From: Micromonospora globbae
GTDB lineage: Bacteria > Actinomycetota > Actinomycetes > Mycobacteriales > Micromonosporaceae
NCBI RefSeq assembly: GCF_003610785.1
Contig: NZ_RAQQ01000018.1
Span: forward strand, 62,001 to 126,000
Direction of reading: 5' to 3'
DNA length: 64,000 nt
Part shown: positions 1 to 64,000 of the stretch, in pieces
Layout of the letters: each line of letters starts with the position of its first letter
Position numbering within the stretch: the stretch's first letter is position 1
Position numbers and translations under genes: made by a program
Notes under the pieces: model-generated
The model's database searches: none
What the model was told of the DNA's origin: nothing
The model's input: the letters and a program-made list of their open reading frames with translations, nothing else

Positions 1-339
1 CCCCCTCTCAGCCCGGTACACCGGGCTCCCGTGGGTCACTTGCGGGCTCACCGTACGACAGATCGGGCCGCCCTGCCAAGGTGGTCTCGCCGACACCTCG
101 CCCCGGGCGCCCGGGTTGGGCGCTTCATGTGGTCCTGTTCGGATTGTCGCCCGCTGTTGCGAAACCGTTACCGGGCGGCATCTTGCCGGACATGCATCTA
201 CCGGCATTAATTTGTTCAGCGAATCGACATAAATGCTCGGTGCGGACGCCATGGCCCGGCGCCCGCGTCGATCCATCCGGGACGGTCTTCGGCGAGCCGG
301 CCCCCGCGATCCCCTGTCCACTGAGACACAGGAGGCGGC
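1..339. other. non-coding region upstream of the large secreted protein
   Basis: No convincing gene is visible here; reading frames in this stretch have no family resemblance and no good ribosome binding site. It contains a hairpin near the left edge and an A/T-richer patch around 195-235, which is the likeliest place for the promoter of the downstream gene, but I cannot match a -35/-10 pair. A sequence around 160-175 (GCGAAACCGTTACCGG) faintly resembles LacI-family operators; this is weak. Confidence 0.5.
10..27. terminator. small hairpin, possible terminator of a gene left of the window
   Basis: AGCCCGG (10-16), loop TACA, CCGGGCT (21-27): a perfect 7-bp stem. Its position at the window edge fits the end of an upstream transcription unit, but that gene is not visible. 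Confidence 0.35.
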
Positions 340-3300
340 GTGTCCCGAACTCGTCGTGCCCGCGTACCCGTCACAGCGACCCTGCTCTCCCTCGCCCTCG
401 CATCCACCACCCTCTTCGGCACCCCGGCCGCCGCGCAGGCGGCACCGGCAGCCGCGCAGGCCGCACCGGTCGGCGGCCCGGCACCGCAGGCAGCCGCGCA
501 AGAAGCGGCGACCCTGGTGACCCAGGCCCTACCCCAGGCGGCGCCCGCCGCCGACGAGCCCTTCTCGGTCCTGGTCTTCTCGAAGACCGCCGGGTTCCGG
601 CACGACTCGATCCCCAGCGGCATCGCGGCGATCCAGGCGCTCGGCGCGGAGCACGGCTTCACCGTCGACACCACCGAGGACGGCGGCGCGTTCACCGACG
701 CCAACCTCGCGAAGTACCAGGCGGTGATCTGGCTCTCGACCACCGGCGACGTCCTCGACGGCGAGCAGCAGGCGGCGTTCGAGCGCTACATCCAGGGCGG
801 TGGCGGCTACGTCGGCATCCACGCGGCCTCGGACACCGAGTACAGCTGGGCGTGGTACGGCGACCTGGTCGGCGCGTACTTCGCCAGCCACCCGGCGAAC
901 CAGCAGGCCACGGTCAAGGTGGAGGACCACGCCCACCCGGCCACCGCCCACCTGCCGGAGCGCTGGTCGCGCTTCGACGAGTGGTACAACTACCAGTCCA
1001 ACCCGCGCCCCGACGTCCACGTCCTGGCCAGCCTGGACGAGACCAGCTACTCCCCCGGCGCCGGCGCGATGGGCGCCGACCACCCGATCGCCTGGTGCCA
1101 CGACTTCGAGGGCGGCCGCTCCTGGTACACCGGCGGCGGGCACACCCGGGAGTCGTACGCGGAGCCGGAGTTCCTGGCCCACCTGCTCGGCGGCATCCGG
1201 ACGGCGGCCGGCGTCGCCGACGCCGACTGCGGCGCCTCGCTGACCGCGAGCTTCGAGAAGGTCACCCTCGACAGCAACACCAGCAACCCGATGGAGCTGG
1301 ACGTCGCACCGGACGGGCGCGTCTTCTACATCGAGCGCGACGGCCGGGTGCAGATCGTCAAGCCGGACACCGGCAACACGGTGACCGCCGTCGACCTGGA
1401 CGTCTTCACCGGCAACGAGGACGGCCTCATCGGCATCCGGCTCGACCCGGACTTCGCCACGAACAACTGGGTCTACCTCTACTACGCCCCCAACGACGGC
1501 ATCGCCCGCAACCTGCTGTCCCGTTTCACGGTCACCGGTGACACCATCGACCCGGCGAGCGAGAAGCAGGTCCTGCGGGTCGACACGCAGCGCAACACCT
1601 GCTGCCACGCCGGCGGGAGCATGGCCTTCGACTCGGCGGGCAACCTCTACCTGGCCACCGGCGACAACACCAACCCGTTCGAGTCGGACGCGTTCACCCC
1701 GATCGACGAGCGGCCGGGCCGGGCCGACTACGACGCGCAGCGCACCTCCGGAAACACCAACGACCTGCGCGGCAAGGTGCTGCGGATCCACCCGGAGGAC
1801 GACGGGACGTACACGGTGCCGGAGGGCAACCTCTTCGCCCCGGGCACCGCGAAGACCCGGCCGGAGATCTACGCCATGGGCTTCCGCAACCCGTTCCGGA
1901 TCGGCATCGACCCGGCCACGGACACCCTCTACGTCGCCGACTACGGTCCGGACGCCAGCGCCGCGAACCCCAACCGGGGCCCCGAGGGGACCGTGGAGTG
2001 GAACATCGTCGCCACGCCCGGCAACTACGGCTGGCCGTACTGCACCGGGGCGAACTACGCCTACAACGACTACCAGTTCCCGTCCGGCCCGAGCGGCGCG
2101 AAGTTCGACTGCGCGGCGCCCGTGAACGACTCGCCCAACAACACCGGCCTGACCCAGCTCCCGCCGGCCATCCCCGCCACCGTCGACTACGACTACAGCG
2201 GCAACCCCCGCTTCCCGGAGATCGGTGGCGGCGGCGCGCCGATGGGCGGCCCGGTCTACCGGTACGACCCGGAACTCGACTCCGACCGGAAGTGGCCGGC
2301 GTACTACGACGGCAAGGCGCTGTTCGGCGAGTGGAACCAGTCGAAGATGTACACGATGCAGCTCACCGGCGACGGCAAGAGCCTCGTGGACATCAACCAG
2401 ATCCTCACCGGGATGACCATGCTCCGGCCGATGGACTTCGAGTTCGGCCCGGACGGAGCGCTCTACCTCATCGAGTGGGGCAGCGGCTTCGGCGGCAACA
2501 ACGACAACTCCGGCGTCTACCGCATCGACTACATCGCCGGTGACCGCGCGCCCATCGCGGTGGCCAGCGGTGAGCCGACCTCCGGCCCGGCGCCGCTGAC
2601 GGTCGCCTTCTCCAGCGCCGGTTCCCGTGACCCGGACGGCGGCACGCTCACCTACGCCTGGGCCTTCGGCGACGGGCAGACCTCCACGGAGGCGAACCCG
2701 ACGCACACGTACGCCGAAGCCGGGACGTACACCGCGCAGCTCACCGTCACCAACCCGAAGGGGCGTACGGCGGTGGCCAACGTGCCGGTCACCGTGGGCA
2801 ACACCGCCCCGACCGTGAAAATCGAGTTCCCGCCGGACGGCGGCTTCTTCGACTGGGGCGACCAGGTCCGCTACACGGTGACGGTGACCGATCCAGAGGA
2901 CGGCGAGATCGACTGCGACCGGGTACGCCTCCAGGTGCTGCTCGGCCACGACGAGCACGCCCACCCGCTGGAGCAGCACACCGGCTGCACGGGCATCGTC
3001 CAGACGTCGCTGGCCTCCGGCCACGGCGCCGAGGCGAACGTCTTCGCCGTCTTCGAGGCGACCTACACCGACCTGGGCGGCGCCGAGGGCGCCGGGCCGC
3101 TCACCGGCCGCGCCATCGAGCAGCTCCAGCCCAAGCGCAAGCAGGCCGAGTACTTCACGGCCACCGGCCGGGCGCCGGGCAGCACCGGCGGCGGTGACCC
3201 GGGCGTGCAGCGCGAGACCACCGGCGACACCGCCGGCGGCGGCCAGAACATCGGGTTCATCGAGGACGGCGACTGGTGGTCGCTCACCCCGGCGGACCTC

Positions 3301-6210
3301 ACCAACATCACCTCGATCCGGTTCCGGGTCGCGTCGGCCACCAGCGGCGGCCGCATCGACGTCCGGGCCGGCGCTGTCGACGGGCCGCTGGTCGCGCAGG
3401 CCACCGTGCCCGGCACCGGCGCCTGGCAGACGTACACGGACGTGACCGCCCCGGTCACCGGCCCCGCCTCCGGCACGCTGTACTTCGTGGCGAAGGACCC
3501 GGGCGGCGGCGCGGGGTCGCTGCTCAACGTCAACTGGATGGACTTCCTCGGTCGGGGCGTCACCGAGAACGCACCGCCGGCGGTCAGCGCCACCGCCACC
3601 CCGACCACCGGCACCGCGCCGCTCACCGTCGCGTTCGACGGCACGGCCACCGACGCCGAGGGGGACACCCCGCTGACGTACGCGTGGGACTTCGGCGACG
3701 GCGGCAGCGCGGACACCCTGGACGCGCAGCACACCTACACCAGCCCGGGCACGTTCACGGCGACGCTCACGGTGACCGACAGCCGGGGCGCCCGGTCGTA
3801 CACCACCGTGCCGGTGCGGGTGGAGGCCCCGAACACGTCCTGCTTCGGGGCGCGCTCGGACGACTTCACCGGCACCAGCCTCGACCGCGCCCGCTGGAGC
3901 GTCGTCCGCGAGACCCAGCAGCTCGCGGTCTCCGGCGGCGCGCTGCGGCTGCCCACCGCGGTGGGCGACCTCTACGGCGGCCGCAACGACGCCACCAACC
4001 TGGTGCTCCAGCCCGCGCCGAGCGGGGCCTGGCAGGCGACCACCCGGGTCACCCTGCCGGTGACGGCCGACTACCAGCAGGCCGGCCTGCTGGTGTACGG
4101 GGACGACGAGAACTACGCCAAGCTGGACCTGCTCCACTCGGGCGGCCGGCGGGTCGAGTTCATCCGGGAGACCGCGGGCACCCCGCGCAACGAGGCGGCC
4201 GACAGCGTCGCCGCCCCGGCCGGTGACACCCTCTACCTGAGGGTCACCAGCGACGGGACGAACCTGACCGCGGCCGTCTCGGCCGACGGGCAGACCTTCG
4301 CCCCGGTCGGCCGGGCCGCCGCGCTCGCCGGCATCGCCAACCCGCGGGTCGGGCTGTTCGCGCTCAACGGCGGCACGGCCGCTCCGGTGGTCGAGGCGGC
4401 GTTCGACTGGTTCCAGGTCTCGCCGGACGAGCCGGCCGAGCCGGTCGACCCGTCGGACGAGTTCACCGGCGACACGCTCGACAAGTGCCGCTGGGACGCC
4501 GTCCTCCGCGAGGACCCGACGGGCTACCGGGTGACCGGCGGCGCGCTGCGGATCGACGTGCCGAACGGCGACATCTACGGCTCCGGCAACTCCGGGCCGG
4601 CGAACTTCATCCTCCAGACCGCGCCCTCCGGCGACTGGACCCTGGAGACGAAGGTCGACGGCAGCCAGCTGAACGAGCAGTACCAGCAGGCCGGCCTCAT
4701 GGTGCACGCCGACGACGACAACTACCTGAAGTTCGACTACATCGTGGACAACCAGCCCGGCCAGCCGGTGACGCGGCGGATCGAGTTCCGCAGCGAGATC
4801 GGCGGGGCGGTGCAGAACCCGCAACCCGAGGCCGCGAACCTGACCGGCTCGGTGTGGCACCTGCGGCTGGCCCGCAGCGGTGACACGTTCACCGCGTCGT
4901 ACTCGGCGGACGGGACGACCTGGACGGCGCTGACGGCGCTCACCAACAGCGCGGTCGGCGCCACCCCCAAGGTCGGTCTGTTCACCCTCGGCGCCAACCA
5001 GACCGCGTCGAAGACCGCCGTGTTCGACTACTTCCGGCTCACCACCGAGGCGGCCGACAAGACCGCACCGGTGACCGAGGCCAGCGTCTCGGGCACCCCG
5101 ACCGAGGGGTGGCACACCGGGCCGGTGACCGTCACCCTCACCGCCACCGACGAGGACGGCGGCAGCGGCGTGGCCGGCACCGAGTACCAGCTCGACGGGG
5201 CGGACACCTGGACCGCGTACACCGGGCCGGTGCCGGTCAGCGGCGACGGCGAGCACGAGCTGCGGTTCCGCTCGACCGACCAGGCGGGCAACGTGGAGCC
5301 GACGCGGACCGTGTCCGTGAAGATCGACGCCACGGCGCCGGTCACCACGGCGACGTTCGCCCCGGCGAACGACGAGGGCTGGCACGACGGGACCGTCCCG
5401 GTCGTGCTGACCTCGACCGACGCCGCCTCCGGGGTGAAGACGGTCGAGTGGTCGCTCGACGGCGGCGCCTGGACGCCGTACGCCGGACCGGTCGAGGTGA
5501 GCGGGGACGGCGAGCACGAGCTGCTGTTCCGGGCCACCGACAAGGCGGGCAACGCCGAGACGCTCAAGTCGGCGGTGCTGCGCATCGACGGCACGAAGCC
5601 GACGCTGCTGGTCTCCGGCCTCGCCGACGGCCAGCTGTACGGCGACAGCCAGGACGTGCGGGTGTCGTGGCAGGCCGTCGACCCGACCTCGGGCATCGCC
5701 TCGGTGGTCGGCGACCTGGACGGCCGGCCGTACGCCAGCGGCACGTTGCAGGCCATGTACGAGCTGCCGCTCGGCCTGCACGAGCTGACCGTCACGGCCA
5801 CCGACAAGGCCGGCAACCGGACCACGGCGGAGGTGCGCTTCTTCGTCACCACCTCGTTCCGCGACATGCAGAACCTGCTGGACCGGTTCAAGGCGACGGG
5901 ACGGCTCTCGGCCACGGCGCACAAGCAGCTGAAGGCGAAGCTCGACGCGGCGCGCAAGGCCGAGGCGGCCGGCAACGACGACAAGGCGGTCAAGCAGCTC
6001 ACCGCCTTCCGGGAGCTCGCCGCCGACGCCACCCTGGTGGCCGAGGCGGAGATCCGGGACGTCCTGGTCCGGGACGCCGACGCCATGATCGTCCGGCTCG
6101 GCGGCACGGCCAGCAAGGCCGGCGTACGGGCCAACGACGGCGAACCGGTGGCCGGCGCGGGCCGGCTCGGGGGCGACCCCACCCGGCTCGCGCCGGGTCG
6201 CCGGCTCTGA
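340..6210 (+). CDS. secreted multidomain ThuA / PQQ-type sugar dehydrogenase / PKD / CBM6-like / FIMAH protein
   Basis: A very large secreted protein (1956 residues). Domains in order: Sec signal peptide (about 1-33, TATLLSLALAS core), ThuA-like domain (about 75-290), glucose/sorbosone dehydrogenase beta-propeller (about 304-733, with FRNPFRIGIDP and LYVADYG blades), PKD (about 737-822), Ig-like segment, CBM6-like domain (about 936-1072, ending LLNVNWMDFLG), second PKD (about 1077-1160), two related concanavalin-type DUF1349-like domains (about 1167-1360 and 1370-1568), two OmpL47-like repeats (about 1573-1750), an Ig-like domain and a C-terminal FIMAH domain (about 1837-1920). GTG start with GGAGG at 331-335, only 4 nt upstream. 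No LPXTG or membrane anchor is seen. A role in extracellular sugar or polysaccharide oxidation or binding is inferred from family; the substrate is unknown. A 17-bp hairpin follows the stop. Confidence 0.9.
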   Translation: MSRTRRARVPVTATLLSLALASTTLFGTPAAAQAAPAAAQAAPVGGPAPQAAAQEAATLVTQALPQAAPAADEPFSVLVFSKTAGFRHDSIPSGIAAIQALGAEHGFTVDTTEDGGAFTDANLAKYQAVIWLSTTGDVLDGEQQAAFERYIQGGGGYVGIHAASDTEYSWAWYGDLVGAYFASHPANQQATVKVEDHAHPATAHLPERWSRFDEWYNYQSNPRPDVHVLASLDETSYSPGAGAMGADHPIAWCHDFEGGRSWYTGGGHTRESYAEPEFLAHLLGGIRTAAGVADADCGASLTASFEKVTLDSNTSNPMELDVAPDGRVFYIERDGRVQIVKPDTGNTVTAVDLDVFTGNEDGLIGIRLDPDFATNNWVYLYYAPNDGIARNLLSRFTVTGDTIDPASEKQVLRVDTQRNTCCHAGGSMAFDSAGNLYLATGDNTNPFESDAFTPIDERPGRADYDAQRTSGNTNDLRGKVLRIHPEDDGTYTVPEGNLFAPGTAKTRPEIYAMGFRNPFRIGIDPATDTLYVADYGPDASAANPNRGPEGTVEWNIVATPGNYGWPYCTGANYAYNDYQFPSGPSGAKFDCAAPVNDSPNNTGLTQLPPAIPATVDYDYSGNPRFPEIGGGGAPMGGPVYRYDPELDSDRKWPAYYDGKALFGEWNQSKMYTMQLTGDGKSLVDINQILTGMTMLRPMDFEFGPDGALYLIEWGSGFGGNNDNSGVYRIDYIAGDRAPIAVASGEPTSGPAPLTVAFSSAGSRDPDGGTLTYAWAFGDGQTSTEANPTHTYAEAGTYTAQLTVTNPKGRTAVANVPVTVGNTAPTVKIEFPPDGGFFDWGDQVRYTVTVTDPEDGEIDCDRVRLQVLLGHDEHAHPLEQHTGCTGIVQTSLASGHGAEANVFAVFEATYTDLGGAEGAGPLTGRAIEQLQPKRKQAEYFTATGRAPGSTGGGDPGVQRETTGDTAGGGQNIGFIEDGDWWSLTPADLTNITSIRFRVASATSGGRIDVRAGAVDGPLVAQATVPGTGAWQTYTDVTAPVTGPASGTLYFVAKDPGGGAGSLLNVNWMDFLGRGVTENAPPAVSATATPTTGTAPLTVAFDGTATDAEGDTPLTYAWDFGDGGSADTLDAQHTYTSPGTFTATLTVTDSRGARSYTTVPVRVEAPNTSCFGARSDDFTGTSLDRARWSVVRETQQLAVSGGALRLPTAVGDLYGGRNDATNLVLQPAPSGAWQATTRVTLPVTADYQQAGLLVYGDDENYAKLDLLHSGGRRVEFIRETAGTPRNEAADSVAAPAGDTLYLRVTSDGTNLTAAVSADGQTFAPVGRAAALAGIANPRVGLFALNGGTAAPVVEAAFDWFQVSPDEPAEPVDPSDEFTGDTLDKCRWDAVLREDPTGYRVTGGALRIDVPNGDIYGSGNSGPANFILQTAPSGDWTLETKVDGSQLNEQYQQAGLMVHADDDNYLKFDYIVDNQPGQPVTRRIEFRSEIGGAVQNPQPEAANLTGSVWHLRLARSGDTFTASYSADGTTWTALTALTNSAVGATPKVGLFTLGANQTASKTAVFDYFRLTTEAADKTAPVTEASVSGTPTEGWHTGPVTVTLTATDEDGGSGVAGTEYQLDGADTWTAYTGPVPVSGDGEHELRFRSTDQAGNVEPTRTVSVKIDATAPVTTATFAPANDEGWHDGTVPVVLTSTDAASGVKTVEWSLDGGAWTPYAGPVEVSGDGEHELLFRATDKAGNAETLKSAVLRIDGTKPTLLVSGLADGQLYGDSQDVRVSWQAVDPTSGIASVVGDLDGRPYASGTLQAMYELPLGLHELTVTATDKAGNRTTAEVRFFVTTSFRDMQNLLDRFKATGRLSATAHKQLKAKLDAARKAEAAGNDDKAVKQLTAFRELAADATLVAEAEIRDVLVRDADAMIVRLGGTASKAGVRANDGEPVAGAGRLGGDPTRLAPGRRL

Positions 6211-6215
6211 CAACC

Positions 6216-6260
6216 GGTGCGGTCCCGTCCCGGCACCCCGCGTCGGGACGGGACCGCACC
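6216..6260 (+). terminator. strong stem-loop after the large secreted protein
   Basis: A 17-bp perfect stem (6216-6232 with 6244-6260) and an 11-nt loop, beginning 6 nt after the stop codon. It ends 8 nt before the ribosome binding site of the next gene, so it may act as a partial terminator or attenuator between the two genes. Confidence 0.7.
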
Positions 6261-6279
6261 ACCCCGTGAGGAGGCGTCC

Positions 6280-6816
6280 GTGACGCGTACCCGGAAGGGC
6301 CTGGCCGCTCTGCTCGCCGGGCTGGCCCTCGTCCTGTTCTCCGCGGCCCCGGCCGCGGCCCACACCGGCAAGCTCAAGCTCACCGTGGCCGGCGACGGCG
6401 CCGACGGCGTCACCGTGCAGGCCACGTACGCCGACGGGCACCGGCTGGACAAGCTGGTGCGGCTGGTCCTCACCGCCACCGGGCCGGACGGGCAGCGGGT
6501 CGGCCCGCTCCAGCTCGAACCGGCCGCGGAGGGCCAGGGCTTCTACGCCACCGGCCCGGTCCTCTCCCCCGGCCGCTGGCAGGTGACGGTCAGCGCACCG
6601 GCCCCGCACCGGGGCGAGGCCACCGCCCAGGTGCAGGCCCGCGCCGCACAGTCCCCACCGGCCGCCGCACCCGTCGCGGTGACCGCGCCCACGGACGGAC
6701 GGTCCGCCGGGCGCGGGGCGGGCGCCGGCTGGTGGCCGCTCGCCCTGGTCGGTCTGCTGCTCGCCGCCACGGTGGTGGCGCTGGCCCTGGTGTCGGTCCG
6801 CCGCCGACCCGGCTGA
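6280..6816 (+). CDS. secreted, membrane-anchored Ig-like protein
   Basis: A 178-residue protein of unknown function. It has a signal peptide (about 1-27, ending AAPAAAH), a beta-rich extracytoplasmic domain beginning HTGKLKL (about 27-125) that resembles CopC/FixH-like folds, a proline/alanine linker and one C-terminal transmembrane helix (about 151-171) followed by RRRPG, giving a type I topology. GTG start chosen because GAGGAGG (6268-6274) lies 5 nt upstream and the signal peptide starts here; an in-frame ATG at 6217 lies inside the preceding hairpin. Same direction as the large secreted protein and 70 bp behind it, so possibly co-expressed by read-through. Confidence 0.75.
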   Translation: MTRTRKGLAALLAGLALVLFSAAPAAAHTGKLKLTVAGDGADGVTVQATYADGHRLDKLVRLVLTATGPDGQRVGPLQLEPAAEGQGFYATGPVLSPGRWQVTVSAPAPHRGEATAQVQARAAQSPPAAAPVAVTAPTDGRSAGRGAGAGWWPLALVGLLLAATVVALALVSVRRRPG

Positions 6817-6825
6817 CGATCCGGT

Positions 6826-6856
6826 GCGGTCGGGGTGCACCGGTCACCCCGACCGC
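6826..6856. terminator. bidirectional terminator between convergent genes
   Basis: GCGGTCGGGGTG (6826-6837), 7-nt loop, CACCCCGACCGC (6845-6856): a perfect 12-bp stem. It lies in the 48-bp gap between the + strand membrane protein and the - strand aldo/keto reductase and can serve both. Confidence 0.75.
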
Positions 6857-6864
6857 CCGGGTGG

Positions 6865-7809
6865 TCAGAGGATCTCGCGCAGCGCGTCCAGGTCCTCGTC
6901 GGTGGGCTGCCACGCGCCCGCCTCGGCGTTGGCGCGCACCTGCTCGGGCGTGGTCGCCCCGGCGATGACCGAGGTGACCGCCGGCTGGGCGGCGAGCCCG
7001 CCGATGGCCACCTGGAGCATGCTGAGCCCCCGCTCGTCCGCGTACCGGCCGATCGCCTCGATCACGTCCCAGTTCGCGGCGGCGAGCCGCTCGGCGTACC
7101 GGCCGCCGCCGGCGAGCCGGCTCCCCGCGGGCGGCGCCTCGCCCCGCCGGTACTTCCCGGTGAGCAGTCCGTTGGCCAGTGGGAAGAACGGCAGCAGCCC
7201 CAGGCCGAAGCGCTCGCACGCGGGGACCACCTCGGCCTCGACGTCCCGGTGCACCAGGCTGTAGTGGTTCTGGGCGCTGATGAAGCGGGAACGCCCGTTC
7301 GACGAGGCCACCCAGTCGGCGTCGGCGATCTGCCAGCCGGAGAAGTTCGAGTTGCCCAGGTACCGCACCTTGCCGGAACGGACCAGGTCGTCCAGGGCGG
7401 CGAGGGTCTCGTCGATCGGGGTGCCCGGGTCGGGTTCGTGCATCTGGTACAGGTCGATGTAATCGGTGCCGAGCCGACGCAGGGACGCCTCCACGGCCCG
7501 CATGACGTAGCGCCGGGCGCCGCGGGCGCCGAAGTCCGGACCGTTGAGGCCGTGCATGTCCATGCCGAACTTGGTGGCCACCACGACGTCGTCCCGGCGG
7601 CCCTTGAGCGCCTCGCCGAGCATCTGCTCCGAGCTGCCCTGCGGATCGCCGTAGATGTCCGCCGTGTCGAAGAAGTTGATCCCGACGTCCAGCGCGGCGT
7701 CCACCACGGCCCGGGTGCCGTCGAAATCGAGCTTGCGGCCGAAGTTGTTGCAGCCGATGCCGACCACGGACACCACGAGCCCGGAGTCGCCCAGCCGGCG
7801 GTAGGTCAT
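6865..7809 (-). CDS. aldo/keto reductase
   Basis: A 314-residue NAD(P)H-dependent oxidoreductase of the aldo/keto reductase superfamily, predicted cytoplasmic (alpha/beta)8 barrel. The catalytic tetrad is visible as D48 (FFDTAD), Y53 (DIYGD), K80 (ATKFG) and H124 (YQMHEPD). The sequence begins MTYRRLGDSGL, the usual N-terminus for this family. The physiological substrate is unknown. The start is uncertain: a GTG nine bases further upstream (7818) is preceded by TAGGGT at a distance that fits a leaderless transcript, while no Shine-Dalgarno precedes either codon. Confidence 0.9.
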   Translation of the reverse strand: MTYRRLGDSGLVVSVVGIGCNNFGRKLDFDGTRAVVDAALDVGINFFDTADIYGDPQGSSEQMLGEALKGRRDDVVVATKFGMDMHGLNGPDFGARGARRYVMRAVEASLRRLGTDYIDLYQMHEPDPGTPIDETLAALDDLVRSGKVRYLGNSNFSGWQIADADWVASSNGRSRFISAQNHYSLVHRDVEAEVVPACERFGLGLLPFFPLANGLLTGKYRRGEAPPAGSRLAGGGRYAERLAAANWDVIEAIGRYADERGLSMLQVAIGGLAAQPAVTSVIAGATTPEQVRANAEAGAWQPTDEDLDALREIL

Positions 7810-7825
7810 CTCAGTCACGAGATGA

Positions 7826-7831
7826 ACCCTA
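7826..7831 (-). promoter_or_regulatory. possible -10 box for a leaderless aldo/keto reductase mRNA
   Basis: TAGGGT on the - strand, followed by 7 nt and then a GTG in frame with the aldo/keto reductase. This spacing would put the transcription start at or next to the GTG. No clear -35 is seen. Confidence 0.35.
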
Positions 7832-7868
7832 TGCCCACGCCCTCCGGCGCATCCGCGTGATCCGCCGC

Positions 7869-8662
7869 TCAGCCGAGCACCTCGGCGCAGAGCCGGCGGG
7901 CGGCGTCGACCGTGGCGGCCAGGTCGTCCGGCGTACGCCCCACGGCGGCGAGCAGGGCCTGCGCCCGGGACGCGAAGCCGGGCGGCGAACCGGGCAGCCG
8001 CCCCGCCGACTCGACCATGCCCTTCTCGTTGACCAGCCACCGCCCGGCCCGCCCGTGCAGGGCGTGGACGAGCACCCCGACCGCGCGGAAGAGGCAGCCC
8101 GCGACGTAGGCGGCGTCCCCCGAGGCGGCACCCTTCGCCGCCGCCTCGACGAGGAAACCCGCCTCCCAGCCGTTGGCGACCAGCGCGGCACCGAGCGCCG
8201 GCGGGTACGCCGACGTCTCCTCCCGCAGCGCCGTCAGCTCGCCGGTCGGGTCGGCCAGCACGTGGCACAGGGCCACCTCACCCGCGTAGGCGTGGGAGTA
8301 GAAGCCGAGCGGGTGGCCGGCCTGCACGCCCACCTCGTACCGGCCGGCGCGGCAGTCTTCCCAGATCCGGCGTACCCGGTCGAGGTCGCGGTAGATCCAG
8401 TCGACGGCCGTCCCGCCGACCCGCAGCCAGCCGCCGCCGTCGACCCACGGCCCCCAGCCGCCGGGCGGCGTCAGCTCGGTCTCCTGGTCGGCGACCGTGG
8501 CGGCGACCGCACGCAGCCCCGCCACGTCGAGTTCGCCCCGGTAGTAGAGGCCGAGATCCCAGTCGGAGTCCGGCCGGTGGGTGCCGCGCGCCCGGCTGCC
8601 GCCCAGGGCCACGGCCACCACGCCGTCGACCGCGCAGAGCCGTTCGGCCAGCTCGGCCGGGT

Positions 8663-8678
<16 letters not shown>
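7869..8678 (-). CDS. nucleotidyltransferase-domain protein
   Basis: A 269-residue protein with an N-terminal minimal nucleotidyltransferase fold: GGSRARGTH followed by DSDWDLG gives the GS...DxD signature that binds NTP and metal. The C-terminal half is helical and resembles the domains found after such motifs in kanamycin-type or toxin-antitoxin nucleotidyltransferases, but I cannot assign a substrate. The GTG at 8678 is preceded by GGAG at 5 nt and lies inside the end of the ABC-F gene; a second GTG at 8666 overlaps the ABC-F stop as GTGA. Either way the two genes are translationally coupled. Confidence 0.8.
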
Positions 8679-10342
<1,664 letters not shown>

Positions 10343-10436
10343 GCCGGGATCCTGCCTCAGGCCCCGGCCGGCGGTACATCCAATTACCGGCCGAGCCACC
10401 ACCGGCGGAGGCGGCGCACGCGACGCCGCGGCCGTC

Positions 10437-10520
10437 GGGCGGCACGCGGTGTCACCGGCCGACGCGCAGGACTCACGAGCCGGCGGGCGGCACGCGGTGT
10501 CACCGACCGACGCGCAGGAC
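10437..10520. repeat. 48-bp-period tandem duplication of the methyltransferase 3' end
   Basis: A 36-bp sequence at 10485-10520, containing the last codons (VLRVGR) and stop of the methyltransferase, recurs at 10437-10472 with one mismatch. The copy lies downstream of the real stop, so the duplicated end codons are not translated. Confidence 0.85.
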
Positions 10521-11105
10521 GCGGTAGCCCTTCTGGCTGGCGTGCCGCTCGACCTGCCAGCCCTCGTCGACGAGCCAGCGGTGCAGCGAGTCGCCGCCGA
10601 GGTGGCGCGCGACGACCAGCCAGGCGACGCCGTCCGGTGCGAGCCGCGGCAGCCAGCGCCGCAGCAGCTCGTGCAGCTCGTCCTTGCCGATCCGGATGGG
10701 TGGGTTCGACCAGAGCTGGGCGAAGCGGACCTCGTCCGGCACGTCGTCCGGGGCGCGGACGCGGATCCGGTCCCCCGCGCCGATCCGCTCGGCGTTGGCG
10801 GCCGCGAGTTCACGGGCCCGCTCGTTGACGTCGACGGCCCAGACGGTGGCCGACGGCGCCGTGCTGGCCAGCACGCAGCTGATCGGGCCGAAGCCGCAGC
10901 CGAGGTCGAGCAGGTCGCCGGTCGTGCCGGCGGCGGGCAGCTCGGCCTTGCGCAGCAGCACGGCGGTGCCCGGGTCGAGCCGGTCGGCCGAGAACACACC
11001 GCTGGCCGAGGCGAGCGTGTAGTCGCGGCCGGCGACGGTGAACTCGACCTCCCGCCGCCGGGCGGTGGTCGCGGGTTCCGCGGTGAAGTAGTGCTCGCCG
11101 GTCAC
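10500..11105 (-). CDS. class I SAM-dependent methyltransferase, RsmC-like
   Basis: A 201-residue methyltransferase. LLDLGCGFGPIS is the SAM-binding motif I and SNPPIR is the NPP(F/Y/I) motif of N-methyltransferases that modify bases in RNA or DNA. The arrangement is that of the catalytic half of 16S rRNA G1207 methyltransferase RsmC; the N-terminal pseudo-methyltransferase half of the E. coli enzyme is absent, as is usual in actinobacteria. GTG start chosen at the family N-terminus (TGEHYFTAEP); GAGAA lies about 8 nt upstream. Its 3' end is duplicated just downstream. Confidence 0.85.
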   Translation of the reverse strand: MTGEHYFTAEPATTARRREVEFTVAGRDYTLASASGVFSADRLDPGTAVLLRKAELPAAGTTGDLLDLGCGFGPISCVLASTAPSATVWAVDVNERARELAAANAERIGAGDRIRVRAPDDVPDEVRFAQLWSNPPIRIGKDELHELLRRWLPRLAPDGVAWLVVARHLGGDSLHRWLVDEGWQVERHASQKGYRVLRVGR

Positions 11106-11251
11106 GCCGGCAATTCTCGCACCCGGCCACTTCGCGGCCGGCGGCGCTCGCGTGCCCGTCACGATCCGGCGCGGTGAGGCGTTGTGAGGGTGACCCGACA
11201 CCCCCGACGCCACAATTTCCCATTATTCCCACCTAAAGGGACAATCACTCC

Positions 11252-11257
11252 TACCCT
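11252..11257 (+). promoter_or_regulatory. -10 box for a leaderless mRNA
   Basis: TACCCT followed by 7 nt and then ATG (11265). No Shine-Dalgarno is present before that ATG, so a leaderless transcript is likely. The -35 is not recognisable. Confidence 0.55.
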
Positions 11258-11264
11258 GGGCGGC

Positions 11265-12476
11265 ATGGTGTATCGGTACGAGTTCGATGAGGACGCTTTC
11301 GTGGACCACCCGGAGGGTGCGTCCGACCCCGTGCTCGGTGCCGGTCCGCCACCGCCGGCCGGGCCGTCCCCGTCCCGCTTCCCCACCCCGTCGCTGCCCC
11401 GCGCGACCCGGAGGACACTGCCGCCCGACCCCGAGCCGGCGCAGATCGAGCCCCCGGCCCAGATCGAACCCCCGGCCCAGGTCGAGCCCCCGGCCCAGAT
11501 CGAACCCCCGGCACAGGTCGAGCCCCCGGTCCGCGCCGAGGCCCCGGCGCCCGTACGGGCCGAGGCTCCCCCTCCGCCGCCCGTACGGGCGGAGGCGCCG
11601 CCACCACCGCCCACCTCCCAGGTCTACGTCTCGGCGCCGCCGGCGCCCGAGCCGCCCGCGGCCGTGCCGGCGCCCCGCTCCGGCGGTGGCCGGCTCTGGC
11701 AGGTCCTGATCGGCGGCGCAGCCGTGCTCGTGCTGCTCGCGCTCTGCGGCCTCGGTGCCGCCGCGCTGCTCGTCGACCGCACACCCGACCCGCAGCCCGG
11801 CCCGAGCCAGCAGGCCGGCGCCGAGCCGTCCGCCGGGGTGGAGCAGGAGGAGGCGGAGCACCTCGACTCCCGCGACACCGACCAGGCGCCGCTGACCGCC
11901 AAGGAGATCTTCGCCGGCAAGGAACTGGTGGTCGAGGACGGCCGGCCCGCCTACGCGGTGCTCAAGACGCAGTCCAGCGGCAGCTGCGCGGTCGCCGCCA
12001 CGGACGAGGTCGCCGACCTGCTGGTCCGGCTCGGCTGCAACCAGGTCGTCCGCGGCACGCTCCGCAGCCCCGACGGCGACCACCTGGTCACCACCGGCCT
12101 GTTCAACCTCACCGACCGGGCCAGCGCGGAACGCGTCCGGGACCGCATCCGGCAGCTGCTCGACGAGCGGCAGGGACGCTTCCGCGGCCTCGCGGCCGGT
12201 GAGGGCACCGAGGCCATCGCGACCGCCCCCGCCCGGGTGGGCTGGCAGGTGCGGGGCCACTACCTGGCGTACGCGCTCGTCGTCCGCACCGACGGGGAGA
12301 CGATCAAGTCCGGCGACCCGGCCGTACGGGAGATCCTCTTCGACACGATCGAGCTGCACCTCAACCGGACGGTGCTGGAACGGCGTGCCGACGGCGGCAT
12401 CGCGAACCAGCCCACCACCGAGCCGTCGGACAGCACCGGCGCGCAGGACGGCGAGAGCGAACCGTCGGGCGACTGA
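11265..12476 (+). CDS. proline-rich single-pass membrane protein
   Basis: A 403-residue protein with no recognised function. It has a cytoplasmic N-terminus, a Pro/Glu/Ala-rich tract with five PAQ(I/V)EP repeats and VRAEAP repeats (about 55-115), one transmembrane helix (about 145-170, LLALCGLGAAALLV) and an extracytoplasmic domain (about 200-375) without a family match I can name. The C-terminus is acidic and low-complexity. No signal peptide, so N-in/C-out topology. The upstream -10 sits 7 nt from the ATG, and the next-best upstream start has no ribosome binding site. It converges on truA with a shared terminator. Confidence 0.8.
   Translation: MVYRYEFDEDAFVDHPEGASDPVLGAGPPPPAGPSPSRFPTPSLPRATRRTLPPDPEPAQIEPPAQIEPPAQVEPPAQIEPPAQVEPPVRAEAPAPVRAEAPPPPPVRAEAPPPPPTSQVYVSAPPAPEPPAAVPAPRSGGGRLWQVLIGGAAVLVLLALCGLGAAALLVDRTPDPQPGPSQQAGAEPSAGVEQEEAEHLDSRDTDQAPLTAKEIFAGKELVVEDGRPAYAVLKTQSSGSCAVAATDEVADLLVRLGCNQVVRGTLRSPDGDHLVTTGLFNLTDRASAERVRDRIRQLLDERQGRFRGLAAGEGTEAIATAPARVGWQVRGHYLAYALVVRTDGETIKSGDPAVREILFDTIELHLNRTVLERRADGGIANQPTTEPSDSTGAQDGESEPSGD
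11439..11528 (+). repeat. five 18-bp tandem repeats encoding PAQ(I/V)EP
   Basis: Five consecutive 18-bp units, differing at a few wobble positions and at I/V, within the cytoplasmic linker of the proline-rich membrane protein. In-frame copy-number change would alter linker length only. Confidence 0.85.
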
Positions 12477-12497
12477 CCCGAGACCCCGGCGGTCCGG

Positions 12498-12527
12498 CGG
12501 GTGCGTGCTCCTCGCGGCACGCACCCG
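12498..12527. terminator. bidirectional terminator
   Basis: CGGGTGCGTGC (12498-12508), 8-nt loop, GCACGCACCCG (12517-12527): a perfect 11-bp stem between the convergent proline-rich protein gene and truA. Confidence 0.75.
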
Positions 12528-12558
12528 TCGCCGTTCGTACGGGCTGCCGCCGCGGGCG

Positions 12559-13389
12559 TCAGGCCTCGGCGGGGACGCGCAGGCGGCGCGTGAGTTCGGC
12601 GCGGCGGGCGTACTCGGCGGGGTCGTCCGGGTAGCCGACGGCCACGAGGGTGAGACCGTGCGCGGGCGCCACGGTGACCTCGCCCGAGCGTTCGCGGCGG
12701 CGGAGCAGGCCGGCGGGCCAGTCGGCCGGGCGACGGCCCTCGCCGACGGCCAGCATCGCGCCCACGAGGCTGCGGACCATCGCCTGGCAGAACGCGTCGG
12801 CCTGGACGGTGGCGACCAGCACGCCGTCGGGGTCGCGGCGCCAGTCCAGCCGGGTCACCTCCCGCAGGGTGGTGGCGTTCTCCTTGCGCCGGCAGTACGC
12901 CGCGAAGTCGTGCTCGCCCACCAGCCCCGCCGCCGCCGCGTTGAGCGCGTCGAGGTCGAGCGGGCGCGGCCAGGCCAGGATCTCGTGCCGGCGCAGCGGT
13001 TCGGCGCCGTACGGGGCGTCGGTCACCCGGTACTCGTAACGGCGGAAGGTGGCCGAGAAGCGGGCGTCGAACTGCGCCGGCACCTCGGTGACGGCCCGGA
13101 CCCGCACGTCGCCGGGGAGCAGCCGGGACAGCCGGCGCAGGAGGCTCCCCTCCCGCTCCCGCCAGAGCGCGGTCGGCAGGTCGACGTGGCAGACCTGCCC
13201 GGTGGCGTGCACGCCCGCGTCGGTGCGGCCCGCCACGGTCAGGCCGGTCGCGGAGCCGGCGCCGAGCAGGAGGTCGAGCGCCTCGACGAGCACCCCGGCG
13301 ACCGTGCGCCGGTCCGGCTGGGGTGCCCAGCCGGAGAAGTCCGTCCCGTCGTACGACACGTCCAGCCGCAGCCGGGTGCGCTCGTCCAC
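12559..13389 (-). CDS. truA: tRNA pseudouridine(38-40) synthase TruA
   Basis: A 276-residue pseudouridine synthase that isomerises uridines 38-40 in the tRNA anticodon arm. The catalytic aspartate is D57 in AGRTDAGVHA, and the N-terminus shows LDVSYDGTDFSGW. GTG start chosen because GGGAGG lies 6 nt upstream. It is last in the alpha-operon direction, behind rplQ, the usual actinobacterial order, but a hairpin terminator separates the two. Confidence 0.95.
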   Translation of the reverse strand: MDERTRLRLDVSYDGTDFSGWAPQPDRRTVAGVLVEALDLLLGAGSATGLTVAGRTDAGVHATGQVCHVDLPTALWREREGSLLRRLSRLLPGDVRVRAVTEVPAQFDARFSATFRRYEYRVTDAPYGAEPLRRHEILAWPRPLDLDALNAAAAGLVGEHDFAAYCRRKENATTLREVTRLDWRRDPDGVLVATVQADAFCQAMVRSLVGAMLAVGEGRRPADWPAGLLRRRERSGEVTVAPAHGLTLVAVGYPDDPAEYARRAELTRRLRVPAEA

Positions 13390-13410
13390 CCCGTACCTCC
13401 CGTCACGAAG

Positions 13411-13443
13411 CGGGCCCGACACCCACGAGGGGTGCCGGGCCCG
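13411..13443 (-). terminator. terminator after rplQ
   Basis: A 14-position stem with one A-C mismatch (13411-13424 with 13430-13443), 5-nt loop, located 13 nt past the rplQ stop and ending 21 nt before the truA start. It probably ends most alpha-operon transcription. Confidence 0.75.
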
Positions 13444-13456
13444 GCAAAGCCCGAGA

Positions 13457-14026
13457 TCAGGCCTTGTTCTCGTTGTTCTCCTCGGTGGCGAGGTCGCTGT
13501 CCTCGCGCGCCTCGGCGGTGTCGCCGGACGCCGAGACCGGCGGCTCGGAGTCCTGGTCGGACGACTCGGACCGCGGAGTCTCCTCCTCGGGCGCGAGCGC
13601 CTCGACCTTGTCCTGCTGAGCGGCCTTGCGGGCGGCGGTCTTCCTGTTCGCCTTCGGCTCGGCGACCTGAAGCTCCTCGACCAGCTCGATGATCGCCATC
13701 GGCGCGGCGTCACCCTTGCGCGGCCCGGTCTTCACGATCCGGGTGTAGCCACCGTTGCGGTTGGCGTACCGCGGCGCGATCTGGTCGAACAGGGTGTAGA
13801 CCACGTCCTTGTCCTTGACGACGGCGAGCACCCGACGCCGGGAGGCCAGGTCACCGCGCTTGGCCTTGGTGATCAGCTGCTCCGCGAGCGGGCGCAGCCG
13901 CCGGGCCTTGGTCTCGGTGGTCTGGATCTTGCCGTGCTGGAACAGCGACGTGGCCAGGTTGGCCAGCATCAACCGCTCGTGCGCCGGGCTGCCGCCGAGG
14001 CGGGGACCCTTGGTGGGCGTGGGCAT
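13457..14026 (-). CDS. rplQ: 50S ribosomal protein L17
   Basis: 189 residues. The conserved L17 core ([21 protein letters not shown] through [18 protein letters not shown]) occupies about 1-115. It is followed by an actinobacterial extension of alternating basic ([11 protein letters not shown]) and strongly acidic residues ending NKA. L17 lies at the exit-tunnel side of the 50S subunit. It follows rpoA by 34 bp in the same operon. Confidence 0.97.
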
Positions 14027-14060
14027 TCTCGGTGCTCCTCAGATGTGGCGGCAGCGCGAC

Positions 14061-15083
14061 TTAGAGCTGCTCGGTCTCGCGGTAGTCGTCGGTGTCGTAG
14101 TCGGCCTCGCCGAAGGCGTCCACGACGTGCGCCGGGTCGAAGTTCGGGGCCGAGTCCTTCAGCCCCAGACCCATCCCGGCGAGCTTCATCTTGACCTCGT
14201 CGATCGACTTCTGACCGAAGTTGCGGATGTCGAGGAGGTCGGCCTCGGTACGCCCGATGAGCTCACCAACGGTGTTGATGCCCTCGCGCTTGAGGCAGTT
14301 GTACGAGCGGACGGTCAGGTCCAGCTCCTCGATCGGCAGGGCCAGGTCGGCCGCCAGCTGGGCGTCCTGCGGCGACGGGCCGATGTCGATGCCCTCCGCC
14401 GTCTCGTCCAGCTCGCGGGCCAGCCCGAAGAGCTCCACCAGCGTCGACCCGGCCGAGGCCAGCGCGGTACGCGGGCCCATCGACGGCTTGGTCTCGACGT
14501 CGATGATGAGCCGGTCGAAGTCGGTGCGCTGCTCGACACGGGTCGCCTCGACGCGGTAGGTGACCTTGAGGACCGGCGAGTAGATCGAGTCGACCGGGAT
14601 CCGGCCGATCTCGGCGCCGGCCTGCTTGTTCTGCGCGGCCGTGACGTAGCCCCGGCCCCGCTCGACGGTCAGCTCCATGTCGAGCCGGCCCTTGCCGTTG
14701 AGGGTGGCGAGCTTCAGGTCCGGGTTGTGCACCGAGACGCCGGCCGGCGGCTGGATGTCCCCCGCCGTCACGTCGCCCGGGCCCTGCTTGCGCAGGTACA
14801 TGCTGACCGGCTCGTCGTGCTCGGAGCTGACGCACAGCTCCTTGATGTTCATGACGAGCTCGACCACGTCCTCCTTGACCCCGGGGATCGTGGTGAACTC
14901 GTGCAGCACACCGTCGATCTTGATCGAGGTCACGGCCGCGCCCGGGATCGACGACAGCAGCGTACGCCGCAGCGAGTTGCCCAGGGTGTAGCCGAAGCCC
15001 GGCTCCAGCGGCTCGATGGTGAACCGGGAGCGCGTCTCGTTGATCGACTCCTCGGAGAGGGTCGGTCGCTGGCTGATGAGCAT
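14061..15083 (-). CDS. rpoA: RNA polymerase alpha subunit
   Basis: 340 residues. The N-terminal dimerisation and assembly domain (about 1-230, [26 protein letters not shown]) is followed by a linker and the alpha-CTD (about 250-320, [22 protein letters not shown]) that contacts UP elements and activators. ATG at 15083 chosen because it gives the family N-terminus and is preceded by a purine-rich AGAGAAGAGAAG stretch. It lies between rpsD and rplQ as in other bacteria. Confidence 0.97.
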
Positions 15084-15181
15084 GTCTTCTCTTCTCTTCC
15101 GGGGCGCCCGCCATATGACGCCCACGACACAAACTGTTCCGGTGGCCCGCCCCGGCCAGGGCGGGCCACCGCAACGAGCCC

Positions 15182-15808
15182 TTACTTGGAGTAGAGCTCG
15201 ACGATCAGCTGCTCCTGGACCTGGGTGTCAATCACCTGGCGGCTCGGGAGCGAGTGCACGAGGATCTTCATCTGGCTCGGGATGGCCTCCAGCCACGCCG
15301 GGACGCTGCGCGAGCCCGCCTCGGCCTGGGCCACCAGGAACGGGGTGAGCTCCTTGCTCTTGGCCCGAACCTCGATGATGTCGTGCTCCTTGACGCGGTA
15401 CGACGGGATGTCGACCTTCTTGCCGTTCACCGTGAAGTGACCGTGCTTGACCAGCTGACGGGCCATGTCCCGGGACTTGGCGTAGCCGGCCCGGTAGACC
15501 ACGTTGTCCAGCCGCGACTCGAGGATCTGCAGGAGGACCTCACCGGTCTTCGCCTGCTTGGCCACGGCCTCCTCGTAGTAACCGCGGAACTGCTTCTCCA
15601 GCACGCCGTACACGCGGCGGGCCTTCTGCTTCTCACGGAGCTGGAGCAGGTACTCCGTCTCCTTCGTGCGGCCGCGACCGTGCTGCCCGGGCGGGAACGG
15701 CCGGGACTCGAACGGGCACTTCGGGCCGTCGCACTTGCTGCCCTTGAGGAACAGCTTCATCTTCTCCCGCCGGCAACGGCGGCAGTCAGCACCGGTGTAA
15801 CGAGCCAT
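15182..15808 (-). CDS. rpsD: 30S ribosomal protein S4
   Basis: 208 residues. It binds 16S rRNA early in 30S assembly. The N-terminal zinc-knuckle cysteines are present (CRRC ... KCDGPKC), as is the S4 RNA-binding domain (about 95-160, [20 protein letters not shown]). It is in the canonical order rpsM-rpsK-rpsD-rpoA. Confidence 0.97.
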
Positions 15809-15821
15809 CTCTCTCTACCTC

Positions 15822-16229
15822 TCAGACCCGGCGACGCTTCGGCGGACGGCACCCGTTGTGCGGCTGCGGCGTGACGTCGGAGATCTGGCCGACCTCCAGG
15901 CCGACGGCCTGCAGCGAACGGATGGCGGTCTCCCGGCCGGAGCCGGGGCCCTTGACGAACACGTCGACCTTGCGCATGCCGTGCTCCATCGCCCGGCGCG
16001 CGGCGGCCTCGGCGGCCAGCTGCGCGGCGAACGGGGTCGACTTGCGCGAGCCCTTGAAGCCCACCTGGCCCGCGGAGGCCCAGGAGATGACCGCACCGGT
16101 CGGGTCCGTGATGGACACGATGGTGTTGTTGAAGGTGCTCTTGATGTGCGCCTGCCCGTGGGCGACGTTCTTGCGTTCCTTGCGCCGGACCTTCTTGACG
16201 GCGGCTCCGGCACGAGCCTTCGGTGGCAT
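15822..16229 (-). CDS. rpsK: 30S ribosomal protein S11
   Basis: 135 residues, full length, with the conserved core [18 protein letters not shown] and the C-terminal [16 protein letters not shown] that lines the mRNA path on the platform of the 30S subunit. It is separated from rpsD by 13 bp. Confidence 0.97.
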
Positions 16230-16347
16230 AAGTCTTGTGCGCTCCTGTTTCGGTTCTCGATCGGGTTCCGGCCCCCCGTCCGCGGGCGACGCCCCGGGCC
16301 GGGGCCCGCCTCACCTGGACGGCGACGAGCCGGACTTCCGTGGGGAA

Positions 16348-16728
16348 CTACTTCTTGCCGGGCTTCTTCTTGCCGGCGACGGTCCGCTTCGGGCCCTTGC
16401 GGGTGCGGGCGTTGGTACGCGTCCGCTGGCCACGCACGGGCAGGCCCCGGCGGTGCCGGATACCGGCGTAGCAGCCGATCTCGACCTTGCGGCGGATGTC
16501 CGCGGCGACCTCGCGGCGCAGGTCACCTTCAACCTTGTAGTTGGCCTCGATGTGGTCCCGGAGCTGCACGAGCTCCTCGTCCGTGAGGTCCCGGGCGCGC
16601 TTGTCCGGCGAGATGCCGGTGGCGGCGAGCGTCTCCAGGGCGCGGGTACGGCCCACGCCGAAGATGTAGGTGAGCGCGATCTCCATCCGCTTGTCGCGGG
16701 GGAGGTCGACGCCGACTAGACGTGCCAT
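16348..16728 (-). CDS. rpsM: 30S ribosomal protein S13
   Basis: 126 residues. It contains the helix-two-turn-helix (about 15-60, [15 protein letters not shown]) and the basic C-terminal tail ([19 protein letters not shown]) that contacts P-site tRNA and 23S rRNA bridge B1. A 269-bp gap separates it from rpmJ; the gap has a hairpin next to rpmJ and no other convincing feature. Confidence 0.97.
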
Positions 16729-16968
16729 GTGCGGGCGTGCTCCTCGTGATGTTGGCGGAGGTCTGGCCCGCCCCCACCCCGCTCCGGCCCTCTCCTGACT
16801 CCGGCGCGATCCGCGCCGGCGACCGGGAGACGGCCGCTGCCCGAGCGGGCCCCGGCCTCCGACCGGGGGTCGGCCACGAAGGAGTACGCCTGGCGCGTAC
16901 CGCTCGCGGCTGGGACGAGCATGTGTCGTGTGTGTGTTGTCCGGATCTGCGGCCCGGGCCGGTCCTCA

Positions 16969-16988
16969 CCGGCCGCTTGCGCGGCCGG
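16969..16988 (-). terminator. hairpin after rpmJ
   Basis: CCGGCCGC (16969-16976), loop TTGC, GCGGCCGG (16981-16988): a perfect 8-bp stem 9 nt past the rpmJ stop, at the head of the long rpmJ-rpsM gap. It could be a partial terminator or an RNA-processing and stability element. Confidence 0.55.
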
Positions 16989-16997
16989 GCGAGGGGT

Positions 16998-17111
16998 TCA
17001 GCCCTGACGCTGCTTGTGGCGCGGGTCGCTGCAGATGACGATGACCCGGCCGTGCCGGCGGATCACCTGGCACTTGTTGCAGATCCTCTTGACGCTCGGC
17101 TTGACCTTCAC
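16998..17111 (-). CDS. rpmJ: 50S ribosomal protein L36 (zinc type)
   Basis: 37 residues, [19 protein letters not shown] and onward. The zinc ligands of the C+ type are all present (CNKC, then C and H in ICSDPRH). GTG start with AAGG 6 nt upstream. It sits between infA and rpsM, as usual in actinobacteria. Confidence 0.95.
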
Positions 17112-17203
17112 GGTTGCCTTACTTCCCATCAGGCCCGGTGACGCGCCACGCGCGACCTCGGACGTCGAAGACGGACACGGGGACGTCCCGGCCGTCGTCA
17201 GGC

Positions 17204-17425
17204 TTACTTGTAGCGGTAGACGATGCGCCCGCGGGTCAGGTCGTACGGCGAGAGTTCGACGACGACCCGATCCTCCGGCAGGATGCGGATGTAGTGCTGC
17301 CGCATCTTGCCGCTGATGTGAGCCAGCACCTTGTGGCCGTTCGCGAGCTCCACGCGGAACATGGCGTTCGGCAGGGGCTCGATGACCCGACCTTCGATCT
17401 CGATGGCTCCGTCTTTTTTCGGCAT
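17204..17425 (-). CDS. infA: translation initiation factor IF-1
   Basis: 73 residues, an OB-fold protein that binds the A site of the 30S subunit during initiation. The sequence [20 protein letters not shown] to GRIVYRYK is the complete canonical length. It is the first gene of the infA-rpmJ-rpsM-K-D-rpoA-rplQ unit and has a recognisable promoter about 155 bp upstream. Confidence 0.97.
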
Positions 17426-17580
17426 GTCCTCCGCTGTCCTGACGTCGGTTGCTCCGGACGGCCCACAACGTCTTACACGGGTGAACTGATCGAAATCAGG
17501 TAGCCCGCGCCAGCCGCGGCTCCCGCTCCCATCGAAGCGCGGATGGGCATGCAGGAGTGGACGCTGTGCGCCGATCTGAA

Positions 17581-17610
17581 AGTGTACGCCCGCACGCACG
17601 CCGTCGCCAA
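17581..17610 (-). promoter_or_regulatory. promoter of the infA-rpmJ-rpsM... operon
   Basis: On the - strand: -35 TTGGCG (17610-17605), 18-nt spacer, -10 TACACT (17586-17581). It implies a leader of about 150 nt before infA. The same -35 appears at the rplJ promoter. Confidence 0.65.
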
Positions 17611-17660
17611 ACCGGCCACCAGCGGTTCCGCGGACGGATGACGTTTCCCGGCTCGATCCG

Positions 17661-18170
17661 CTACCGGCGGCGCCGCTTCCGCCCCTCCGCCCGCCGCCGC
17701 GGCTCCCCGCCGGCGGCGCCGCTGATCGTCCGGGCGAGCAGGACCACGCCCCACGGCCCGGCCACCCAGCCCGGCCAGAAGTAGAGCAGGTCACGGGACA
17801 TCAGGGACGTGACGGCCCAGATCCCCACGAGGATCGGCACCACCCGGAGGTACGGCAGCCACACCTGCGCGAGCCAGCCGGTCGCCGGACCGGCCCCGGC
17901 CGGCTGCGCCGCCGGCCCGGCTGCGGCGGGTTGCGTCGCCGGCGCCGCGCCCGGGGGCACGGCCACCCCCGACGCGGCCGGAGGCGTCACCGGCGGCAGG
18001 TCGGTGAGCAGGCCGTCCAGGTCGGCGTACGTCCGGGCGGCGTACGCCCGCTGCAGCCGCTCGTCGTACTCGTGCAGGTCCAGCCGGCCCTCGTCGAGCG
18101 CGGCCCGCAGTCGTTCGGCCACCGCCTGACGGTCCGCGTCGGCGGCCCGCATCCCCTCCCGCCCCTCCAT
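17661..18170 (-). CDS. DUF1707 membrane protein
   Basis: 169 residues. The N-terminal DUF1707 (SHOCT-like) domain (about 5-60: [30 protein letters not shown]) is followed by an Ala/Pro linker, two transmembrane helices (about 110-150) and a very basic C-terminus. Such proteins are common in actinobacteria and have no established function. ATG at 18170 gives MEGREGM; an alternative ATG lies 18 bp downstream. It lies between map and infA, outside the usual set of translation genes. Confidence 0.8.
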
Positions 18171-18333
18171 GCCCGCCAGCGTGCCACGATCACACCATCA
18201 TCAGGTGCCCCGGAAGTCCCGGTGCGGCCGCAGGCCGCCCGGTGCCGCCGCCGGCCCGCCCTTCTGGCGTGATCGTCTGCGGATCGGCGCGCAGCGCCGT
18301 CGGTCGAGCGGGGCCGAGCGAGGAGGGCGGGCG

Positions 18334-19185
18334 TCAGGGGGCCGGGGTGTCGGCGGGCTGGCGGGCGGTGACCAGGTCGCCGAGACGCGCCCGGCCGCCG
18401 TCCTCGGCGGTCAGCACCCACACCCCGTCGGGGAGCAGCGCCATCGTGTGCTCGACGTGGGCCGCCACCGACCCGTCACGGGTCACCACCGTCCAGCCGT
18501 CGGCCAGTTCGGCGGTACGCGGCGAGCCCATGGTGATCATCGGCTCGATGGCCAGCGCCATCCCGGTCACCAGGCGGGGACCCTTGCCCGGCCGCCCGTG
18601 GTTCAGCACGTGCGGGTCCTGGTGCATCTCGGTGCCGATCCCGTGCCCGCCGTAGCCGTCGACGATCCCGTAGCGCCCGGCGCGGCGCACCGCGTCCTCC
18701 ACGGCGTGGGAGATGTCGGTGAGCCGCCCACGGCCGCTGGCCGCCCCGCGGGCCGCCGCGGCGATGCCGGCCCACATCGCGTCCTCGGCCACCGCGGCCA
18801 TCTTGAGCAGCGCCGGGTCGACGTCACCGACCCCGACGGTGATCGCGGCGTCGCCGTGCCACCCGTCGAGGATCGCACCGCAGTCGATCGAGATGAGGTC
18901 ACCCTCCCGGAGCACCTGCGTCGGCGCCGGGATCGCGTGCACGACCTGCTCGTTGACCGACGAGCAGATCGACGCCGGGTACCCGTGGTAGCCCTTGAAC
19001 GACGGGGTCGCTCCCGCCTCGCGGATGGTCGACTCGGCGATGGCGTCCAGGTCGGCCGTGCTGACCCCCGGGGCGACAGCCTCCCGCATCCGACGCAGCG
19101 CCTCGGCGACCACCAGACCGGCGGCGCGCATCTTCTCGATCTGCTCGGGGGTCTTCAGCTGGATGTCCAGCTGGGGACGACGCAT
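18334..19185 (-). CDS. map: type I methionine aminopeptidase
   Basis: 283 residues. It removes the N-terminal methionine from nascent proteins using two metal ions. Visible ligand regions are the two aspartates in SIDCGAILDGWHGDA, the histidine in GHGIGTEMH, and the glutamates in LAIEPM and EHTMAL. ATG at 19185 chosen because GGAAAGG lies about 10 nt upstream and MRRPQLDIQLKTPEQI is the family start; an in-frame upstream start has no ribosome binding site. It follows adk by 89 bp, the usual secY-adk-map order. Confidence 0.96.
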   Translation of the reverse strand: MRRPQLDIQLKTPEQIEKMRAAGLVVAEALRRMREAVAPGVSTADLDAIAESTIREAGATPSFKGYHGYPASICSSVNEQVVHAIPAPTQVLREGDLISIDCGAILDGWHGDAAITVGVGDVDPALLKMAAVAEDAMWAGIAAAARGAASGRGRLTDISHAVEDAVRRAGRYGIVDGYGGHGIGTEMHQDPHVLNHGRPGKGPRLVTGMALAIEPMITMGSPRTAELADGWTVVTRDGSVAAHVEHTMALLPDGVWVLTAEDGGRARLGDLVTARQPADTPAP

Positions 19186-19274
19186 GAAGCCGTTACCTTT
19201 CCTTGCCGACACAGCGGGGCACGCCGAACGTACCCCGCTGTGCGCACTCTATCCGCCGGTGAGCCGGCGTGACC

Positions 19275-19928
19275 TCAGCCGCCGTACGACCGCAGGGCGT
19301 CGATGGCGCGGACCGTGACGTCCTCCACCGGGCCCGTGGCGTCGATGCCGACGAGCTTGCCCTGGGCGCCGTAGTAGTCCACGAGCGGCGCCGTCTTCTC
19401 GGCGTACTCACGCAGGCGGGTGGCGATCGTCTCGGGCTTGTCGTCGTCGCGCTGGAACAGCTCGGCGCCGCACCGGTCGCAGATGCCCTCACGGGTGGGG
19501 GCGTCGAACTCGACGTGCCAGATCTTGCCGCACCCCCGGCAGGTACGCCGGCCGGAGAGCCGCCGGATCACCTCGTCGTCGTCGACCACCAGTTCGAGCA
19601 CCACGTCGAGCGCGGTGCCCAGGTCGGCCAGGAGCTTGTCCAGTGCGGCGGCCTGCGGCGTGGTCCGGGGGAAGCCGTCGAGCAGGAACCCCTCGCTGGC
19701 GTCCGGCTCGGCGAGCCGGTCCCGGACCATGTTGATGGTGACCTCGTCCGGCACGAGTTCGCCGGCGTCCATGTACCGCTTCGCCTCGATGCCCAGCGGG
19801 GTGCCCTGCGAGACGTTCGACCGGAAGATGTCGCCGGTCGAGATCTTCGGCACCGCGAGGTGCGCGGCGATGAACTCGGCCTGCGTGCCCTTGCCCGCGC
19901 CCGGCGGGCCAACCAAGACGAGTCTCAT
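19275..19928 (-). CDS. adk: adenylate kinase (zinc-lid form)
   Basis: 217 residues. It interconverts ATP + AMP and 2 ADP. P-loop GPPGAGKGT at 8-16, the AMP-binding region and a LID with four cysteines (CRGC ... CDRC), the structural zinc type. The ATG follows the secY TAG with no gap (TAGATG), so translation is coupled. Confidence 0.97.
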
Positions 19929-21257
19929 CTACCGCAGGAACCCTTCGTAGTTCCGCTGCATCAGTTGGCTCTCGATCTGCTTCACGGTCTCCAGACCCAC
20001 GCCGACCATGATCAGCACAGCGGTGCCGCCGAACGGGAAGTTCTGGTACTGCTGGTTGTCCAGCCAGATGAAGAAGAAGTTCGGCAGGATCGAGATGATG
20101 CCCAGGTAGAGCGCGCCCGGAAGGGTGATCCGGCTGAGGATGAAGTCCAGGTAGTCGGCGGTCGGCTTGCCGGGCCGGATGCCCGGGACGAACCCGCCGT
20201 ACTTCTTCATGTTGTCCGCGACCTCGGTCGGGTTGAACGTGATCGAGACGTAGAAGTACGTGAAGAAGATGATCAGCAGGAAGTAGACCGAGATGTAGAT
20301 CGGGCTGTCGGGCGCCACCAGGTTGTTCTGGATCCACGCCTGCGTCTTGCCCGGGTTGGTCTGGTCGAAGAACTGCAGGGCGAGCTGCGGCAGGTAGAGC
20401 AGCGACGAGCCGAAGATGACCGGGATGACACCCGCCTGGTTGACCTTCAGCGGGATGTAGGTCGAGGTGCCGCCGTACATCCGCCGGCCGATCATGCGCT
20501 TGGCGTACTGCACCGGGATCCGGCGCTGCGCCTGCTCGATGAACGTGACGGCGGTGATGACGACCAGCACCAGGGCGATCACGAGGAAGAACTTCCACCA
20601 GCCCTGGCTGGTCTTGATCTGCCAGCCCTCGCTGGGGAGGCGGGCGGCGATCGAGGTGAAGATCAGGACGGACATGCCGTTGCCGACGCCGCGGTCGGTG
20701 ATCAGCTCGCCGAGCCACATGACCACGCCGGTGCCGGCGGTCATCGTCATCACGAGGATGCTGAGGGTCAGCCAGTCCGGGATGCCCGTGCCCTCGGGGA
20801 TGATCGGGAACTGGTCGCAGCGGTTCTGGAAGAGCTGCCCGGAGCGGGCCAGCGCCACGAACGCCGAGGCCTGGAGGACACCGAGGCCCAGGGTCAGGTA
20901 GCGCGTGTACTGCGTGATCTTCGCCTGGCCGGCCTGGCCCTCCTTGCGGAGCTGCTCGAGCCGCGGGATCACCACGGTCAGCAGCTGCAGGATGATCGAC
21001 GCGGTGATGTAGGGCATGATGCCCAGCGCGAAGACCGAGAGCTGGAGCAGCGCCCCGCCGGAGAACAGGTTGAGCAGGTTCAGCACACCCGTGGTGTCGC
21101 CCTGGAGGGTGTCGAGGCACTTCTGGACGTTGCCGTACGACACTCCGGGGCTGGGCAGGGTGGCGCCGAGCCGGTAGATCGCGATGATGCCGACTGTGAA
21201 CAGCAGCTTCTTGCGCAGGTCAGGCGTACGGAACGCACTGAGAAAGGCGGACAGCAA
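19929..21257 (-). CDS. secY: preprotein translocase subunit SecY
   Basis: 442 residues with ten transmembrane helices, the central pore of the Sec translocon; it pairs with SecE encoded at 51.2 kb. The TTG start is chosen because AGGAGG lies exactly 6 nt upstream and the product then begins MLSAFLSAFRTPDLRKKLL, the family N-terminus. An in-frame upstream ATG would add a proline-rich tail unlike SecY. It is separated from rplO by two hairpins and a likely promoter, so secY-adk-map is probably a partly independent unit. Confidence 0.96.
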   Translation of the reverse strand: MLSAFLSAFRTPDLRKKLLFTVGIIAIYRLGATLPSPGVSYGNVQKCLDTLQGDTTGVLNLLNLFSGGALLQLSVFALGIMPYITASIILQLLTVVIPRLEQLRKEGQAGQAKITQYTRYLTLGLGVLQASAFVALARSGQLFQNRCDQFPIIPEGTGIPDWLTLSILVMTMTAGTGVVMWLGELITDRGVGNGMSVLIFTSIAARLPSEGWQIKTSQGWWKFFLVIALVLVVITAVTFIEQAQRRIPVQYAKRMIGRRMYGGTSTYIPLKVNQAGVIPVIFGSSLLYLPQLALQFFDQTNPGKTQAWIQNNLVAPDSPIYISVYFLLIIFFTYFYVSITFNPTEVADNMKKYGGFVPGIRPGKPTADYLDFILSRITLPGALYLGIISILPNFFFIWLDNQQYQNFPFGGTAVLIMVGVGLETVKQIESQLMQRNYEGFLR

Positions 21258-21350
21258 CTTCTTCCTCCTGCGCGAGGCGGGCCGCCGGTGGGTCCCTGGC
21301 GGGTCGGGGTGGGCGTCGGGCCAGTGCCCGATATCCATGGCTGGGAAGGG

Positions 21351-21356
21351 ACTCTA
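21351..21356 (-). promoter_or_regulatory. possible -10 of a secY promoter
   Basis: TAGAGT on the - strand, about 95 bp before the secY TTG. There is no good -35 at 17-18 nt (TGCCCG at best), so this is tentative; its position after two hairpins is what suggests a new start. Confidence 0.35.
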
Positions 21357-21372
21357 ACAGCCCGATCCCGGT

Positions 21373-21390
21373 CCGGGCAGACGTGCCCGG
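21373..21390 (-). terminator. short hairpin upstream of secY
   Basis: CCGGGCA, loop GACG, TGCCCGG: a perfect 7-bp stem between the rplO terminator and secY. Confidence 0.4.
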
Positions 21391-21440
21391 CTACATAAAT
21401 CGATTCCGATGTTACTGGGTGCACACGTCCCAGGTAGACC

Positions 21441-21479
21441 ATGGCGCCCGCCAGTTGCTCACAACTGGACGGGCGCCAT
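21441..21479 (-). terminator. strong hairpin after rplO
   Basis: ATGGCGCCCGCCAGTTG (21441-21457), loop CTCA, and an 18-nt complementary arm (21462-21479) with a single bulged base; the pairing continues with GACC/GGTC outside. It begins about 14 nt past the rplO stop and separates the spc ribosomal genes from secY. Confidence 0.75.
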
Positions 21480-21492
21480 GGGTCTGCTCCTC

Positions 21493-21936
21493 TTACAGCT
21501 CGGTGACCGAGCCACCGGCGGCGGTGATCTTCTCCTTGGCCGACGCGCTGAACGCGTGCGCCGACACCTGGAGGGTCACCCCACCGAGGTCCCCGGTGCC
21601 GAGAACCTTGACCGGCTGGCCCTTGCGGACCGCGCCGGCCTCGGCCAGCTCCAGCGGACCGACCTGGCCGCCGTTCGGGAAGAGCTCGGCGAGCCGGTCC
21701 AGGTTGACCACCTGGTAGGTCACCTTGAACTTGTTCTTGAAGCCCTTCAGCTTCGGCAGGCGCATGTGGATGGGCATCTGCCCACCCTCGAACGCCGCCG
21801 AGATGTTCTTCCGGGCCTTCGAACCCTTGGTACCGCGACCGGCGGTCTTGCCCTTGGAGCCCTCACCGCGACCCACCCGGGTCTTGGCGGTCTTGGCCCC
21901 CGGCGCCGGGCGCAGGTGGTGGACCTTGATCGTCAT
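21493..21936 (-). CDS. rplO: 50S ribosomal protein L15
   Basis: 147 residues. It has the Gly/Arg-rich N-terminus ([18 protein letters not shown]) that threads into 23S rRNA and the globular C-terminal domain. Full length for the family. It starts 1 nt inside the rpmD stop. Confidence 0.97.
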
Positions 21937-22118
21937 TACTCGACCTCCTCGACCTTCACGAGGTGGCTCACGGTGAAGATCATGCCGCGGATCTCCGGCC
22001 GGTCCTCCTTGACCACCACGTCGTTGATCCGCTTGAGACCGAGCGACCGCAGCGAGTCACGCTGGTTCTGCTTCGTCCCGATCTCGGACCGGACCTGGGT
22101 GACCTTCAGGCGCGCCAT
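21936..22118 (-). CDS. rpmD: 50S ribosomal protein L30
   Basis: 60 residues, [20 protein letters not shown] then [16 protein letters not shown]: the complete small L30. The ATG overlaps the rpsE stop as TGATG, so it is translationally coupled. Confidence 0.96.
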
Positions 22119-22732
22119 CAGGAAGCCACCCCCGCCCGCGACGCCAGCATCCCGGCCGGCGCGACGTCCTCGACCGGCAGGCCACGGCGGGCGGCCACGG
22201 CCTCCGGCGACTCCAGCGACTTCAACGCCGCCACGGTGGCGTGGACGATGTTGATCGGGTTCGACGAGCCGAGGCTCTTGGAGAGCACGTCGTGGATGCC
22301 CGCGCACTCCAGCACGGCACGCACCGGGCCACCGGCGATGACACCCGTACCGGCCGAGGCCGGCTTGAGCAGCACGACGCCGGCGGCGTCCTCGCCCTGG
22401 ACCGGGTGCGGGATCGACTGGCCGATCCGCGGCACCTTGAAGAAGTGCTTCTTGGCCTCCTCGACACCCTTGGCGATCGCCGCGGGCACCTCCTTGGCCT
22501 TTCCGTAGCCCACGCCGACCGTGCCGTCGCCGTCGCCCACGATCACCAGGGCGGTGAAGCTGAAGCGACGACCACCCTTCACGACCTTGGCGACGCGGTT
22601 GATCGCGACGACCCGCTCGAGGTGCGGGGTCTTCTCGACGGGCGCGTTTCCGCGGCCGCCCTCACGGCGGTTGTCGCGGCGACCACCCTCGTTGCCACCG
22701 GACCCGCCGCCACGGCGCTGTTGACCTGGCAT
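22118..22732 (-). CDS. rpsE: 30S ribosomal protein S5
   Basis: 204 residues. An N-terminal Gly/Arg-rich extension (about 1-35) precedes the double-stranded RNA-binding-like domain ([19 protein letters not shown]) and the C-terminal domain. The loop [17 protein letters not shown], where spectinomycin-resistance mutations occur in other bacteria, has the usual wild-type form. Confidence 0.97.
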
Positions 22733-22765
22733 CAGCAGCCTTCCTTCTCTCTCGTGACGGGGTTA

Positions 22766-23155
22766 CTAGAACTCGAGCCCGGCTTCGCGGGCGGCGTCGG
22801 CAAGCGCGGCGACCCGCCCCGCGTACCGGTTGCCACCGCGGTCGAAGACGACCCTGGAGATGCCGGCGGCCTTGGCCCGCTCGGCGAGCAGCGCGCCCAC
22901 CTTGCCGGCGAGGGCGCTCTTGTCGCCCTCGGCACCGCGCAGCGACGCCTCCATGGTCGACGCCGACACCAGGGTGTGGCCCTGGGTGTCGTCGACGATC
23001 TGGGCGACGATGTGCCGGAGCGAACGGGTGACGACCAGGCGCGGGCGCTGGGGCGTGCCGTTGACGCGCTTGCGGACCCGGAAGTGCCGACGCGCACGCC
23101 CGACGGCGCGCTTGGCGGCGACGCCGCGGCGGCGCTTGAGCAGCGTGGCGGTCAC
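22766..23155 (-). CDS. rplR: 50S ribosomal protein L18
   Basis: 129 residues; binds 5S rRNA. The conserved [20 protein letters not shown] and the C-terminal [17 protein letters not shown] are present. It starts inside the rplF stop (ATGA). Confidence 0.97.
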
Positions 23156-23694
23156 TTCTTACCTGCCTTTCCAGCCTTGCGGCGGATGACCTCGCCCTGG
23201 TACTTGATGCCCTTGCCCTTGTAGGGCTCCGGCGGGCGGATCTTCCGGATGTTGGCGGCGAGCTCGCCGACCTGCTGCTTGTCGATGCCGGCGATGTGGA
23301 ACAGCGTCGGACGCTCCACCGTGAAGGTGATGCCCTCCGGCGCGGCCACCGTGACCGGGTGCGAGAAGCCGAGGGCGAACTCGAGGTCCTTGCCCTTGGC
23401 GGTGACCCGGTAACCGGTGCCGGAGATCTCCAGGCTCTTCCGGTAGCCCTCGGTGACGCCGACGATCATGTTGGCGACCAGGGTCCGGCTGAGGCCGTGC
23501 AGCTCCTTGGACCTGCGCTCGTCGTTCGGTCGGTTGACGGTCAGCTGGCCGTCCTCGCCCCGCTCGATGGTGATCGGGTCGGCCAGGGTGTGCGACAGCT
23601 CGCCCTTCGGGCCCTTGACCTTGATGGTCCGGCCGTCGATCGTGATGTCGACGCCGGCTGGCACCGGGATCGACTTACGTCCAATACGCGACAT
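23152..23694 (-). CDS. rplF: 50S ribosomal protein L6
   Basis: 180 residues. Two repeated RNA-binding domains; the C-terminal motif [16 protein letters not shown] sits near the factor-binding site of the 50S subunit. ATG at 23694 gives the family N-terminus [12 protein letters not shown]. Confidence 0.97.
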
Positions 23695-23710
23695 TTCTAC
23701 CTGTCTCCCG

Positions 23711-24118
23711 TTACCAGACGAAGGCGAGGACTTCCCCGCCAACGCTCCGCTTGCGGGCCTGCCGGTCGGTGAGCAGCCCCTGGGACGTCGAAATGATCGC
23801 CACGCCCAGCCCGCCGAGCACCCTGGGGAGCTCACCCGACTTGGCGTACACCCGCAGCCCGGGCTTGGACACCCGCTTGATCCCGGCCAGGCTCCGCTCC
23901 CGGTTCTGGCCGTACTTCAGCTCGACGACCAGTCGCTTGCCGACGGCGCCCTCCTCGGGCTCCTCGACCGACCAGGAGGCGATGTAGCCCTCGGACTTCA
24001 GGACCTCGGCGATGTTCGCCTTGATCTTGGAGTAGGGCATCGTCACCCGGTCGTGGTACGCCTGGTTGGCGTTACGCAGACGCGTGAGCATGTCTGCGAT
24101 CGGGTCGGTCATCGTCAT
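23711..24118 (-). CDS. rpsH: 30S ribosomal protein S8
   Basis: 135 residues. It binds the central domain of 16S rRNA (and in E. coli represses the spc operon). The C-terminal motif [27 protein letters not shown] is intact. ATG at 24118 chosen because AAAGG precedes it by 12 nt and an upstream TTG abuts the ribosome binding site; the ATG two codons later (24112) is the alternative. Confidence 0.96.
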
Positions 24119-24213
24119 GGATTTCGTCAACCTTTCTCGCCGGGGTTCCCGCGGTCGGCCGCAGGCCTACGGCGAAGAGACAGTGCAGCTGACGCGCGGA
24201 GCGCGCCGGGCTA

Positions 24214-24399
24214 TTACCAGGAAGCCTTGGACACGCCGGGCAGCTCACCGCGGTGGGCCATCTCCCGGATGCACACCCGGCAGAGACCGAACTTGCGGTA
24301 GACCGCCTTCGGACGCCCGCACCGCTGGCAGCGGGTGTACGCGCGAACCGAGAACTTCGGCTTCGCGGCCGCCTTCAGGATCAGCGCCTTCTTGGCCAT
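24214..24399 (-). CDS. rpsN: 30S ribosomal protein S14 type Z
   Basis: 61 residues, the short zinc-binding form of S14. Four ligands are present: CQRC and CRVC. It lies between rplE and rpsH, the standard spc position. Confidence 0.97.
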
Positions 24400-24400
24400 C

Positions 24401-24970
24401 TCAGTTCTCCTTGAACGGGAAGCCCAGGAGCTTGAGCAGCGCCCGGCCCTCGTCGTCGGTCGTGGCGGTGGTGACCACCGTGATGTCCATGCCCCGCTGG
24501 CGATCGATCTTGTCCTGGTCGATCTCGTGGAACACCGACTGCTCGGTCAGCCCGAACGTGTAGTTGCCGTGCCCGTCGAGCTTGCGCCCGTCCAGACCGC
24601 GGAAGTCGCGGATACGCGGCAGCGCGATGGACAGCAGCCGGTCCAGGAACTCCCACATGCGGTCGCCGCGCAGGGTCACCTTCGCGCCGATCGGCATGCC
24701 CTCGCGGAGCTTGAACTGCGCGATGGACTTGCTCGCCCGCCGCACCTGCGGCTTCTGGCCGGTGATGGTGGCCAGGTCGCGCACGGCGCCGTCGATCAGC
24801 TTGGCGTCGCGGGCGGCCTCGCCGACACCCATGTTGACGACGATCTTGACCAGGCGCGGCACCTGCATCGGGTTGCCGTAGTTGTACTGCTCGCGCAGCT
24901 GGGCCACGATCTCGTTGCGGTACCGCTCCTTGAGGCGCGGCATGGTCTTGGTTTCGGTAGCCGTGGTCAT
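24401..24970 (-). CDS. rplE: 50S ribosomal protein L5
   Basis: 189 residues; binds 5S rRNA and contacts the P-site tRNA. Conserved segments [18 protein letters not shown] and the C-terminal [20 protein letters not shown] are present. It overlaps the rplX stop by one base. Confidence 0.97.
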
Positions 24971-25290
24971 CAGAGGTCCTTACCGGTGCTACGCGCGATG
25001 CGGACCTTCTGGCCGTTGTCGTCGATCCGGTAACCGACGCGGGTCGGCTTGCCGTCGGAGTCCAGGACCATCACGTTCGAGACGTGGATCGGGGCCTCCT
25101 GGGTGACGATGCCACCGGTCTTGGCGCCGCGCTGGGTGGTGCTGATGCGGGTGTGCTTCTTGACCCGGTTCACGCCCTCGACCAGGACCTTGTTCTGCCG
25201 CGGGTAGGCCGCGATGACCTTGCCCTTGGCGCCCTTGTCCTTGCCGGCGATGACGACGACCGTGTCGCCCTTCTTGACCTTCACGGTCAC
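24970..25290 (-). CDS. rplX: 50S ribosomal protein L24
   Basis: 106 residues with a KOW motif ([20 protein letters not shown]); an early assembly protein of the 50S subunit. The GTG at 25290 overlaps the rplN stop (GTGA) and has GGAGG 4 nt upstream; a GTG two codons later is also possible. Confidence 0.95.
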
Positions 25291-25655
25291 AACACCTCCG
25301 GCGCGAGGGAAATGATCTTCATGAACCGCTTGTCCCGCAGCTCCCGACCGACCGGGCCGAAGATACGGGTACCGCGCGGGTCCCCGCCGTCCTTGATGAT
25401 GACGGCGGCGTTCTCGTCGAAGCGGATGTACGACCCGTCCGGGCGCCGCTTCTCCTTGGCGGTGCGAACGACGACAGCCTTGACGACGTCGCCCTTCTTC
25501 ACACCGGCACCCGGGATCGCGTCCTTGACGGTGGCCACGATGACGTCGCCGATGCTCGCGTAGCGCCGACCGGAGCCGCCGAGAACCCGGATGCACAGGA
25601 TCTCCCGAGCACCCGTGTTGTCGGCGACGCGCAGTCGCGACTCCTGCTGAATCAC
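25287..25655 (-). CDS. rplN: 50S ribosomal protein L14
   Basis: 122 residues, complete ([20 protein letters not shown] to [11 protein letters not shown]). It forms an intersubunit bridge and binds the silencing factor RsfS in other bacteria. A 98-bp gap with a perfect hairpin separates it from rpsQ, marking the S10/spc boundary. Confidence 0.97.
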
Positions 25656-25679
25656 GTCTATCTCCTATGTCTGCCGGTT

Positions 25680-25703
25680 CTCCGGCCGCCGCGGCGGCCG
25701 GAG
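25680..25703 (-). terminator. hairpin between rpsQ and rplN
   Basis: CTCCGGCCGCC (25680-25690), GC, GGCGGCCGGAG (25693-25703): a perfect 11-bp stem with a minimal loop, midway in the S10-spc junction. It could be a partial terminator or processing site. Confidence 0.6.
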
Positions 25704-25753
25704 CCTGGCGGAACCCGCGCCCGACGCGACGCCGGGCGAGCTCGAAGCCTTCG

Positions 25754-26038
25754 CTACTTGGCCTTTTCCAGGATCTCCACGAGCCGCCAGCGCTTCGTGG
25801 CGGACAGCGGCCGGGTCTCCATGATGAGGACGCGGTCGCCGATGCCGGCGCTGTTCTGCTCGTCGTGCACCTTGAGCTTGCTGGTCCGGCGCATGATCTT
25901 GCCGTACAGCGCGTGCTTGACCCGGTCCTCGACCTCGACGACGACGGTCTTGTTCATCTTGTCGCTGACCACCAGGCCCTCGCGGACCTTGCGGCGGCCC
26001 CGCGTGGGGGTGTCGGCGGTCGTGGTGTTCTCGCTCAT
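25754..26038 (-). CDS. rpsQ: 30S ribosomal protein S17
   Basis: 94 residues, an OB-fold 16S rRNA-binding protein. A short actinobacterial N-terminal extension (about 1-18, [15 protein letters not shown]) precedes the core [20 protein letters not shown]. It overlaps the rpmC stop as ATGA. Confidence 0.96.
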
Positions 26039-26271
26039 CCTGCAGTCACCTCAGTCGGCGCGGCCGAGAGCCCCAGCTCGCGCTCGCGCATGATCGTGTA
26101 GATCCGGGCGATCTCCCGACGGATGACCTGCAGCCGCCGGTTGTTGTCCAGCTGACCGGTCGCGGCCTGCACGCGGAGGTTGAACAGCTCCGCCTTGGCC
26201 TCGCGCAGCCTCGTGACCAGCTCCTCCTCGGAGAGCTCACGCAGCTCGGAGGCCTTAACGCCCGCTGCCAT
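26035..26271 (-). CDS. rpmC: 50S ribosomal protein L29
   Basis: 78 residues, a two-helix protein at the tunnel exit near the signal recognition particle and trigger factor docking site. It contains [20 protein letters not shown] and [17 protein letters not shown]. The ATG overlaps the rplP stop. Confidence 0.96.
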
Positions 26272-26696
26272 CAGGATTCACCCACTTCGCGCGTCACAAT
26301 GCGGCACTTCATCGGGAGCTTGTGGATCGCGCGACGCATCGCCTCTCGCGCGATCTGCTCGTTGGGGAAGGACATCTCGAAGAGCACCCGCCCCGGCTTG
26401 ACGTTGGCGACCCACCACTCGGGCGAGCCCTTACCGGAACCCATCCGGGTCTCCGCCGGCTTCTTGGTCAGGGCCTGGTCCGGGAAGATCGTGATCCAGA
26501 CCTTGCCACCACGCTTGATGTGACGGGTCATCGCGATACGCGCCGACTCGATCTGCCGGTTCGTCACGTACGCCGGCTCGAGAGCCTGAATCCCGAACTC
26601 GCCGAACACCACCCGGTTGCCACCCTTGGACATACCACTGCGACCAGGGTGGTGCGGCTTGCGGAAGCCCTTCGGGGGCTTGCGCGGCATCAGCAT
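26271..26696 (-). CDS. rplP: 50S ribosomal protein L16
   Basis: 141 residues; organises the A-site region of the 50S subunit. Conserved [18 protein letters not shown] and [19 protein letters not shown] are present. The first ATG is used because [13 protein letters not shown] aligns with the usual MLIPRR start. Confidence 0.96.
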
Positions 26697-26699
26697 CTG

Positions 26700-27557
26700 T
26701 CAGCCCTCCTGCTGCGTTTCTGCCGCGGCGGCGACGGCGGCGGGATCCACCGCGTCCCCACTCGGCGTCTCGGCCTGCTGCGCGAGCGTGGTCGCGGCAG
26801 CCCGGCCGGCCTCGGTACCGCCGGCGGTCGTGCCGGACGAACCCGACCGACCCCGGCGCGGCCGCTCGGGCCGGTCGCCACGGTCACGGCGCGGACGCGA
26901 CGGACCCGCCTCGGCCGGAGCCTCCCGGCCCGGGACCGCGTCGCCCTTGTAGATCCAGACCTTCACGCCGATCCGGCCGAAGGTGGTACGGGCCTCGAAG
27001 AAGCCGTACTCGATGTTGGCCCGCAGCGTGTGCAGCGGAACCCGGCCCTCGCGGTAGAACTCGGTCCGGCTCATCTCGGCGCCGCCGAGACGGCCCGAGA
27101 CCTGGACCCGGATGCCCTTGCAGACCGGGTTCTTCATGGCCGACTGCATGGCCTTGCGCATCGCCCGACGGAAGCTGACCCGGCTGGACAGCTGCTCGGC
27201 CACGCCCTGCGCGACGAGCTGCGCGTCCGACTCGGGGCTCTTCACCTCGATGATGTTGAGCTGCACCTGCTTGCCGGTCAGCTTCTCCAGCTCGCCGCGG
27301 ATCCGGTCGGCCTCCGCGCCCTTACGGCCGATGACGATGCCCGGCCGGGCGGTGTGGATGTCGACGCGGACCCGGTCCCGGGTGCGCTCGATGTCGACCT
27401 TGGAGATGCCGGCCCGCTCCAGGCCCTTGGACATCATCCGGCGGATCTTCACGTCCTCGCCGATGTAGTCCTTGTAGAGCTTGTCCGCGAACCAGCGGGA
27501 CTTCCAGTCGGTCGAGATACCGAGCCGGAACCCGTGCGGGTGAACCTTCTGACCCAT
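26700..27557 (-). CDS. rpsC: 30S ribosomal protein S3
   Basis: 285 residues. A KH-type RNA-binding domain (about 60-110, [20 protein letters not shown]) and the C-terminal S3 domain end at about 215 ([13 protein letters not shown]). A 70-residue low-complexity extension follows, basic then Ala/Thr/Gln-rich, as often in actinobacteria. S3 forms part of the mRNA entry helicase. Confidence 0.97.
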
Positions 27558-28012
27558 TACTCCGCGCCCTCCGTGTTGCTCTGCGTCTCGGCCGGCGCGG
27601 CCTTCTTCGCCGGAGCCGTCTTCTTCGCGGCCTTACGCGGCGCGGCCGGCGCGACGGCCTCGACCGCCACCGTGATGTGGCAGGTGCGCTTGCGGATCCG
27701 GTACGCCCGGCCCTGCGCACGCGGCTGGAACCGCTTCATGGTCGGGCCCTCGTCCACGTACGCCTCGCTGACGAGCAGCGCGTCGGGGTCCAGCCGCTCG
27801 TTGTTCTCCGCGTTGGCGATCGCGCTGGCGAGCACCTTGTACACCTGCTCGCTCGCAGCCTGCGGCGCGAACTGCAGCACCGTGAGCGCCTCCTTCGCGG
27901 GCAGGCCGCGGACGAGGTTGACCACCCGGCGCGCCTTCATCGGCGAGATGCGCACGTACCGCGCAACCGCCCGCGCGCCCGGAAGCACCGGAGCGTCGCC
28001 CTTTCCTGGCAT
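27557..28012 (-). CDS. rplV: 50S ribosomal protein L22
   Basis: 151 residues. The core, with the hairpin that narrows the exit tunnel ([20 protein letters not shown]), ends near 120. A Lys/Ala-rich then acidic tail ([19 protein letters not shown]) follows. No deletion in the macrolide-associated hairpin is apparent. It overlaps rpsC by one base. Confidence 0.97.
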
Positions 28013-28052
28013 CGCTGTAACCCCTTGATCCTCTATCCGTATGCCCGCGGCG

Positions 28053-28334
28053 TCAGCGCCGACGGCTCTTCCGGTCGTCCTTCTCGTGACCCTTGAACGT
28101 GCGGGTCAAAGCGAACTCGCCGAGCTTGTGCCCGACCATCGCCTCGGTCACGAACACCGGGACGTGCTTGCGTCCGTCGTGCACGGCGATCGTGTGCCCG
28201 AGCATCTCCGGGATGATCGTCGAGCGCCGCGACCAGGTCTTGATGACGTTCTTCGTGCCCTTCTCGTTCTGCGTCTCCACCTTCTTGAGCAGGTGGTCGT
28301 CGACGAACGGGCCCTTCTTCAGGCTGCGAGGCAT
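28053..28334 (-). CDS. rpsS: 30S ribosomal protein S19
   Basis: 93 residues, complete ([20 protein letters not shown] to [10 protein letters not shown]). It binds the head of the 30S subunit with S13. It is in the standard S10 operon position between rplB and rplV. Confidence 0.97.
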
Positions 28335-28349
28335 AAGTCAGCTCTCCTG

Positions 28350-29189
28350 TTAGCCGCGCTTGCGGGTGGCGTAGCGGCGACGGACGATCAGCCGGTCACT
28401 CGGCTGGCCCTTACGACGGGTACGGCCCTCGGGCTTACCCTGCGGGTTGACCGGGTGGCGACCACCGGAGGTCTTACCCTCACCACCACCGTGCGGGTGG
28501 TCGACCGGGTTCATGGCGACACCACGGACGGTCGGGCGCTTGCCCTTCCACCGCATACGGCCGGCCTTACCCCAGTTGATGTTCGACTGGTCGGCGTTGC
28601 CGATCTCACCGACGCTGGCCCGGCAGCGCACGTCGACGCGCCGGATCTCGCCGGACGGCATGCGCAGGGTCGCGTACGCGCCCTCACGACCGAGCAGCTG
28701 GATGCCGACGCCGGCCGAGCGGGCCAGCTTGGCGCCACCGCCCGGACGCAGCTCCACGTTGTGGATCGTGGTGCCGACCGGGATGTTGCGCAGCGGCAGG
28801 TTGTTGCCCGGCTTGATGTCGGCGCTCGGACCCGACTCGACGACGTCGCCCTGCTTCAGGTCCTTCGGCGCGATGATGTAGCGCTTCTCGCCGTCGGCGT
28901 AGTGCAGCAGCGCGATGCGCGCGGTGCGGTTCGGGTCGTACTCGATGTGGGCGACCTTCGCCGGCACGCCGTCCTTGTCGACCCGCTTGAAGTCGATCAG
29001 ACGGTACTGGCGCTTGTGGCCGCCACCGTGGTGCCGGGTGGTGATCCGGCCGTGGGCGTTCCGGCCGCCCTTCTTGGGCAGCGGAGCCAGCAGCGACTTC
29101 TCGGGCGTCGACCGGGTGATCTCGGCGAAGTCGGCGACGCTGGAGCCGCGCCGGCCCGGCGTCGTCGGCTTGTACTTACGGATAGCCAT
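28350..29189 (-). CDS. rplB: 50S ribosomal protein L2
   Basis: 279 residues; required for peptidyl transfer and subunit association. The key C-terminal segment [20 protein letters not shown] with the conserved histidine is intact. The basic C-terminus is [20 protein letters not shown]. Confidence 0.98.
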
Positions 29190-29201
29190 TGTCTACACCC
29201 C

Positions 29202-29504
29202 TCAGCTGACCGGGCCGCCGAAGGCCTCGATACGGTCACCGTCAGCCAGCTTCACCATCGCCCGCTTGGTGTCCTTGCGCTTACCGAACCCGGTGCGGGT
29301 GCGCTTGCGCTTGCCCTCGCGGTTGAGCGTGTTGACCGTCAGGACGCGGACGTTGAAGATCTGCTGGATAGCGATCTTGATCTGCGTCTTGTTCGCGTCC
29401 GGGTGCACCAGGAAGGTGTACCAGTTGCGGTTCAGCTCGCTGTAGCTCTTCTCCGAGACGACCGGCGCCACGATGATGTCGCGCGGGTCGGCGATCGTGC
29501 TCAC
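29202..29504 (-). CDS. rplW: 50S ribosomal protein L23
   Basis: 100 residues, located at the tunnel exit where trigger factor docks. It contains the family segments [20 protein letters not shown] and [19 protein letters not shown]. It overlaps the rplD stop by 4 bp. Confidence 0.97.
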
Positions 29505-30151
29505 TTGTCACCCTCCTCGGTGGTCTCGGCGGGAACGCCGAGGAACTCGTCCAGGGCGTCCTTCGTGAAGACCACGTCGTCGGCCACCAGCACGTCGTAC
29601 GTGTTCAGCTGGCCGGCCTCGATCAGGTGCACCCGCGGCTCGTTGCGCAGCGACACCCAGTTCAGCTCGTCGGTGCTGCTCAGCACGACCAGGACCCGCC
29701 GGGCCGTGGTGAGCTTCGCCAGCGTGGCCAGGGCGGCCTTCGTCGACGGCTTCTCGCCGGAGACGAACGACTCGACCACGTGCACCTGACCGGCGCGGGC
29801 CCGGTCGGAGAGGGCCCCCCGCAGCGCGGCGGCCTTCATCTTCTTCGGGGTCCGCTGGCTGTAGTCGCGCGGGACGGGACCGTGCACGACGCCACCGCCG
29901 GCGAACTGCGGCGCGCGGATCGAGCCCTGGCGGGCACGACCGGTGCCCTTCTGCTTGTAGGGCTTCTTGCCGCCGCCGGCGACCTCGCCGCGGGTCTTGG
30001 TCTTGTGCGTGCCCTGCCGGGCCGCCGCCAGCTGCGCCACCACGACCTGGTGCATCAGCGCGACGTTGGCCTGCACGTCGAAGATGTCGGCCGGCAGCTC
30101 GACGGAGCCGGTCTTGGTGCCTTCGACGTTGAGGACGTCAACGGTGGTCAC
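29501..30151 (-). CDS. rplD: 50S ribosomal protein L4
   Basis: 216 residues. The extended tunnel loop ([19 protein letters not shown]) and the globular domain are present. In E. coli L4 also represses its own S10 operon by binding the leader; whether that occurs here is unknown, but the rpsJ leader carries strong hairpins. It overlaps rplC by 4 bp. Confidence 0.97.
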
Positions 30152-30813
30152 TTGGTCGCACCACCCTTCTTCGCCTTTGCCTTGGCCGCGGAGCGGACCA
30201 GGACCAGCGCGCCCTTCGGACCGGGGATGGCACCGCGGACGAGCAGGAGGTTGTTCTCGGTGTCGACCGCCTGGACGGTCAGGTTCTGGACGGTGTAGCG
30301 CACGCCACCCATCCGGCCCGCCATCCGGGTGCCCTTGAAGACGCGACCCGGGGTGGCGCAGGCGCCGATCGAGCCGGGCGAGCGGTGCTTGCGCTCGACA
30401 CCGTGGCTGGCGCGCAGACCGTGGAAGCCGTGCCGCTTCATCGGACCGGCGTAGCCCTTGCCCTTGGTCTTGCCGGTCACGTCGACCGACATGCCGGCCG
30501 GGAACTCCTCGACCGTGACCTCCTGGCCCGGCGAGTAGTCGGCGGCGTCGGTGGTGCGCAGCTCCACGATGTGCCGGCGCGGCGCCACGTTCGCCTTGGC
30601 GTAGTGCCCGCTGATCGGCTTCTTCACCTTCCGCGGGTCGATCGCGCCGTACGCCAGCTGGACCGCGGAGTAACCGTCCTTGTCGGCGTCACGAACCTGG
30701 GTGACGACGCACGGGCCGGCCTGCACCACGGTCACGGGCACAACGCGGTTGTTGTCCCAGACCTGGGTCATGCCGAGCTTTGCGCCCAGGATCCCCTTAA
30801 CTTGCCTGTCCAT
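30148..30813 (-). CDS. rplC: 50S ribosomal protein L3
   Basis: 221 residues. Begins [20 protein letters not shown] and carries the long central loop ([20 protein letters not shown]) that reaches the peptidyl-transferase centre. Second gene of the S10 operon. Confidence 0.97.
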
Positions 30814-30824
30814 TTGTCCGGTCC

Positions 30825-31133
30825 CTACAGCTTGATCTCGATGTCGACGCCAGCCGGCAGGTCGAGGCGCATGAGCGAGTCGACCGTCTTGGGGGTCGGG
30901 TCGATGATGTCGATCAGCCGCTTGTGCGTACGCATCTCGAAGTGCTCGCGCGAGTCCTTGTACTTGTGCGGCGAGCGGATGACGCAGAAACGGTTGATCT
31001 CCGTGGGCAGCGGCACCGGGCCCGCGACCTGCGCCCCGGTACGCGTCACCGTCTCGACGATCTTCCGAGCCGAGGAGTCGACGACCTCGTGGTCATAGGC
31101 CTTGAGCCGGATGCGGATCTTCTGTCCCGCCAT
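30825..31133 (-). CDS. rpsJ: 30S ribosomal protein S10 (NusE)
   Basis: 102 residues; a 30S head protein that is also the NusG-binding factor NusE, linking ribosome and RNA polymerase. Complete from [20 protein letters not shown] to [12 protein letters not shown]. It is the first gene of the S10 operon, after a 349-bp leader and intergenic region. Confidence 0.98.
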
Positions 31134-31328
31134 GGTGGCTTCTGTTCCTTCTCTCGATGCCGCTGTGTTGCGGGCGCCTGTGCCGGCTGGCACAGGCCCA
31201 CTTCGCCGACCCCCGCGGTCGGGCGTGTCGCGCCCTCGGGTCAGGCTCCGCCCCGGGCTCCGGAGCGGTCCGACCACGCGGTGGGTCAAGGCGTCGATCG
31301 CGAATGTCGCGACCTGAACGCCGTGCGA

Positions 31329-31360
31329 GGGTGGTTGGCGGCGCAGGCCGCCAACCACCC
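31329..31360 (-). terminator. 14-bp perfect hairpin upstream of rpsJ
   Basis: GGGTGGTTGGCGGC (31329-31342), loop GCAG, GCCGCCAACCACCC (31347-31360). No U-tract follows. It could be the tuf terminator or a leader attenuator of the S10 operon. Confidence 0.7.
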
Positions 31361-31387
31361 CGCGCTCGACTGTCCCGCCGCCCGGCG

Positions 31388-31404
31388 GTTCGGCTCAGCC
31401 GAAC
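31388..31404 (-). terminator. 7-bp hairpin upstream of rpsJ
   Basis: GTTCGGC, loop TCA, GCCGAAC, perfectly paired; about 80 nt past the tuf stop. Function unresolved (terminator or leader element). Confidence 0.5.
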
Positions 31405-31437
31405 ACGGACGGCGAACTGCCGTTACGCAACCTGACT

Positions 31438-31466
31438 AGTATGCCGCACGACCAGCGGCAGGTCTA
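31438..31466 (-). promoter_or_regulatory. candidate S10 operon promoter
   Basis: - strand -35 TAGACC (31466-31461), 17-nt spacer, -10 CATACT (31443-31438). Each hexamer matches four of six consensus positions, so it is weaker than the str and rpoB promoters seen here. Confidence 0.4.
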
Positions 31467-31482
31467 ATCGGGGTTACCCAGC

Positions 31483-32676
31483 TCACTTGATGATCTTGGT
31501 GACGAACCCGGCGCCGACGGTGCGGCCACCCTCGCGGATCGCGAACTTGAGGTTCTCCTCCATGGCGACGGGCTGGATCAGCTTCACCGTCATGGTGGTG
31601 TTGTCACCCGGCATGACCATCTCGGTGCCCTCGGGCAGCGTGACGACACCGGTCACGTCCGTGGTCCGGAAGTAGAACTGCGGACGGTAGTTCTGGAAGA
31701 ACGGGGTGTGCCGGCCGCCCTCCTCCTTGGAGAGGATGTAGACGGTCGCCTCGAACTCCGTGTGCGGGGTCGTGGTGCCCGGCTTGATGACGACCTGGCC
31801 GCGCTCGACGTCCTCGCGCTTGATGCCACGCAGCAGCAGACCGACGTTCTCACCCGCGCGGGCCTCGTCGAGCAGCTTGCGGAACATCTCGATACCGGTG
31901 ACGACCGTCTTCTGCGACTTGTCGCGGATACCGACGATCTCCACCTCCTCGTTCGGCTTGAGGACGCCGCGCTCGACGCGACCGGTGACGACGGTGCCAC
32001 GACCGGTGATCGTGAAGACGTCCTCGATCGGCATCAGGAACGGCTTCTCGGTCTCGCGCTCCGGCTGCGGGATCGCGGTGTCGACCGCGGTCATCAGGTC
32101 CAGCAGCTTCTGGGTCCACTCGGGGTCGCCCTCGAGGGCCTTCAGCGCCGACACCCGAACGACCGGCAGGTCGTCACCCGGGTACTCCTGCGAGGAGAGC
32201 AGCTCGCGGACCTCGAGCTCGACGAGCTCCAGGAGTTCCTCGTCGTCGACCATGTCGCTCTTGTTGAGCGCCACGACGATGTACGGCACGCCGACCTGGC
32301 GGGCCAGCAGCACGTGCTCGCGGGTCTGCGGCATCGGGCCGTCGGTCGCCGCCACCACCAGGATCGCGCCGTCCATCTGGGCGGCACCGGTGATCATGTT
32401 CTTGATGTAGTCGGCGTGACCGGGGCAGTCGACGTGCGCGTAGTGCCGCGCCTCGGTCTGGTACTCGACGTGCGCGATCGAGATCGTGATGCCGCGGGCC
32501 TTCTCCTCCGGCGCCTTGTCGATCTCGTCGAACGGCGTGTACGGGTTCAGGTCCGGGTACTGGTCGTGCAGGACCTTGGTGATGGCCGCCGTCAGCGTCG
32601 TCTTACCGTGGTCGATGTGACCAATGGTGCCGATGTTGACGTGCGGCTTAGTCCGCTCGAACTTCGCCTTCGCCAC
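31483..32676 (-). CDS. tuf: elongation factor Tu
   Basis: 397 residues. GTPase that delivers aminoacyl-tRNA. G1 GHIDHGKT, G3 DCPGH, G4 NKSD and the three-domain length are all present. The GTG start has AGGAGGA 5 nt upstream. It is the last gene of the str operon (rpsL-rpsG-fusA-tuf); a hairpin after fusA may lower or modulate read-through. I did not find a convincing tuf-specific promoter. Confidence 0.98.
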
Positions 32677-32831
32677 TGGTGTCCTCCTGTGGACTGTTTG
32701 GTTCGTACGCCCGGCGCGCCATTCGGCGCTTAGGACTCTGTCGACAGCCTTTCCGGCCTTCCGACCGGAGAGCTTTTCGTGGGTTCTGCGGCGGTGAAGC
32801 CTACAGGCCCGGTCTCACGCAGCCCGACCGT

Positions 32832-32867
32832 GGTGGCCGCGGGCGGGAGAACCCTCCCGCGACCACC
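32832..32867 (-). terminator. hairpin between fusA and tuf
   Basis: An 18-nt arm (32832-32849) pairs with a 14-nt arm (32854-32867) around loop AACC, with a small bulge and one C-A mismatch. It begins 26 nt past the fusA stop. Confidence 0.55.
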
Positions 32868-32892
32868 GACGGGTCGTCAGCTCAGGTGAGCG

Positions 32893-34989
<2,097 letters not shown>

Positions 34990-35033
34990 TTCAATCCCTA
35001 CTTATCGTCGTCTCGACACAACTGGTTGCGGTC

Positions 35034-35054
35034 CCGGCGCCTCGTGGGCGCCGG
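35034..35054 (-). terminator. hairpin between rpsG and fusA
   Basis: CCGGCGCC, loop TCGTG, GGCGCCGG, perfect 8 bp, starting 10 nt past the rpsG stop. It may be a processing or weak termination site. Confidence 0.5.
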
Positions 35055-35064
35055 AACCAGGGTG

Positions 35065-35535
35065 TTACCAGCGGTAGTGCGCGAAGGCCTTGTTGGACTC
35101 GGCCATCTTGTGGGTGTCCTCGCGCCGCTTGACGGCGGCACCGAGGCCGTTGCTCGCGTCCAGCAGCTCGTTCATGAGCCGCTCGACCATGGTCTTCTCG
35201 CGGCGGGCGCGAGCGTAGGTGACCAGCCAGCGCAGGCCGAGGGTGGTCGCGCGGGCCGGCCGGACCTCGACCGGAACCTGGTAGGTGGCACCACCGACGC
35301 GGCGGCTGCGGACCTCGAGCGTCGGCTTCACGTTGTCCATCGCGCGCTTCAGCGTGACGACCGGGTCGGTGCCGGACTTCTCGCGGCAGCCCTCGAGGGC
35401 CGCGTACACGATGCGCTCGGCGAGCTGCCGCTTGCCGCGCAGCAGGATCTTGTTCACCAACTGGGTGACCAGCGGCGAGTTGTACACCGGGTCAGCGACC
35501 AGCGGCCGCCGCGGAGCGGGTCCCTTACGCGGCAT
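35065..35535 (-). CDS. rpsG: 30S ribosomal protein S7
   Basis: 156 residues. Primary binder of the 16S rRNA 3' domain. Starts [20 protein letters not shown] and ends NKAFAHYRW, complete. In E. coli S7 represses the str operon. It is separated from rpsL by one base. Confidence 0.97.
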
Positions 35536-35536
35536 G

Positions 35537-35911
35537 TCAGCTCTTCTCCTTCTTCGCGCCGTAGCGGCTGCGCGCCTGCTTGCGGTTGCGGACACCCTGG
35601 GTGTCCAGCGAACCGCGGACGATCTTGTAGCGCACGCCGGGCAGGTCCTTCACACGGCCGCCGCGGACGAGCACGATCGAGTGCTCCTGCAGGTTGTGTC
35701 CGACACCCGGGATGTAGGCGGTCACCTCGATCTGGCTGCTGAGCTTGACACGAGCGACCTTGCGCAGCGCCGAGTTCGGCTTCTTCGGGGTGGTGGTGTA
35801 CACGCGGGTGCACACGCCGCGCCGCTGAGGGGATCCCTTCAGCGCCGGGGTCTTGGTCTTGCTCGTCTTCGCCTGGCGGCCCTTTCGGACCAGCTGCTGG
35901 ATCGTGGGCAC
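35537..35911 (-). CDS. rpsL: 30S ribosomal protein S12
   Basis: 124 residues; decoding-centre protein. The streptomycin-sensitive residues K43 (TTTPKKPNS) and K88 (GRVKDLPG) are wild type, as is the aspartate that is usually methylthiolated (D89). GTG start at the family N-terminus ([11 protein letters not shown]). First gene of the str operon, with a leader of about 295 nt. Confidence 0.97.
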
Positions 35912-36447
35912 CGGGTTTCTCCGCTCCCTTCGGCCGCTGCCGCGGCCGCGCCGTCTGCCGTAACCGACCGGATGATCGGCTCTCCTACATTCCGACCAGG
36001 GCCACCTCTCGGGGGTCCCGGCACCCGCGGTCGGGCGTGTCGCCCAGCTCACGGATTATCGGTGCTGACGCTCGCACGCGCACCGGTTTGTCACCGGCAC
36101 GCGGGTCGCCCCGCACCGGATCTTTGGCTCTGCCGTGCTGCCGCCAGGACTCCGAACCACCGGAACCAGCGCACGCACGAGGGGCCCGGGCAGGCCCGGG
36201 CACAAGGGGAAAGGGTACCTACCACAGCCGCCCAGGTCAAAACGGAGTGGTCCGCCGAACCACGCCGCCGAGGCGATCGGATGGCCGTCGGGTCTGTCCC
36301 GCCTGCGCGCCCCTGATGGGCACCTACGAATACAAGTGTACCGGCTTCCACCGGGTACGGCCCCGTCGGCCCCGTAGCCCGCCCGGCACCGCCGGCGCCC
36401 GCCCGTCCCGGTTTGGTCACGCCCGCCCGGCCCGCCCGCGCGGTCCG
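35912..36447 (-). other. str operon promoter and leader region
   Basis: A 536-bp stretch with no supportable gene. It contains the str promoter (36240-36212) and a long untranslated leader up to rpsL. The part above 36240 is the 3' flank of the proline-rich DUF4190-like gene; I found no strong terminator there. Confidence 0.7.
36212..36240 (-). promoter_or_regulatory. str operon promoter
   Basis: - strand -35 TTGACC (36240-36235), exactly 17-nt spacer, -10 TACCCT (36217-36212). This is the best promoter match in the window and implies a leader of about 295 nt before rpsL. Confidence 0.75.
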
Positions 36448-37572
36448 TCAGCTCAGTGAGATCACCAGGGCGAGGGCCAGGCCGAGCAGGCTGAGTCCCA
36501 GGCCCACGCCACCGCAGCTCACGCCGGCCATCGCGAGCCCCCGACCGGTGAACCGCACGCCGGGTGGCGGCACCGGCCGGGCGATCTGCCGCCGGGCGAG
36601 CAGCCCGGAGACGATCGCGCCCACGCCGGTGAGGACGCCGAGCACGGTGAACGCCCCGGCCGCCCAGACCCCCGTCCAGCTCTGCCCGGCCACGCCGAAG
36701 CAGATGACGAGCACGGAGACGAGGATCGACACGATTCCCGCCACGAGCGCGCCCACCGCGAGCCCGGACGTGACCGGCGGCACATCGAGGTGCACCACGC
36801 CGAACGGCGTGCCCGCCACCGGCTCGACCCGGGCCGGCGCGAGGCGCTGGGCGTCCCGGGGCGGCGGGACGTGCGTGACCGGCGGCGCCCCCCAGCTCGG
36901 CGCTCCCGGCGCCGGCCCGGGGGCGGGCCCACCCCACGGGCCCGGAGCGGGGACGGGCGACCCGTGCCCGCCTCCCTGCCCCCAACCGCCGGGTGCGGGC
37001 GCACCCCAGCCGGGCGGCACCGGTCCCGGGCCGCCGGGCGCGGGAACGCCCCAGCCGGAGGCTTCTGCTCCCGGGCCGCCCGACGCGGGAGCGCCCCAGC
37101 CGGAGGCTTCTGCTCCCGGGCCGCCCGACGCGGGAGCGCCCCAGCCGGATGGTCCCGTTCCCGGGCTACCGGGCACGGGAGAGGCCCAGCCATGCCCTTC
37201 CGGCCCCCGACCGGCGGAAGCGGGAGCACCCCAACCGCCGGGGCCCGACGGCGGGCCCCAGCCCGGCGCGGCCGGCGTCGGCGGAGCACCCCAGCCGGGA
37301 GCCCCGGGCGGCGCCGGCGGAACGGACCCGGCCGGGCCAGACGCAGCCGGCACCGGCCCGGTCGCACCCGACGCGGGCACGGTACCGCCGGGGGCGGGAG
37401 AGGCAGGCGTGGCGCCGGACGGCCAGGCCGGCCCGGCGGGAGGCGGCGGAGCTTCGGCCGGCCGGTCGTGCGGCGAGGATCCGGCCTGCCCGGAAACGCC
37501 GGCGTCAGCCGCGTCCGGGGTGCCCGAGGGCCCCGTGTGGTCACCCGACGGGGGCCGCGCCGGTTCCGTCAC
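36448..37572 (-). CDS. proline/glycine-rich DUF4190-like membrane protein
   Basis: 374 residues. The N-terminal two thirds (about 1-240) is low-complexity Pro/Gly/Ala/Trp with GWGAPASGG-type repeats. The C-terminus (about 255-374) has four hydrophobic helices of DUF4190 type (VGALVAGIVSILVSVLVICF and following). Function unknown; such proteins are common in actinobacterial envelopes. GTG start at 37572 chosen because GAGGAGG lies 5 nt upstream; an ATG 30 bp further upstream lacks a site. The next upstream gene has the same two-part layout. Confidence 0.75.
   Translation of the reverse strand: MTEPARPPSGDHTGPSGTPDAADAGVSGQAGSSPHDRPAEAPPPPAGPAWPSGATPASPAPGGTVPASGATGPVPAASGPAGSVPPAPPGAPGWGAPPTPAAPGWGPPSGPGGWGAPASAGRGPEGHGWASPVPGSPGTGPSGWGAPASGGPGAEASGWGAPASGGPGAEASGWGVPAPGGPGPVPPGWGAPAPGGWGQGGGHGSPVPAPGPWGGPAPGPAPGAPSWGAPPVTHVPPPRDAQRLAPARVEPVAGTPFGVVHLDVPPVTSGLAVGALVAGIVSILVSVLVICFGVAGQSWTGVWAAGAFTVLGVLTGVGAIVSGLLARRQIARPVPPPGVRFTGRGLAMAGVSCGGVGLGLSLLGLALALVISLS
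37051..37140 (-). repeat. two identical 45-bp tandem repeats
   Basis: Units 37051-37095 and 37096-37140 are identical and encode a 15-residue block containing GWGAPASGGPGAEAS; more degenerate copies flank them. They lie in the low-complexity part of the membrane protein. Confidence 0.85.
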
Positions 37573-37680
37573 GGGTTCCTCCTCATCGACTCCGGCCGTC
37601 ACCGACGCGACGGACAGGGCCAGGCTACCGCCGGAGGTGGCACCGCCCGCGCCGGGCGCGTACCGCTCCCTCCGGCGGGA

Positions 37681-38049
37681 TCAGTCGACGGTCGACGGGT
37701 AGTCGTGCCCGAACGGCGCCTCGGCCAACTGGACGACCCCGATCACCACGACGGTCACCAGGGTGACGGCGGCCAGCACCAGGCCGGTCCACGCCAACCG
37801 CTCCCCCCGCCGCAGCCAGGCCGCGCCGGTGAGGAAACCCCCCGAGGCGTACGCCTCCCGGCGCGCCTGCCGCGACAGTTGCAGCGCCACGGCTGCCGGC
37901 ACGATCCCGCCCACGAAGAGCCCGGTCACCGCGGCCATCAGACCCAGGGCGAAGACGGCACGGGCCTTCGTCGCGCGGACCGGCTCGGGATCGAGCGGGT
38001 GGCGCGGCACCTGCGGGGCGACGGGCACCTGCCCTGGCGCGGTCGTCAT
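37681..38049 (-). CDS. small DUF4190-like membrane protein
   Basis: 122 residues with a short Pro-rich cytoplasmic N-terminus (MTTAPGQVPVAPQVPRHPLD) and two transmembrane helices (about 30-55 and 83-107) split by a basic loop (SRQARREAYASGGF). It resembles the C-terminal domain of the next gene, with which it probably forms a pair. The start at 38049 is preferred because the codons above it (MMGG) have no ribosome binding site. Function unknown. Confidence 0.7.
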   Translation of the reverse strand: MTTAPGQVPVAPQVPRHPLDPEPVRATKARAVFALGLMAAVTGLFVGGIVPAAVALQLSRQARREAYASGGFLTGAAWLRRGERLAWTGLVLAAVTLVTVVVIGVVQLAEAPFGHDYPSTVD

Positions 38050-38093
38050 GCCACCCATCATGCCCCGCCCACTGCTCCCAGAGGATCCGGACG

Positions 38094-38129
38094 CGACGAG
38101 GCCCCCGGCGCATGCCGGGGGCCTCGTCG
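38094..38129. terminator. strong terminator after rpoC
   Basis: A 16-bp perfect stem (38094-38109 with 38114-38129) around loop GCAT, with the core GAGGCCCCCGGC. It begins 10 nt past the rpoC stop and is the clear end of the rpoBC transcript. Confidence 0.85.
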
Positions 38130-38139
38130 TTCGTGCTGC

Positions 38140-42027
<3,888 letters not shown>

Positions 42028-42083
42028 GTTATATATCCCTCACACGTCGCTTTGTTGCGCCAGCAGCTCATCGGGGTCGGGCC

Positions 42084-42107
42084 CCGGGGGCGGTCGCCCG
42101 CCCCCGG
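42084..42107 (-). terminator. hairpin between rpoB and rpoC
   Basis: CCGGGGGCGG, loop TCGC, CCGCCCCCGG: a perfect 10-bp stem, 11 nt past the rpoB stop. Since rpoC must be co-expressed, it more likely marks an RNA-processing or pause site than full termination. Confidence 0.55.
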
Positions 42108-42117
42108 AGGCTCGACG

Positions 42118-45100
42118 TCACACTTCCTCGACCGAGCTCGGCTCGCGCCGGGACAGGTCGATGCCCAGCTCCTCGGCGGCCCGGAACACCTCGTCGTCGG
42201 TCTCGCGCATCTCGAGGGCCACGCCGTCGCTGGAGAGCACCTCGACGTTGAGGCACAGCGACTGCAGCTCCTTGAGCAGCACCTTGAACGACTCCGGGAT
42301 GCCCGGCTCCGGGATGTTCTCGCCCTTGACGATGGCCTCGTAGACCTTCACCCGGCCGAGAACGTCGTCGGACTTGATCGTCAGCAGCTCCTGCAGGGCG
42401 TACGCGGCGCCGTACGCCTGCATCGCCCAGCACTCCATCTCACCGAAGCGCTGACCACCGAACTGCGCCTTACCACCCAGCGGCTGCTGCGTGATCATCG
42501 AGTACGGACCGGTCGACCGAGCGTGGATCTTGTCGTCGACCAGGTGGTTGAGCTTCAGGATGTAGATGTAGCCGACCGCGATCGGGTCCGGCAGCGGCTC
42601 ACCGGAGCGGCCGTCGAACAGCCGCGCCTTGCCGCTGCGGCCGATCAGCTGCTGGCCGTCGCGGTTGGGCAGCGTCGACTCGAGCAGACCGGCGATCTCC
42701 TCCTCGCGGGCACCGTCGAAGACCGGGGTGGCCACGTTGGTGTCCGGCTCGGACTCGTCGGCGCCGATCGCCTGGAGCTGCCGCTTCCACTCGGCGTCCT
42801 CGCCCTCGATCTTCCAGCCGGTCTTGGCCACCCAGCCGAGGTGCGTCTCCAGCACCTGGCCGATGTTCATCCGGCTCGGCACACCCAGCGGGTTGAGCAC
42901 GATGTCGACCGGGGTGCCGTCCTCGAGGAACGGCATGTCCTCGATCGGGAGGATCTTGGAGATGACGCCCTTGTTGCCGTGACGGCCGGCGAGCTTGTCG
43001 CCGTCCTGGATCTTCCGCTTCTGGGCGACGTAGACCCGGACCAGCTCGTTGACGCCCGGAGGCAGCTCGTCGCCGTCCTCGCGGGAGAAGGTACGCACGC
43101 CGATGACCGTGCCGGTCTCACCGTGCGGCACCTTCAGCGAGGTGTCCCGGACCTCGCGCGCCTTCTCGCCGAAGATCGCGCGGAGCAGCCGCTCCTCCGG
43201 GGTCAGCTCGGTCTCACCCTTCGGGGTGACCTTGCCGACCAGGATGTCGCCGGGGACGACCTCGGCGCCGATCCGGATGATGCCGCGCTCGTCGAGGTCG
43301 GCGAGCATCTCCTCGCTGACGTTCGGGATGTCGCGGGTGATCTCCTCCGGGCCGAGCTTGGTGTCCCGGGCGTCGACCTCGTGCTCCTCGATGTGGATCG
43401 AGGTGAGCACGTCCTGCTGCACGAGGCGCTGCGACAGGATGATCGCGTCCTCGTAGTTGTGGCCCTCCCAGGTCATGAACGCCACGAGCAGGTTGCGCCC
43501 GAGCGCCATCTCGCCCTCGTCGGTGCACGGGCCGTCGGCGATGACCTGGCCGGCCTCGACGCGGTCGCCCTCGAAGACGACCGGCTTCTGGTTGACGCAG
43601 GAGCCGGCGTTGGAGCGGCGGAACTTGTGCAGCAGGTACGTCCGGCGGTGGCCGTCGTCCTGGTGGACGGTGATGTAGTCGGCGCAGAGGTCCTCGACGA
43701 CACCGCCGACCTCGGCGACCACCACGTCACCGGCGTCCACGGCCGCCCGGTACTCCATGCCGGTGCCGACCAGCGGCGCCTCGGCCTTGACCAGCGGCAC
43801 CGCCTGGCGCTGCATGTTCGCGCCCATGAGCGCCCGGTTGGCGTCGTCGTGCTCGAGGAACGGGATCATCGCCGTCGCGACCGAGGTCATCTGCCGCGGC
43901 GACACGTCCATGTAGTCCACGGCCTCCGGCGGGACGTCCTCCGTCTCGCCGCCCTTACGGCGGACCAGGACGCGGTCCTCGGCGAACGAGCCGTCGGACT
44001 TCAGCGGCGCGTTGGCCTGCGCCTTGACGTACCGGTCCTCCTCGTCCGCGGTCAGGTAGTCGATCTGGTCGGTGACCCGACCGTCGACGACCTTCCGGTA
44101 CGGCGTCTCGATGAAGCCGAACGGGTTGACCCGGGCGAAGGTGGAGAGCGCGCCGATCAGACCGATGTTCGGGCCTTCCGGCGTCTCGATCGGGCACATC
44201 CGGCCGTAGTGGGACGGGTGCACGTCACGGACCTCGAAGCCGGCCCGCTCCCGGGACAGACCACCCGGGCCGAGCGCGCTCAGCCGGCGCCGGTGGGTCA
44301 GGCCCGCCAGCGGGTTGGTCTGGTCCATGAACTGGGACAGCTGCGACGTGCCGAAGAACTCCTTGATCGCCGCCACGACCGGGCGGATGTTGATCAGGGT
44401 CTGCGGCGTGATCGCCTCGACGTCCTGGGTGGTCATCCGCTCCCGGACGACCCGCTCCATGCGGGACAGGCCGACCCGGACCTGGTTCTGGATCAGCTCG
44501 CCCACCGTGCGCAGGCGCCGGTTGCCGAAGTGGTCGATGTCGTCGGCCTCGTAGCCGTCCTCACCGGCGTGCAGCCGGCACAGGTACTCCACGGTGGCGA
44601 CGATGTCGTCCTCGGTCAGCGTGCCGGTGGTGATCGGCACGTCGATGTTGAGCTTCTTGTTGAACTTGTACCGGCCGACCTTGGCCAGGTCGTACCGCTT
44701 CGGGTTGAAGAAGAGGTTGTCGAGCAGGGTCTGCGCGTTCTCACGCGTCGGCGGCTCGCCGGGGCGCAGCTTGCGGTAGATGTCGAGCAGCGCCTCGTCC
44801 TGGCCGGCGATGTGGTCCTTCTCGAGCGTGGTCATCATGAGCTCGGACCAGCCGAAGCGCTCACGGATCTGCTCGTTGGACCAACCGATGGCCTTGAGCA
44901 GGACCGTGACGGCCTGCCGGCGCTTGCGGTCGATGCGGACGCCGACCGTGTCGCGCTTGTCGATGTCGAACTCCAGCCAGGCACCCCGGCTCGGGATGAC
45001 CTTGACGCTGGAGAGGTCGCGGTCGGAGGTCTTGTCCGGCTGCTTGTCGAAGTAGACGCCCGGGGACCGGACGAGCTGGCTCACCACGACGCGCTCGGTG

Positions 45101-45549
45101 CCGTTGATGATGAAGGTGCCCTTCGGCGTCATCATCGGGAAGTCACCCATGAACACCGTCTGGCTCTTGATCTCGCCAGTGGTGTTGTTGGTGAACTCCG
45201 CGGTCACGAAGAGCGGGGCGCAGTACGTGAGGTCCTTCTCCTTGCACTCCTCGATCGAGGCCTTGACCTCGTCGAAGCGCGGGGACGAGAAGGAGAGCGA
45301 CATGGTGCCGGAGAAGTCCTCAATGGGACTGATCTCGTCGAGGATCTCCGCGAGACCCGAGCGTGCGTGCGGGTCGTCCGCCGACCGGCCCTGCCAGGCC
45401 TCGTTGCCGATCAGCCAGTCGAAGGACTCGGTCTGGATGGCGAGGAGGTTGGGGACCTCGAGGTGTTCGGTGATCCTGCCGAAAGAAACTCGGCGGGGAG
45501 CGAATGCGCTCGACGTACGACTGGTCTTCGCAGGGCGGGAAGCTGCCAA
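42118..45549 (-). CDS. rpoB: RNA polymerase beta subunit
   Basis: 1143 residues. All core regions are present, ending [19 protein letters not shown] start chosen: GGAAGGA lies 6 nt upstream and the protein then begins [14 protein letters not shown], like other actinobacterial RpoB proteins. The rifampicin-resistance region reads [20 protein letters not shown]; relative to the Streptomyces/E. coli pattern it has T for N518, A for S522 and R for K527 (E. coli numbers), while Q513, D516, H526 and S531 are retained. It has its own promoter about 130 bp upstream as well as possible read-through from rplJL. Confidence 0.98.
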
Positions 45550-45676
45550 GATGCGTCCTTCCGAGGACCGGTGCTGCAGAACGGCTGGTACGCGTGCACT
45601 CCAATGACCCCACCAGAAATATCCGGAAACGGACATTTCCGAGCAGGGGTCAAGTCGGAAGGCAGCGCAAACTAGC

Positions 45677-45705
45677 AGTGTAGCCGAGAGGCTAACCGCT
45701 GTCCA
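45677..45705 (-). promoter_or_regulatory. rpoB promoter
   Basis: - strand -35 TGGACA (45705-45700), 17-nt spacer, -10 TACACT (45682-45677). Good matches in both hexamers. The transcript would start near 45670. Confidence 0.7.
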
Positions 45706-46082
45706 GCCCACCCCCACAGGTCATTGCGGAACGTGCTCCGGGACCCCGGAAACCGGGTCGACCGGGCCGCTCGGAACGCAATGTTCCCGCTGGGCCGCTC
45801 GGGTGCCGCGGACGATGGTGCCGCCGCTGCAATACCCGCCTGGTGGCCGTCGCAAGCGCGGAAGGTCTTGCTGGTGTCAGCGTGCCTGGCAGCCCGGTGC
45901 CGCGTCAAGGCCCGGCCTCCGGGTCGCCGCGTCTTTCCCGCCCGTCCGGCCCGGCGACCCGTCGCACGCCGACCCCGCCCTGCGCGTGGACGCCCAGCTC
46001 ACGCGCGCTGCCGCCGGGGTCACCAACGCGGCGGGCGGCGACCCGCTGTCGGATCGCCGCCCGCTGTGGCGCGGTGTGTGCC

Positions 46083-46100
46083 CCGGCTCACGTGAGCCGG
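46083..46100 (-). terminator. palindromic terminator or attenuator after rplL
   Basis: CCGGCTCACGTGAGCCGG, a perfect 18-bp palindrome 23 nt past the rplL stop, with partial GTGT/ACAC pairing outside. It probably reduces rplJL transcription into rpoBC, as known for this junction in other bacteria. Confidence 0.6.
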
Positions 46101-46123
46101 ACACGCGCAGGTGGAGCCTCAGG

Positions 46124-46513
46124 TCACTTGAGGGTGACCTTGGCGCCCTCACCCTCGAGCTTGGCCTTGGCCTTGTCGGCGGTCTCCTTGTTGACCTTCT
46201 CCAGGACCGGCTTCGGCGCGCCCTCGACCAGGTCCTTGGCCTCCTTGAGGCCCAGGCCGGTCAGCTCACGCACGACCTTGATGACCTGGATCTTCTTGCC
46301 ACCGTCGGCGTCGAGGATGACGTCGAACTCGTCCTTCTCCTCCTCGGCCGGGGCGGCGGCACCGCCGGCGGCCGGGGCACCCGCGGCCACGGCGACCGGG
46401 GCGGCGGCGGTGACCTCGAAGGTCTCCTCGAACTGCTTCACGAACTCGGAGAGCTCGATCAGCGTCATCTCCTTGAACGCGTCGAGCAGCTCTTCGGTGC
46501 TGAGCTTCGCCAT
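46124..46513 (-). CDS. rplL: 50S ribosomal protein L7/L12
   Basis: 129 residues. Forms the flexible stalk dimers that recruit translation GTPases. N-terminal dimerisation domain ([20 protein letters not shown]), an Ala/Gly-rich hinge (about 38-58) and the C-terminal domain ([20 protein letters not shown]). It follows rplJ by 54 bp. Confidence 0.98.
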
Positions 46514-46567
46514 GTCTGGCGTCCTTTCCAACTTGAGTTACTAAGACTGAACGGGCACCGGGAGGCC

Positions 46568-47113
46568 TCAGGCCGCCTCGGCGCCCTCCTTCTCGCGCTT
46601 CTCCGCCAGGGCGGCCGCCGCACGGGCGGCCTTGGAGAGCGGGGCCTGGAACAGGGCCGCGGCCTTGCTCAGGTTGCCCTTCATGGCGCCGGCCAGCTTG
46701 GCCAGCAGCACCTCGCGGGACTCCAGGTCGGCGAGCTTCGTGACCTCGGCCGCGGAAATGGCCTTGCCCTCGAAGACGCCGCCCTTGATGACGAGCTTCG
46801 GGTTGGCCTTCGCGAAGTCGCGAAGCCCCTTCGCCGCCTCGACGACGTCGCCCGAAACGAAAGTCAGCGCGGTAGGACCGGTGAACAGCTCGTCGAGGCC
46901 GGAGATGCCTGCCTCGGACGCGGCACGCTTGGCCAGCGTGTTCTTCGCGACCGTGTAGGTGGTCTCCTTGCCGAGCGAGCGTCGCAGCTGCGTGAGCTGG
47001 GAAACCGTCAGACCGCGGTACTCGGTCAGCACCGTGGCGCCCGCGTTGCGGAAGCTCTCGGTCAGCTCGGCGACGGCCGTGGCCTTGTCGGCCCGGATCG
47101 GCTTGTCCGCCAT
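46568..47113 (-). CDS. rplJ: 50S ribosomal protein L10
   Basis: 181 residues. Anchors the L7/L12 stalk to 23S rRNA. The N-terminal domain ([22 protein letters not shown]) and the C-terminal helix that binds L12 dimers are present. In other bacteria L10 (with L12) represses its own leader. Here a leader of about 250 nt with two hairpins precedes it. ATG at 47113 chosen; the in-frame upstream extension has no resemblance to L10. Confidence 0.97.
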
Positions 47114-47423
47114 GTCCCTCCTCTCTCGTTGCTCGAGGCTGGTCGCCGTCGGGAACGGGCGCTCACGACGGCGGCTCAGGAAGCGCGACAACGAGAAAAG
47201 CCCCGGCGCGGGGCGCACGGGGCGAGGGCCGGCGACGCGGGCACGGTCGGCGGGCCGTGCTGCACTGCCGATTTTCGCTTGCCGCCCTGCGCGGGTCGCC
47301 CGTCGTCGCGGGACCTTCGACCGTGCCGAGGCACGGTGACCAGCGGTCTCTGGGTGGAACTTCGCGCCAAGGTTACGCGACCCGCACCGGAAGCGCCAAA
47401 TCGCCCCCGTGCTGTGCGCCGGC
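47114..47423 (-). other. rplJ leader and promoter region
   Basis: 310 bp without a gene. It contains the rplJ promoter (47399-47370) and two hairpins in the leader: ACCGTGCC/GGCACGGT at 47320-47337, and GCACGG/CCGTGC at 47241-47260. These are candidate elements for L10 autoregulation; that is inference. Confidence 0.6.
47370..47399 (-). promoter_or_regulatory. rplJL promoter
   Basis: - strand -35 TTGGCG (47399-47394), 18-nt spacer, -10 TAACCT (47375-47370). It implies a leader of about 250 nt before rplJ. Confidence 0.6.
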
Positions 47424-48113
47424 TCACATGCGCGACCGGCGCCACCAGACGTAGCCGGCCAGGGCCACGGCGCTCCAGGCCATCGCCCAGACGGTGAGCA
47501 GCGCCGCGGTCGTCGCCGGGAGCGCCCCGGCAGTGGCTCGGGCGGTCGCCATGATCGGGGGCGCCAGCCAGGGCACCGCCGAGCCGCTCAGGCCGAGCAC
47601 GACCGCGCCGACCCCGCCGAGGGCCAGCACCGCGACGCCGTACCCGGCACTGCCCGTGCAGGCGCGGCTCGCGAGCGCCCCGAGCAGCACCGCCGGGGGT
47701 ACGGCCAGCAGGTGCGCCCAGAGCCCGAGGAGCAGACCGACGGCGATCGACCGGTCGCCCGGCTCGACCGGGCCGGTGACACCGCCGACCAGCCACGGGA
47801 AGACCAGCGCGACGGCGACCGTGCCGAGTGCCGCCACCACGGCGGCGAGCAGCCCGGCGATCCGCTCGCGCCGGGCGCCGACCGTCACCTGGGCGAGCCG
47901 ACGCTGCCCGTCCGGCTCCGCGTCCAGCAGCACCTTGGTCTGCCAGGCGAGCACCGGGAACAGGACCACCGCCGAGACGCCGTACGCCTCACCGGCCTGT
48001 GCCCGCCCGCCGCCGTAGAGGGTGCCGAGGACGACCAGCCCGGCGAGCAGCGGCGCCACCGCCCGCCCGGTACGCAGGAACCCGGCCAGCCGGAGCCGGA
48101 GCAGCGCGGTCAC
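47424..48113 (-). CDS. membrane permease of an ABC exporter
   Basis: 229 residues, almost entirely hydrophobic, with about six transmembrane helices ([20 protein letters not shown], and the last near [15 protein letters not shown]). No closer family can be named. Its ATG overlaps the stop of the ATP-binding gene (ATGA), which strongly suggests that they form one transporter. The substrate is unknown. It sits between the rplKA and rplJL units. Confidence 0.75.
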
Positions 48114-48946
48114 CGGACCACCTCGTCCGCCGGATCCGCCGGGCGGGCACCCGGCACGGGCTCCCGGACGTCGGGGCGCCCCCCATCCGGCGGCACGGGG
48201 TCGTCCGGCGGCTCACCGCCGGGGCGTACGCCCAGCACCCGGTGGCCCTCGGCCCGCAGGCGGGCGACGGTGCCGGCCACCCGCGCGGCGGCCACCTCCA
48301 CCTCGACCACGGCGAACCCGGCTCCCCCGCTCGGCGCCTCCTCGGTCACCAGGCCGTCGGCCACCGTCCACCGGCGCGCGCCGGGCAGCCGGGCGACCTC
48401 ACCCCGGTGGTCGCTGACCAGCACCGACCCGCCGGCCGTCAGCACCTCGTCGACGAGTTCGGGGACCAGCTCGCGGGCGGTGGCGTCCAGCCCCTCCCAC
48501 GGCTCGTCGAGGACGAGCAGGCCGGGTCGGCGGAGCATGGCCTGGGCCAGGCCGACCTTCTGGGCCGTCCCCTTCGACAGCTCGGGCAGGCGGACCCCGC
48601 GGAACCGGGCGAGGCCGAGCCGCTCGACCCAGGTGTCCACGGCGCGGCCGGCCTCGGACGGGGGCAGCCCGGCCATCCGGCCCATCGCGGTGAGGTAGTG
48701 CGCCACCGTGAAGGGCTGGTCGGCGGGGAACCGCTCGGGAACCCAACCGACCCGGGCCGGCCGCCCCGTCACCCGCCCCCGGCCCGGCCGGATCACCCCG
48801 GCGGCCACCTGGAGCAGGGTCGACTTCCCGACCCCGTTACGGCCGAGCACGACCGCCACCTCGCCCGCACCGAGTTCCGCGTCCGCACCCCGCAGCACCC
48901 ACGACCCCCGCCGGTGGTACCGCAGCCAGACGTTCTCCAGCCGCAT
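48110..48946 (-). CDS. ABC transporter ATP-binding protein
   Basis: 278 residues. Walker A GRNGVGKST, Q-loop region, a signature region reading LSKGTAQKV (LSKG in place of the usual LSGG), and Walker B LLVLDEPWEGLD are visible. The C-terminal 80 residues are a non-catalytic Pro/Gly-rich tail. ATG at 48946 gives the family N-terminus (MRLENVWLRYHRRG); the upstream in-frame ATGs have no added homology. Couples with the permease gene by 4-bp overlap. Confidence 0.85.
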   Translation of the reverse strand: MRLENVWLRYHRRGSWVLRGADAELGAGEVAVVLGRNGVGKSTLLQVAAGVIRPGRGRVTGRPARVGWVPERFPADQPFTVAHYLTAMGRMAGLPPSEAGRAVDTWVERLGLARFRGVRLPELSKGTAQKVGLAQAMLRRPGLLVLDEPWEGLDATARELVPELVDEVLTAGGSVLVSDHRGEVARLPGARRWTVADGLVTEEAPSGGAGFAVVEVEVAAARVAGTVARLRAEGHRVLGVRPGGEPPDDPVPPDGGRPDVREPVPGARPADPADEVVR

Positions 48947-48974
48947 GCGACGAGCCTGCCACATCACAGACGCG

Positions 48975-49008
48975 ACAGGGCGCCGCCACGGTCGTGGCGG
49001 CGCCCTGT
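48975..49008 (-). terminator. strong terminator after rplA
   Basis: A 16-bp perfect stem (48975-48990 with 48993-49008) only 14 nt past the rplA stop. It ends the rplKA transcript and lies just above the ABC exporter pair, which therefore needs its own promoter. Confidence 0.85.
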
Positions 49009-49022
49009 GACGCGGGAGGGGC

Positions 49023-49739
49023 TCAGCTCTCGGCCGAGGCCTCCTGGAGGTTCTTCACCACGTTCGGGTCGACCGGGACGCCCGGGCCCATGGTGGTGGT
49101 GAGGGTGACCTTCTTGAGGTACTTGCCCTTGGCCGCCGACGGCTTGGCCCGCAGCACCTCGTCCAGCACCGCCGCGTAGTTGTCGATCAGCTGGGCCTCG
49201 CTGAACGAGGCCTTGCCGATGATCAGGTGCAGGTTGGAGTGCTTGTCCACCCGGAAGGTGATCTTGCCGCCCTTGATGTCCTGCACCGCCTTGGCGACGT
49301 CCATGGTCACCGTGCCGGTCTTCGGGTTCGGCATGAGACCGCGCGGGCCCAGGATCCGCGCGATCCGGCCGATCTTGGCCATCTGGTCCGGCGTGGCGAT
49401 CGCCGCGTCGAACTCGAGCCACCCGCCCTGGATCCGGGCGACCAGCTCGTCGGTGCCCACCTCGTCGGCACCCGCGGCGGCGGCCTCCTCGGCCTTCGCG
49501 CCAGCGGCGAACACGATCACGCGGGCGGTCTTGCCGGTGCCGTGCGGCAGGTTGACCGTGCCGCGGACCATCTGGTCCGCCTTGCGGGGGTCGACGCCGA
49601 GGCGCATCGCGACCTCGACCGTGGCGTCGAACTTGACGGAGGTGGTCTCCTTGGCCAGCTTCACGGCCTCGGCGGGGGTGTAGAGCTTGGACCGGTCGAT
49701 GAGCTCGGCGGCCTTGCGGTAGCTCTTGCTGCGCTGCAT
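49023..49739 (-). CDS. rplA: 50S ribosomal protein L1
   Basis: 238 residues. Forms the L1 stalk that guides tRNA exit; in E. coli it also represses rplKA. Conserved motifs [14 protein letters not shown] and [14 protein letters not shown] are present. Starts [20 protein letters not shown]. Confidence 0.97.
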
Positions 49740-49822
49740 GTCTTGGTTACTCCTGTGGTCTCTGGCGGGCCGCGCCGTGTGCGCGCCCTCCCACGATCCG
49801 TACGGGTCGGTGCGGGCCGGGA

Positions 49823-50254
49823 TCAGTCGGTGACGGTGATGCCCATCGAGCGGGCGGTACCGGCGATGATCCGCTCGGCGTGGTCGAGGTCGTTGGCGTT
49901 GAGGTCGGCCATCTTCCGCTCGGCGATCTCCCGCAGCTGGGCGCGGCTCACCGAGCCGACCTTGTCGCGCTGCGGCACGCCCGAGCCCTTCTGCACGCCG
50001 GCGGCCTTGATCAGCAGCCGGGCGGCGGGCGGGGTCTTCAGCACGAAGGTGAAGGACCGGTCCTCGTACACGCTGATCTCGGCGGGGACGATGTCGCCCC
50101 GCTGCGACTCGGTCTGCGCGTTGTAGGACTTGCAGAACTCCATGATGTTCACGCCGTGCTGACCGAGCGCGGGGCCGACCGGCGGCGCCGGGGTGGCCTG
50201 GCCCGCCGGCAGCTGAAGCGTGAACGTCTTGACGAGCTTCTTCTTCGGAGGCAT
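49823..50254 (-). CDS. rplK: 50S ribosomal protein L11
   Basis: 143 residues. Part of the GTPase-associated centre and the thiopeptide-binding site. The proline-rich loop of the N-terminal domain ([19 protein letters not shown]) is wild type, as is the C-terminal rRNA-binding domain. It is separated from nusG by a terminator-like hairpin. Confidence 0.97.
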
Positions 50255-50346
50255 GTCTCTTCCTGGGGCTTGGAACTGGGATTGGTGCTCGCTGGCACCG
50301 CCCTGCGGGCGCGCACGGTCAGCGCGGCGCGAGGCAGCGACGTTCA

Positions 50347-50352
50347 AGGGTA
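50347..50352 (-). promoter_or_regulatory. possible -10 of an rplKA promoter
   Basis: TACCCT on the - strand, in the nusG-rplK gap and downstream of the nusG terminator. No good -35 lies at 17-18 nt, so this is tentative. Confidence 0.35.
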
Positions 50353-50400
50353 GCGCAGGCCCGGTTCCGCCCGACCGGCGAGGTCGAGCGGAAACGGCCG

Positions 50401-50434
50401 CGCCGGCGGCGGGAGGGGTCTCCCACCGCCGGCG
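50401..50434 (-). terminator. terminator-like hairpin after nusG
   Basis: A 15-position stem (50401-50415 with 50420-50434) with one C-A mismatch, around loop GGGT, 7 nt past the nusG stop. Confidence 0.65.
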
Positions 50435-50440
50435 GCCGGA

Positions 50441-51163
50441 TCAGATCTTGGCGACCTGGTTGAAGTTCAGCTCGACCGGCGTCTCCCGGCCGAAGATCGA
50501 CACCAGCACCTTGAGCTTCTGCTGGTCGGCGTTGATCTCGCTGATCGTCGCCGGCAGCGACGCGAAGGCGCCGTCGGTGACGGTGACCGAGTCGCCGACC
50601 TCGAAGTCGAGGACCTTGACCTCCGGCTTCGCCTTCTTCTGCTCGGTCTCCACCGCCGGGGCCAGCCACTTGAGCACCTCGTCGAGGGAGAGCGGCGCCG
50701 GACGGTCGGCCCGGTCGGTCGCCCCCACGAAGCCGGTGACCCCCGGGGTGTTGCGCACGCAGGAGTAGGACTCGGCGGTCAGCTCCATCCGGACCAGGAT
50801 GTAGCCCGGGAAGACCTTCGCCTGGACCTGTGACCGCTTGCCGTTCTTGACCTCGACCTCTTCCCGGGTCGGCACCTCGACCTGGTAGATGTAGTCCTCC
50901 ATGTCGAGGCTCGTGATGCGGGTCTCGAGGTTGGTCTTGACCTTGTTCTCGTAGCCGGCGTAGGAGTGCACCACGTACCAGTCGCCCGGCGCGTAGCGCA
51001 GCTTCTGGCGCAGCTCGGCGACCGGGTCGAACTCCTCGTCCGACGGAGCCTCGGTGGTCGGGATTTCCGGGTCGCTGGCGGCCTCGACCGACTCGTCGTT
51101 CGCCGCCGTCGCCACCGTGGACTGCTCGTCCGCGGGCTCGGCGGTCTCGTCGTACTCAGGCAC
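50441..51163 (-). CDS. nusG: transcription elongation/termination factor NusG
   Basis: 240 residues. An acidic N-terminal extension (about 1-55, typical of actinobacteria) precedes the NGN domain ([20 protein letters not shown]) and the C-terminal KOW domain ([20 protein letters not shown]) that contacts S10 or Rho. It follows secE by 38 bp. Confidence 0.97.
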
Positions 51164-51201
51164 GCTCGCTCACTTCCGTCACTATCGGCTGGTACAGCCG
51201 C

Positions 51202-51579
51202 TCAGCTGGGGTTGCCGAAGACCCACAGCACGCCCTTGGCGAAGCCGTAGTCCAGGACAGCCACGATCGTCAGCACCACCGCGACGAAGGTGACCACCAC
51301 GGCCGTGTAGGTCAGCAACTCCTTGCGGGTCGGCCAGATGACCTTACGCAGTTCGGCCACGACCTCGCGGAAGAACCGGGCGATGCGGCCGAACAGGCCC
51401 ACCCGGTCGGTCTCCGTCCGGGTCTTCGGCTTGTCCGCCGACTCGGCGCGGGCACGGGACCGCGTCGCGGTGCCGCCGCGGGAAACCGGCTCGTCCGCGC
51501 CGGTGGCGTCGTCGTCGACGGTCTCGTCGTGCAGACGATCGTCGCCGGCGTCCTCGCCGCGCCGCTTGCTCTCGGCCAC
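51202..51579 (-). CDS. secE: preprotein translocase subunit SecE
   Basis: 125 residues. A charged N-terminal region (about 1-65) is followed by the conserved amphipathic SecE helix (REVVAELRKVIWPTRKELLT) and one transmembrane helix (about 95-118). It clamps SecY in the translocon. GTG at 51579 chosen: GGAGG lies 5 nt upstream. Confidence 0.95.
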   Translation of the reverse strand: MAESKRRGEDAGDDRLHDETVDDDATGADEPVSRGGTATRSRARAESADKPKTRTETDRVGLFGRIARFFREVVAELRKVIWPTRKELLTYTAVVVTFVAVVLTIVAVLDYGFAKGVLWVFGNPS

Positions 51580-51791
51580 TTCGCCCTCCGTCGCGGGAAT
51601 CTCGGGTTCGCACGCCCGGGGGCGTGCGCGGCGCTGGTCGCGCCGGCCGGACCAACCGTCCCGCGACGGGCCGCGGCCGGCGGATCGGCCGGCGGCCCGA
51701 TGCCTCCGAGCCACCCCGCCGATGCCACCACCACGGGCCGTACGCCACCTTCTCGGCGACGCGACCCACGGGAACGGTCAGGCCTGAGGCG

Positions 51792-51864
<73 letters not shown>

Positions 51865-51931
51865 GTGCGGCAACGCTCGCCCTGCCCGACCACACGCGGC
51901 CGAGCAGGGGTCACTTGCCCCACGGCGGACC

Positions 51932-51961
51932 AGTGTACGGGTAGGCACCCGACTTTCCCAA
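51932..51961 (-). promoter_or_regulatory. candidate tRNA-Trp/secE promoter
   Basis: - strand -35 TTGGGA (51961-51956), 18-nt spacer, -10 TACACT (51937-51932), about 70 bp above the tRNA-Trp. Confidence 0.55.
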
Positions 51962-51993
51962 CCGGTCCACCCCCATCGCGCGTCGGGTCGCGG

Positions 51994-52386
51994 TCAGCGG
52001 GCCGTGCGCACGGTCGCCCGGGCCTGGGAGAGCACCTTCTCGCCCCCGCACGTGGCCGTGATGTCGAGCCGGGTGAGGCCGTCCTCGGTGACCTCGCGGA
52101 CCACCGCGGTCACCTCGATCTCGGTGCCCTGGTCGTCGTCGGGCACCACGACGGGCCGGGTGAACCGGACGCCGTAGTCGACCACCGCGTCCGGAGCGCC
52201 GGCCCACTCGGTCACCGCCCGCCCGACCAGGGCCATGGTGAACATGCCGTGGGCGATCACCCCGGGCAGGCCGACCTTCGTCGCGATCCGGTCGCTCCAG
52301 TGGATCGGGTTGAAGTCGCCCGAGGCGCCCGCGTAGCGGACCAGGTCCGCGCGGGTCACCCGGAACGTCCTGGCTGGCAGCTCCAC
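51994..52386 (-). CDS. MaoC-like hot-dog dehydratase (HadB-like)
   Basis: 130 residues. Single hot-dog domain with the hydratase catalytic pair in GDFNPIHWSD (Asp, His) and the conserved AHGMFTM helix, like mycobacterial HadB, which with HadA or HadC dehydrates beta-hydroxyacyl-ACP. This organism is not expected to make mycolic acids, so the substrate is unknown. GTG start chosen because GGGAGG lies 6 nt upstream. It overlaps the end of the HadA-like gene. Confidence 0.85.
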   Translation of the reverse strand: MELPARTFRVTRADLVRYAGASGDFNPIHWSDRIATKVGLPGVIAHGMFTMALVGRAVTEWAGAPDAVVDYGVRFTRPVVVPDDDQGTEIEVTAVVREVTEDGLTRLDITATCGGEKVLSQARATVRTAR

Positions 52387-52387
52387 G

Positions 52388-52834
52388 TCAGGCCTCCCCA
52401 CGTACGACGAGCTTGGACCAGACCGCCACCACCGGCTCCCCGGCGGCGGTGGTGATGTCGGTGCGGGTGGTCAGGAAGCCGTGCCCGCCCCGCGTGGTGA
52501 TGTCCTCGATGGTGCTCACGCAGACCAGCTCGTCGCCGGCCACCACCGGCCGGGTGTACGCGAACCGCTGGTCGCCGTGCACCACGCGGCTGTAGTCGAC
52601 GCCCAGCGCCGGGTCCTCGACGATCTTCTGGGTGGCGGCCATGGTCACCACGAAGGGGAAGGTGGGCGGGGCCACCACGTCGGGGTGGCCGAGCGCCCGG
52701 GCGGCCTCGGGGTCGTGGTGGGCCGGATCGGTGGCGCCGATGGCGGTGGCGAACTCGCGGATCTTCTCTCGGCCCACCTGGTAGGGGGCGGTCGGCGGGT
52801 ACGTCCGGCCGACGTAGGACGGGTCCAGGGACAT
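52388..52834 (-). CDS. MaoC-like hot-dog protein (HadA-like)
   Basis: 148 residues. Corresponds to the N-terminal, non-catalytic type of hot-dog subunit (SYVGRTYPPTAPYQVGREKI, VHGDQRFAYTRPVVAGDELV); it lacks the Asp-His catalytic pair and probably binds substrate as the partner of the HadB-like protein. A third hadC gene is absent. TAGTTT lies 6 nt before the ATG, suggesting a leaderless start, and there is no Shine-Dalgarno. A 14-bp inverted repeat overlaps the expected -35 region. Confidence 0.85.
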   Translation of the reverse strand: MSLDPSYVGRTYPPTAPYQVGREKIREFATAIGATDPAHHDPEAARALGHPDVVAPPTFPFVVTMAATQKIVEDPALGVDYSRVVHGDQRFAYTRPVVAGDELVCVSTIEDITTRGGHGFLTTRTDITTAAGEPVVAVWSKLVVRGEA

Positions 52835-52840
52835 GCCGCG

Positions 52841-52846
52841 AAACTA
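52841..52846 (-). promoter_or_regulatory. candidate -10 for a leaderless hadA-like mRNA
   Basis: TAGTTT on the - strand, followed by 6 nt and the ATG. No -35 consensus; the -35 position falls inside an inverted repeat. Confidence 0.4.
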
Positions 52847-52857
52847 CACGCAAAGCG

Positions 52858-52922
52858 CGATCGCCGATCTGCGCGGTCGGTGGCGGGCGGATGCCGCGCC
52901 GGACCGGTCAGATCGGCGATCG
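52858..52922 (-). repeat. long inverted repeat between rpmG and hadA-like gene
   Basis: CGATCGCCGATCTG (52858-52871) and its perfect complement (52909-52922) flank a 37-nt GC-rich loop that can itself fold. It begins 38 nt past the rpmG stop. It could be an rpmG terminator, an RNA element, or a pair of protein-binding sites at the hadA promoter. Confidence 0.75.
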
Positions 52923-52960
52923 GTGAAGCGTACGGGTGGCCGGGCGGTGCCGGCCGGAGG

Positions 52961-53128
52961 TCAGCGCGTCTCGCGGTGGAGGGTGTGCCGACCGTCCCGG
53001 GGGCAGAACTTCTTCAGCTCGATGCGGTCCGGGTCGTTACGGCGGTTCTTGCGCGTGATGTAGTTGCGCTCCTTGCACTCCACACACGCCAAAGTGATCT
53101 TCGGCCGGACATCGGTCGCCTTCGCCAC
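52961..53128 (-). CDS. rpmG: 50S ribosomal protein L33
   Basis: 55 residues: [20 protein letters not shown], then [20 protein letters not shown] and [15 protein letters not shown]. The first zinc pair CVEC is intact, but the second reads CPRD instead of CPxC, so one ligand is lost. GTG start at the family N-terminus. It lies just before hadA, as in mycobacteria. Confidence 0.93.
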
Positions 53129-53167
53129 GGCGGAGCGCCTTCCTCGCTAACGGTTAGAACTACGGCG

Positions 53168-53187
53168 CATCAGCGTACGTGCTGATG
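53168..53187 (-). other. hairpin upstream of rpmG
   Basis: CATCAGC, GTACGT, GCTGATG: a perfect 7-bp stem whose loop is itself self-complementary, 40 nt before the rpmG start. It could be leader structure or an operator. Confidence 0.4.
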
Positions 53188-53204
53188 ACGCGGACATGCA
53201 AAGT

Positions 53205-53221
53205 GGGCGCCTGTGGCGCCC
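53205..53221 (-). terminator. hairpin after tRNA-Met
   Basis: GGGCGCC, TGT, GGCGCCC, with a competing outer AGTGGG/CCCACT pair. About 40 nt past the tRNA-Met 3' end; likely terminator or processing site of the tRNA transcript. Confidence 0.5.
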
Positions 53222-53260
53222 CTCCCACTGACCACCGGGAACACGCCCGGAGGACGAGAG

Positions 53261-53333
53261 TAGCGGTGGCCGGACTTGAACCGGCGACACAGCGATTATG
53301 AGCCGCTTGCTCTGCCATCTGAGCTACACCGCC
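53261..53333 (-). tRNA. tRNA-Met (CAT), elongator
   Basis: 73 nt. Acceptor GGCGGTG/CACCGCT with a G-U first pair and A73, anticodon CAT in CTCATAA, T-loop GTTCAAGT. The paired first position distinguishes it from initiator tRNA. No encoded CCA. Confidence 0.92.
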
Positions 53334-53356
53334 GTGGTGGGTCCAGCTGACCCTCG

Positions 53357-53429
53357 AGCCCCCTTACGGAATCGAACCGTAGACCTTCTCCTTACCATGG
53401 AGACGCTCTGCCGACTGAGCTAAGGGGGC
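53357..53429 (-). tRNA. tRNA-Thr (GGT)
   Basis: 73 nt. Acceptor GCCCCCT/AGGGGGC with T73, D-loop TAGCTCAGTCGGCAGAG, anticodon GGT in ATGGTAA, T-loop GTTCGATT. No encoded CCA. It lies 23 bp above tRNA-Met and is transcribed with it. Confidence 0.95.
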
Positions 53430-53462
53430 CTGCGCGATCTCCCCGTGGGGCGCGCAGAGGTA

Positions 53463-53491
53463 AGAGTACACGGCTGCACCCCGCACGCGAA
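53463..53491 (-). promoter_or_regulatory. candidate tRNA-Thr/tRNA-Met promoter
   Basis: - strand -35 TTCGCG (53491-53486), 17-nt spacer, -10 TACTCT (53468-53463), 34 bp above tRNA-Thr. The -10 is good; the -35 is weak. Confidence 0.45.
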
Positions 53492-53522
53492 ATCGGATCC
53501 CCCGCCGTGGCGTCGGCGCAGG

Positions 53523-56051
53523 TCAGGGCACGACGCGCAGGCGCGGAAGCTCCGCTCCCGAGATCGTTTCGGGGTCCACCTGGGCGCCGAACCAGGCCTC
53601 CAGCCGCTCGTACGGCAGCGGCCGGCTGAACAGGAATCCCTGCCCGATCTCGCACCCGATGTCCTGGAGAAGCTCCAGCGTCAGCTCGCTCTCCACGCCC
53701 TCGGCCACCACCGCCAGGCCGAACTGCTGCGAGAGCGTCACCACGGCGTTGACGATCGCCAGGTCGCCCGGATCGGTGGCCATCCCCTGCACGAAGGACC
53801 GGTCGACCTTCACCTCGTGCACCGGCAGCCGCCGCAGGTGGGCCAGGGACGAGTCACCGGTGCCGAAGTCGTCCACCGACAGCCGTACGCCCAGATCGCG
53901 CAGCCGACGCAGGGTGGGCACGGGGCGGTCCGTGCCGTCCAGCACCCCCGCCTCGGTGATCTCCAGGGTGAGCCGCTGCGGCGGCACACCGTACTCGGTG
54001 AGCAGGTCCTGGACGCGGTCCGGGAAGTGCTGGTCGGTGAGCGTACGCGGGCTGAGGTTGACGGCCACGGAGAGCGGCTGCTCGGCCTGGGCCCAGTCCC
54101 GGCTGCGCCGCAGGCCCTCGCGCAGCACGATCTCGGTGAGGCGGCTGAGCTGGCCGGTGTGCTCGGCCACCGCCACGAAGTCCTCCGGGGCCACGGTGCC
54201 GTGCGTCGGATGCTCCCAGCGGGCCAGGCACTCGACGCCCACGAGCCGCCGGTCCCGCAGCGTGACCTTGGGCTGGAAGTAGATCTCCAGCTTCCCCTCG
54301 TCCAGCGCCCGGCGCAGGTCGCCGGCGAGCCCGAGCCGGCGCAGCGACCGCGACTCCAGGCCCGGGTTGAAGAGCTGGACGCTGCCCGGCACCGACTTCG
54401 CCGCCATGGCGGCCAGGTCGACCCGTTGCAGCAGCGTCGCGGCGTCGCTGCCGTGATCGGGGTGCACGGCGACGCCCACGGCGGTGTCCACGTCCAGGGT
54501 GAGCGCGTCGAAGACCATCTCGTCGCGGATCTGCTCGCGCAGCTGGGCGGCCAGGTCCACGGCCGCCTCGGCGCTCTCCAGCCGCATCGTCACCAGGAAC
54601 TCGTCGCCACCGGCCCGCCCCACGAGTGCGGAGGACGGCGCCGACGCGCGGAGTCGGTCGGCCACCTCGACGAGAACCTTGTCACCGGCGGCGTGGCCGA
54701 GCGACTCGTTGACCTGGCGCAGGCCGTCGACGTCGAAGAGGAGCAGCGCCACGACCTCCCCCGGCGCCCGGATCTTCACGGACTCGTCGAGGGCGCTCGT
54801 GATCCGCCGCCGGTTGGGCAGCTTGGTCAGCGTGTCGTGGTACGCGTCGTGCCGCAGCCGGTCGACGAGCCGCGAGTTCTCCAGCGCGACAGCGGCGTGC
54901 GCGGCCACCGTCTCGAAGACGGGCACGTCGTTGCGGACGAAGTAGTTGCTGTCGCCGAGGCGGTTCGCCACCTCCAGCGTGCCGATGACCGCCTGGCCGG
55001 AGCGCAGCGGCAGGACGATCACGTCCTTGATCCGCTGGACGGACAGGTCGGCACGCAGATCGGGGTCGCTGGTCATGCCACGCCCGACGGTGACGGCGCG
55101 GCCCTGCGCCCGGGCCCGCTGCCGCACCGAGGCGGGAGTCTTGGCGAGGTCCAGCAGACCGGAGTCGCCGTTGCGCGCGGTCAGCAGCACCTCCGGGTGC
55201 CGGCCCTGCGCGGGCAGCCAGAGCGTGGCGTACTCCGCCTGCATCAGCGTCCGCACCCGCCCGAGAAGGGCGTCGGCCAGGGTGCCGTCCTGCCCGCTCT
55301 CGGCGATCGCCCGGCTCAGCTCGTACATGTCGGCGAGCGTGCGGTGCTGCCGGAAGAACTGCGCGTACGCGCGATAGACGAGCGCCAGCGCGACGACGAG
55401 GGCCGCCAGCAGCACCACGGACCACCACGTCTCCGCGATGAGGATGAGCACGACCATGCCGCTGGCGATGTTGATGGCCGCGGTGAGCAGCGCGAGCGGG
55501 GTCTTCCGGATCGCCTCCCGCCCCGCCTGCCAGCCCTGGAGCAGGGTGTGGACCCCCGCCACGGAGACGATGCTGACCAGGTTCACCATGCTGGCCGCCG
55601 CGAACAGGATCAGCCAGGTGCCGGGACCGACCCCCTGCACGGGCGGAAGCGCCTGCAGCACCAGCACCGCCAGGGACGACCCGGCCGCGGCCCGGGCGAC
55701 GTTGAACCAGAACTTGGTGGCGCCCAGCCGGTGGCGATGGTGCGTGATGATGGCCGCGAGCGTGTAGATGACGACGACGGTGAGCGGCCGGAGCAGGTAG
55801 AACGCGAGAACCAGCGGGATCTCGGTGAGGGTCACGCCGACGGAGTGACGCCGCACGGTGAAGTTGAGCACCGGCAGCCCGGCGGCCACCATGGCCGCCA
55901 GGAGCAGCGCCGCCATCGGCCAGTCACCGAACGGCTCCCGGACGACGAGGGCGACGATCGTCGAACAGACGACGGCGAACAACGCCATCGGCCCGGTGAT
56001 CAGCCAGGCGTGCTCCGTCGTGCGGGAGCCAGCGCGGCCTTGACCCGCCAT
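53523..56051 (-). CDS. membrane GGDEF-EAL cyclic-di-GMP protein
   Basis: 842 residues. About 1-235: multiple transmembrane helices (a MASE-like sensor, starting near WLITGPMALFAVVCS). About 255-395: GAF-like domain. About 415-565: GGDEF domain with intact AGGDEF; its substrate motif reads DVDGLRQVNE, and the RxxD inhibitory site is absent. About 585-830: EAL domain with all metal and catalytic residues visible (GVECLARW, VNLSP, LEITE, DDFGTGDSS, KVDRSF, AEGVES, GQGFLFSRP). It may synthesise, degrade or switch c-di-GMP. It is 55 bp behind a small membrane peptide gene and probably co-transcribed with it. Confidence 0.92.
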   Translation of the reverse strand: MAGQGRAGSRTTEHAWLITGPMALFAVVCSTIVALVVREPFGDWPMAALLLAAMVAAGLPVLNFTVRRHSVGVTLTEIPLVLAFYLLRPLTVVVIYTLAAIITHHRHRLGATKFWFNVARAAAGSSLAVLVLQALPPVQGVGPGTWLILFAAASMVNLVSIVSVAGVHTLLQGWQAGREAIRKTPLALLTAAINIASGMVVLILIAETWWSVVLLAALVVALALVYRAYAQFFRQHRTLADMYELSRAIAESGQDGTLADALLGRVRTLMQAEYATLWLPAQGRHPEVLLTARNGDSGLLDLAKTPASVRQRARAQGRAVTVGRGMTSDPDLRADLSVQRIKDVIVLPLRSGQAVIGTLEVANRLGDSNYFVRNDVPVFETVAAHAAVALENSRLVDRLRHDAYHDTLTKLPNRRRITSALDESVKIRAPGEVVALLLFDVDGLRQVNESLGHAAGDKVLVEVADRLRASAPSSALVGRAGGDEFLVTMRLESAEAAVDLAAQLREQIRDEMVFDALTLDVDTAVGVAVHPDHGSDAATLLQRVDLAAMAAKSVPGSVQLFNPGLESRSLRRLGLAGDLRRALDEGKLEIYFQPKVTLRDRRLVGVECLARWEHPTHGTVAPEDFVAVAEHTGQLSRLTEIVLREGLRRSRDWAQAEQPLSVAVNLSPRTLTDQHFPDRVQDLLTEYGVPPQRLTLEITEAGVLDGTDRPVPTLRRLRDLGVRLSVDDFGTGDSSLAHLRRLPVHEVKVDRSFVQGMATDPGDLAIVNAVVTLSQQFGLAVVAEGVESELTLELLQDIGCEIGQGFLFSRPLPYERLEAWFGAQVDPETISGAELPRLRVVP

Positions 56052-56106
56052 GCCGCCCCCCTCACCGGCCCCGCTGGTTCACATCGTGGTGCAGTTGACC
56101 CTCGGG

Positions 56107-56265
56107 TCAGGGAAGCACCGGCGCGTTCCAGATGACGTCCATGTTCCAGATGACGTCCATTGTGTGCACCTGCCCGCCCCAGACGTCGCCTACGAAGACG
56201 CCGGCGGCCAGTGCAGCGAGCACCAGGAACGAGCCAAGCAGCCGGCCCCGCTTTCGACCAGACAT
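56107..56265 (-). CDS. 52-residue membrane peptide with a doubled MDVIWN motif
   Basis: I do not recognise a family. The peptide has a basic start (MSGRKRGR), one hydrophobic helix (about 9-28, LLGSFLVLAALAAGVFVGDV) and a short outside tail containing MDVIWN twice, then APVLP. ATG chosen because AGGAG lies 5 nt upstream; the in-frame extension above it has no such site. The duplication is perfect at DNA level. It is in the same direction as the GGDEF-EAL gene, 55 bp ahead of it. Either a signal peptide with a secreted 20-residue tail or a membrane-anchored partner is possible. Confidence 0.7.
   Translation of the reverse strand: MSGRKRGRLLGSFLVLAALAAGVFVGDVWGGQVHTMDVIWNMDVIWNAPVLP
56125..56160. 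repeat. 18-bp perfect tandem duplication
   Basis: GTTCCAGATGACGTCCAT at 56125-56142 is repeated at 56143-56160 with no mismatch. It encodes the two MDVIWN copies of the small membrane peptide, so the duplication is recent or under constraint. Confidence 0.95.
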
Positions 56266-56843
56266 GTTTGCTCCTGTCGGGGAAGTGTCACAGGGATGGT
56301 GGAGGTTCCACGATCGTGCCACACGGCCGGTGACCAGAAAAGCCGTGCGGGCACGGCAGGGCCGTGCCGGTGACGAGGTTCCGCCGATCAGGCCACGACT
56401 CCCGCCGAGCAGGGCCAGATCAAGGGCCTGATGTGCCGGGAGCAGGGTTCATCGGGTGCCTGATACGACGTACGGCACATTTCGCCTCCACGGCTCGCCC
56501 GACCTTCGAACAGCCGCGTGTGATCACTCTGTGTCACGTCTCGGACTGCCTCGGTCGCCCGCACCGCGACCGGGACATCGACCACCATACCTGCCTGACG
56601 CAAGAGGACCAGAGGGACGTCGGGGGCAATTCAGCCATTCCACGCTGGACCCCGCGCCAACCCGACACTGTTCGCCTCCCCGTGTCCGGTCATTCACGGT
56701 GTCCGGCACTTCTTCGCGTCTGTCCGGCGCCGTCCCCCGCTCCCCTGGTTCCGCGCGTTCCCGTTGCCCGGCGCCCGGCGTGCCCCGCTCCTGCCCACGT
56801 CGGGGCGGGGCATGCCCGGCGTCCCTCCGGGTACCCGCCGGCC
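56266..56843. other. divergent intergenic region
   Basis: 578 bp between the small membrane peptide (- strand) and the DUF1028 gene (+ strand). I see no gene. It has inverted GCCGTGC/GCACGGC elements near 56342-56370 and should hold both promoters; a - strand GGAACC at about 56306-56311 is reminiscent of ECF-sigma -35 boxes but lacks a sure partner. Confidence 0.5.
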
Positions 56844-57521
56844 GTGACCTTCTCGATCGCCGCACGCTGCCCGCGTACGGGCCAGCTCGGGGTGGGAGCC
56901 CTCACGGCCAGACCAGCGGTCGGCAAGCTGGTCGCGCACGTCCACGCCGACGGTGGCGCGGTGGCGACCCAGGCCACCCCCAACCCGTTCCTGGCCTACG
57001 ACGGCCTGCCGCTGCTCCACGAGGGCCGCTCGCCGCAGGACGTCCTGACCGTGCTGCTGGCCCGGGATCCGGGTCGGGAGGTACGGCAGGTCGGCATGGT
57101 CGATCGCGAGGGACGCGCGTACGCCTTCACCGGCTCCCGTGCCCGGCACTGGGCCGGCCACCACACCGGGCCGGGTTACGCGGCGCAGGGCAACCGGCTG
57201 GTGGGCCCCGAGACCCTCGCGGAGATCGTCCGAGTGTTCGAGGAGAGCCGGGAACTCGACCTGGCCGAGCGGCTCGTGCTGGCCATCGAGGCCGGCGAGG
57301 AGGCCGGCGGTGACCGGCAGGGCGCACGGTCGGCGACCGTCACGGTGATCGGCGACGAGCCGTACCCGATCTGGGACGTGCGGGTCGACGACGCCGAGCA
57401 TCCGGCGGCGGAACTGCGCCGGCTGCACGGCGTCTTCCGGGAGGAGGTGCTGCCGACCATCGAGCGGCTGCCCACCCGCGAGGACCCGATGGGCGAGGCC
57501 GCCCGGCAGGCGCTGGCGTAG
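56844..57521 (+). CDS. DUF1028 family protein
   Basis: 225 residues of the DUF1028 family, whose fold resembles Ntn hydrolases; no biochemical activity is established. The family pattern VTFSIAARCPRTGQLGVGAL, AVATQATPNPF, SRARHWAGHHTGPGYAAQGN and RSATVTVIG is complete. GTG start chosen because it gives the usual N-terminus; there is no Shine-Dalgarno, so it may be leaderless. It converges on an MFS gene. Confidence 0.85.
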   Translation: MTFSIAARCPRTGQLGVGALTARPAVGKLVAHVHADGGAVATQATPNPFLAYDGLPLLHEGRSPQDVLTVLLARDPGREVRQVGMVDREGRAYAFTGSRARHWAGHHTGPGYAAQGNRLVGPETLAEIVRVFEESRELDLAERLVLAIEAGEEAGGDRQGARSATVTVIGDEPYPIWDVRVDDAEHPAAELRRLHGVFREEVLPTIERLPTREDPMGEAARQALA

Positions 57522-57583
57522 CCGGGCGTCCCCGCTGGCGAAGCCGACGCGGTCCCGCGTCCGCTGCCGGGGCTCCGGCCGCG

Positions 57584-58855
57584 CTACCGCCCGGCAACCG
57601 TCTCCGGTCGGGCGCCGGGGGGCGCCGGCTCGCGGTCAGGCGCCGGCGCGACGTCCCGCCGGCGCGGTAGCAGCAGCGGGCTCGCCAGGATCAGCAACCC
57701 CGCGACCGTGATGGCGGTACGTGGGCTGGTGGCCGCGGCGAGCAGACCGCCGAGGGCGCTGAGGACGGCGATGGCGGCGCTGCTGCTGATCGACCAGGCC
57801 GTCAGGGTGCGGACGACGCGGTCCCGGGGCGTGTTCTCGAGCCGGTAGGTGGCCAGCACCGGGTTGTACAGGCTCATGTTGACGATGATCGCGAACTCGA
57901 CGGCGACCACCGTCACGAGGCCGACGACTCCAGGTTGGACGAAGGCGAGGCCGATCAGCCAGACCGCCCGCAGCGCGCCGACCGTCCGCAGCGTCCGGTG
58001 CCGGCCGTGCCGCGCCACTACCCGGCGGGCGAGGCGTGAGCCGATCAGCCCACCGACGCAGGGAAGGGCGAAGGCGAGGCTGTACTGCCACGGTGGAAAC
58101 CCGAGTTCACGGAGCAGGAGTACGGCCAGCAACGGCTCGGTGGCCATGATGAGTCCGCTGACGAGCAGCTGGTTGAGGTAGAGCGCCCGCAGGCCGGGAT
58201 GGGTCAGGAGGTGCCGCCAACCGTCGAGCAACTCACCGACCCGGACCCGGCTCGTCCCGGTGCGCCGCGGCCGGTCCTCCCTGCCCCGGATCGCGGCGAT
58301 GCCCAGGGCGGAGAACAGGTAGCTGAACGCGTCCGCCAGCACGGTCGTCACCGGCCCGAACAGGCCGATGGCCGCGCCGCCCAGCGGTGGCCCGACCGCG
58401 ATGGAACTCCACGTCGTCGACTCGAACCGGGCGTTGGCCACGAGCAGGTCGTCCCGACGGACGAGCGTCTTGAGGTACGCGCCGCTGGCCGCGTTGAAGG
58501 CGATCTTGGCGGCGGCGACCACCGCCGAGACGACCAGCAACTGGACGAAACCGAGCAGCCCGAACGCGTACGCGATCGGGACCGTCATCATGACCGCGAA
58601 CCGGACCACGTCCATCGCGATCATCACCGGCCGATTGCGGCGGAACTCCACCCACGGCGCGAGCGGCACCGCGATGAGCGCGCCCACCGCCGGCCCCACC
58701 GCCGACAACGCGGACACCTGAGCGGGACTGGCGTCCAACAGCAGCACGGCGATCAGCGGCAGGGCGCCGAACCCCAGCCCGGAGCCGTACGCGCTGACGG
58801 CGTAGGCCGCCCACAACCACCCGAACTGCCGGCCCAGGGACCTCCTCGCCACCAC
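57584..58855 (-). CDS. MFS transporter
   Basis: 423 residues with about 12 transmembrane helices, of the MFS_3 (enterobactin-exporter-like) type: AAYAVSAYGSGLGFGALPLI at the start, a conserved ANARFESTTWSSIAVGPPLG in the middle and a cytoplasmic loop of basic residues. Likely a drug or metabolite exporter; substrate unknown. GTG start chosen because GGAGG lies 7 nt upstream. Confidence 0.85.
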   Translation of the reverse strand: MVARRSLGRQFGWLWAAYAVSAYGSGLGFGALPLIAVLLLDASPAQVSALSAVGPAVGALIAVPLAPWVEFRRNRPVMIAMDVVRFAVMMTVPIAYAFGLLGFVQLLVVSAVVAAAKIAFNAASGAYLKTLVRRDDLLVANARFESTTWSSIAVGPPLGGAAIGLFGPVTTVLADAFSYLFSALGIAAIRGREDRPRRTGTSRVRVGELLDGWRHLLTHPGLRALYLNQLLVSGLIMATEPLLAVLLLRELGFPPWQYSLAFALPCVGGLIGSRLARRVVARHGRHRTLRTVGALRAVWLIGLAFVQPGVVGLVTVVAVEFAIIVNMSLYNPVLATYRLENTPRDRVVRTLTAWSISSSAAIAVLSALGGLLAAATSPRTAITVAGLLILASPLLLPRRRDVAPAPDREPAPPGARPETVAGR

Positions 58856-59098
58856 AGCTCCGCCTCCCCGTACCGGCGCTCCCCCGGCGCTCCCCCGTGA
58901 ACGGCAGCGATCGAAGCAAGGTCGCGGAGGCGGGATCAAACAACCGGACCGGCGGCGCGCCACAACCGCGCGTTGTACGCCCTGGCCAGCGGCCTTGGTC
59001 GACTCGATGGCCTCGGCAATCACGGCCTCCTTGCCGGTAGCCCGGACACGTCTGCGAAACCGCCATCCGAGATCGAGCGGGGACCGAGTGGGCTCACG

Positions 59099-59142
59099 AA
59101 AGAAGCCCCTGACCAGCGTTCTCGCTGGTCAGGGGCTTCTTT
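59099..59142. terminator. 20-bp bidirectional terminator after tRNA-Tyr
   Basis: A perfect 20-bp stem (59099-59118 with 59123-59142) around loop TTCT, with an A/T-rich base (AAAGAAG ... CTTCTTT). It is the strongest terminator in the window and lies 7 nt past the tRNA-Tyr CCA end. Confidence 0.9.
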
Positions 59143-59149
59143 GTGCACC

Positions 59150-59233
59150 TGGTGGCGGGTAGAGGATTCGAACCTCTGTAGCTTTCGCGACGGATTTACA
59201 GTCCGCTCCCATTGGCCGCTCGGGCAACCCGCC
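59150..59233 (-). tRNA. tRNA-Tyr (GTA), CCA encoded
   Basis: 84 nt including CCA. Acceptor GGCGGGT/ACCCGCC with A73 and encoded CCA, anticodon GTA in CTGTAAA, a long variable arm (type II tRNA) and T-loop GTTCGAAT. It is the only tRNA in this window with a genomic CCA. Confidence 0.95.
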
Positions 59234-59272
59234 AGGGCGTATCACCGCGTCGGGGACGCGGCGACGGATGCA

Positions 59273-59303
59273 AGGATAGCGGCTCCCCCCGCCGCCGGTG
59301 CAA
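59273..59303 (-). promoter_or_regulatory. candidate tRNA-Tyr promoter
   Basis: - strand -35 TTGCAC (59303-59298), 19-nt spacer, -10 TATCCT (59278-59273), 40 bp above the tRNA. Confidence 0.5.
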
Positions 59304-59382
59304 CCGGGTACGGTCAGGGGGTCGTACCGCTGGTCAGCGGGCGACGGCACGCCAGAAACCGCCGGACAGCAGGAGCATGAGC

Positions 59383-59877
59383 ATGGCAGCGAACCCGTCG
59401 TTCGACATCGTGAGCAAGGTCGACCGGCAGGAGGTCGACAACGCCCTCCGCCAGGCGGAGAAGGAGCTCGCGACGCGGTTCGACTTCCGGGGGACGGGCG
59501 CCGAGATCTCCTGGTCGGGCGAGGAGGCGGTCTCCCTCCAGGCCGAGACCGAGGAGCGCGTCCGGGCCGCGCTGGAGGTCTTCAAGGAGAAGCTGGTCAA
59601 GCGCAACATCTCGCTGAAGTCGCTGGACGCGGGTGACCCGCGGTCCTCCGGCAAGGTGTTCAAGATCGACTGCAAGATCATCCAGGGCATCGACTCGGAC
59701 AAGGCGAAGGCGATCAGCAAGAAGATCCGCGACGAGGGCCCGAAGGGCGTCCAGGCGCAGATCCAGGGCGACCAGCTCCGCGTCACCGGCAAGAAGAAGG
59801 ACGACCTCCAGGCCGTGATCGCGATGCTCAAGGGCGAGGACTTCGGCGTCGCCCTCCAGTTCACCAACTACCGGTAA
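59383..59877 (+). CDS. YajQ family nucleotide-binding protein
   Basis: 164 residues, full length. Two ferredoxin-like halves with the family patterns [42 protein letters not shown] and [14 protein letters not shown]. Members bind nucleotides including c-di-GMP in some proteobacteria; that is not established here, but a c-di-GMP gene lies 3.3 kb away. ATG at 59383 chosen because AGGAG lies 7 nt upstream; the ATG two codons earlier is too close to it. Confidence 0.92.
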
Positions 59878-60745
59878 AGCCGTCGCCGTCGTGGCCGGCC
59901 GGGGGCCTGTCACGGCAGATGTCGTCGCCGCTGGTCGTCGTACGTCACGTCTGTCCAGTGTCCGACCTGGCGGCGGCCTGGCCGAACCGCGTCCCGCAGC
60001 CCGTCCGCCGATCGAACCGGCCACGCCGGCGTGCGGGCGCCAGCCCACACGCCGGCCGTGCCGACGCCGACCCAGGTCACCGGACAGACGTGCGCACCCG
60101 GGCGTTCACCGTCGTCGCCGATACCGGGACGGCCCTGACCTGTCGCGCATCATGACCGACCGCGCGCGGACGGCCGCATGGTGCAGTCCGCGGCGGGGCC
60201 ACCGCGCATCCCGTCCGGGCTGCGGCCAACGGCGCGCGCTCAGGAGCAGAGGCCGAACTGTGCTGGTGTGGTCGCGGGACGCGCGGGCGACCAGGGGCGT
60301 GGTGTCGAGGGACTCGCCGCCGGCGGTGACGCGGAACGTCCCGAGGTCGGGACAGCGGTGGGCGCAGCCGAGTGCGAGCAGGGGAAGCCGCGTGCGCCCG
60401 ACGGTCCCGGGCAGCACGATACGAGGACGCGTAGACATGATCTTCTCCGAAGGGCCTGACGGAAGGCATGGGAAACGAACCGACGGCGACGTCGGCGACC
60501 GATGCGCGGGCACGGTGTCAGGTCTACGAAGCAGGCGGCGTCACGCGGGGTGAAGTCCTCTCGGGAGGGCGTCGGAGAAGAAGATCCAGCTCACGGTAGG
60601 GCGGAACGAGCCGCGGCGGCCACCGGTTTAGTCCGCCGCCGCGCATCTGACGGCCCGTCGGGCCTCGCTGCCGTCACCGCAGGTCGGGCAGCCCACTGGA
60701 TCACCGCCCGGACGTATCGTGGAGGCGCCGGGGAAGGGGGCGCCC
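59878..60745. other. poorly coding region
   Basis: 868 bp between the YajQ gene and a small membrane protein. Only one - strand frame with a good ribosome binding site was found (60106-60438, listed separately); the rest has no frame with family resemblance. Its composition is Arg-rich in every frame, as expected of non-coding or decayed high-GC sequence. Confidence 0.5.
60106..60438 (-). CDS. hypothetical protein, uncertain
   Basis: A 110-residue frame starting MSTRPRIVLPGTVGRTRLPL. The only support is a good GGAGA 5 nt upstream of the ATG. The product is Arg-rich with no recognisable domain, and it may be the remnant of a longer gene or a chance frame. Confidence 0.3.
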   Translation of the reverse strand: MSTRPRIVLPGTVGRTRLPLLALGCAHRCPDLGTFRVTAGGESLDTTPLVARASRDHTSTVRPLLLSARRWPQPGRDARWPRRGLHHAAVRARSVMMRDRSGPSRYRRRR

Positions 60746-60985
60746 GTGATCCCGACGTTGATCCTGTTCGGCCTCGTGGCCGGTCGCTGGTGGCGGCTGT
60801 CGCTCGCCGCCGCCGCGCTGCTCTGGCCCGTCCTGCTCGTCGCGACCGGGGCCATGGGCCTCGAACCGGGGCTGCTCGGCGCGTCGGCTCTCGCGCTCGC
60901 CAACACGGCCGTGGGCGTCGGTGTCCACCAGGCCCTCCGCTGGGTGGTCCGGGGCGTGCGCCGCCGACCGGCGTCGGGCACCTGA
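60746..60985 (+). CDS. small two-helix membrane protein
   Basis: 79 residues. Two hydrophobic helices (about 1-15 and 20-45), a third weaker one, and a basic C-terminus (RRRPASGT). GTG start chosen because AAGGGGG lies 5 nt upstream. No family known to me; function not assignable. Confidence 0.6.
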   Translation: MIPTLILFGLVAGRWWRLSLAAAALLWPVLLVATGAMGLEPGLLGASALALANTAVGVGVHQALRWVVRGVRRRPASGT

Positions 60986-61011
60986 CGACACCAGCACCGC
61001 CGCGACCGCCG

Positions 61012-61107
61012 TCAGCGGTTGAAGATCAGCAGCAGCACCACCGTGAGGAGCGCGCTGATCAGCAGCGAGCCCAGGCATCCGACCCGGTTCGAGAAGAAGA
61101 CGAACAC
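61012..61107 (-). CDS. 31-residue membrane peptide
   Basis: Translation: MFVFFSNRVGCLGSLLISAL, then LTVVLLLIFNR and a stop. A single hydrophobic helix with a conserved-looking NRVGCLGS motif. I recall similar tiny peptides in other actinomycetes, but this is memory, not a search. No Shine-Dalgarno; the GTG may be at the 5' end of a leaderless mRNA. It is downstream of the MFS gene on the same strand, 36 bp past its stop. Confidence 0.55.
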   Translation of the reverse strand: MFVFFSNRVGCLGSLLISALLTVVLLLIFNR

Positions 61108-61143
61108 GCCCGAGGGAGTACCCGACCCCGCCCGGGCCAACCG

Positions 61144-62397
61144 TCAGGCGGGAATGGGCTCCTCGACGCGTACGGCTCGGGCCTCCGCGCGGGCGATGGG
61201 CCCGGCGGGCAGCGCGGCGACCCCGGCCCCGACGGCGACCGCGGCGCCGGCGAAGAGGAACGCCCACGGCACGCCGCCGGCGTGGTCGACGATCACGCCG
61301 GCCACCGCACCGCCGGCCGCGCTCGCCGCCACGGACATGGTCACGACCCAGGTGTACGCCTCGTTCAGCATGCCGGCCGGGGCGATCCGCCCGACCAGGG
61401 TGTTCTCCAGCGTCAGCGCGGGCGCGATGGTCGCCCCGCCGACGATCAGCGCGGCGCCCAGCGCCAGCGGGTTGGGCATCACGGCGAAGACCACGAAGGT
61501 GCCCGCGAGCGCGGCGAGCAGCCGGGCGAACTGCCGGGTCATGTTGACGGCCGGCTTGCGTACGCCGAACCAGAACCCGCCGACCGCGCTGCCCACGCCC
61601 CAGACGGCCAGCAGGATGCCGGCGAGACTCTCCGCGTCGTCGGCGCGGTAGTTGCCGGCGAACGCCGGCACGATGACGCCGGCGGCGCCGAACGCGATGC
61701 CGAGACCGGCCACGCAGACGAGCAGGGCCGGGAAGCCGGCGACCCGCAGCGGGCCGAGCCCGCGGGCCTGGTGCTCGCGGGGGTGCGGCCGCCAGCCGCG
61801 CATCACCCGGCCGACGGCGACCGCCAGGGTGCCGACGAGCGTGACGAGCGCGGCGCCCAGCAGGGCGGCGGTCGCGTCGGCGACCAGGACGAAGCCGGCA
61901 ACCAGCAGCGGACCGAGCACGAAGACGATCTCGAACAGCGAGGTCTCCGCCGCGAGCGCGGTGTTGCGCAGGTGGTACCGGCCGGACGCCGGGGACGTGA
62001 GGTCGTTCCAGGCGCCGCGGATCGCGGCCGTCAGCGGTGGGTAGGTGGCGCCGGCCACGGCGGCCGCCACGTAGATCGTCACGAGGCCGTCGGCGTGGCT
62101 GGCCAGCAGCAGCCCGACGAGGGCCAGCGGGTGGGCGACGGCGGTGACGACCAGCACCGGGCTGGGGCCGATCCGGTCGGCGACGCGCCCGGCGACGGGG
62201 CTCAGCGCGGCGCCGGCCACGGCGTAGATGCCGCCCGCCACGGCCGCGAGCGAGTACCGCCCCGTCACCTGTTCGACCACCAGCAGCAGCGCCAGCGGTG
62301 TCATGCCGATCCCGAGCCGACCGATGATGCCGGTCACCAGCAGCATCGGTGCGCCAGGAATCCGCCAGACGCCCAGATACTGGCGCAGCGCGGCCAC
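61144..62397 (-). CDS. MFS transporter
   Basis: 417 residues with about 12 transmembrane helices. It contains MFS signature elements ([20 protein letters not shown] near helix 2-3, and a repeat in the second half). Likely an efflux protein; substrate unknown. GTG start with GGGAGG 5 nt upstream. Confidence 0.85.
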
Positions 62398-62487
62398 ACG
62401 AACCTCCCGGGTGTAATGAGCGTGAGCTGCTTTCGACCCTAACGGTCGGGGCGCGTCCGGATGAAGCGGTTATTGCGGGCGACACAG

Positions 62488-62523
62488 CACCGCGCCCGGC
62501 ACCGAGCGGTGCCGGGCGCGGTG
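62488..62523 (-). terminator. terminator after htpX
   Basis: A perfect 16-bp stem (62488-62503 with 62508-62523) around loop GAGC, 13 nt past the htpX stop. Confidence 0.8.
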
Positions 62524-62536
62524 GGACGGTCCGGGG

Positions 62537-63412
62537 TCAGCGCAGGTACTGGATCGGGCCGGTGTTGGCGGCCATCCGCTCCAGCCGGGCGACCCGGTCC
62601 TCCATCCGCGGGTGGGTGGAGAACAGCGCCGCGATGCCGCCACCCCGGAACGGGTTGGCGATCATGAGGTGCGCGGCGCTCGTCAGGTTGCCCTGTGCCG
62701 GCAGCGGGCGTCGGCTCGCCACGGCCTCGATCTTGCGCAGCGCGCTGGCCAGGGCCAGCGGGTCGCGGGTGAGCTGGGCGCCGGAGGCGTCCGCCTGGAA
62801 CTCCCGGCTGCGGCTGATCGCCAGCTGGATGATCGTCGCGGCGATCGGGCCCAGGATGATCGTGAGCAGCAGCACGGCCGGGTTCGGGGCGTCCTCGTCG
62901 TCCCCGCCGGCCAGCGGGATGAACCACGCGATGTTCGCCAGCGTGGTGATGATGCCGGCCAGGCCGGCGGCCACGCTGGAGATGAGGATGTCCCGGTTGT
63001 AGACGTGGGACAGCTCGTGCCCGATCACACCGCGCAGCTCACGGTAGTCGAGGATCTCGGTGATGCCCTGCGTGACGCAGACCGCCGCGTGCTGCGGGTT
63101 ACGTCCCGTCGCGAACGCGTTGGGCTGCGAGGTCGGGCTGACGTACAGCCGCGGCATCGGCTGCCGGGCCTCGGTCGCCAGTTCACGGACCATCCGGTAC
63201 AGCTCGGGGAACTGTGCCTCGCTGACCGGTTGCGCCCGCATCGCCCGCAGGGCGAGCTTGTCGGAGTAGAAGTAGCTGATGCCGTTCATCAACAGCGAGA
63301 TGATGACGGCGATGACCAGTCCGCCACTGCCGCCGAACCAGTAGCCCACCGCGAGGATCAGCGCGGTGAGCAGGCCGAGCAACGCGGCGGTCTTGAGACG
63401 GTTGTGGTGCAC
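62537..63412 (-). CDS. htpX: zinc metalloprotease HtpX
   Basis: 291 residues. Membrane-embedded M48 peptidase for quality control of membrane proteins. Two N-terminal helices (about 9-50), the zinc motif HELSH, a second pair of helices (about 145-190) and the third ligand in [12 protein letters not shown] start chosen because AAGGAG lies 5 nt upstream. It lies behind nuoN, as in Streptomyces. Confidence 0.93.
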
Positions 63413-63598
63413 GATCACTCCTTCGGTGCACGGGTCGCCGGGACCCGTCGACCGGTTCAACAACCCGGTACCCGTCAACCATCCGCGATATGGCTGAGAA
63501 TTGCCTGGGAGCGCGACCAGCAGCCGTTCAGCCAGTCGACAGGCATCGATCCGGTGGGCGCGGAGGCGGGTCCGGGCGGCCGGCGCCCGCGATGGCGC

Positions 63599-64000
63599 TC
63601 AGCGGGCGGTCAGGTCCAGGACGAGCTGCGGGGCGAAGCCGACCACCACGGCCACCACACTGGCCACGACCAGCACGGCGGCCGCACCCCGTCCCGCGCC
63701 CGGCGCGGACGCCGCACCCGCCCCGACCGGCGGGGCGTAGAGGCGGGCGGTCAGTCGCAGGTAGTAGGCCAGGCCGATGACCGCGTTGACCGCCACGACC
63801 AGCGCGAGCCAGCCCGCGCCGCCGTCCAGCAGCGAGCGGACGACCGTCACCTTGGCGAAGAGGCCGGCCAGGCCGGGCGGCAACCCGGCCAGCCCGATGA
63901 GGGCCAGCCCCAGGCCGGCGCCGAGCCAGGGGTGGCGGCGGGCCGCGCCGCGCAGGTCGTCCAGGGTGCCGCCGTCGGCGTCCGCGGGACGCAGGGCGGT
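63599..64000 (-). CDS. nuoN: NADH-quinone oxidoreductase subunit N, C-terminal part
   Basis: The last 133 residues of a proton-pumping Complex I subunit; the gene begins to the right of the window. Visible features: GLALIGLAGLPPGLAGLFAK, which is the conserved LAGLPP helix of NuoN, LAYYLRLTARLY, and a final helix ending FAPQLVLDLTAR. The nuo operon therefore ends here, and htpX follows after 186 bp. Confidence 0.85.
   Translation of the reverse strand, partial: TALRPADADGGTLDDLRGAARRHPWLGAGLGLALIGLAGLPPGLAGLFAKVTVVRSLLDGGAGWLALVVAVNAVIGLAYYLRLTARLYAPPVGAGAASAPGAGRGAAAVLVVASVVAVVVGFAPQLVLDLTAR

Follow-up and report, generated by a model that had tools for sequence, protein, structure and literature searches.

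A probably exported tiny peptide encoded ahead of a c-di-GMP enzyme in Micromonospora globbae may be the message of its membrane sensor

The precursors of Phr, SHP and arbitrium peptides are short, carry an export signal and a functional part of 5-6 C-terminal residues, and are encoded beside their receptors, which are cytoplasmic TPR proteins; the functional part varies across species. SecM, MifM and VemP combine a signal sequence with a conserved late motif upstream of a regulated gene. The S-component fold has already been assigned to receptors, the 5TMR sensor kinases (Partipilo and Slotboom 2024, PMC11109136). The locus described here lies in a window (the whole stretch analysed) of 64,000 nucleotides from M. 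globbae (contig NZ_RAQQ01000018.1, positions 62,001 to 126,000). Like Phr, SHP and arbitrium, it has a short, presumably exported precursor adjoining a putative receptor gene and a species-variable, presumed functional part; unlike them, its neighbour is a membrane sensor with a second-messenger output, and related precursors include multi-repeat subtilases. The RRNPP arrangement of an adjacent cytoplasmic TPR receptor was not found for the co-directional neighbour, an 842-aa protein without a TPR match. With SecM, MifM and VemP the locus shares a signal-type sequence, a late motif and a position before a downstream gene, whereas its motif is repeated in some lineages, stands at a variable distance from the stop, and also occurs in the tails of large enzymes. 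The predicted sensor fold and its coupling to GAF, GGDEF, EAL or kinase outputs resemble the receptors of PMC11109136; the sensor here, unlike 5TMR receptors, has no 5TMR Pfam match, and the part of that paper drawn on here describes no peptide partner, whereas a putative one is encoded alongside in this case. The tandem repeats of period five recall the pentapeptide repeat proteins (PF00805). The GASLT repeats of one partner (L185) match that family, whereas the W-type tails of L180, L183 and L192 do not, and the 52-aa peptide has no PF00805 match either; the L180 tail matches the GETHR repeat (PF05671, E 6.3e-8). A literature search found no description of a W-pentad peptide/sensor pair.

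The peptide gene comprises the following features.

56107 to 56265, minus strand: precursor peptide ORF of 52 aa, MSGRKRGRLLGSFLVLAALAAGVFVGDVWGGQVHTMDVIWNMDVIWNAPVLP, conserved in relatives
56271 to 56275, minus strand: ribosome binding site of the peptide, AGGAG, seen in the sequence 5 nt before the ATG
56188 to 56241, minus strand: hydrophobic stretch seen in the sequence, peptide residues 9-26, a putative signal or anchor
56125 to 56160, minus strand: MDVIWN twice, a perfect 18-bp tandem repeat seen in the sequence, containing the family-wide W pentad
56056 to 56063, minus strand: probable ribosome binding site for the GGDEF-EAL gene, GAGGGGGG, from the sequence

The ORF, ribosome site, single hydrophobic stretch and perfect duplication (copies at 56125-56142 and 56143-56160) reported by the earlier note are all present, and the coordinates agree with its placing of the peptide 55 bp (56052-56106) ahead of the GGDEF-EAL start. 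The basic sequence MSGRKRGR precedes the hydrophobic stretch (15-residue hydropathy 2.39), and relatives keep GACAG-GAG around the ribosome binding site in alignment. No family in Pfam or NCBIfam was found for the peptide, the best Pfam match being DUF5812 at 12.5 bits, under the cut-off of 25. The gap between peptide and enzyme yielded no terminator-like site and no conserved RNA, and Rfam over 52900-56900 returned only two tRNAs at or above gathering scores.

The downstream gene encodes a protein of four domains.

53523 to 56051, minus strand: sensor-GAF-GGDEF-EAL protein, 842 aa, from Pfam
55422 to 56018, minus strand: membrane sensor domain (approximately residues 12-210), predicted to fold like an S-component
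54882 to 55283, minus strand: GAF, residues 257-390, Pfam PF01590, E 2.6e-10
54393 to 54845, minus strand: GGDEF, residues 403-553, Pfam E 3.5e-31, with AGGDEF by eye
53619 to 54320, minus strand: EAL, residues 578-811, Pfam E 1.5e-71

These Pfam matches bear out the proposed GGDEF-EAL enzyme; Pfam names no membrane sensor domain in it. GGDEF (108.6 bits, cut-off 23.8) and EAL (240.9 bits, cut-off 31.3) exceed their curated cut-offs, and AGGDEF and EAL-type residues are recognisable by eye; activity is predicted only. The MASE-like character proposed for the sensor was not upheld, as neither MASE nor any other Pfam family matches the domain and the modelled fold is S-component-like instead. 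Searches for 5TMR (PF07694) or ECF S-component families gave no match in the 842-aa protein at E up to 10 or, with E allowed to reach 0.1, in any of 12 sensors; the sensor profile had no meaningful match among PDB sequences (best E 0.13), and a plasmid collection searched with one sensor gave no match. The AlphaFold2 model of the domain has a mean pLDDT of 81.9. Its best 14 Foldseek matches are S-components without exception, although the lowest E is 2.8e-3 and no match fell under 0.001, and the best 20 VIA-align matches are ECF S-components or metal-transport counterparts with Z of 9.6-13.0 (the next 7.4), scores that helical models can reach without kinship. The model predicts that the sensor resembles the S-components of ECF transporters, a ligand-binding fold.

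An orthologue of the enzyme is present in 146 of 150 genomes of the family. A peptide ORF precedes the enzyme gene in all 80 named relatives (73 past the first filter, 6 under it, and L319 added separately) and, by eye, at 108 of 110 family loci from 40 genera; the 110 represent as many of the 146 orthologues and 40 of 44 genera, one genus being without a match and three others left out. One rule applied throughout, which asks for a ribosome site, a hydrophobic stretch, a W motif and the right distance, recovered the peptide at 79 of the 80 named orthologues and 85 of the 110 family loci; among the controls it was satisfied by 8 of about 4000 random window anchors, by none of 110 antisense anchors and by a single one of 61 long-ORF starts. 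At 23 of the 25 family loci failing the rule, inspection by eye shows an upstream ORF in which a W stands close to the end. One locus (L149) carries GSGEIA repeats and no W, and no peptide was recognised upstream at L150. The peptide dN/dS is about 0.32 over 37 close pairs, preselected at a protein similarity of at least 0.75. On this comparison of sequences the 52-aa ORF is a conserved gene, and the reading of the earlier note, which had called for a search in relatives, withstood that search. A peptide profile run against 150 genomes of the order matched 19: 15 of the window's genus (a count, not a fraction of the genus genomes), none in other genera of the family, and four outside the family, which lie within long frames and were set aside. 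Diverged peptides are missed by the profile, so that inspection of gene order is needed to find them. The partner in the window's family is 20 to about 120 aa long. At three of the four sampled loci of genus g34 (L139, L141 and L142) the peptide is only 20 aa long and lacks a signal peptide, and the repeat ORF of L233, at 43 aa, contains no hydrophobic stretch; these forms argue against obligatory Sec export. The tiny peptide ahead of the c-di-GMP enzyme is probably exported.

The element common to the family peptides is a W pentad (xxxWx), present once to six times. A second identical xxxW is absent from 122 of 147 distinct precursors, and the four named relatives with the highest enzyme identity (L302, L303, L304 and L375) have a single copy. 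The repeated tail emphasised earlier is real as a perfect 18-bp duplication, but in view of those 122 precursors the repetition is not the essential feature; judged from the sequences of these four relatives, the duplication is local. Repeats touch W pentads, which make up 1083 of 5782 residues, in 28 of the 147 distinct precursors and lie outside them in 8. Of the three residues before W, 2.14 match within a precursor vs 0.52 between species, in a sequence set deliberately enriched for repeated motifs; frequencies were for this reason taken from the 147 distinct precursors instead. Motif similarity correlates with sensor identity (0.50) above EAL identity (0.23); the motif-sensor correlation is about 0.22 with other regions controlled, and phylogeny confounds it.

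Two conserved elements lie upstream of the peptide gene.

56337 to 56342, minus strand: CTTTTC, 5' half of a conserved promoter-like pair, a putative role
56312 to 56323, minus strand: TGTGGCACGATC, conserved element about 55 nt upstream of the peptide start, a candidate promoter or regulator site

CTTT is kept across 23 aligned, hand-picked Micromonospora loci. Of the 73 named loci examined, 72 have TGGCACnATC, and TGGCACnAT occurs at 55 of 80 loci from the wider family. A sigma-70-type promoter scan gave no match. TGTGGCACNATC was found once in the 7.1-Mb genome, at the peptide locus, and the conserved 12-mer was rejected as a regulon marker for this single occurrence. A terminator-like hairpin at 56342-56357, upstream of the peptide, was dropped because the relatives' upstream sequences, by eye, do not have it.

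Related sensors also occur outside the family. A tandem-repeat ORF precedes 27 of 41 evaluable sensors (46 loci, 5 dropped for short upstream sequence), with W in 26 of these repeats, as against 1 of 20 control EAL genes, for which starts were estimated and 1.8 kb each was scanned. Twenty of the 27 partners are long ORFs, and the 16 tested are all subtilases. The W-motif subtilases outside the family are about 480-660 aa long, with tails of up to about 20 pentads. Some sensors of this type carry histidine kinase or SpoIIE outputs with the same W-repeat pairing. In the reverse test, made with one locus per genome in 30 of 38 genomes with a match, a sensor lies directly downstream at 17 of 26 evaluable six-pentad loci, four of the 30 having been dropped for contig ends or lack of a stop (L407, L412, L417 and L428); the other nine are without an adjoining sensor, three of them subtilases (L404, L416 and L424). 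L269 has a further W-repeat ORF without an adjoining sensor. Within six fully listed genomes, picked because sensors are present, a sensor adjoins 18 of 20 evaluable repeat clusters, and one more cluster is at a contig end. The GxxWx DNA pattern, which also matches low-complexity DNA, occurs in 10 of 12 genomes vs 4 of 12 for the reversed control, and in 38 of 197 vs 23 of 197. Matches at L409, L423, L426, L428 and L270 were taken, by eye, as chance.

We propose that the 52-aa ORF specifies the precursor of a small exported peptide and that the Trp pentad within MDVIWN, present twice, is the part that acts. The peptide and enzyme genes would be transcribed together from a conserved promoter of their own. 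The exported tail, cleaved or anchored, may reach the outward-facing pocket of the sensor domain, S-component-like in its predicted fold, and there shift the balance between synthesis and breakdown of intracellular c-di-GMP, any direction of the effect being conjectural. Other actinomycetes would use like sensors with larger precursors (subtilases) and histidine kinase or SpoIIE outputs. The presence of the peptide across the family and of W-motif secreted proteins beside related sensors suggests that the peptide may be the sensor's message. The earlier idea of a signal, ligand or partner of the enzyme holds as a pairing, through conservation in the family, W-repeat partners outside it, and varied outputs. 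That an exported W-pentad peptide, co-transcribed with the S-component-type sensor, is a ligand altering c-di-GMP is the reading we favour, with moderate confidence.

S-components bind vitamins and metals, and the sensor ligand may therefore be a small molecule. The peptide and the W-repeat tails could then be envelope-associated and co-expressed, belonging to a shared pathway with the sensor without contact. The small ligands of the fold, its receptors in the part of PMC11109136 drawn on here, the 14 of 41 out-of-family sensors without a repeat partner, and partner subtilases that could act on the wall agree with this. It is unlikely given that the in-family partner can be little beyond the motif, that one motif type stands beside one sensor kind with output proteins of three kinds and, weakly, that the motif varies with the sensor. 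The peptide might instead be a regulatory leader that stalls the ribosome and controls GGDEF-EAL translation, like secretion-monitoring arrest peptides, as a signal sequence with a conserved late motif immediately before the regulated gene, and the leaderless 20-aa forms, would allow. A motif-to-stop distance from zero or one residue to some tens, up to six motif repeats, a gap conserved only at the ribosome site among 23 aligned loci, and motifs outside the family in subtilase tails make such a leader very improbable. Equally doubtful is a small sensor subunit retained in the membrane (N-in, tail out) for folding or ligand presentation, with no intercellular signal: by eye, several relatives and the window peptide show no obvious cleavage site following the hydrophobic stretch, but many members from other genera have, also by eye, A-x-A type signal-peptide ends, leaderless forms occur, and tandem units that agree within one precursor but differ across species resemble multi-copy signals.

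Beyond the exported-ligand reading, the locus may be the minimal form of an unrecognised actinomycete peptide signalling in which 1 to about 20 Trp pentads, in tiny peptides or secreted-subtilase tails, are read by S-component-fold receptors whose outputs are c-di-GMP enzymes, histidine kinases or SpoIIE phosphatases; we regard this wider view as evenly balanced. Actinomycetes tie c-di-GMP to development and antibiotic production, and to our knowledge few ligands are known for the membrane sensors by which they control its level. A conserved co-encoded peptide is a ready candidate ligand, directly testable as synthetic pentapeptides. If the proposal is true, an orphan sensor family of many genomes could be tested as a system of ligand and receptor, and a purpose would be found for the W-rich tails that actinomycete subtilases carry.

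The peptide ORF and the gene of the sensor-GAF-GGDEF-EAL enzyme lie on the same strand, 55 bp apart, with a conserved element ahead of both.

56312-56323, minus strand: TGTGGCACnATC, conserved 12-bp element, about 55 nt 5' of the peptide start
56107-56265, minus strand: peptide ORF, 52 aa, with AGGAG 5 nt ahead of the ATG
53523-56051, minus strand: enzyme gene, 842 aa, with GAF, GGDEF and EAL domains

The peptide starts with MSGRKRGR, continues into a hydrophobic stretch and ends in a tail in which a perfect 18-bp tandem duplication has produced two copies of MDVIWN. This duplication, the MDVIWN tail and the 55-bp spacing to the GGDEF-EAL gene, all described in the earlier note, were found again in the sequence. 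No terminator-like site was found in the 55-bp gap. Genes for tRNA-Thr and tRNA-Met come after the enzyme gene.

Comparison with relatives indicates that the 52-aa ORF is a real gene. A single-sequence search matched the peptide in 21 of 61 genomes (its own and 60 relatives) at E 0.1 or better. The enzyme has an orthologue in 146 of the 150 Micromonosporaceae genomes, which covers 43 of 44 genera; all 134 near-complete genomes have it. Upstream regions were inspected for 110 of the 146 orthologues (L023-L052, L071-L150; 40 genera). The conserved peptide on which the earlier note had made its reading depend was present, by eye, at 108 of these 110 loci, as a short ORF (20 to about 100 aa) closely 5' of the enzyme gene with W near the C-terminus. 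L150, one of the two exceptions, has no recognisable peptide; the precursor at L149 (G143:C5) has no W but a tail of five GSGEIA units, and the same enzyme follows. A uniform rule (ribosome site, hydrophobic stretch, W motif and right distance before the enzyme) was satisfied at 85 of the 110 family loci. Of about 4000 random anchors used as controls it accepted eight, of 110 antisense anchors none, and of 61 long-ORF starts one. Among the best 80 of 215 named relatives (Micromonospora, Verrucosispora, Salinispora, Plantactinospora, Asanoa and Phytohabitans) the peptide is present in all 80, in 79 by the uniform rule and at L376 by eye. The closest of these relatives suggest that the window belongs to a Micromonospora. 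The dN/dS of the peptide is about 0.32 in 37 close pairs picked for similarity.

The core TGGCACnATC of the upstream element recurs in 72 of the 73 named loci inspected; in the wider family the shorter TGGCACnAT is present at 55 of 80 loci. Together with a CTTT element farther upstream, TGTGGCACnATC looks like a promoter. The full 12-mer is probably a single-gene control site, since it occurs only once in the 7.1-Mb genome. Between peptide stop and enzyme start the ribosome site alone is conserved (23 aligned loci), so that an RNA switch or attenuator in the gap is unlikely.

Within the genus, 15 aligned peptides agree in their start, MSGRxxGRLxGS, and in one W late in the sequence. Across the family the linker varies freely in length and sequence, and a pentad whose fourth residue is W (xxxWx, the W pentad) persists; its -3 residue is mostly D, G, E or S and its -2 residue mostly V, F, Y, I or L (96 precursors, an enriched set). 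At least two identical xxxW units are held by 25 of 147 distinct precursors, with a maximum of six (DYSWG six times at L319, DIVW four times at L305). The units are alike inside one precursor and unlike between species. Repeats overlap W pentads in 28 of the 147 precursors and lie elsewhere in eight, while pentads account for no more than 1083 of the 5782 precursor residues. The 18-bp duplication is absent from the four closest relatives among the best 80 of 215 named; as copy number varies among precursors, it is one of a number of comparable events. Three of the four loci sampled in one genus, g34 (L139, L141, L142), carry 20-aa ORFs without a signal peptide, such as MRMHVASAHRSDYGWNIIGR, which end in DYGWNIIGR, DYGWNILGR or DLTWTVIGR (the last read from DNA by eye); L134 of the same genus has a normal precursor ending in DYGWTLVGR.

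Relatives of the sensor, the N-terminal membrane domain of the enzyme, also occur in other families of the class: a search with this domain matched 19 of 246 genomes at E 1e-12 (three of these Micromonospora), and a profile search, at E 1e-25, matched 34 of 118 genomes, one being a Micromonospora. Many out-of-family sensors are directly preceded by a tandem-repeat ORF, with GLTWR nine, GLRWN 11, GAGWR 22 or GSSWR 19 times, or with GRTWA, GHTWS, GSTWT and other units. By a fixed rule, such a neighbour was present at 27 of 41 evaluable out-of-family sensor genes; among 20 further EAL genes from these genomes one had a repeat ORF, and that one seems spurious. Peptide and sensor demonstrably occur as a pair. 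Long ORFs account for 20 of the 27 partners, with a Peptidase_S8 match in 16 of 16 tested (including L180 and L183) and Peptidase_S8 motifs by eye in the remaining four. Seven are short, six of them with W (GTRWG x2, SHTWE x4, GASWN x3, GSGWH x3, GTGWH x4, GTSW x3); the short partner at L185/L218 (G338:C1) is W-free; its start is signal-like, and it contains at least 18 GASLT units (PF00805). A 43-aa ORF with four TPGTGWH units and no hydrophobic stretch was observed ahead of a sensor gene at L233 (G357:C250).

In the reverse direction, 197 genomes of the class were scanned with a six-unit GxxWx DNA pattern, which matched 38 of them, and with its reversed control, which matched 23; some of the matches are therefore low-complexity background. 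With one locus per genome in 30 of the 38 genomes, 26 being evaluable, a sensor domain lay directly 3' of the repeat in 17 of 26. Among the other nine are chance DNA and three subtilases that have no adjoining sensor (L404, L416, L424). The GxxWx-tail subtilases of L404 and L416 are followed, in place of a sensor, by ORFs similar to each other by eye, 150-aa pieces of which gave no Pfam match; the GSRWT-tail subtilase of L424 is followed by an ABC transporter gene. At L269 (G353:C13), too, no sensor was seen 3' of a W-repeat ORF in which subtilase motifs are recognisable by eye.

Sequence searches with the sensor found no Pfam family and no meaningful solved homologue. A model of residues 1-255, built from 81 sequences, had a pLDDT of 81.9. 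The first 14 Foldseek matches were all ECF S-components, with a TM of 0.70 normalised by target length; the best E was 2.8e-3, and no match came under 0.001. In VIA-align, where helical models may reach comparable Z without kinship, rows 1-20, with Z from 13.0 down to 9.6, were S-components or metal-transport counterparts; Z then fell to 7.4 in the following row. A resemblance of the modelled sensor to the S-component fold is credible because the list is uniform and a Z gap follows row 20. An outward-open pocket is expected of this fold. Partipilo and Slotboom (PMC11109136) showed that ECF S-components have this fold in common with 5TMR receptor kinases, whose outputs are GGDEF, EAL, GAF or kinase.

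Among 79 named pairs, motif similarity correlated with identity of the sensor at 0.50, of the next region at 0.47, of GGDEF at 0.27 and of EAL at 0.23. With the other regions and the peptide start fixed, the sensor value was 0.23, reached by 0 of 999 permutations, which leave phylogeny in the correlation. The co-variation is only suggestive, because phylogeny remains and the sensor evolves faster than the other regions, with a mean identity of 0.51 (GGDEF 0.85, EAL 0.88).

A literature search by titles and abstract starts, covering few subscription papers, found no description of the peptide or its sensor pairing. For Actinoplanes SE50/110, PMC6828939 counts 67 GGDEF or EAL proteins and discusses a GGDEF-EAL gene adjoining amlE. 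From its sequence we infer that the peptide is exported. In the preferred reading the W-pentad peptide, then free or anchored, would bind the outward pocket of the S-component-like sensor and set c-di-GMP turnover. This ligand mechanism does not account for the leaderless variants, the sensors without partners and the partners without sensors. Six further repeat clusters all precede sensors, and five of these sensors have other outputs: histidine kinase at L262, L263, L265 and L267, and SpoIIE with HATPase at L264. The sixth, at L268, is GGDEF-EAL. The sensor and its W-pentad partner thus persist while the output changes, and no other observation speaks as strongly for an action of the partner through the sensor as this retention of the pairing.
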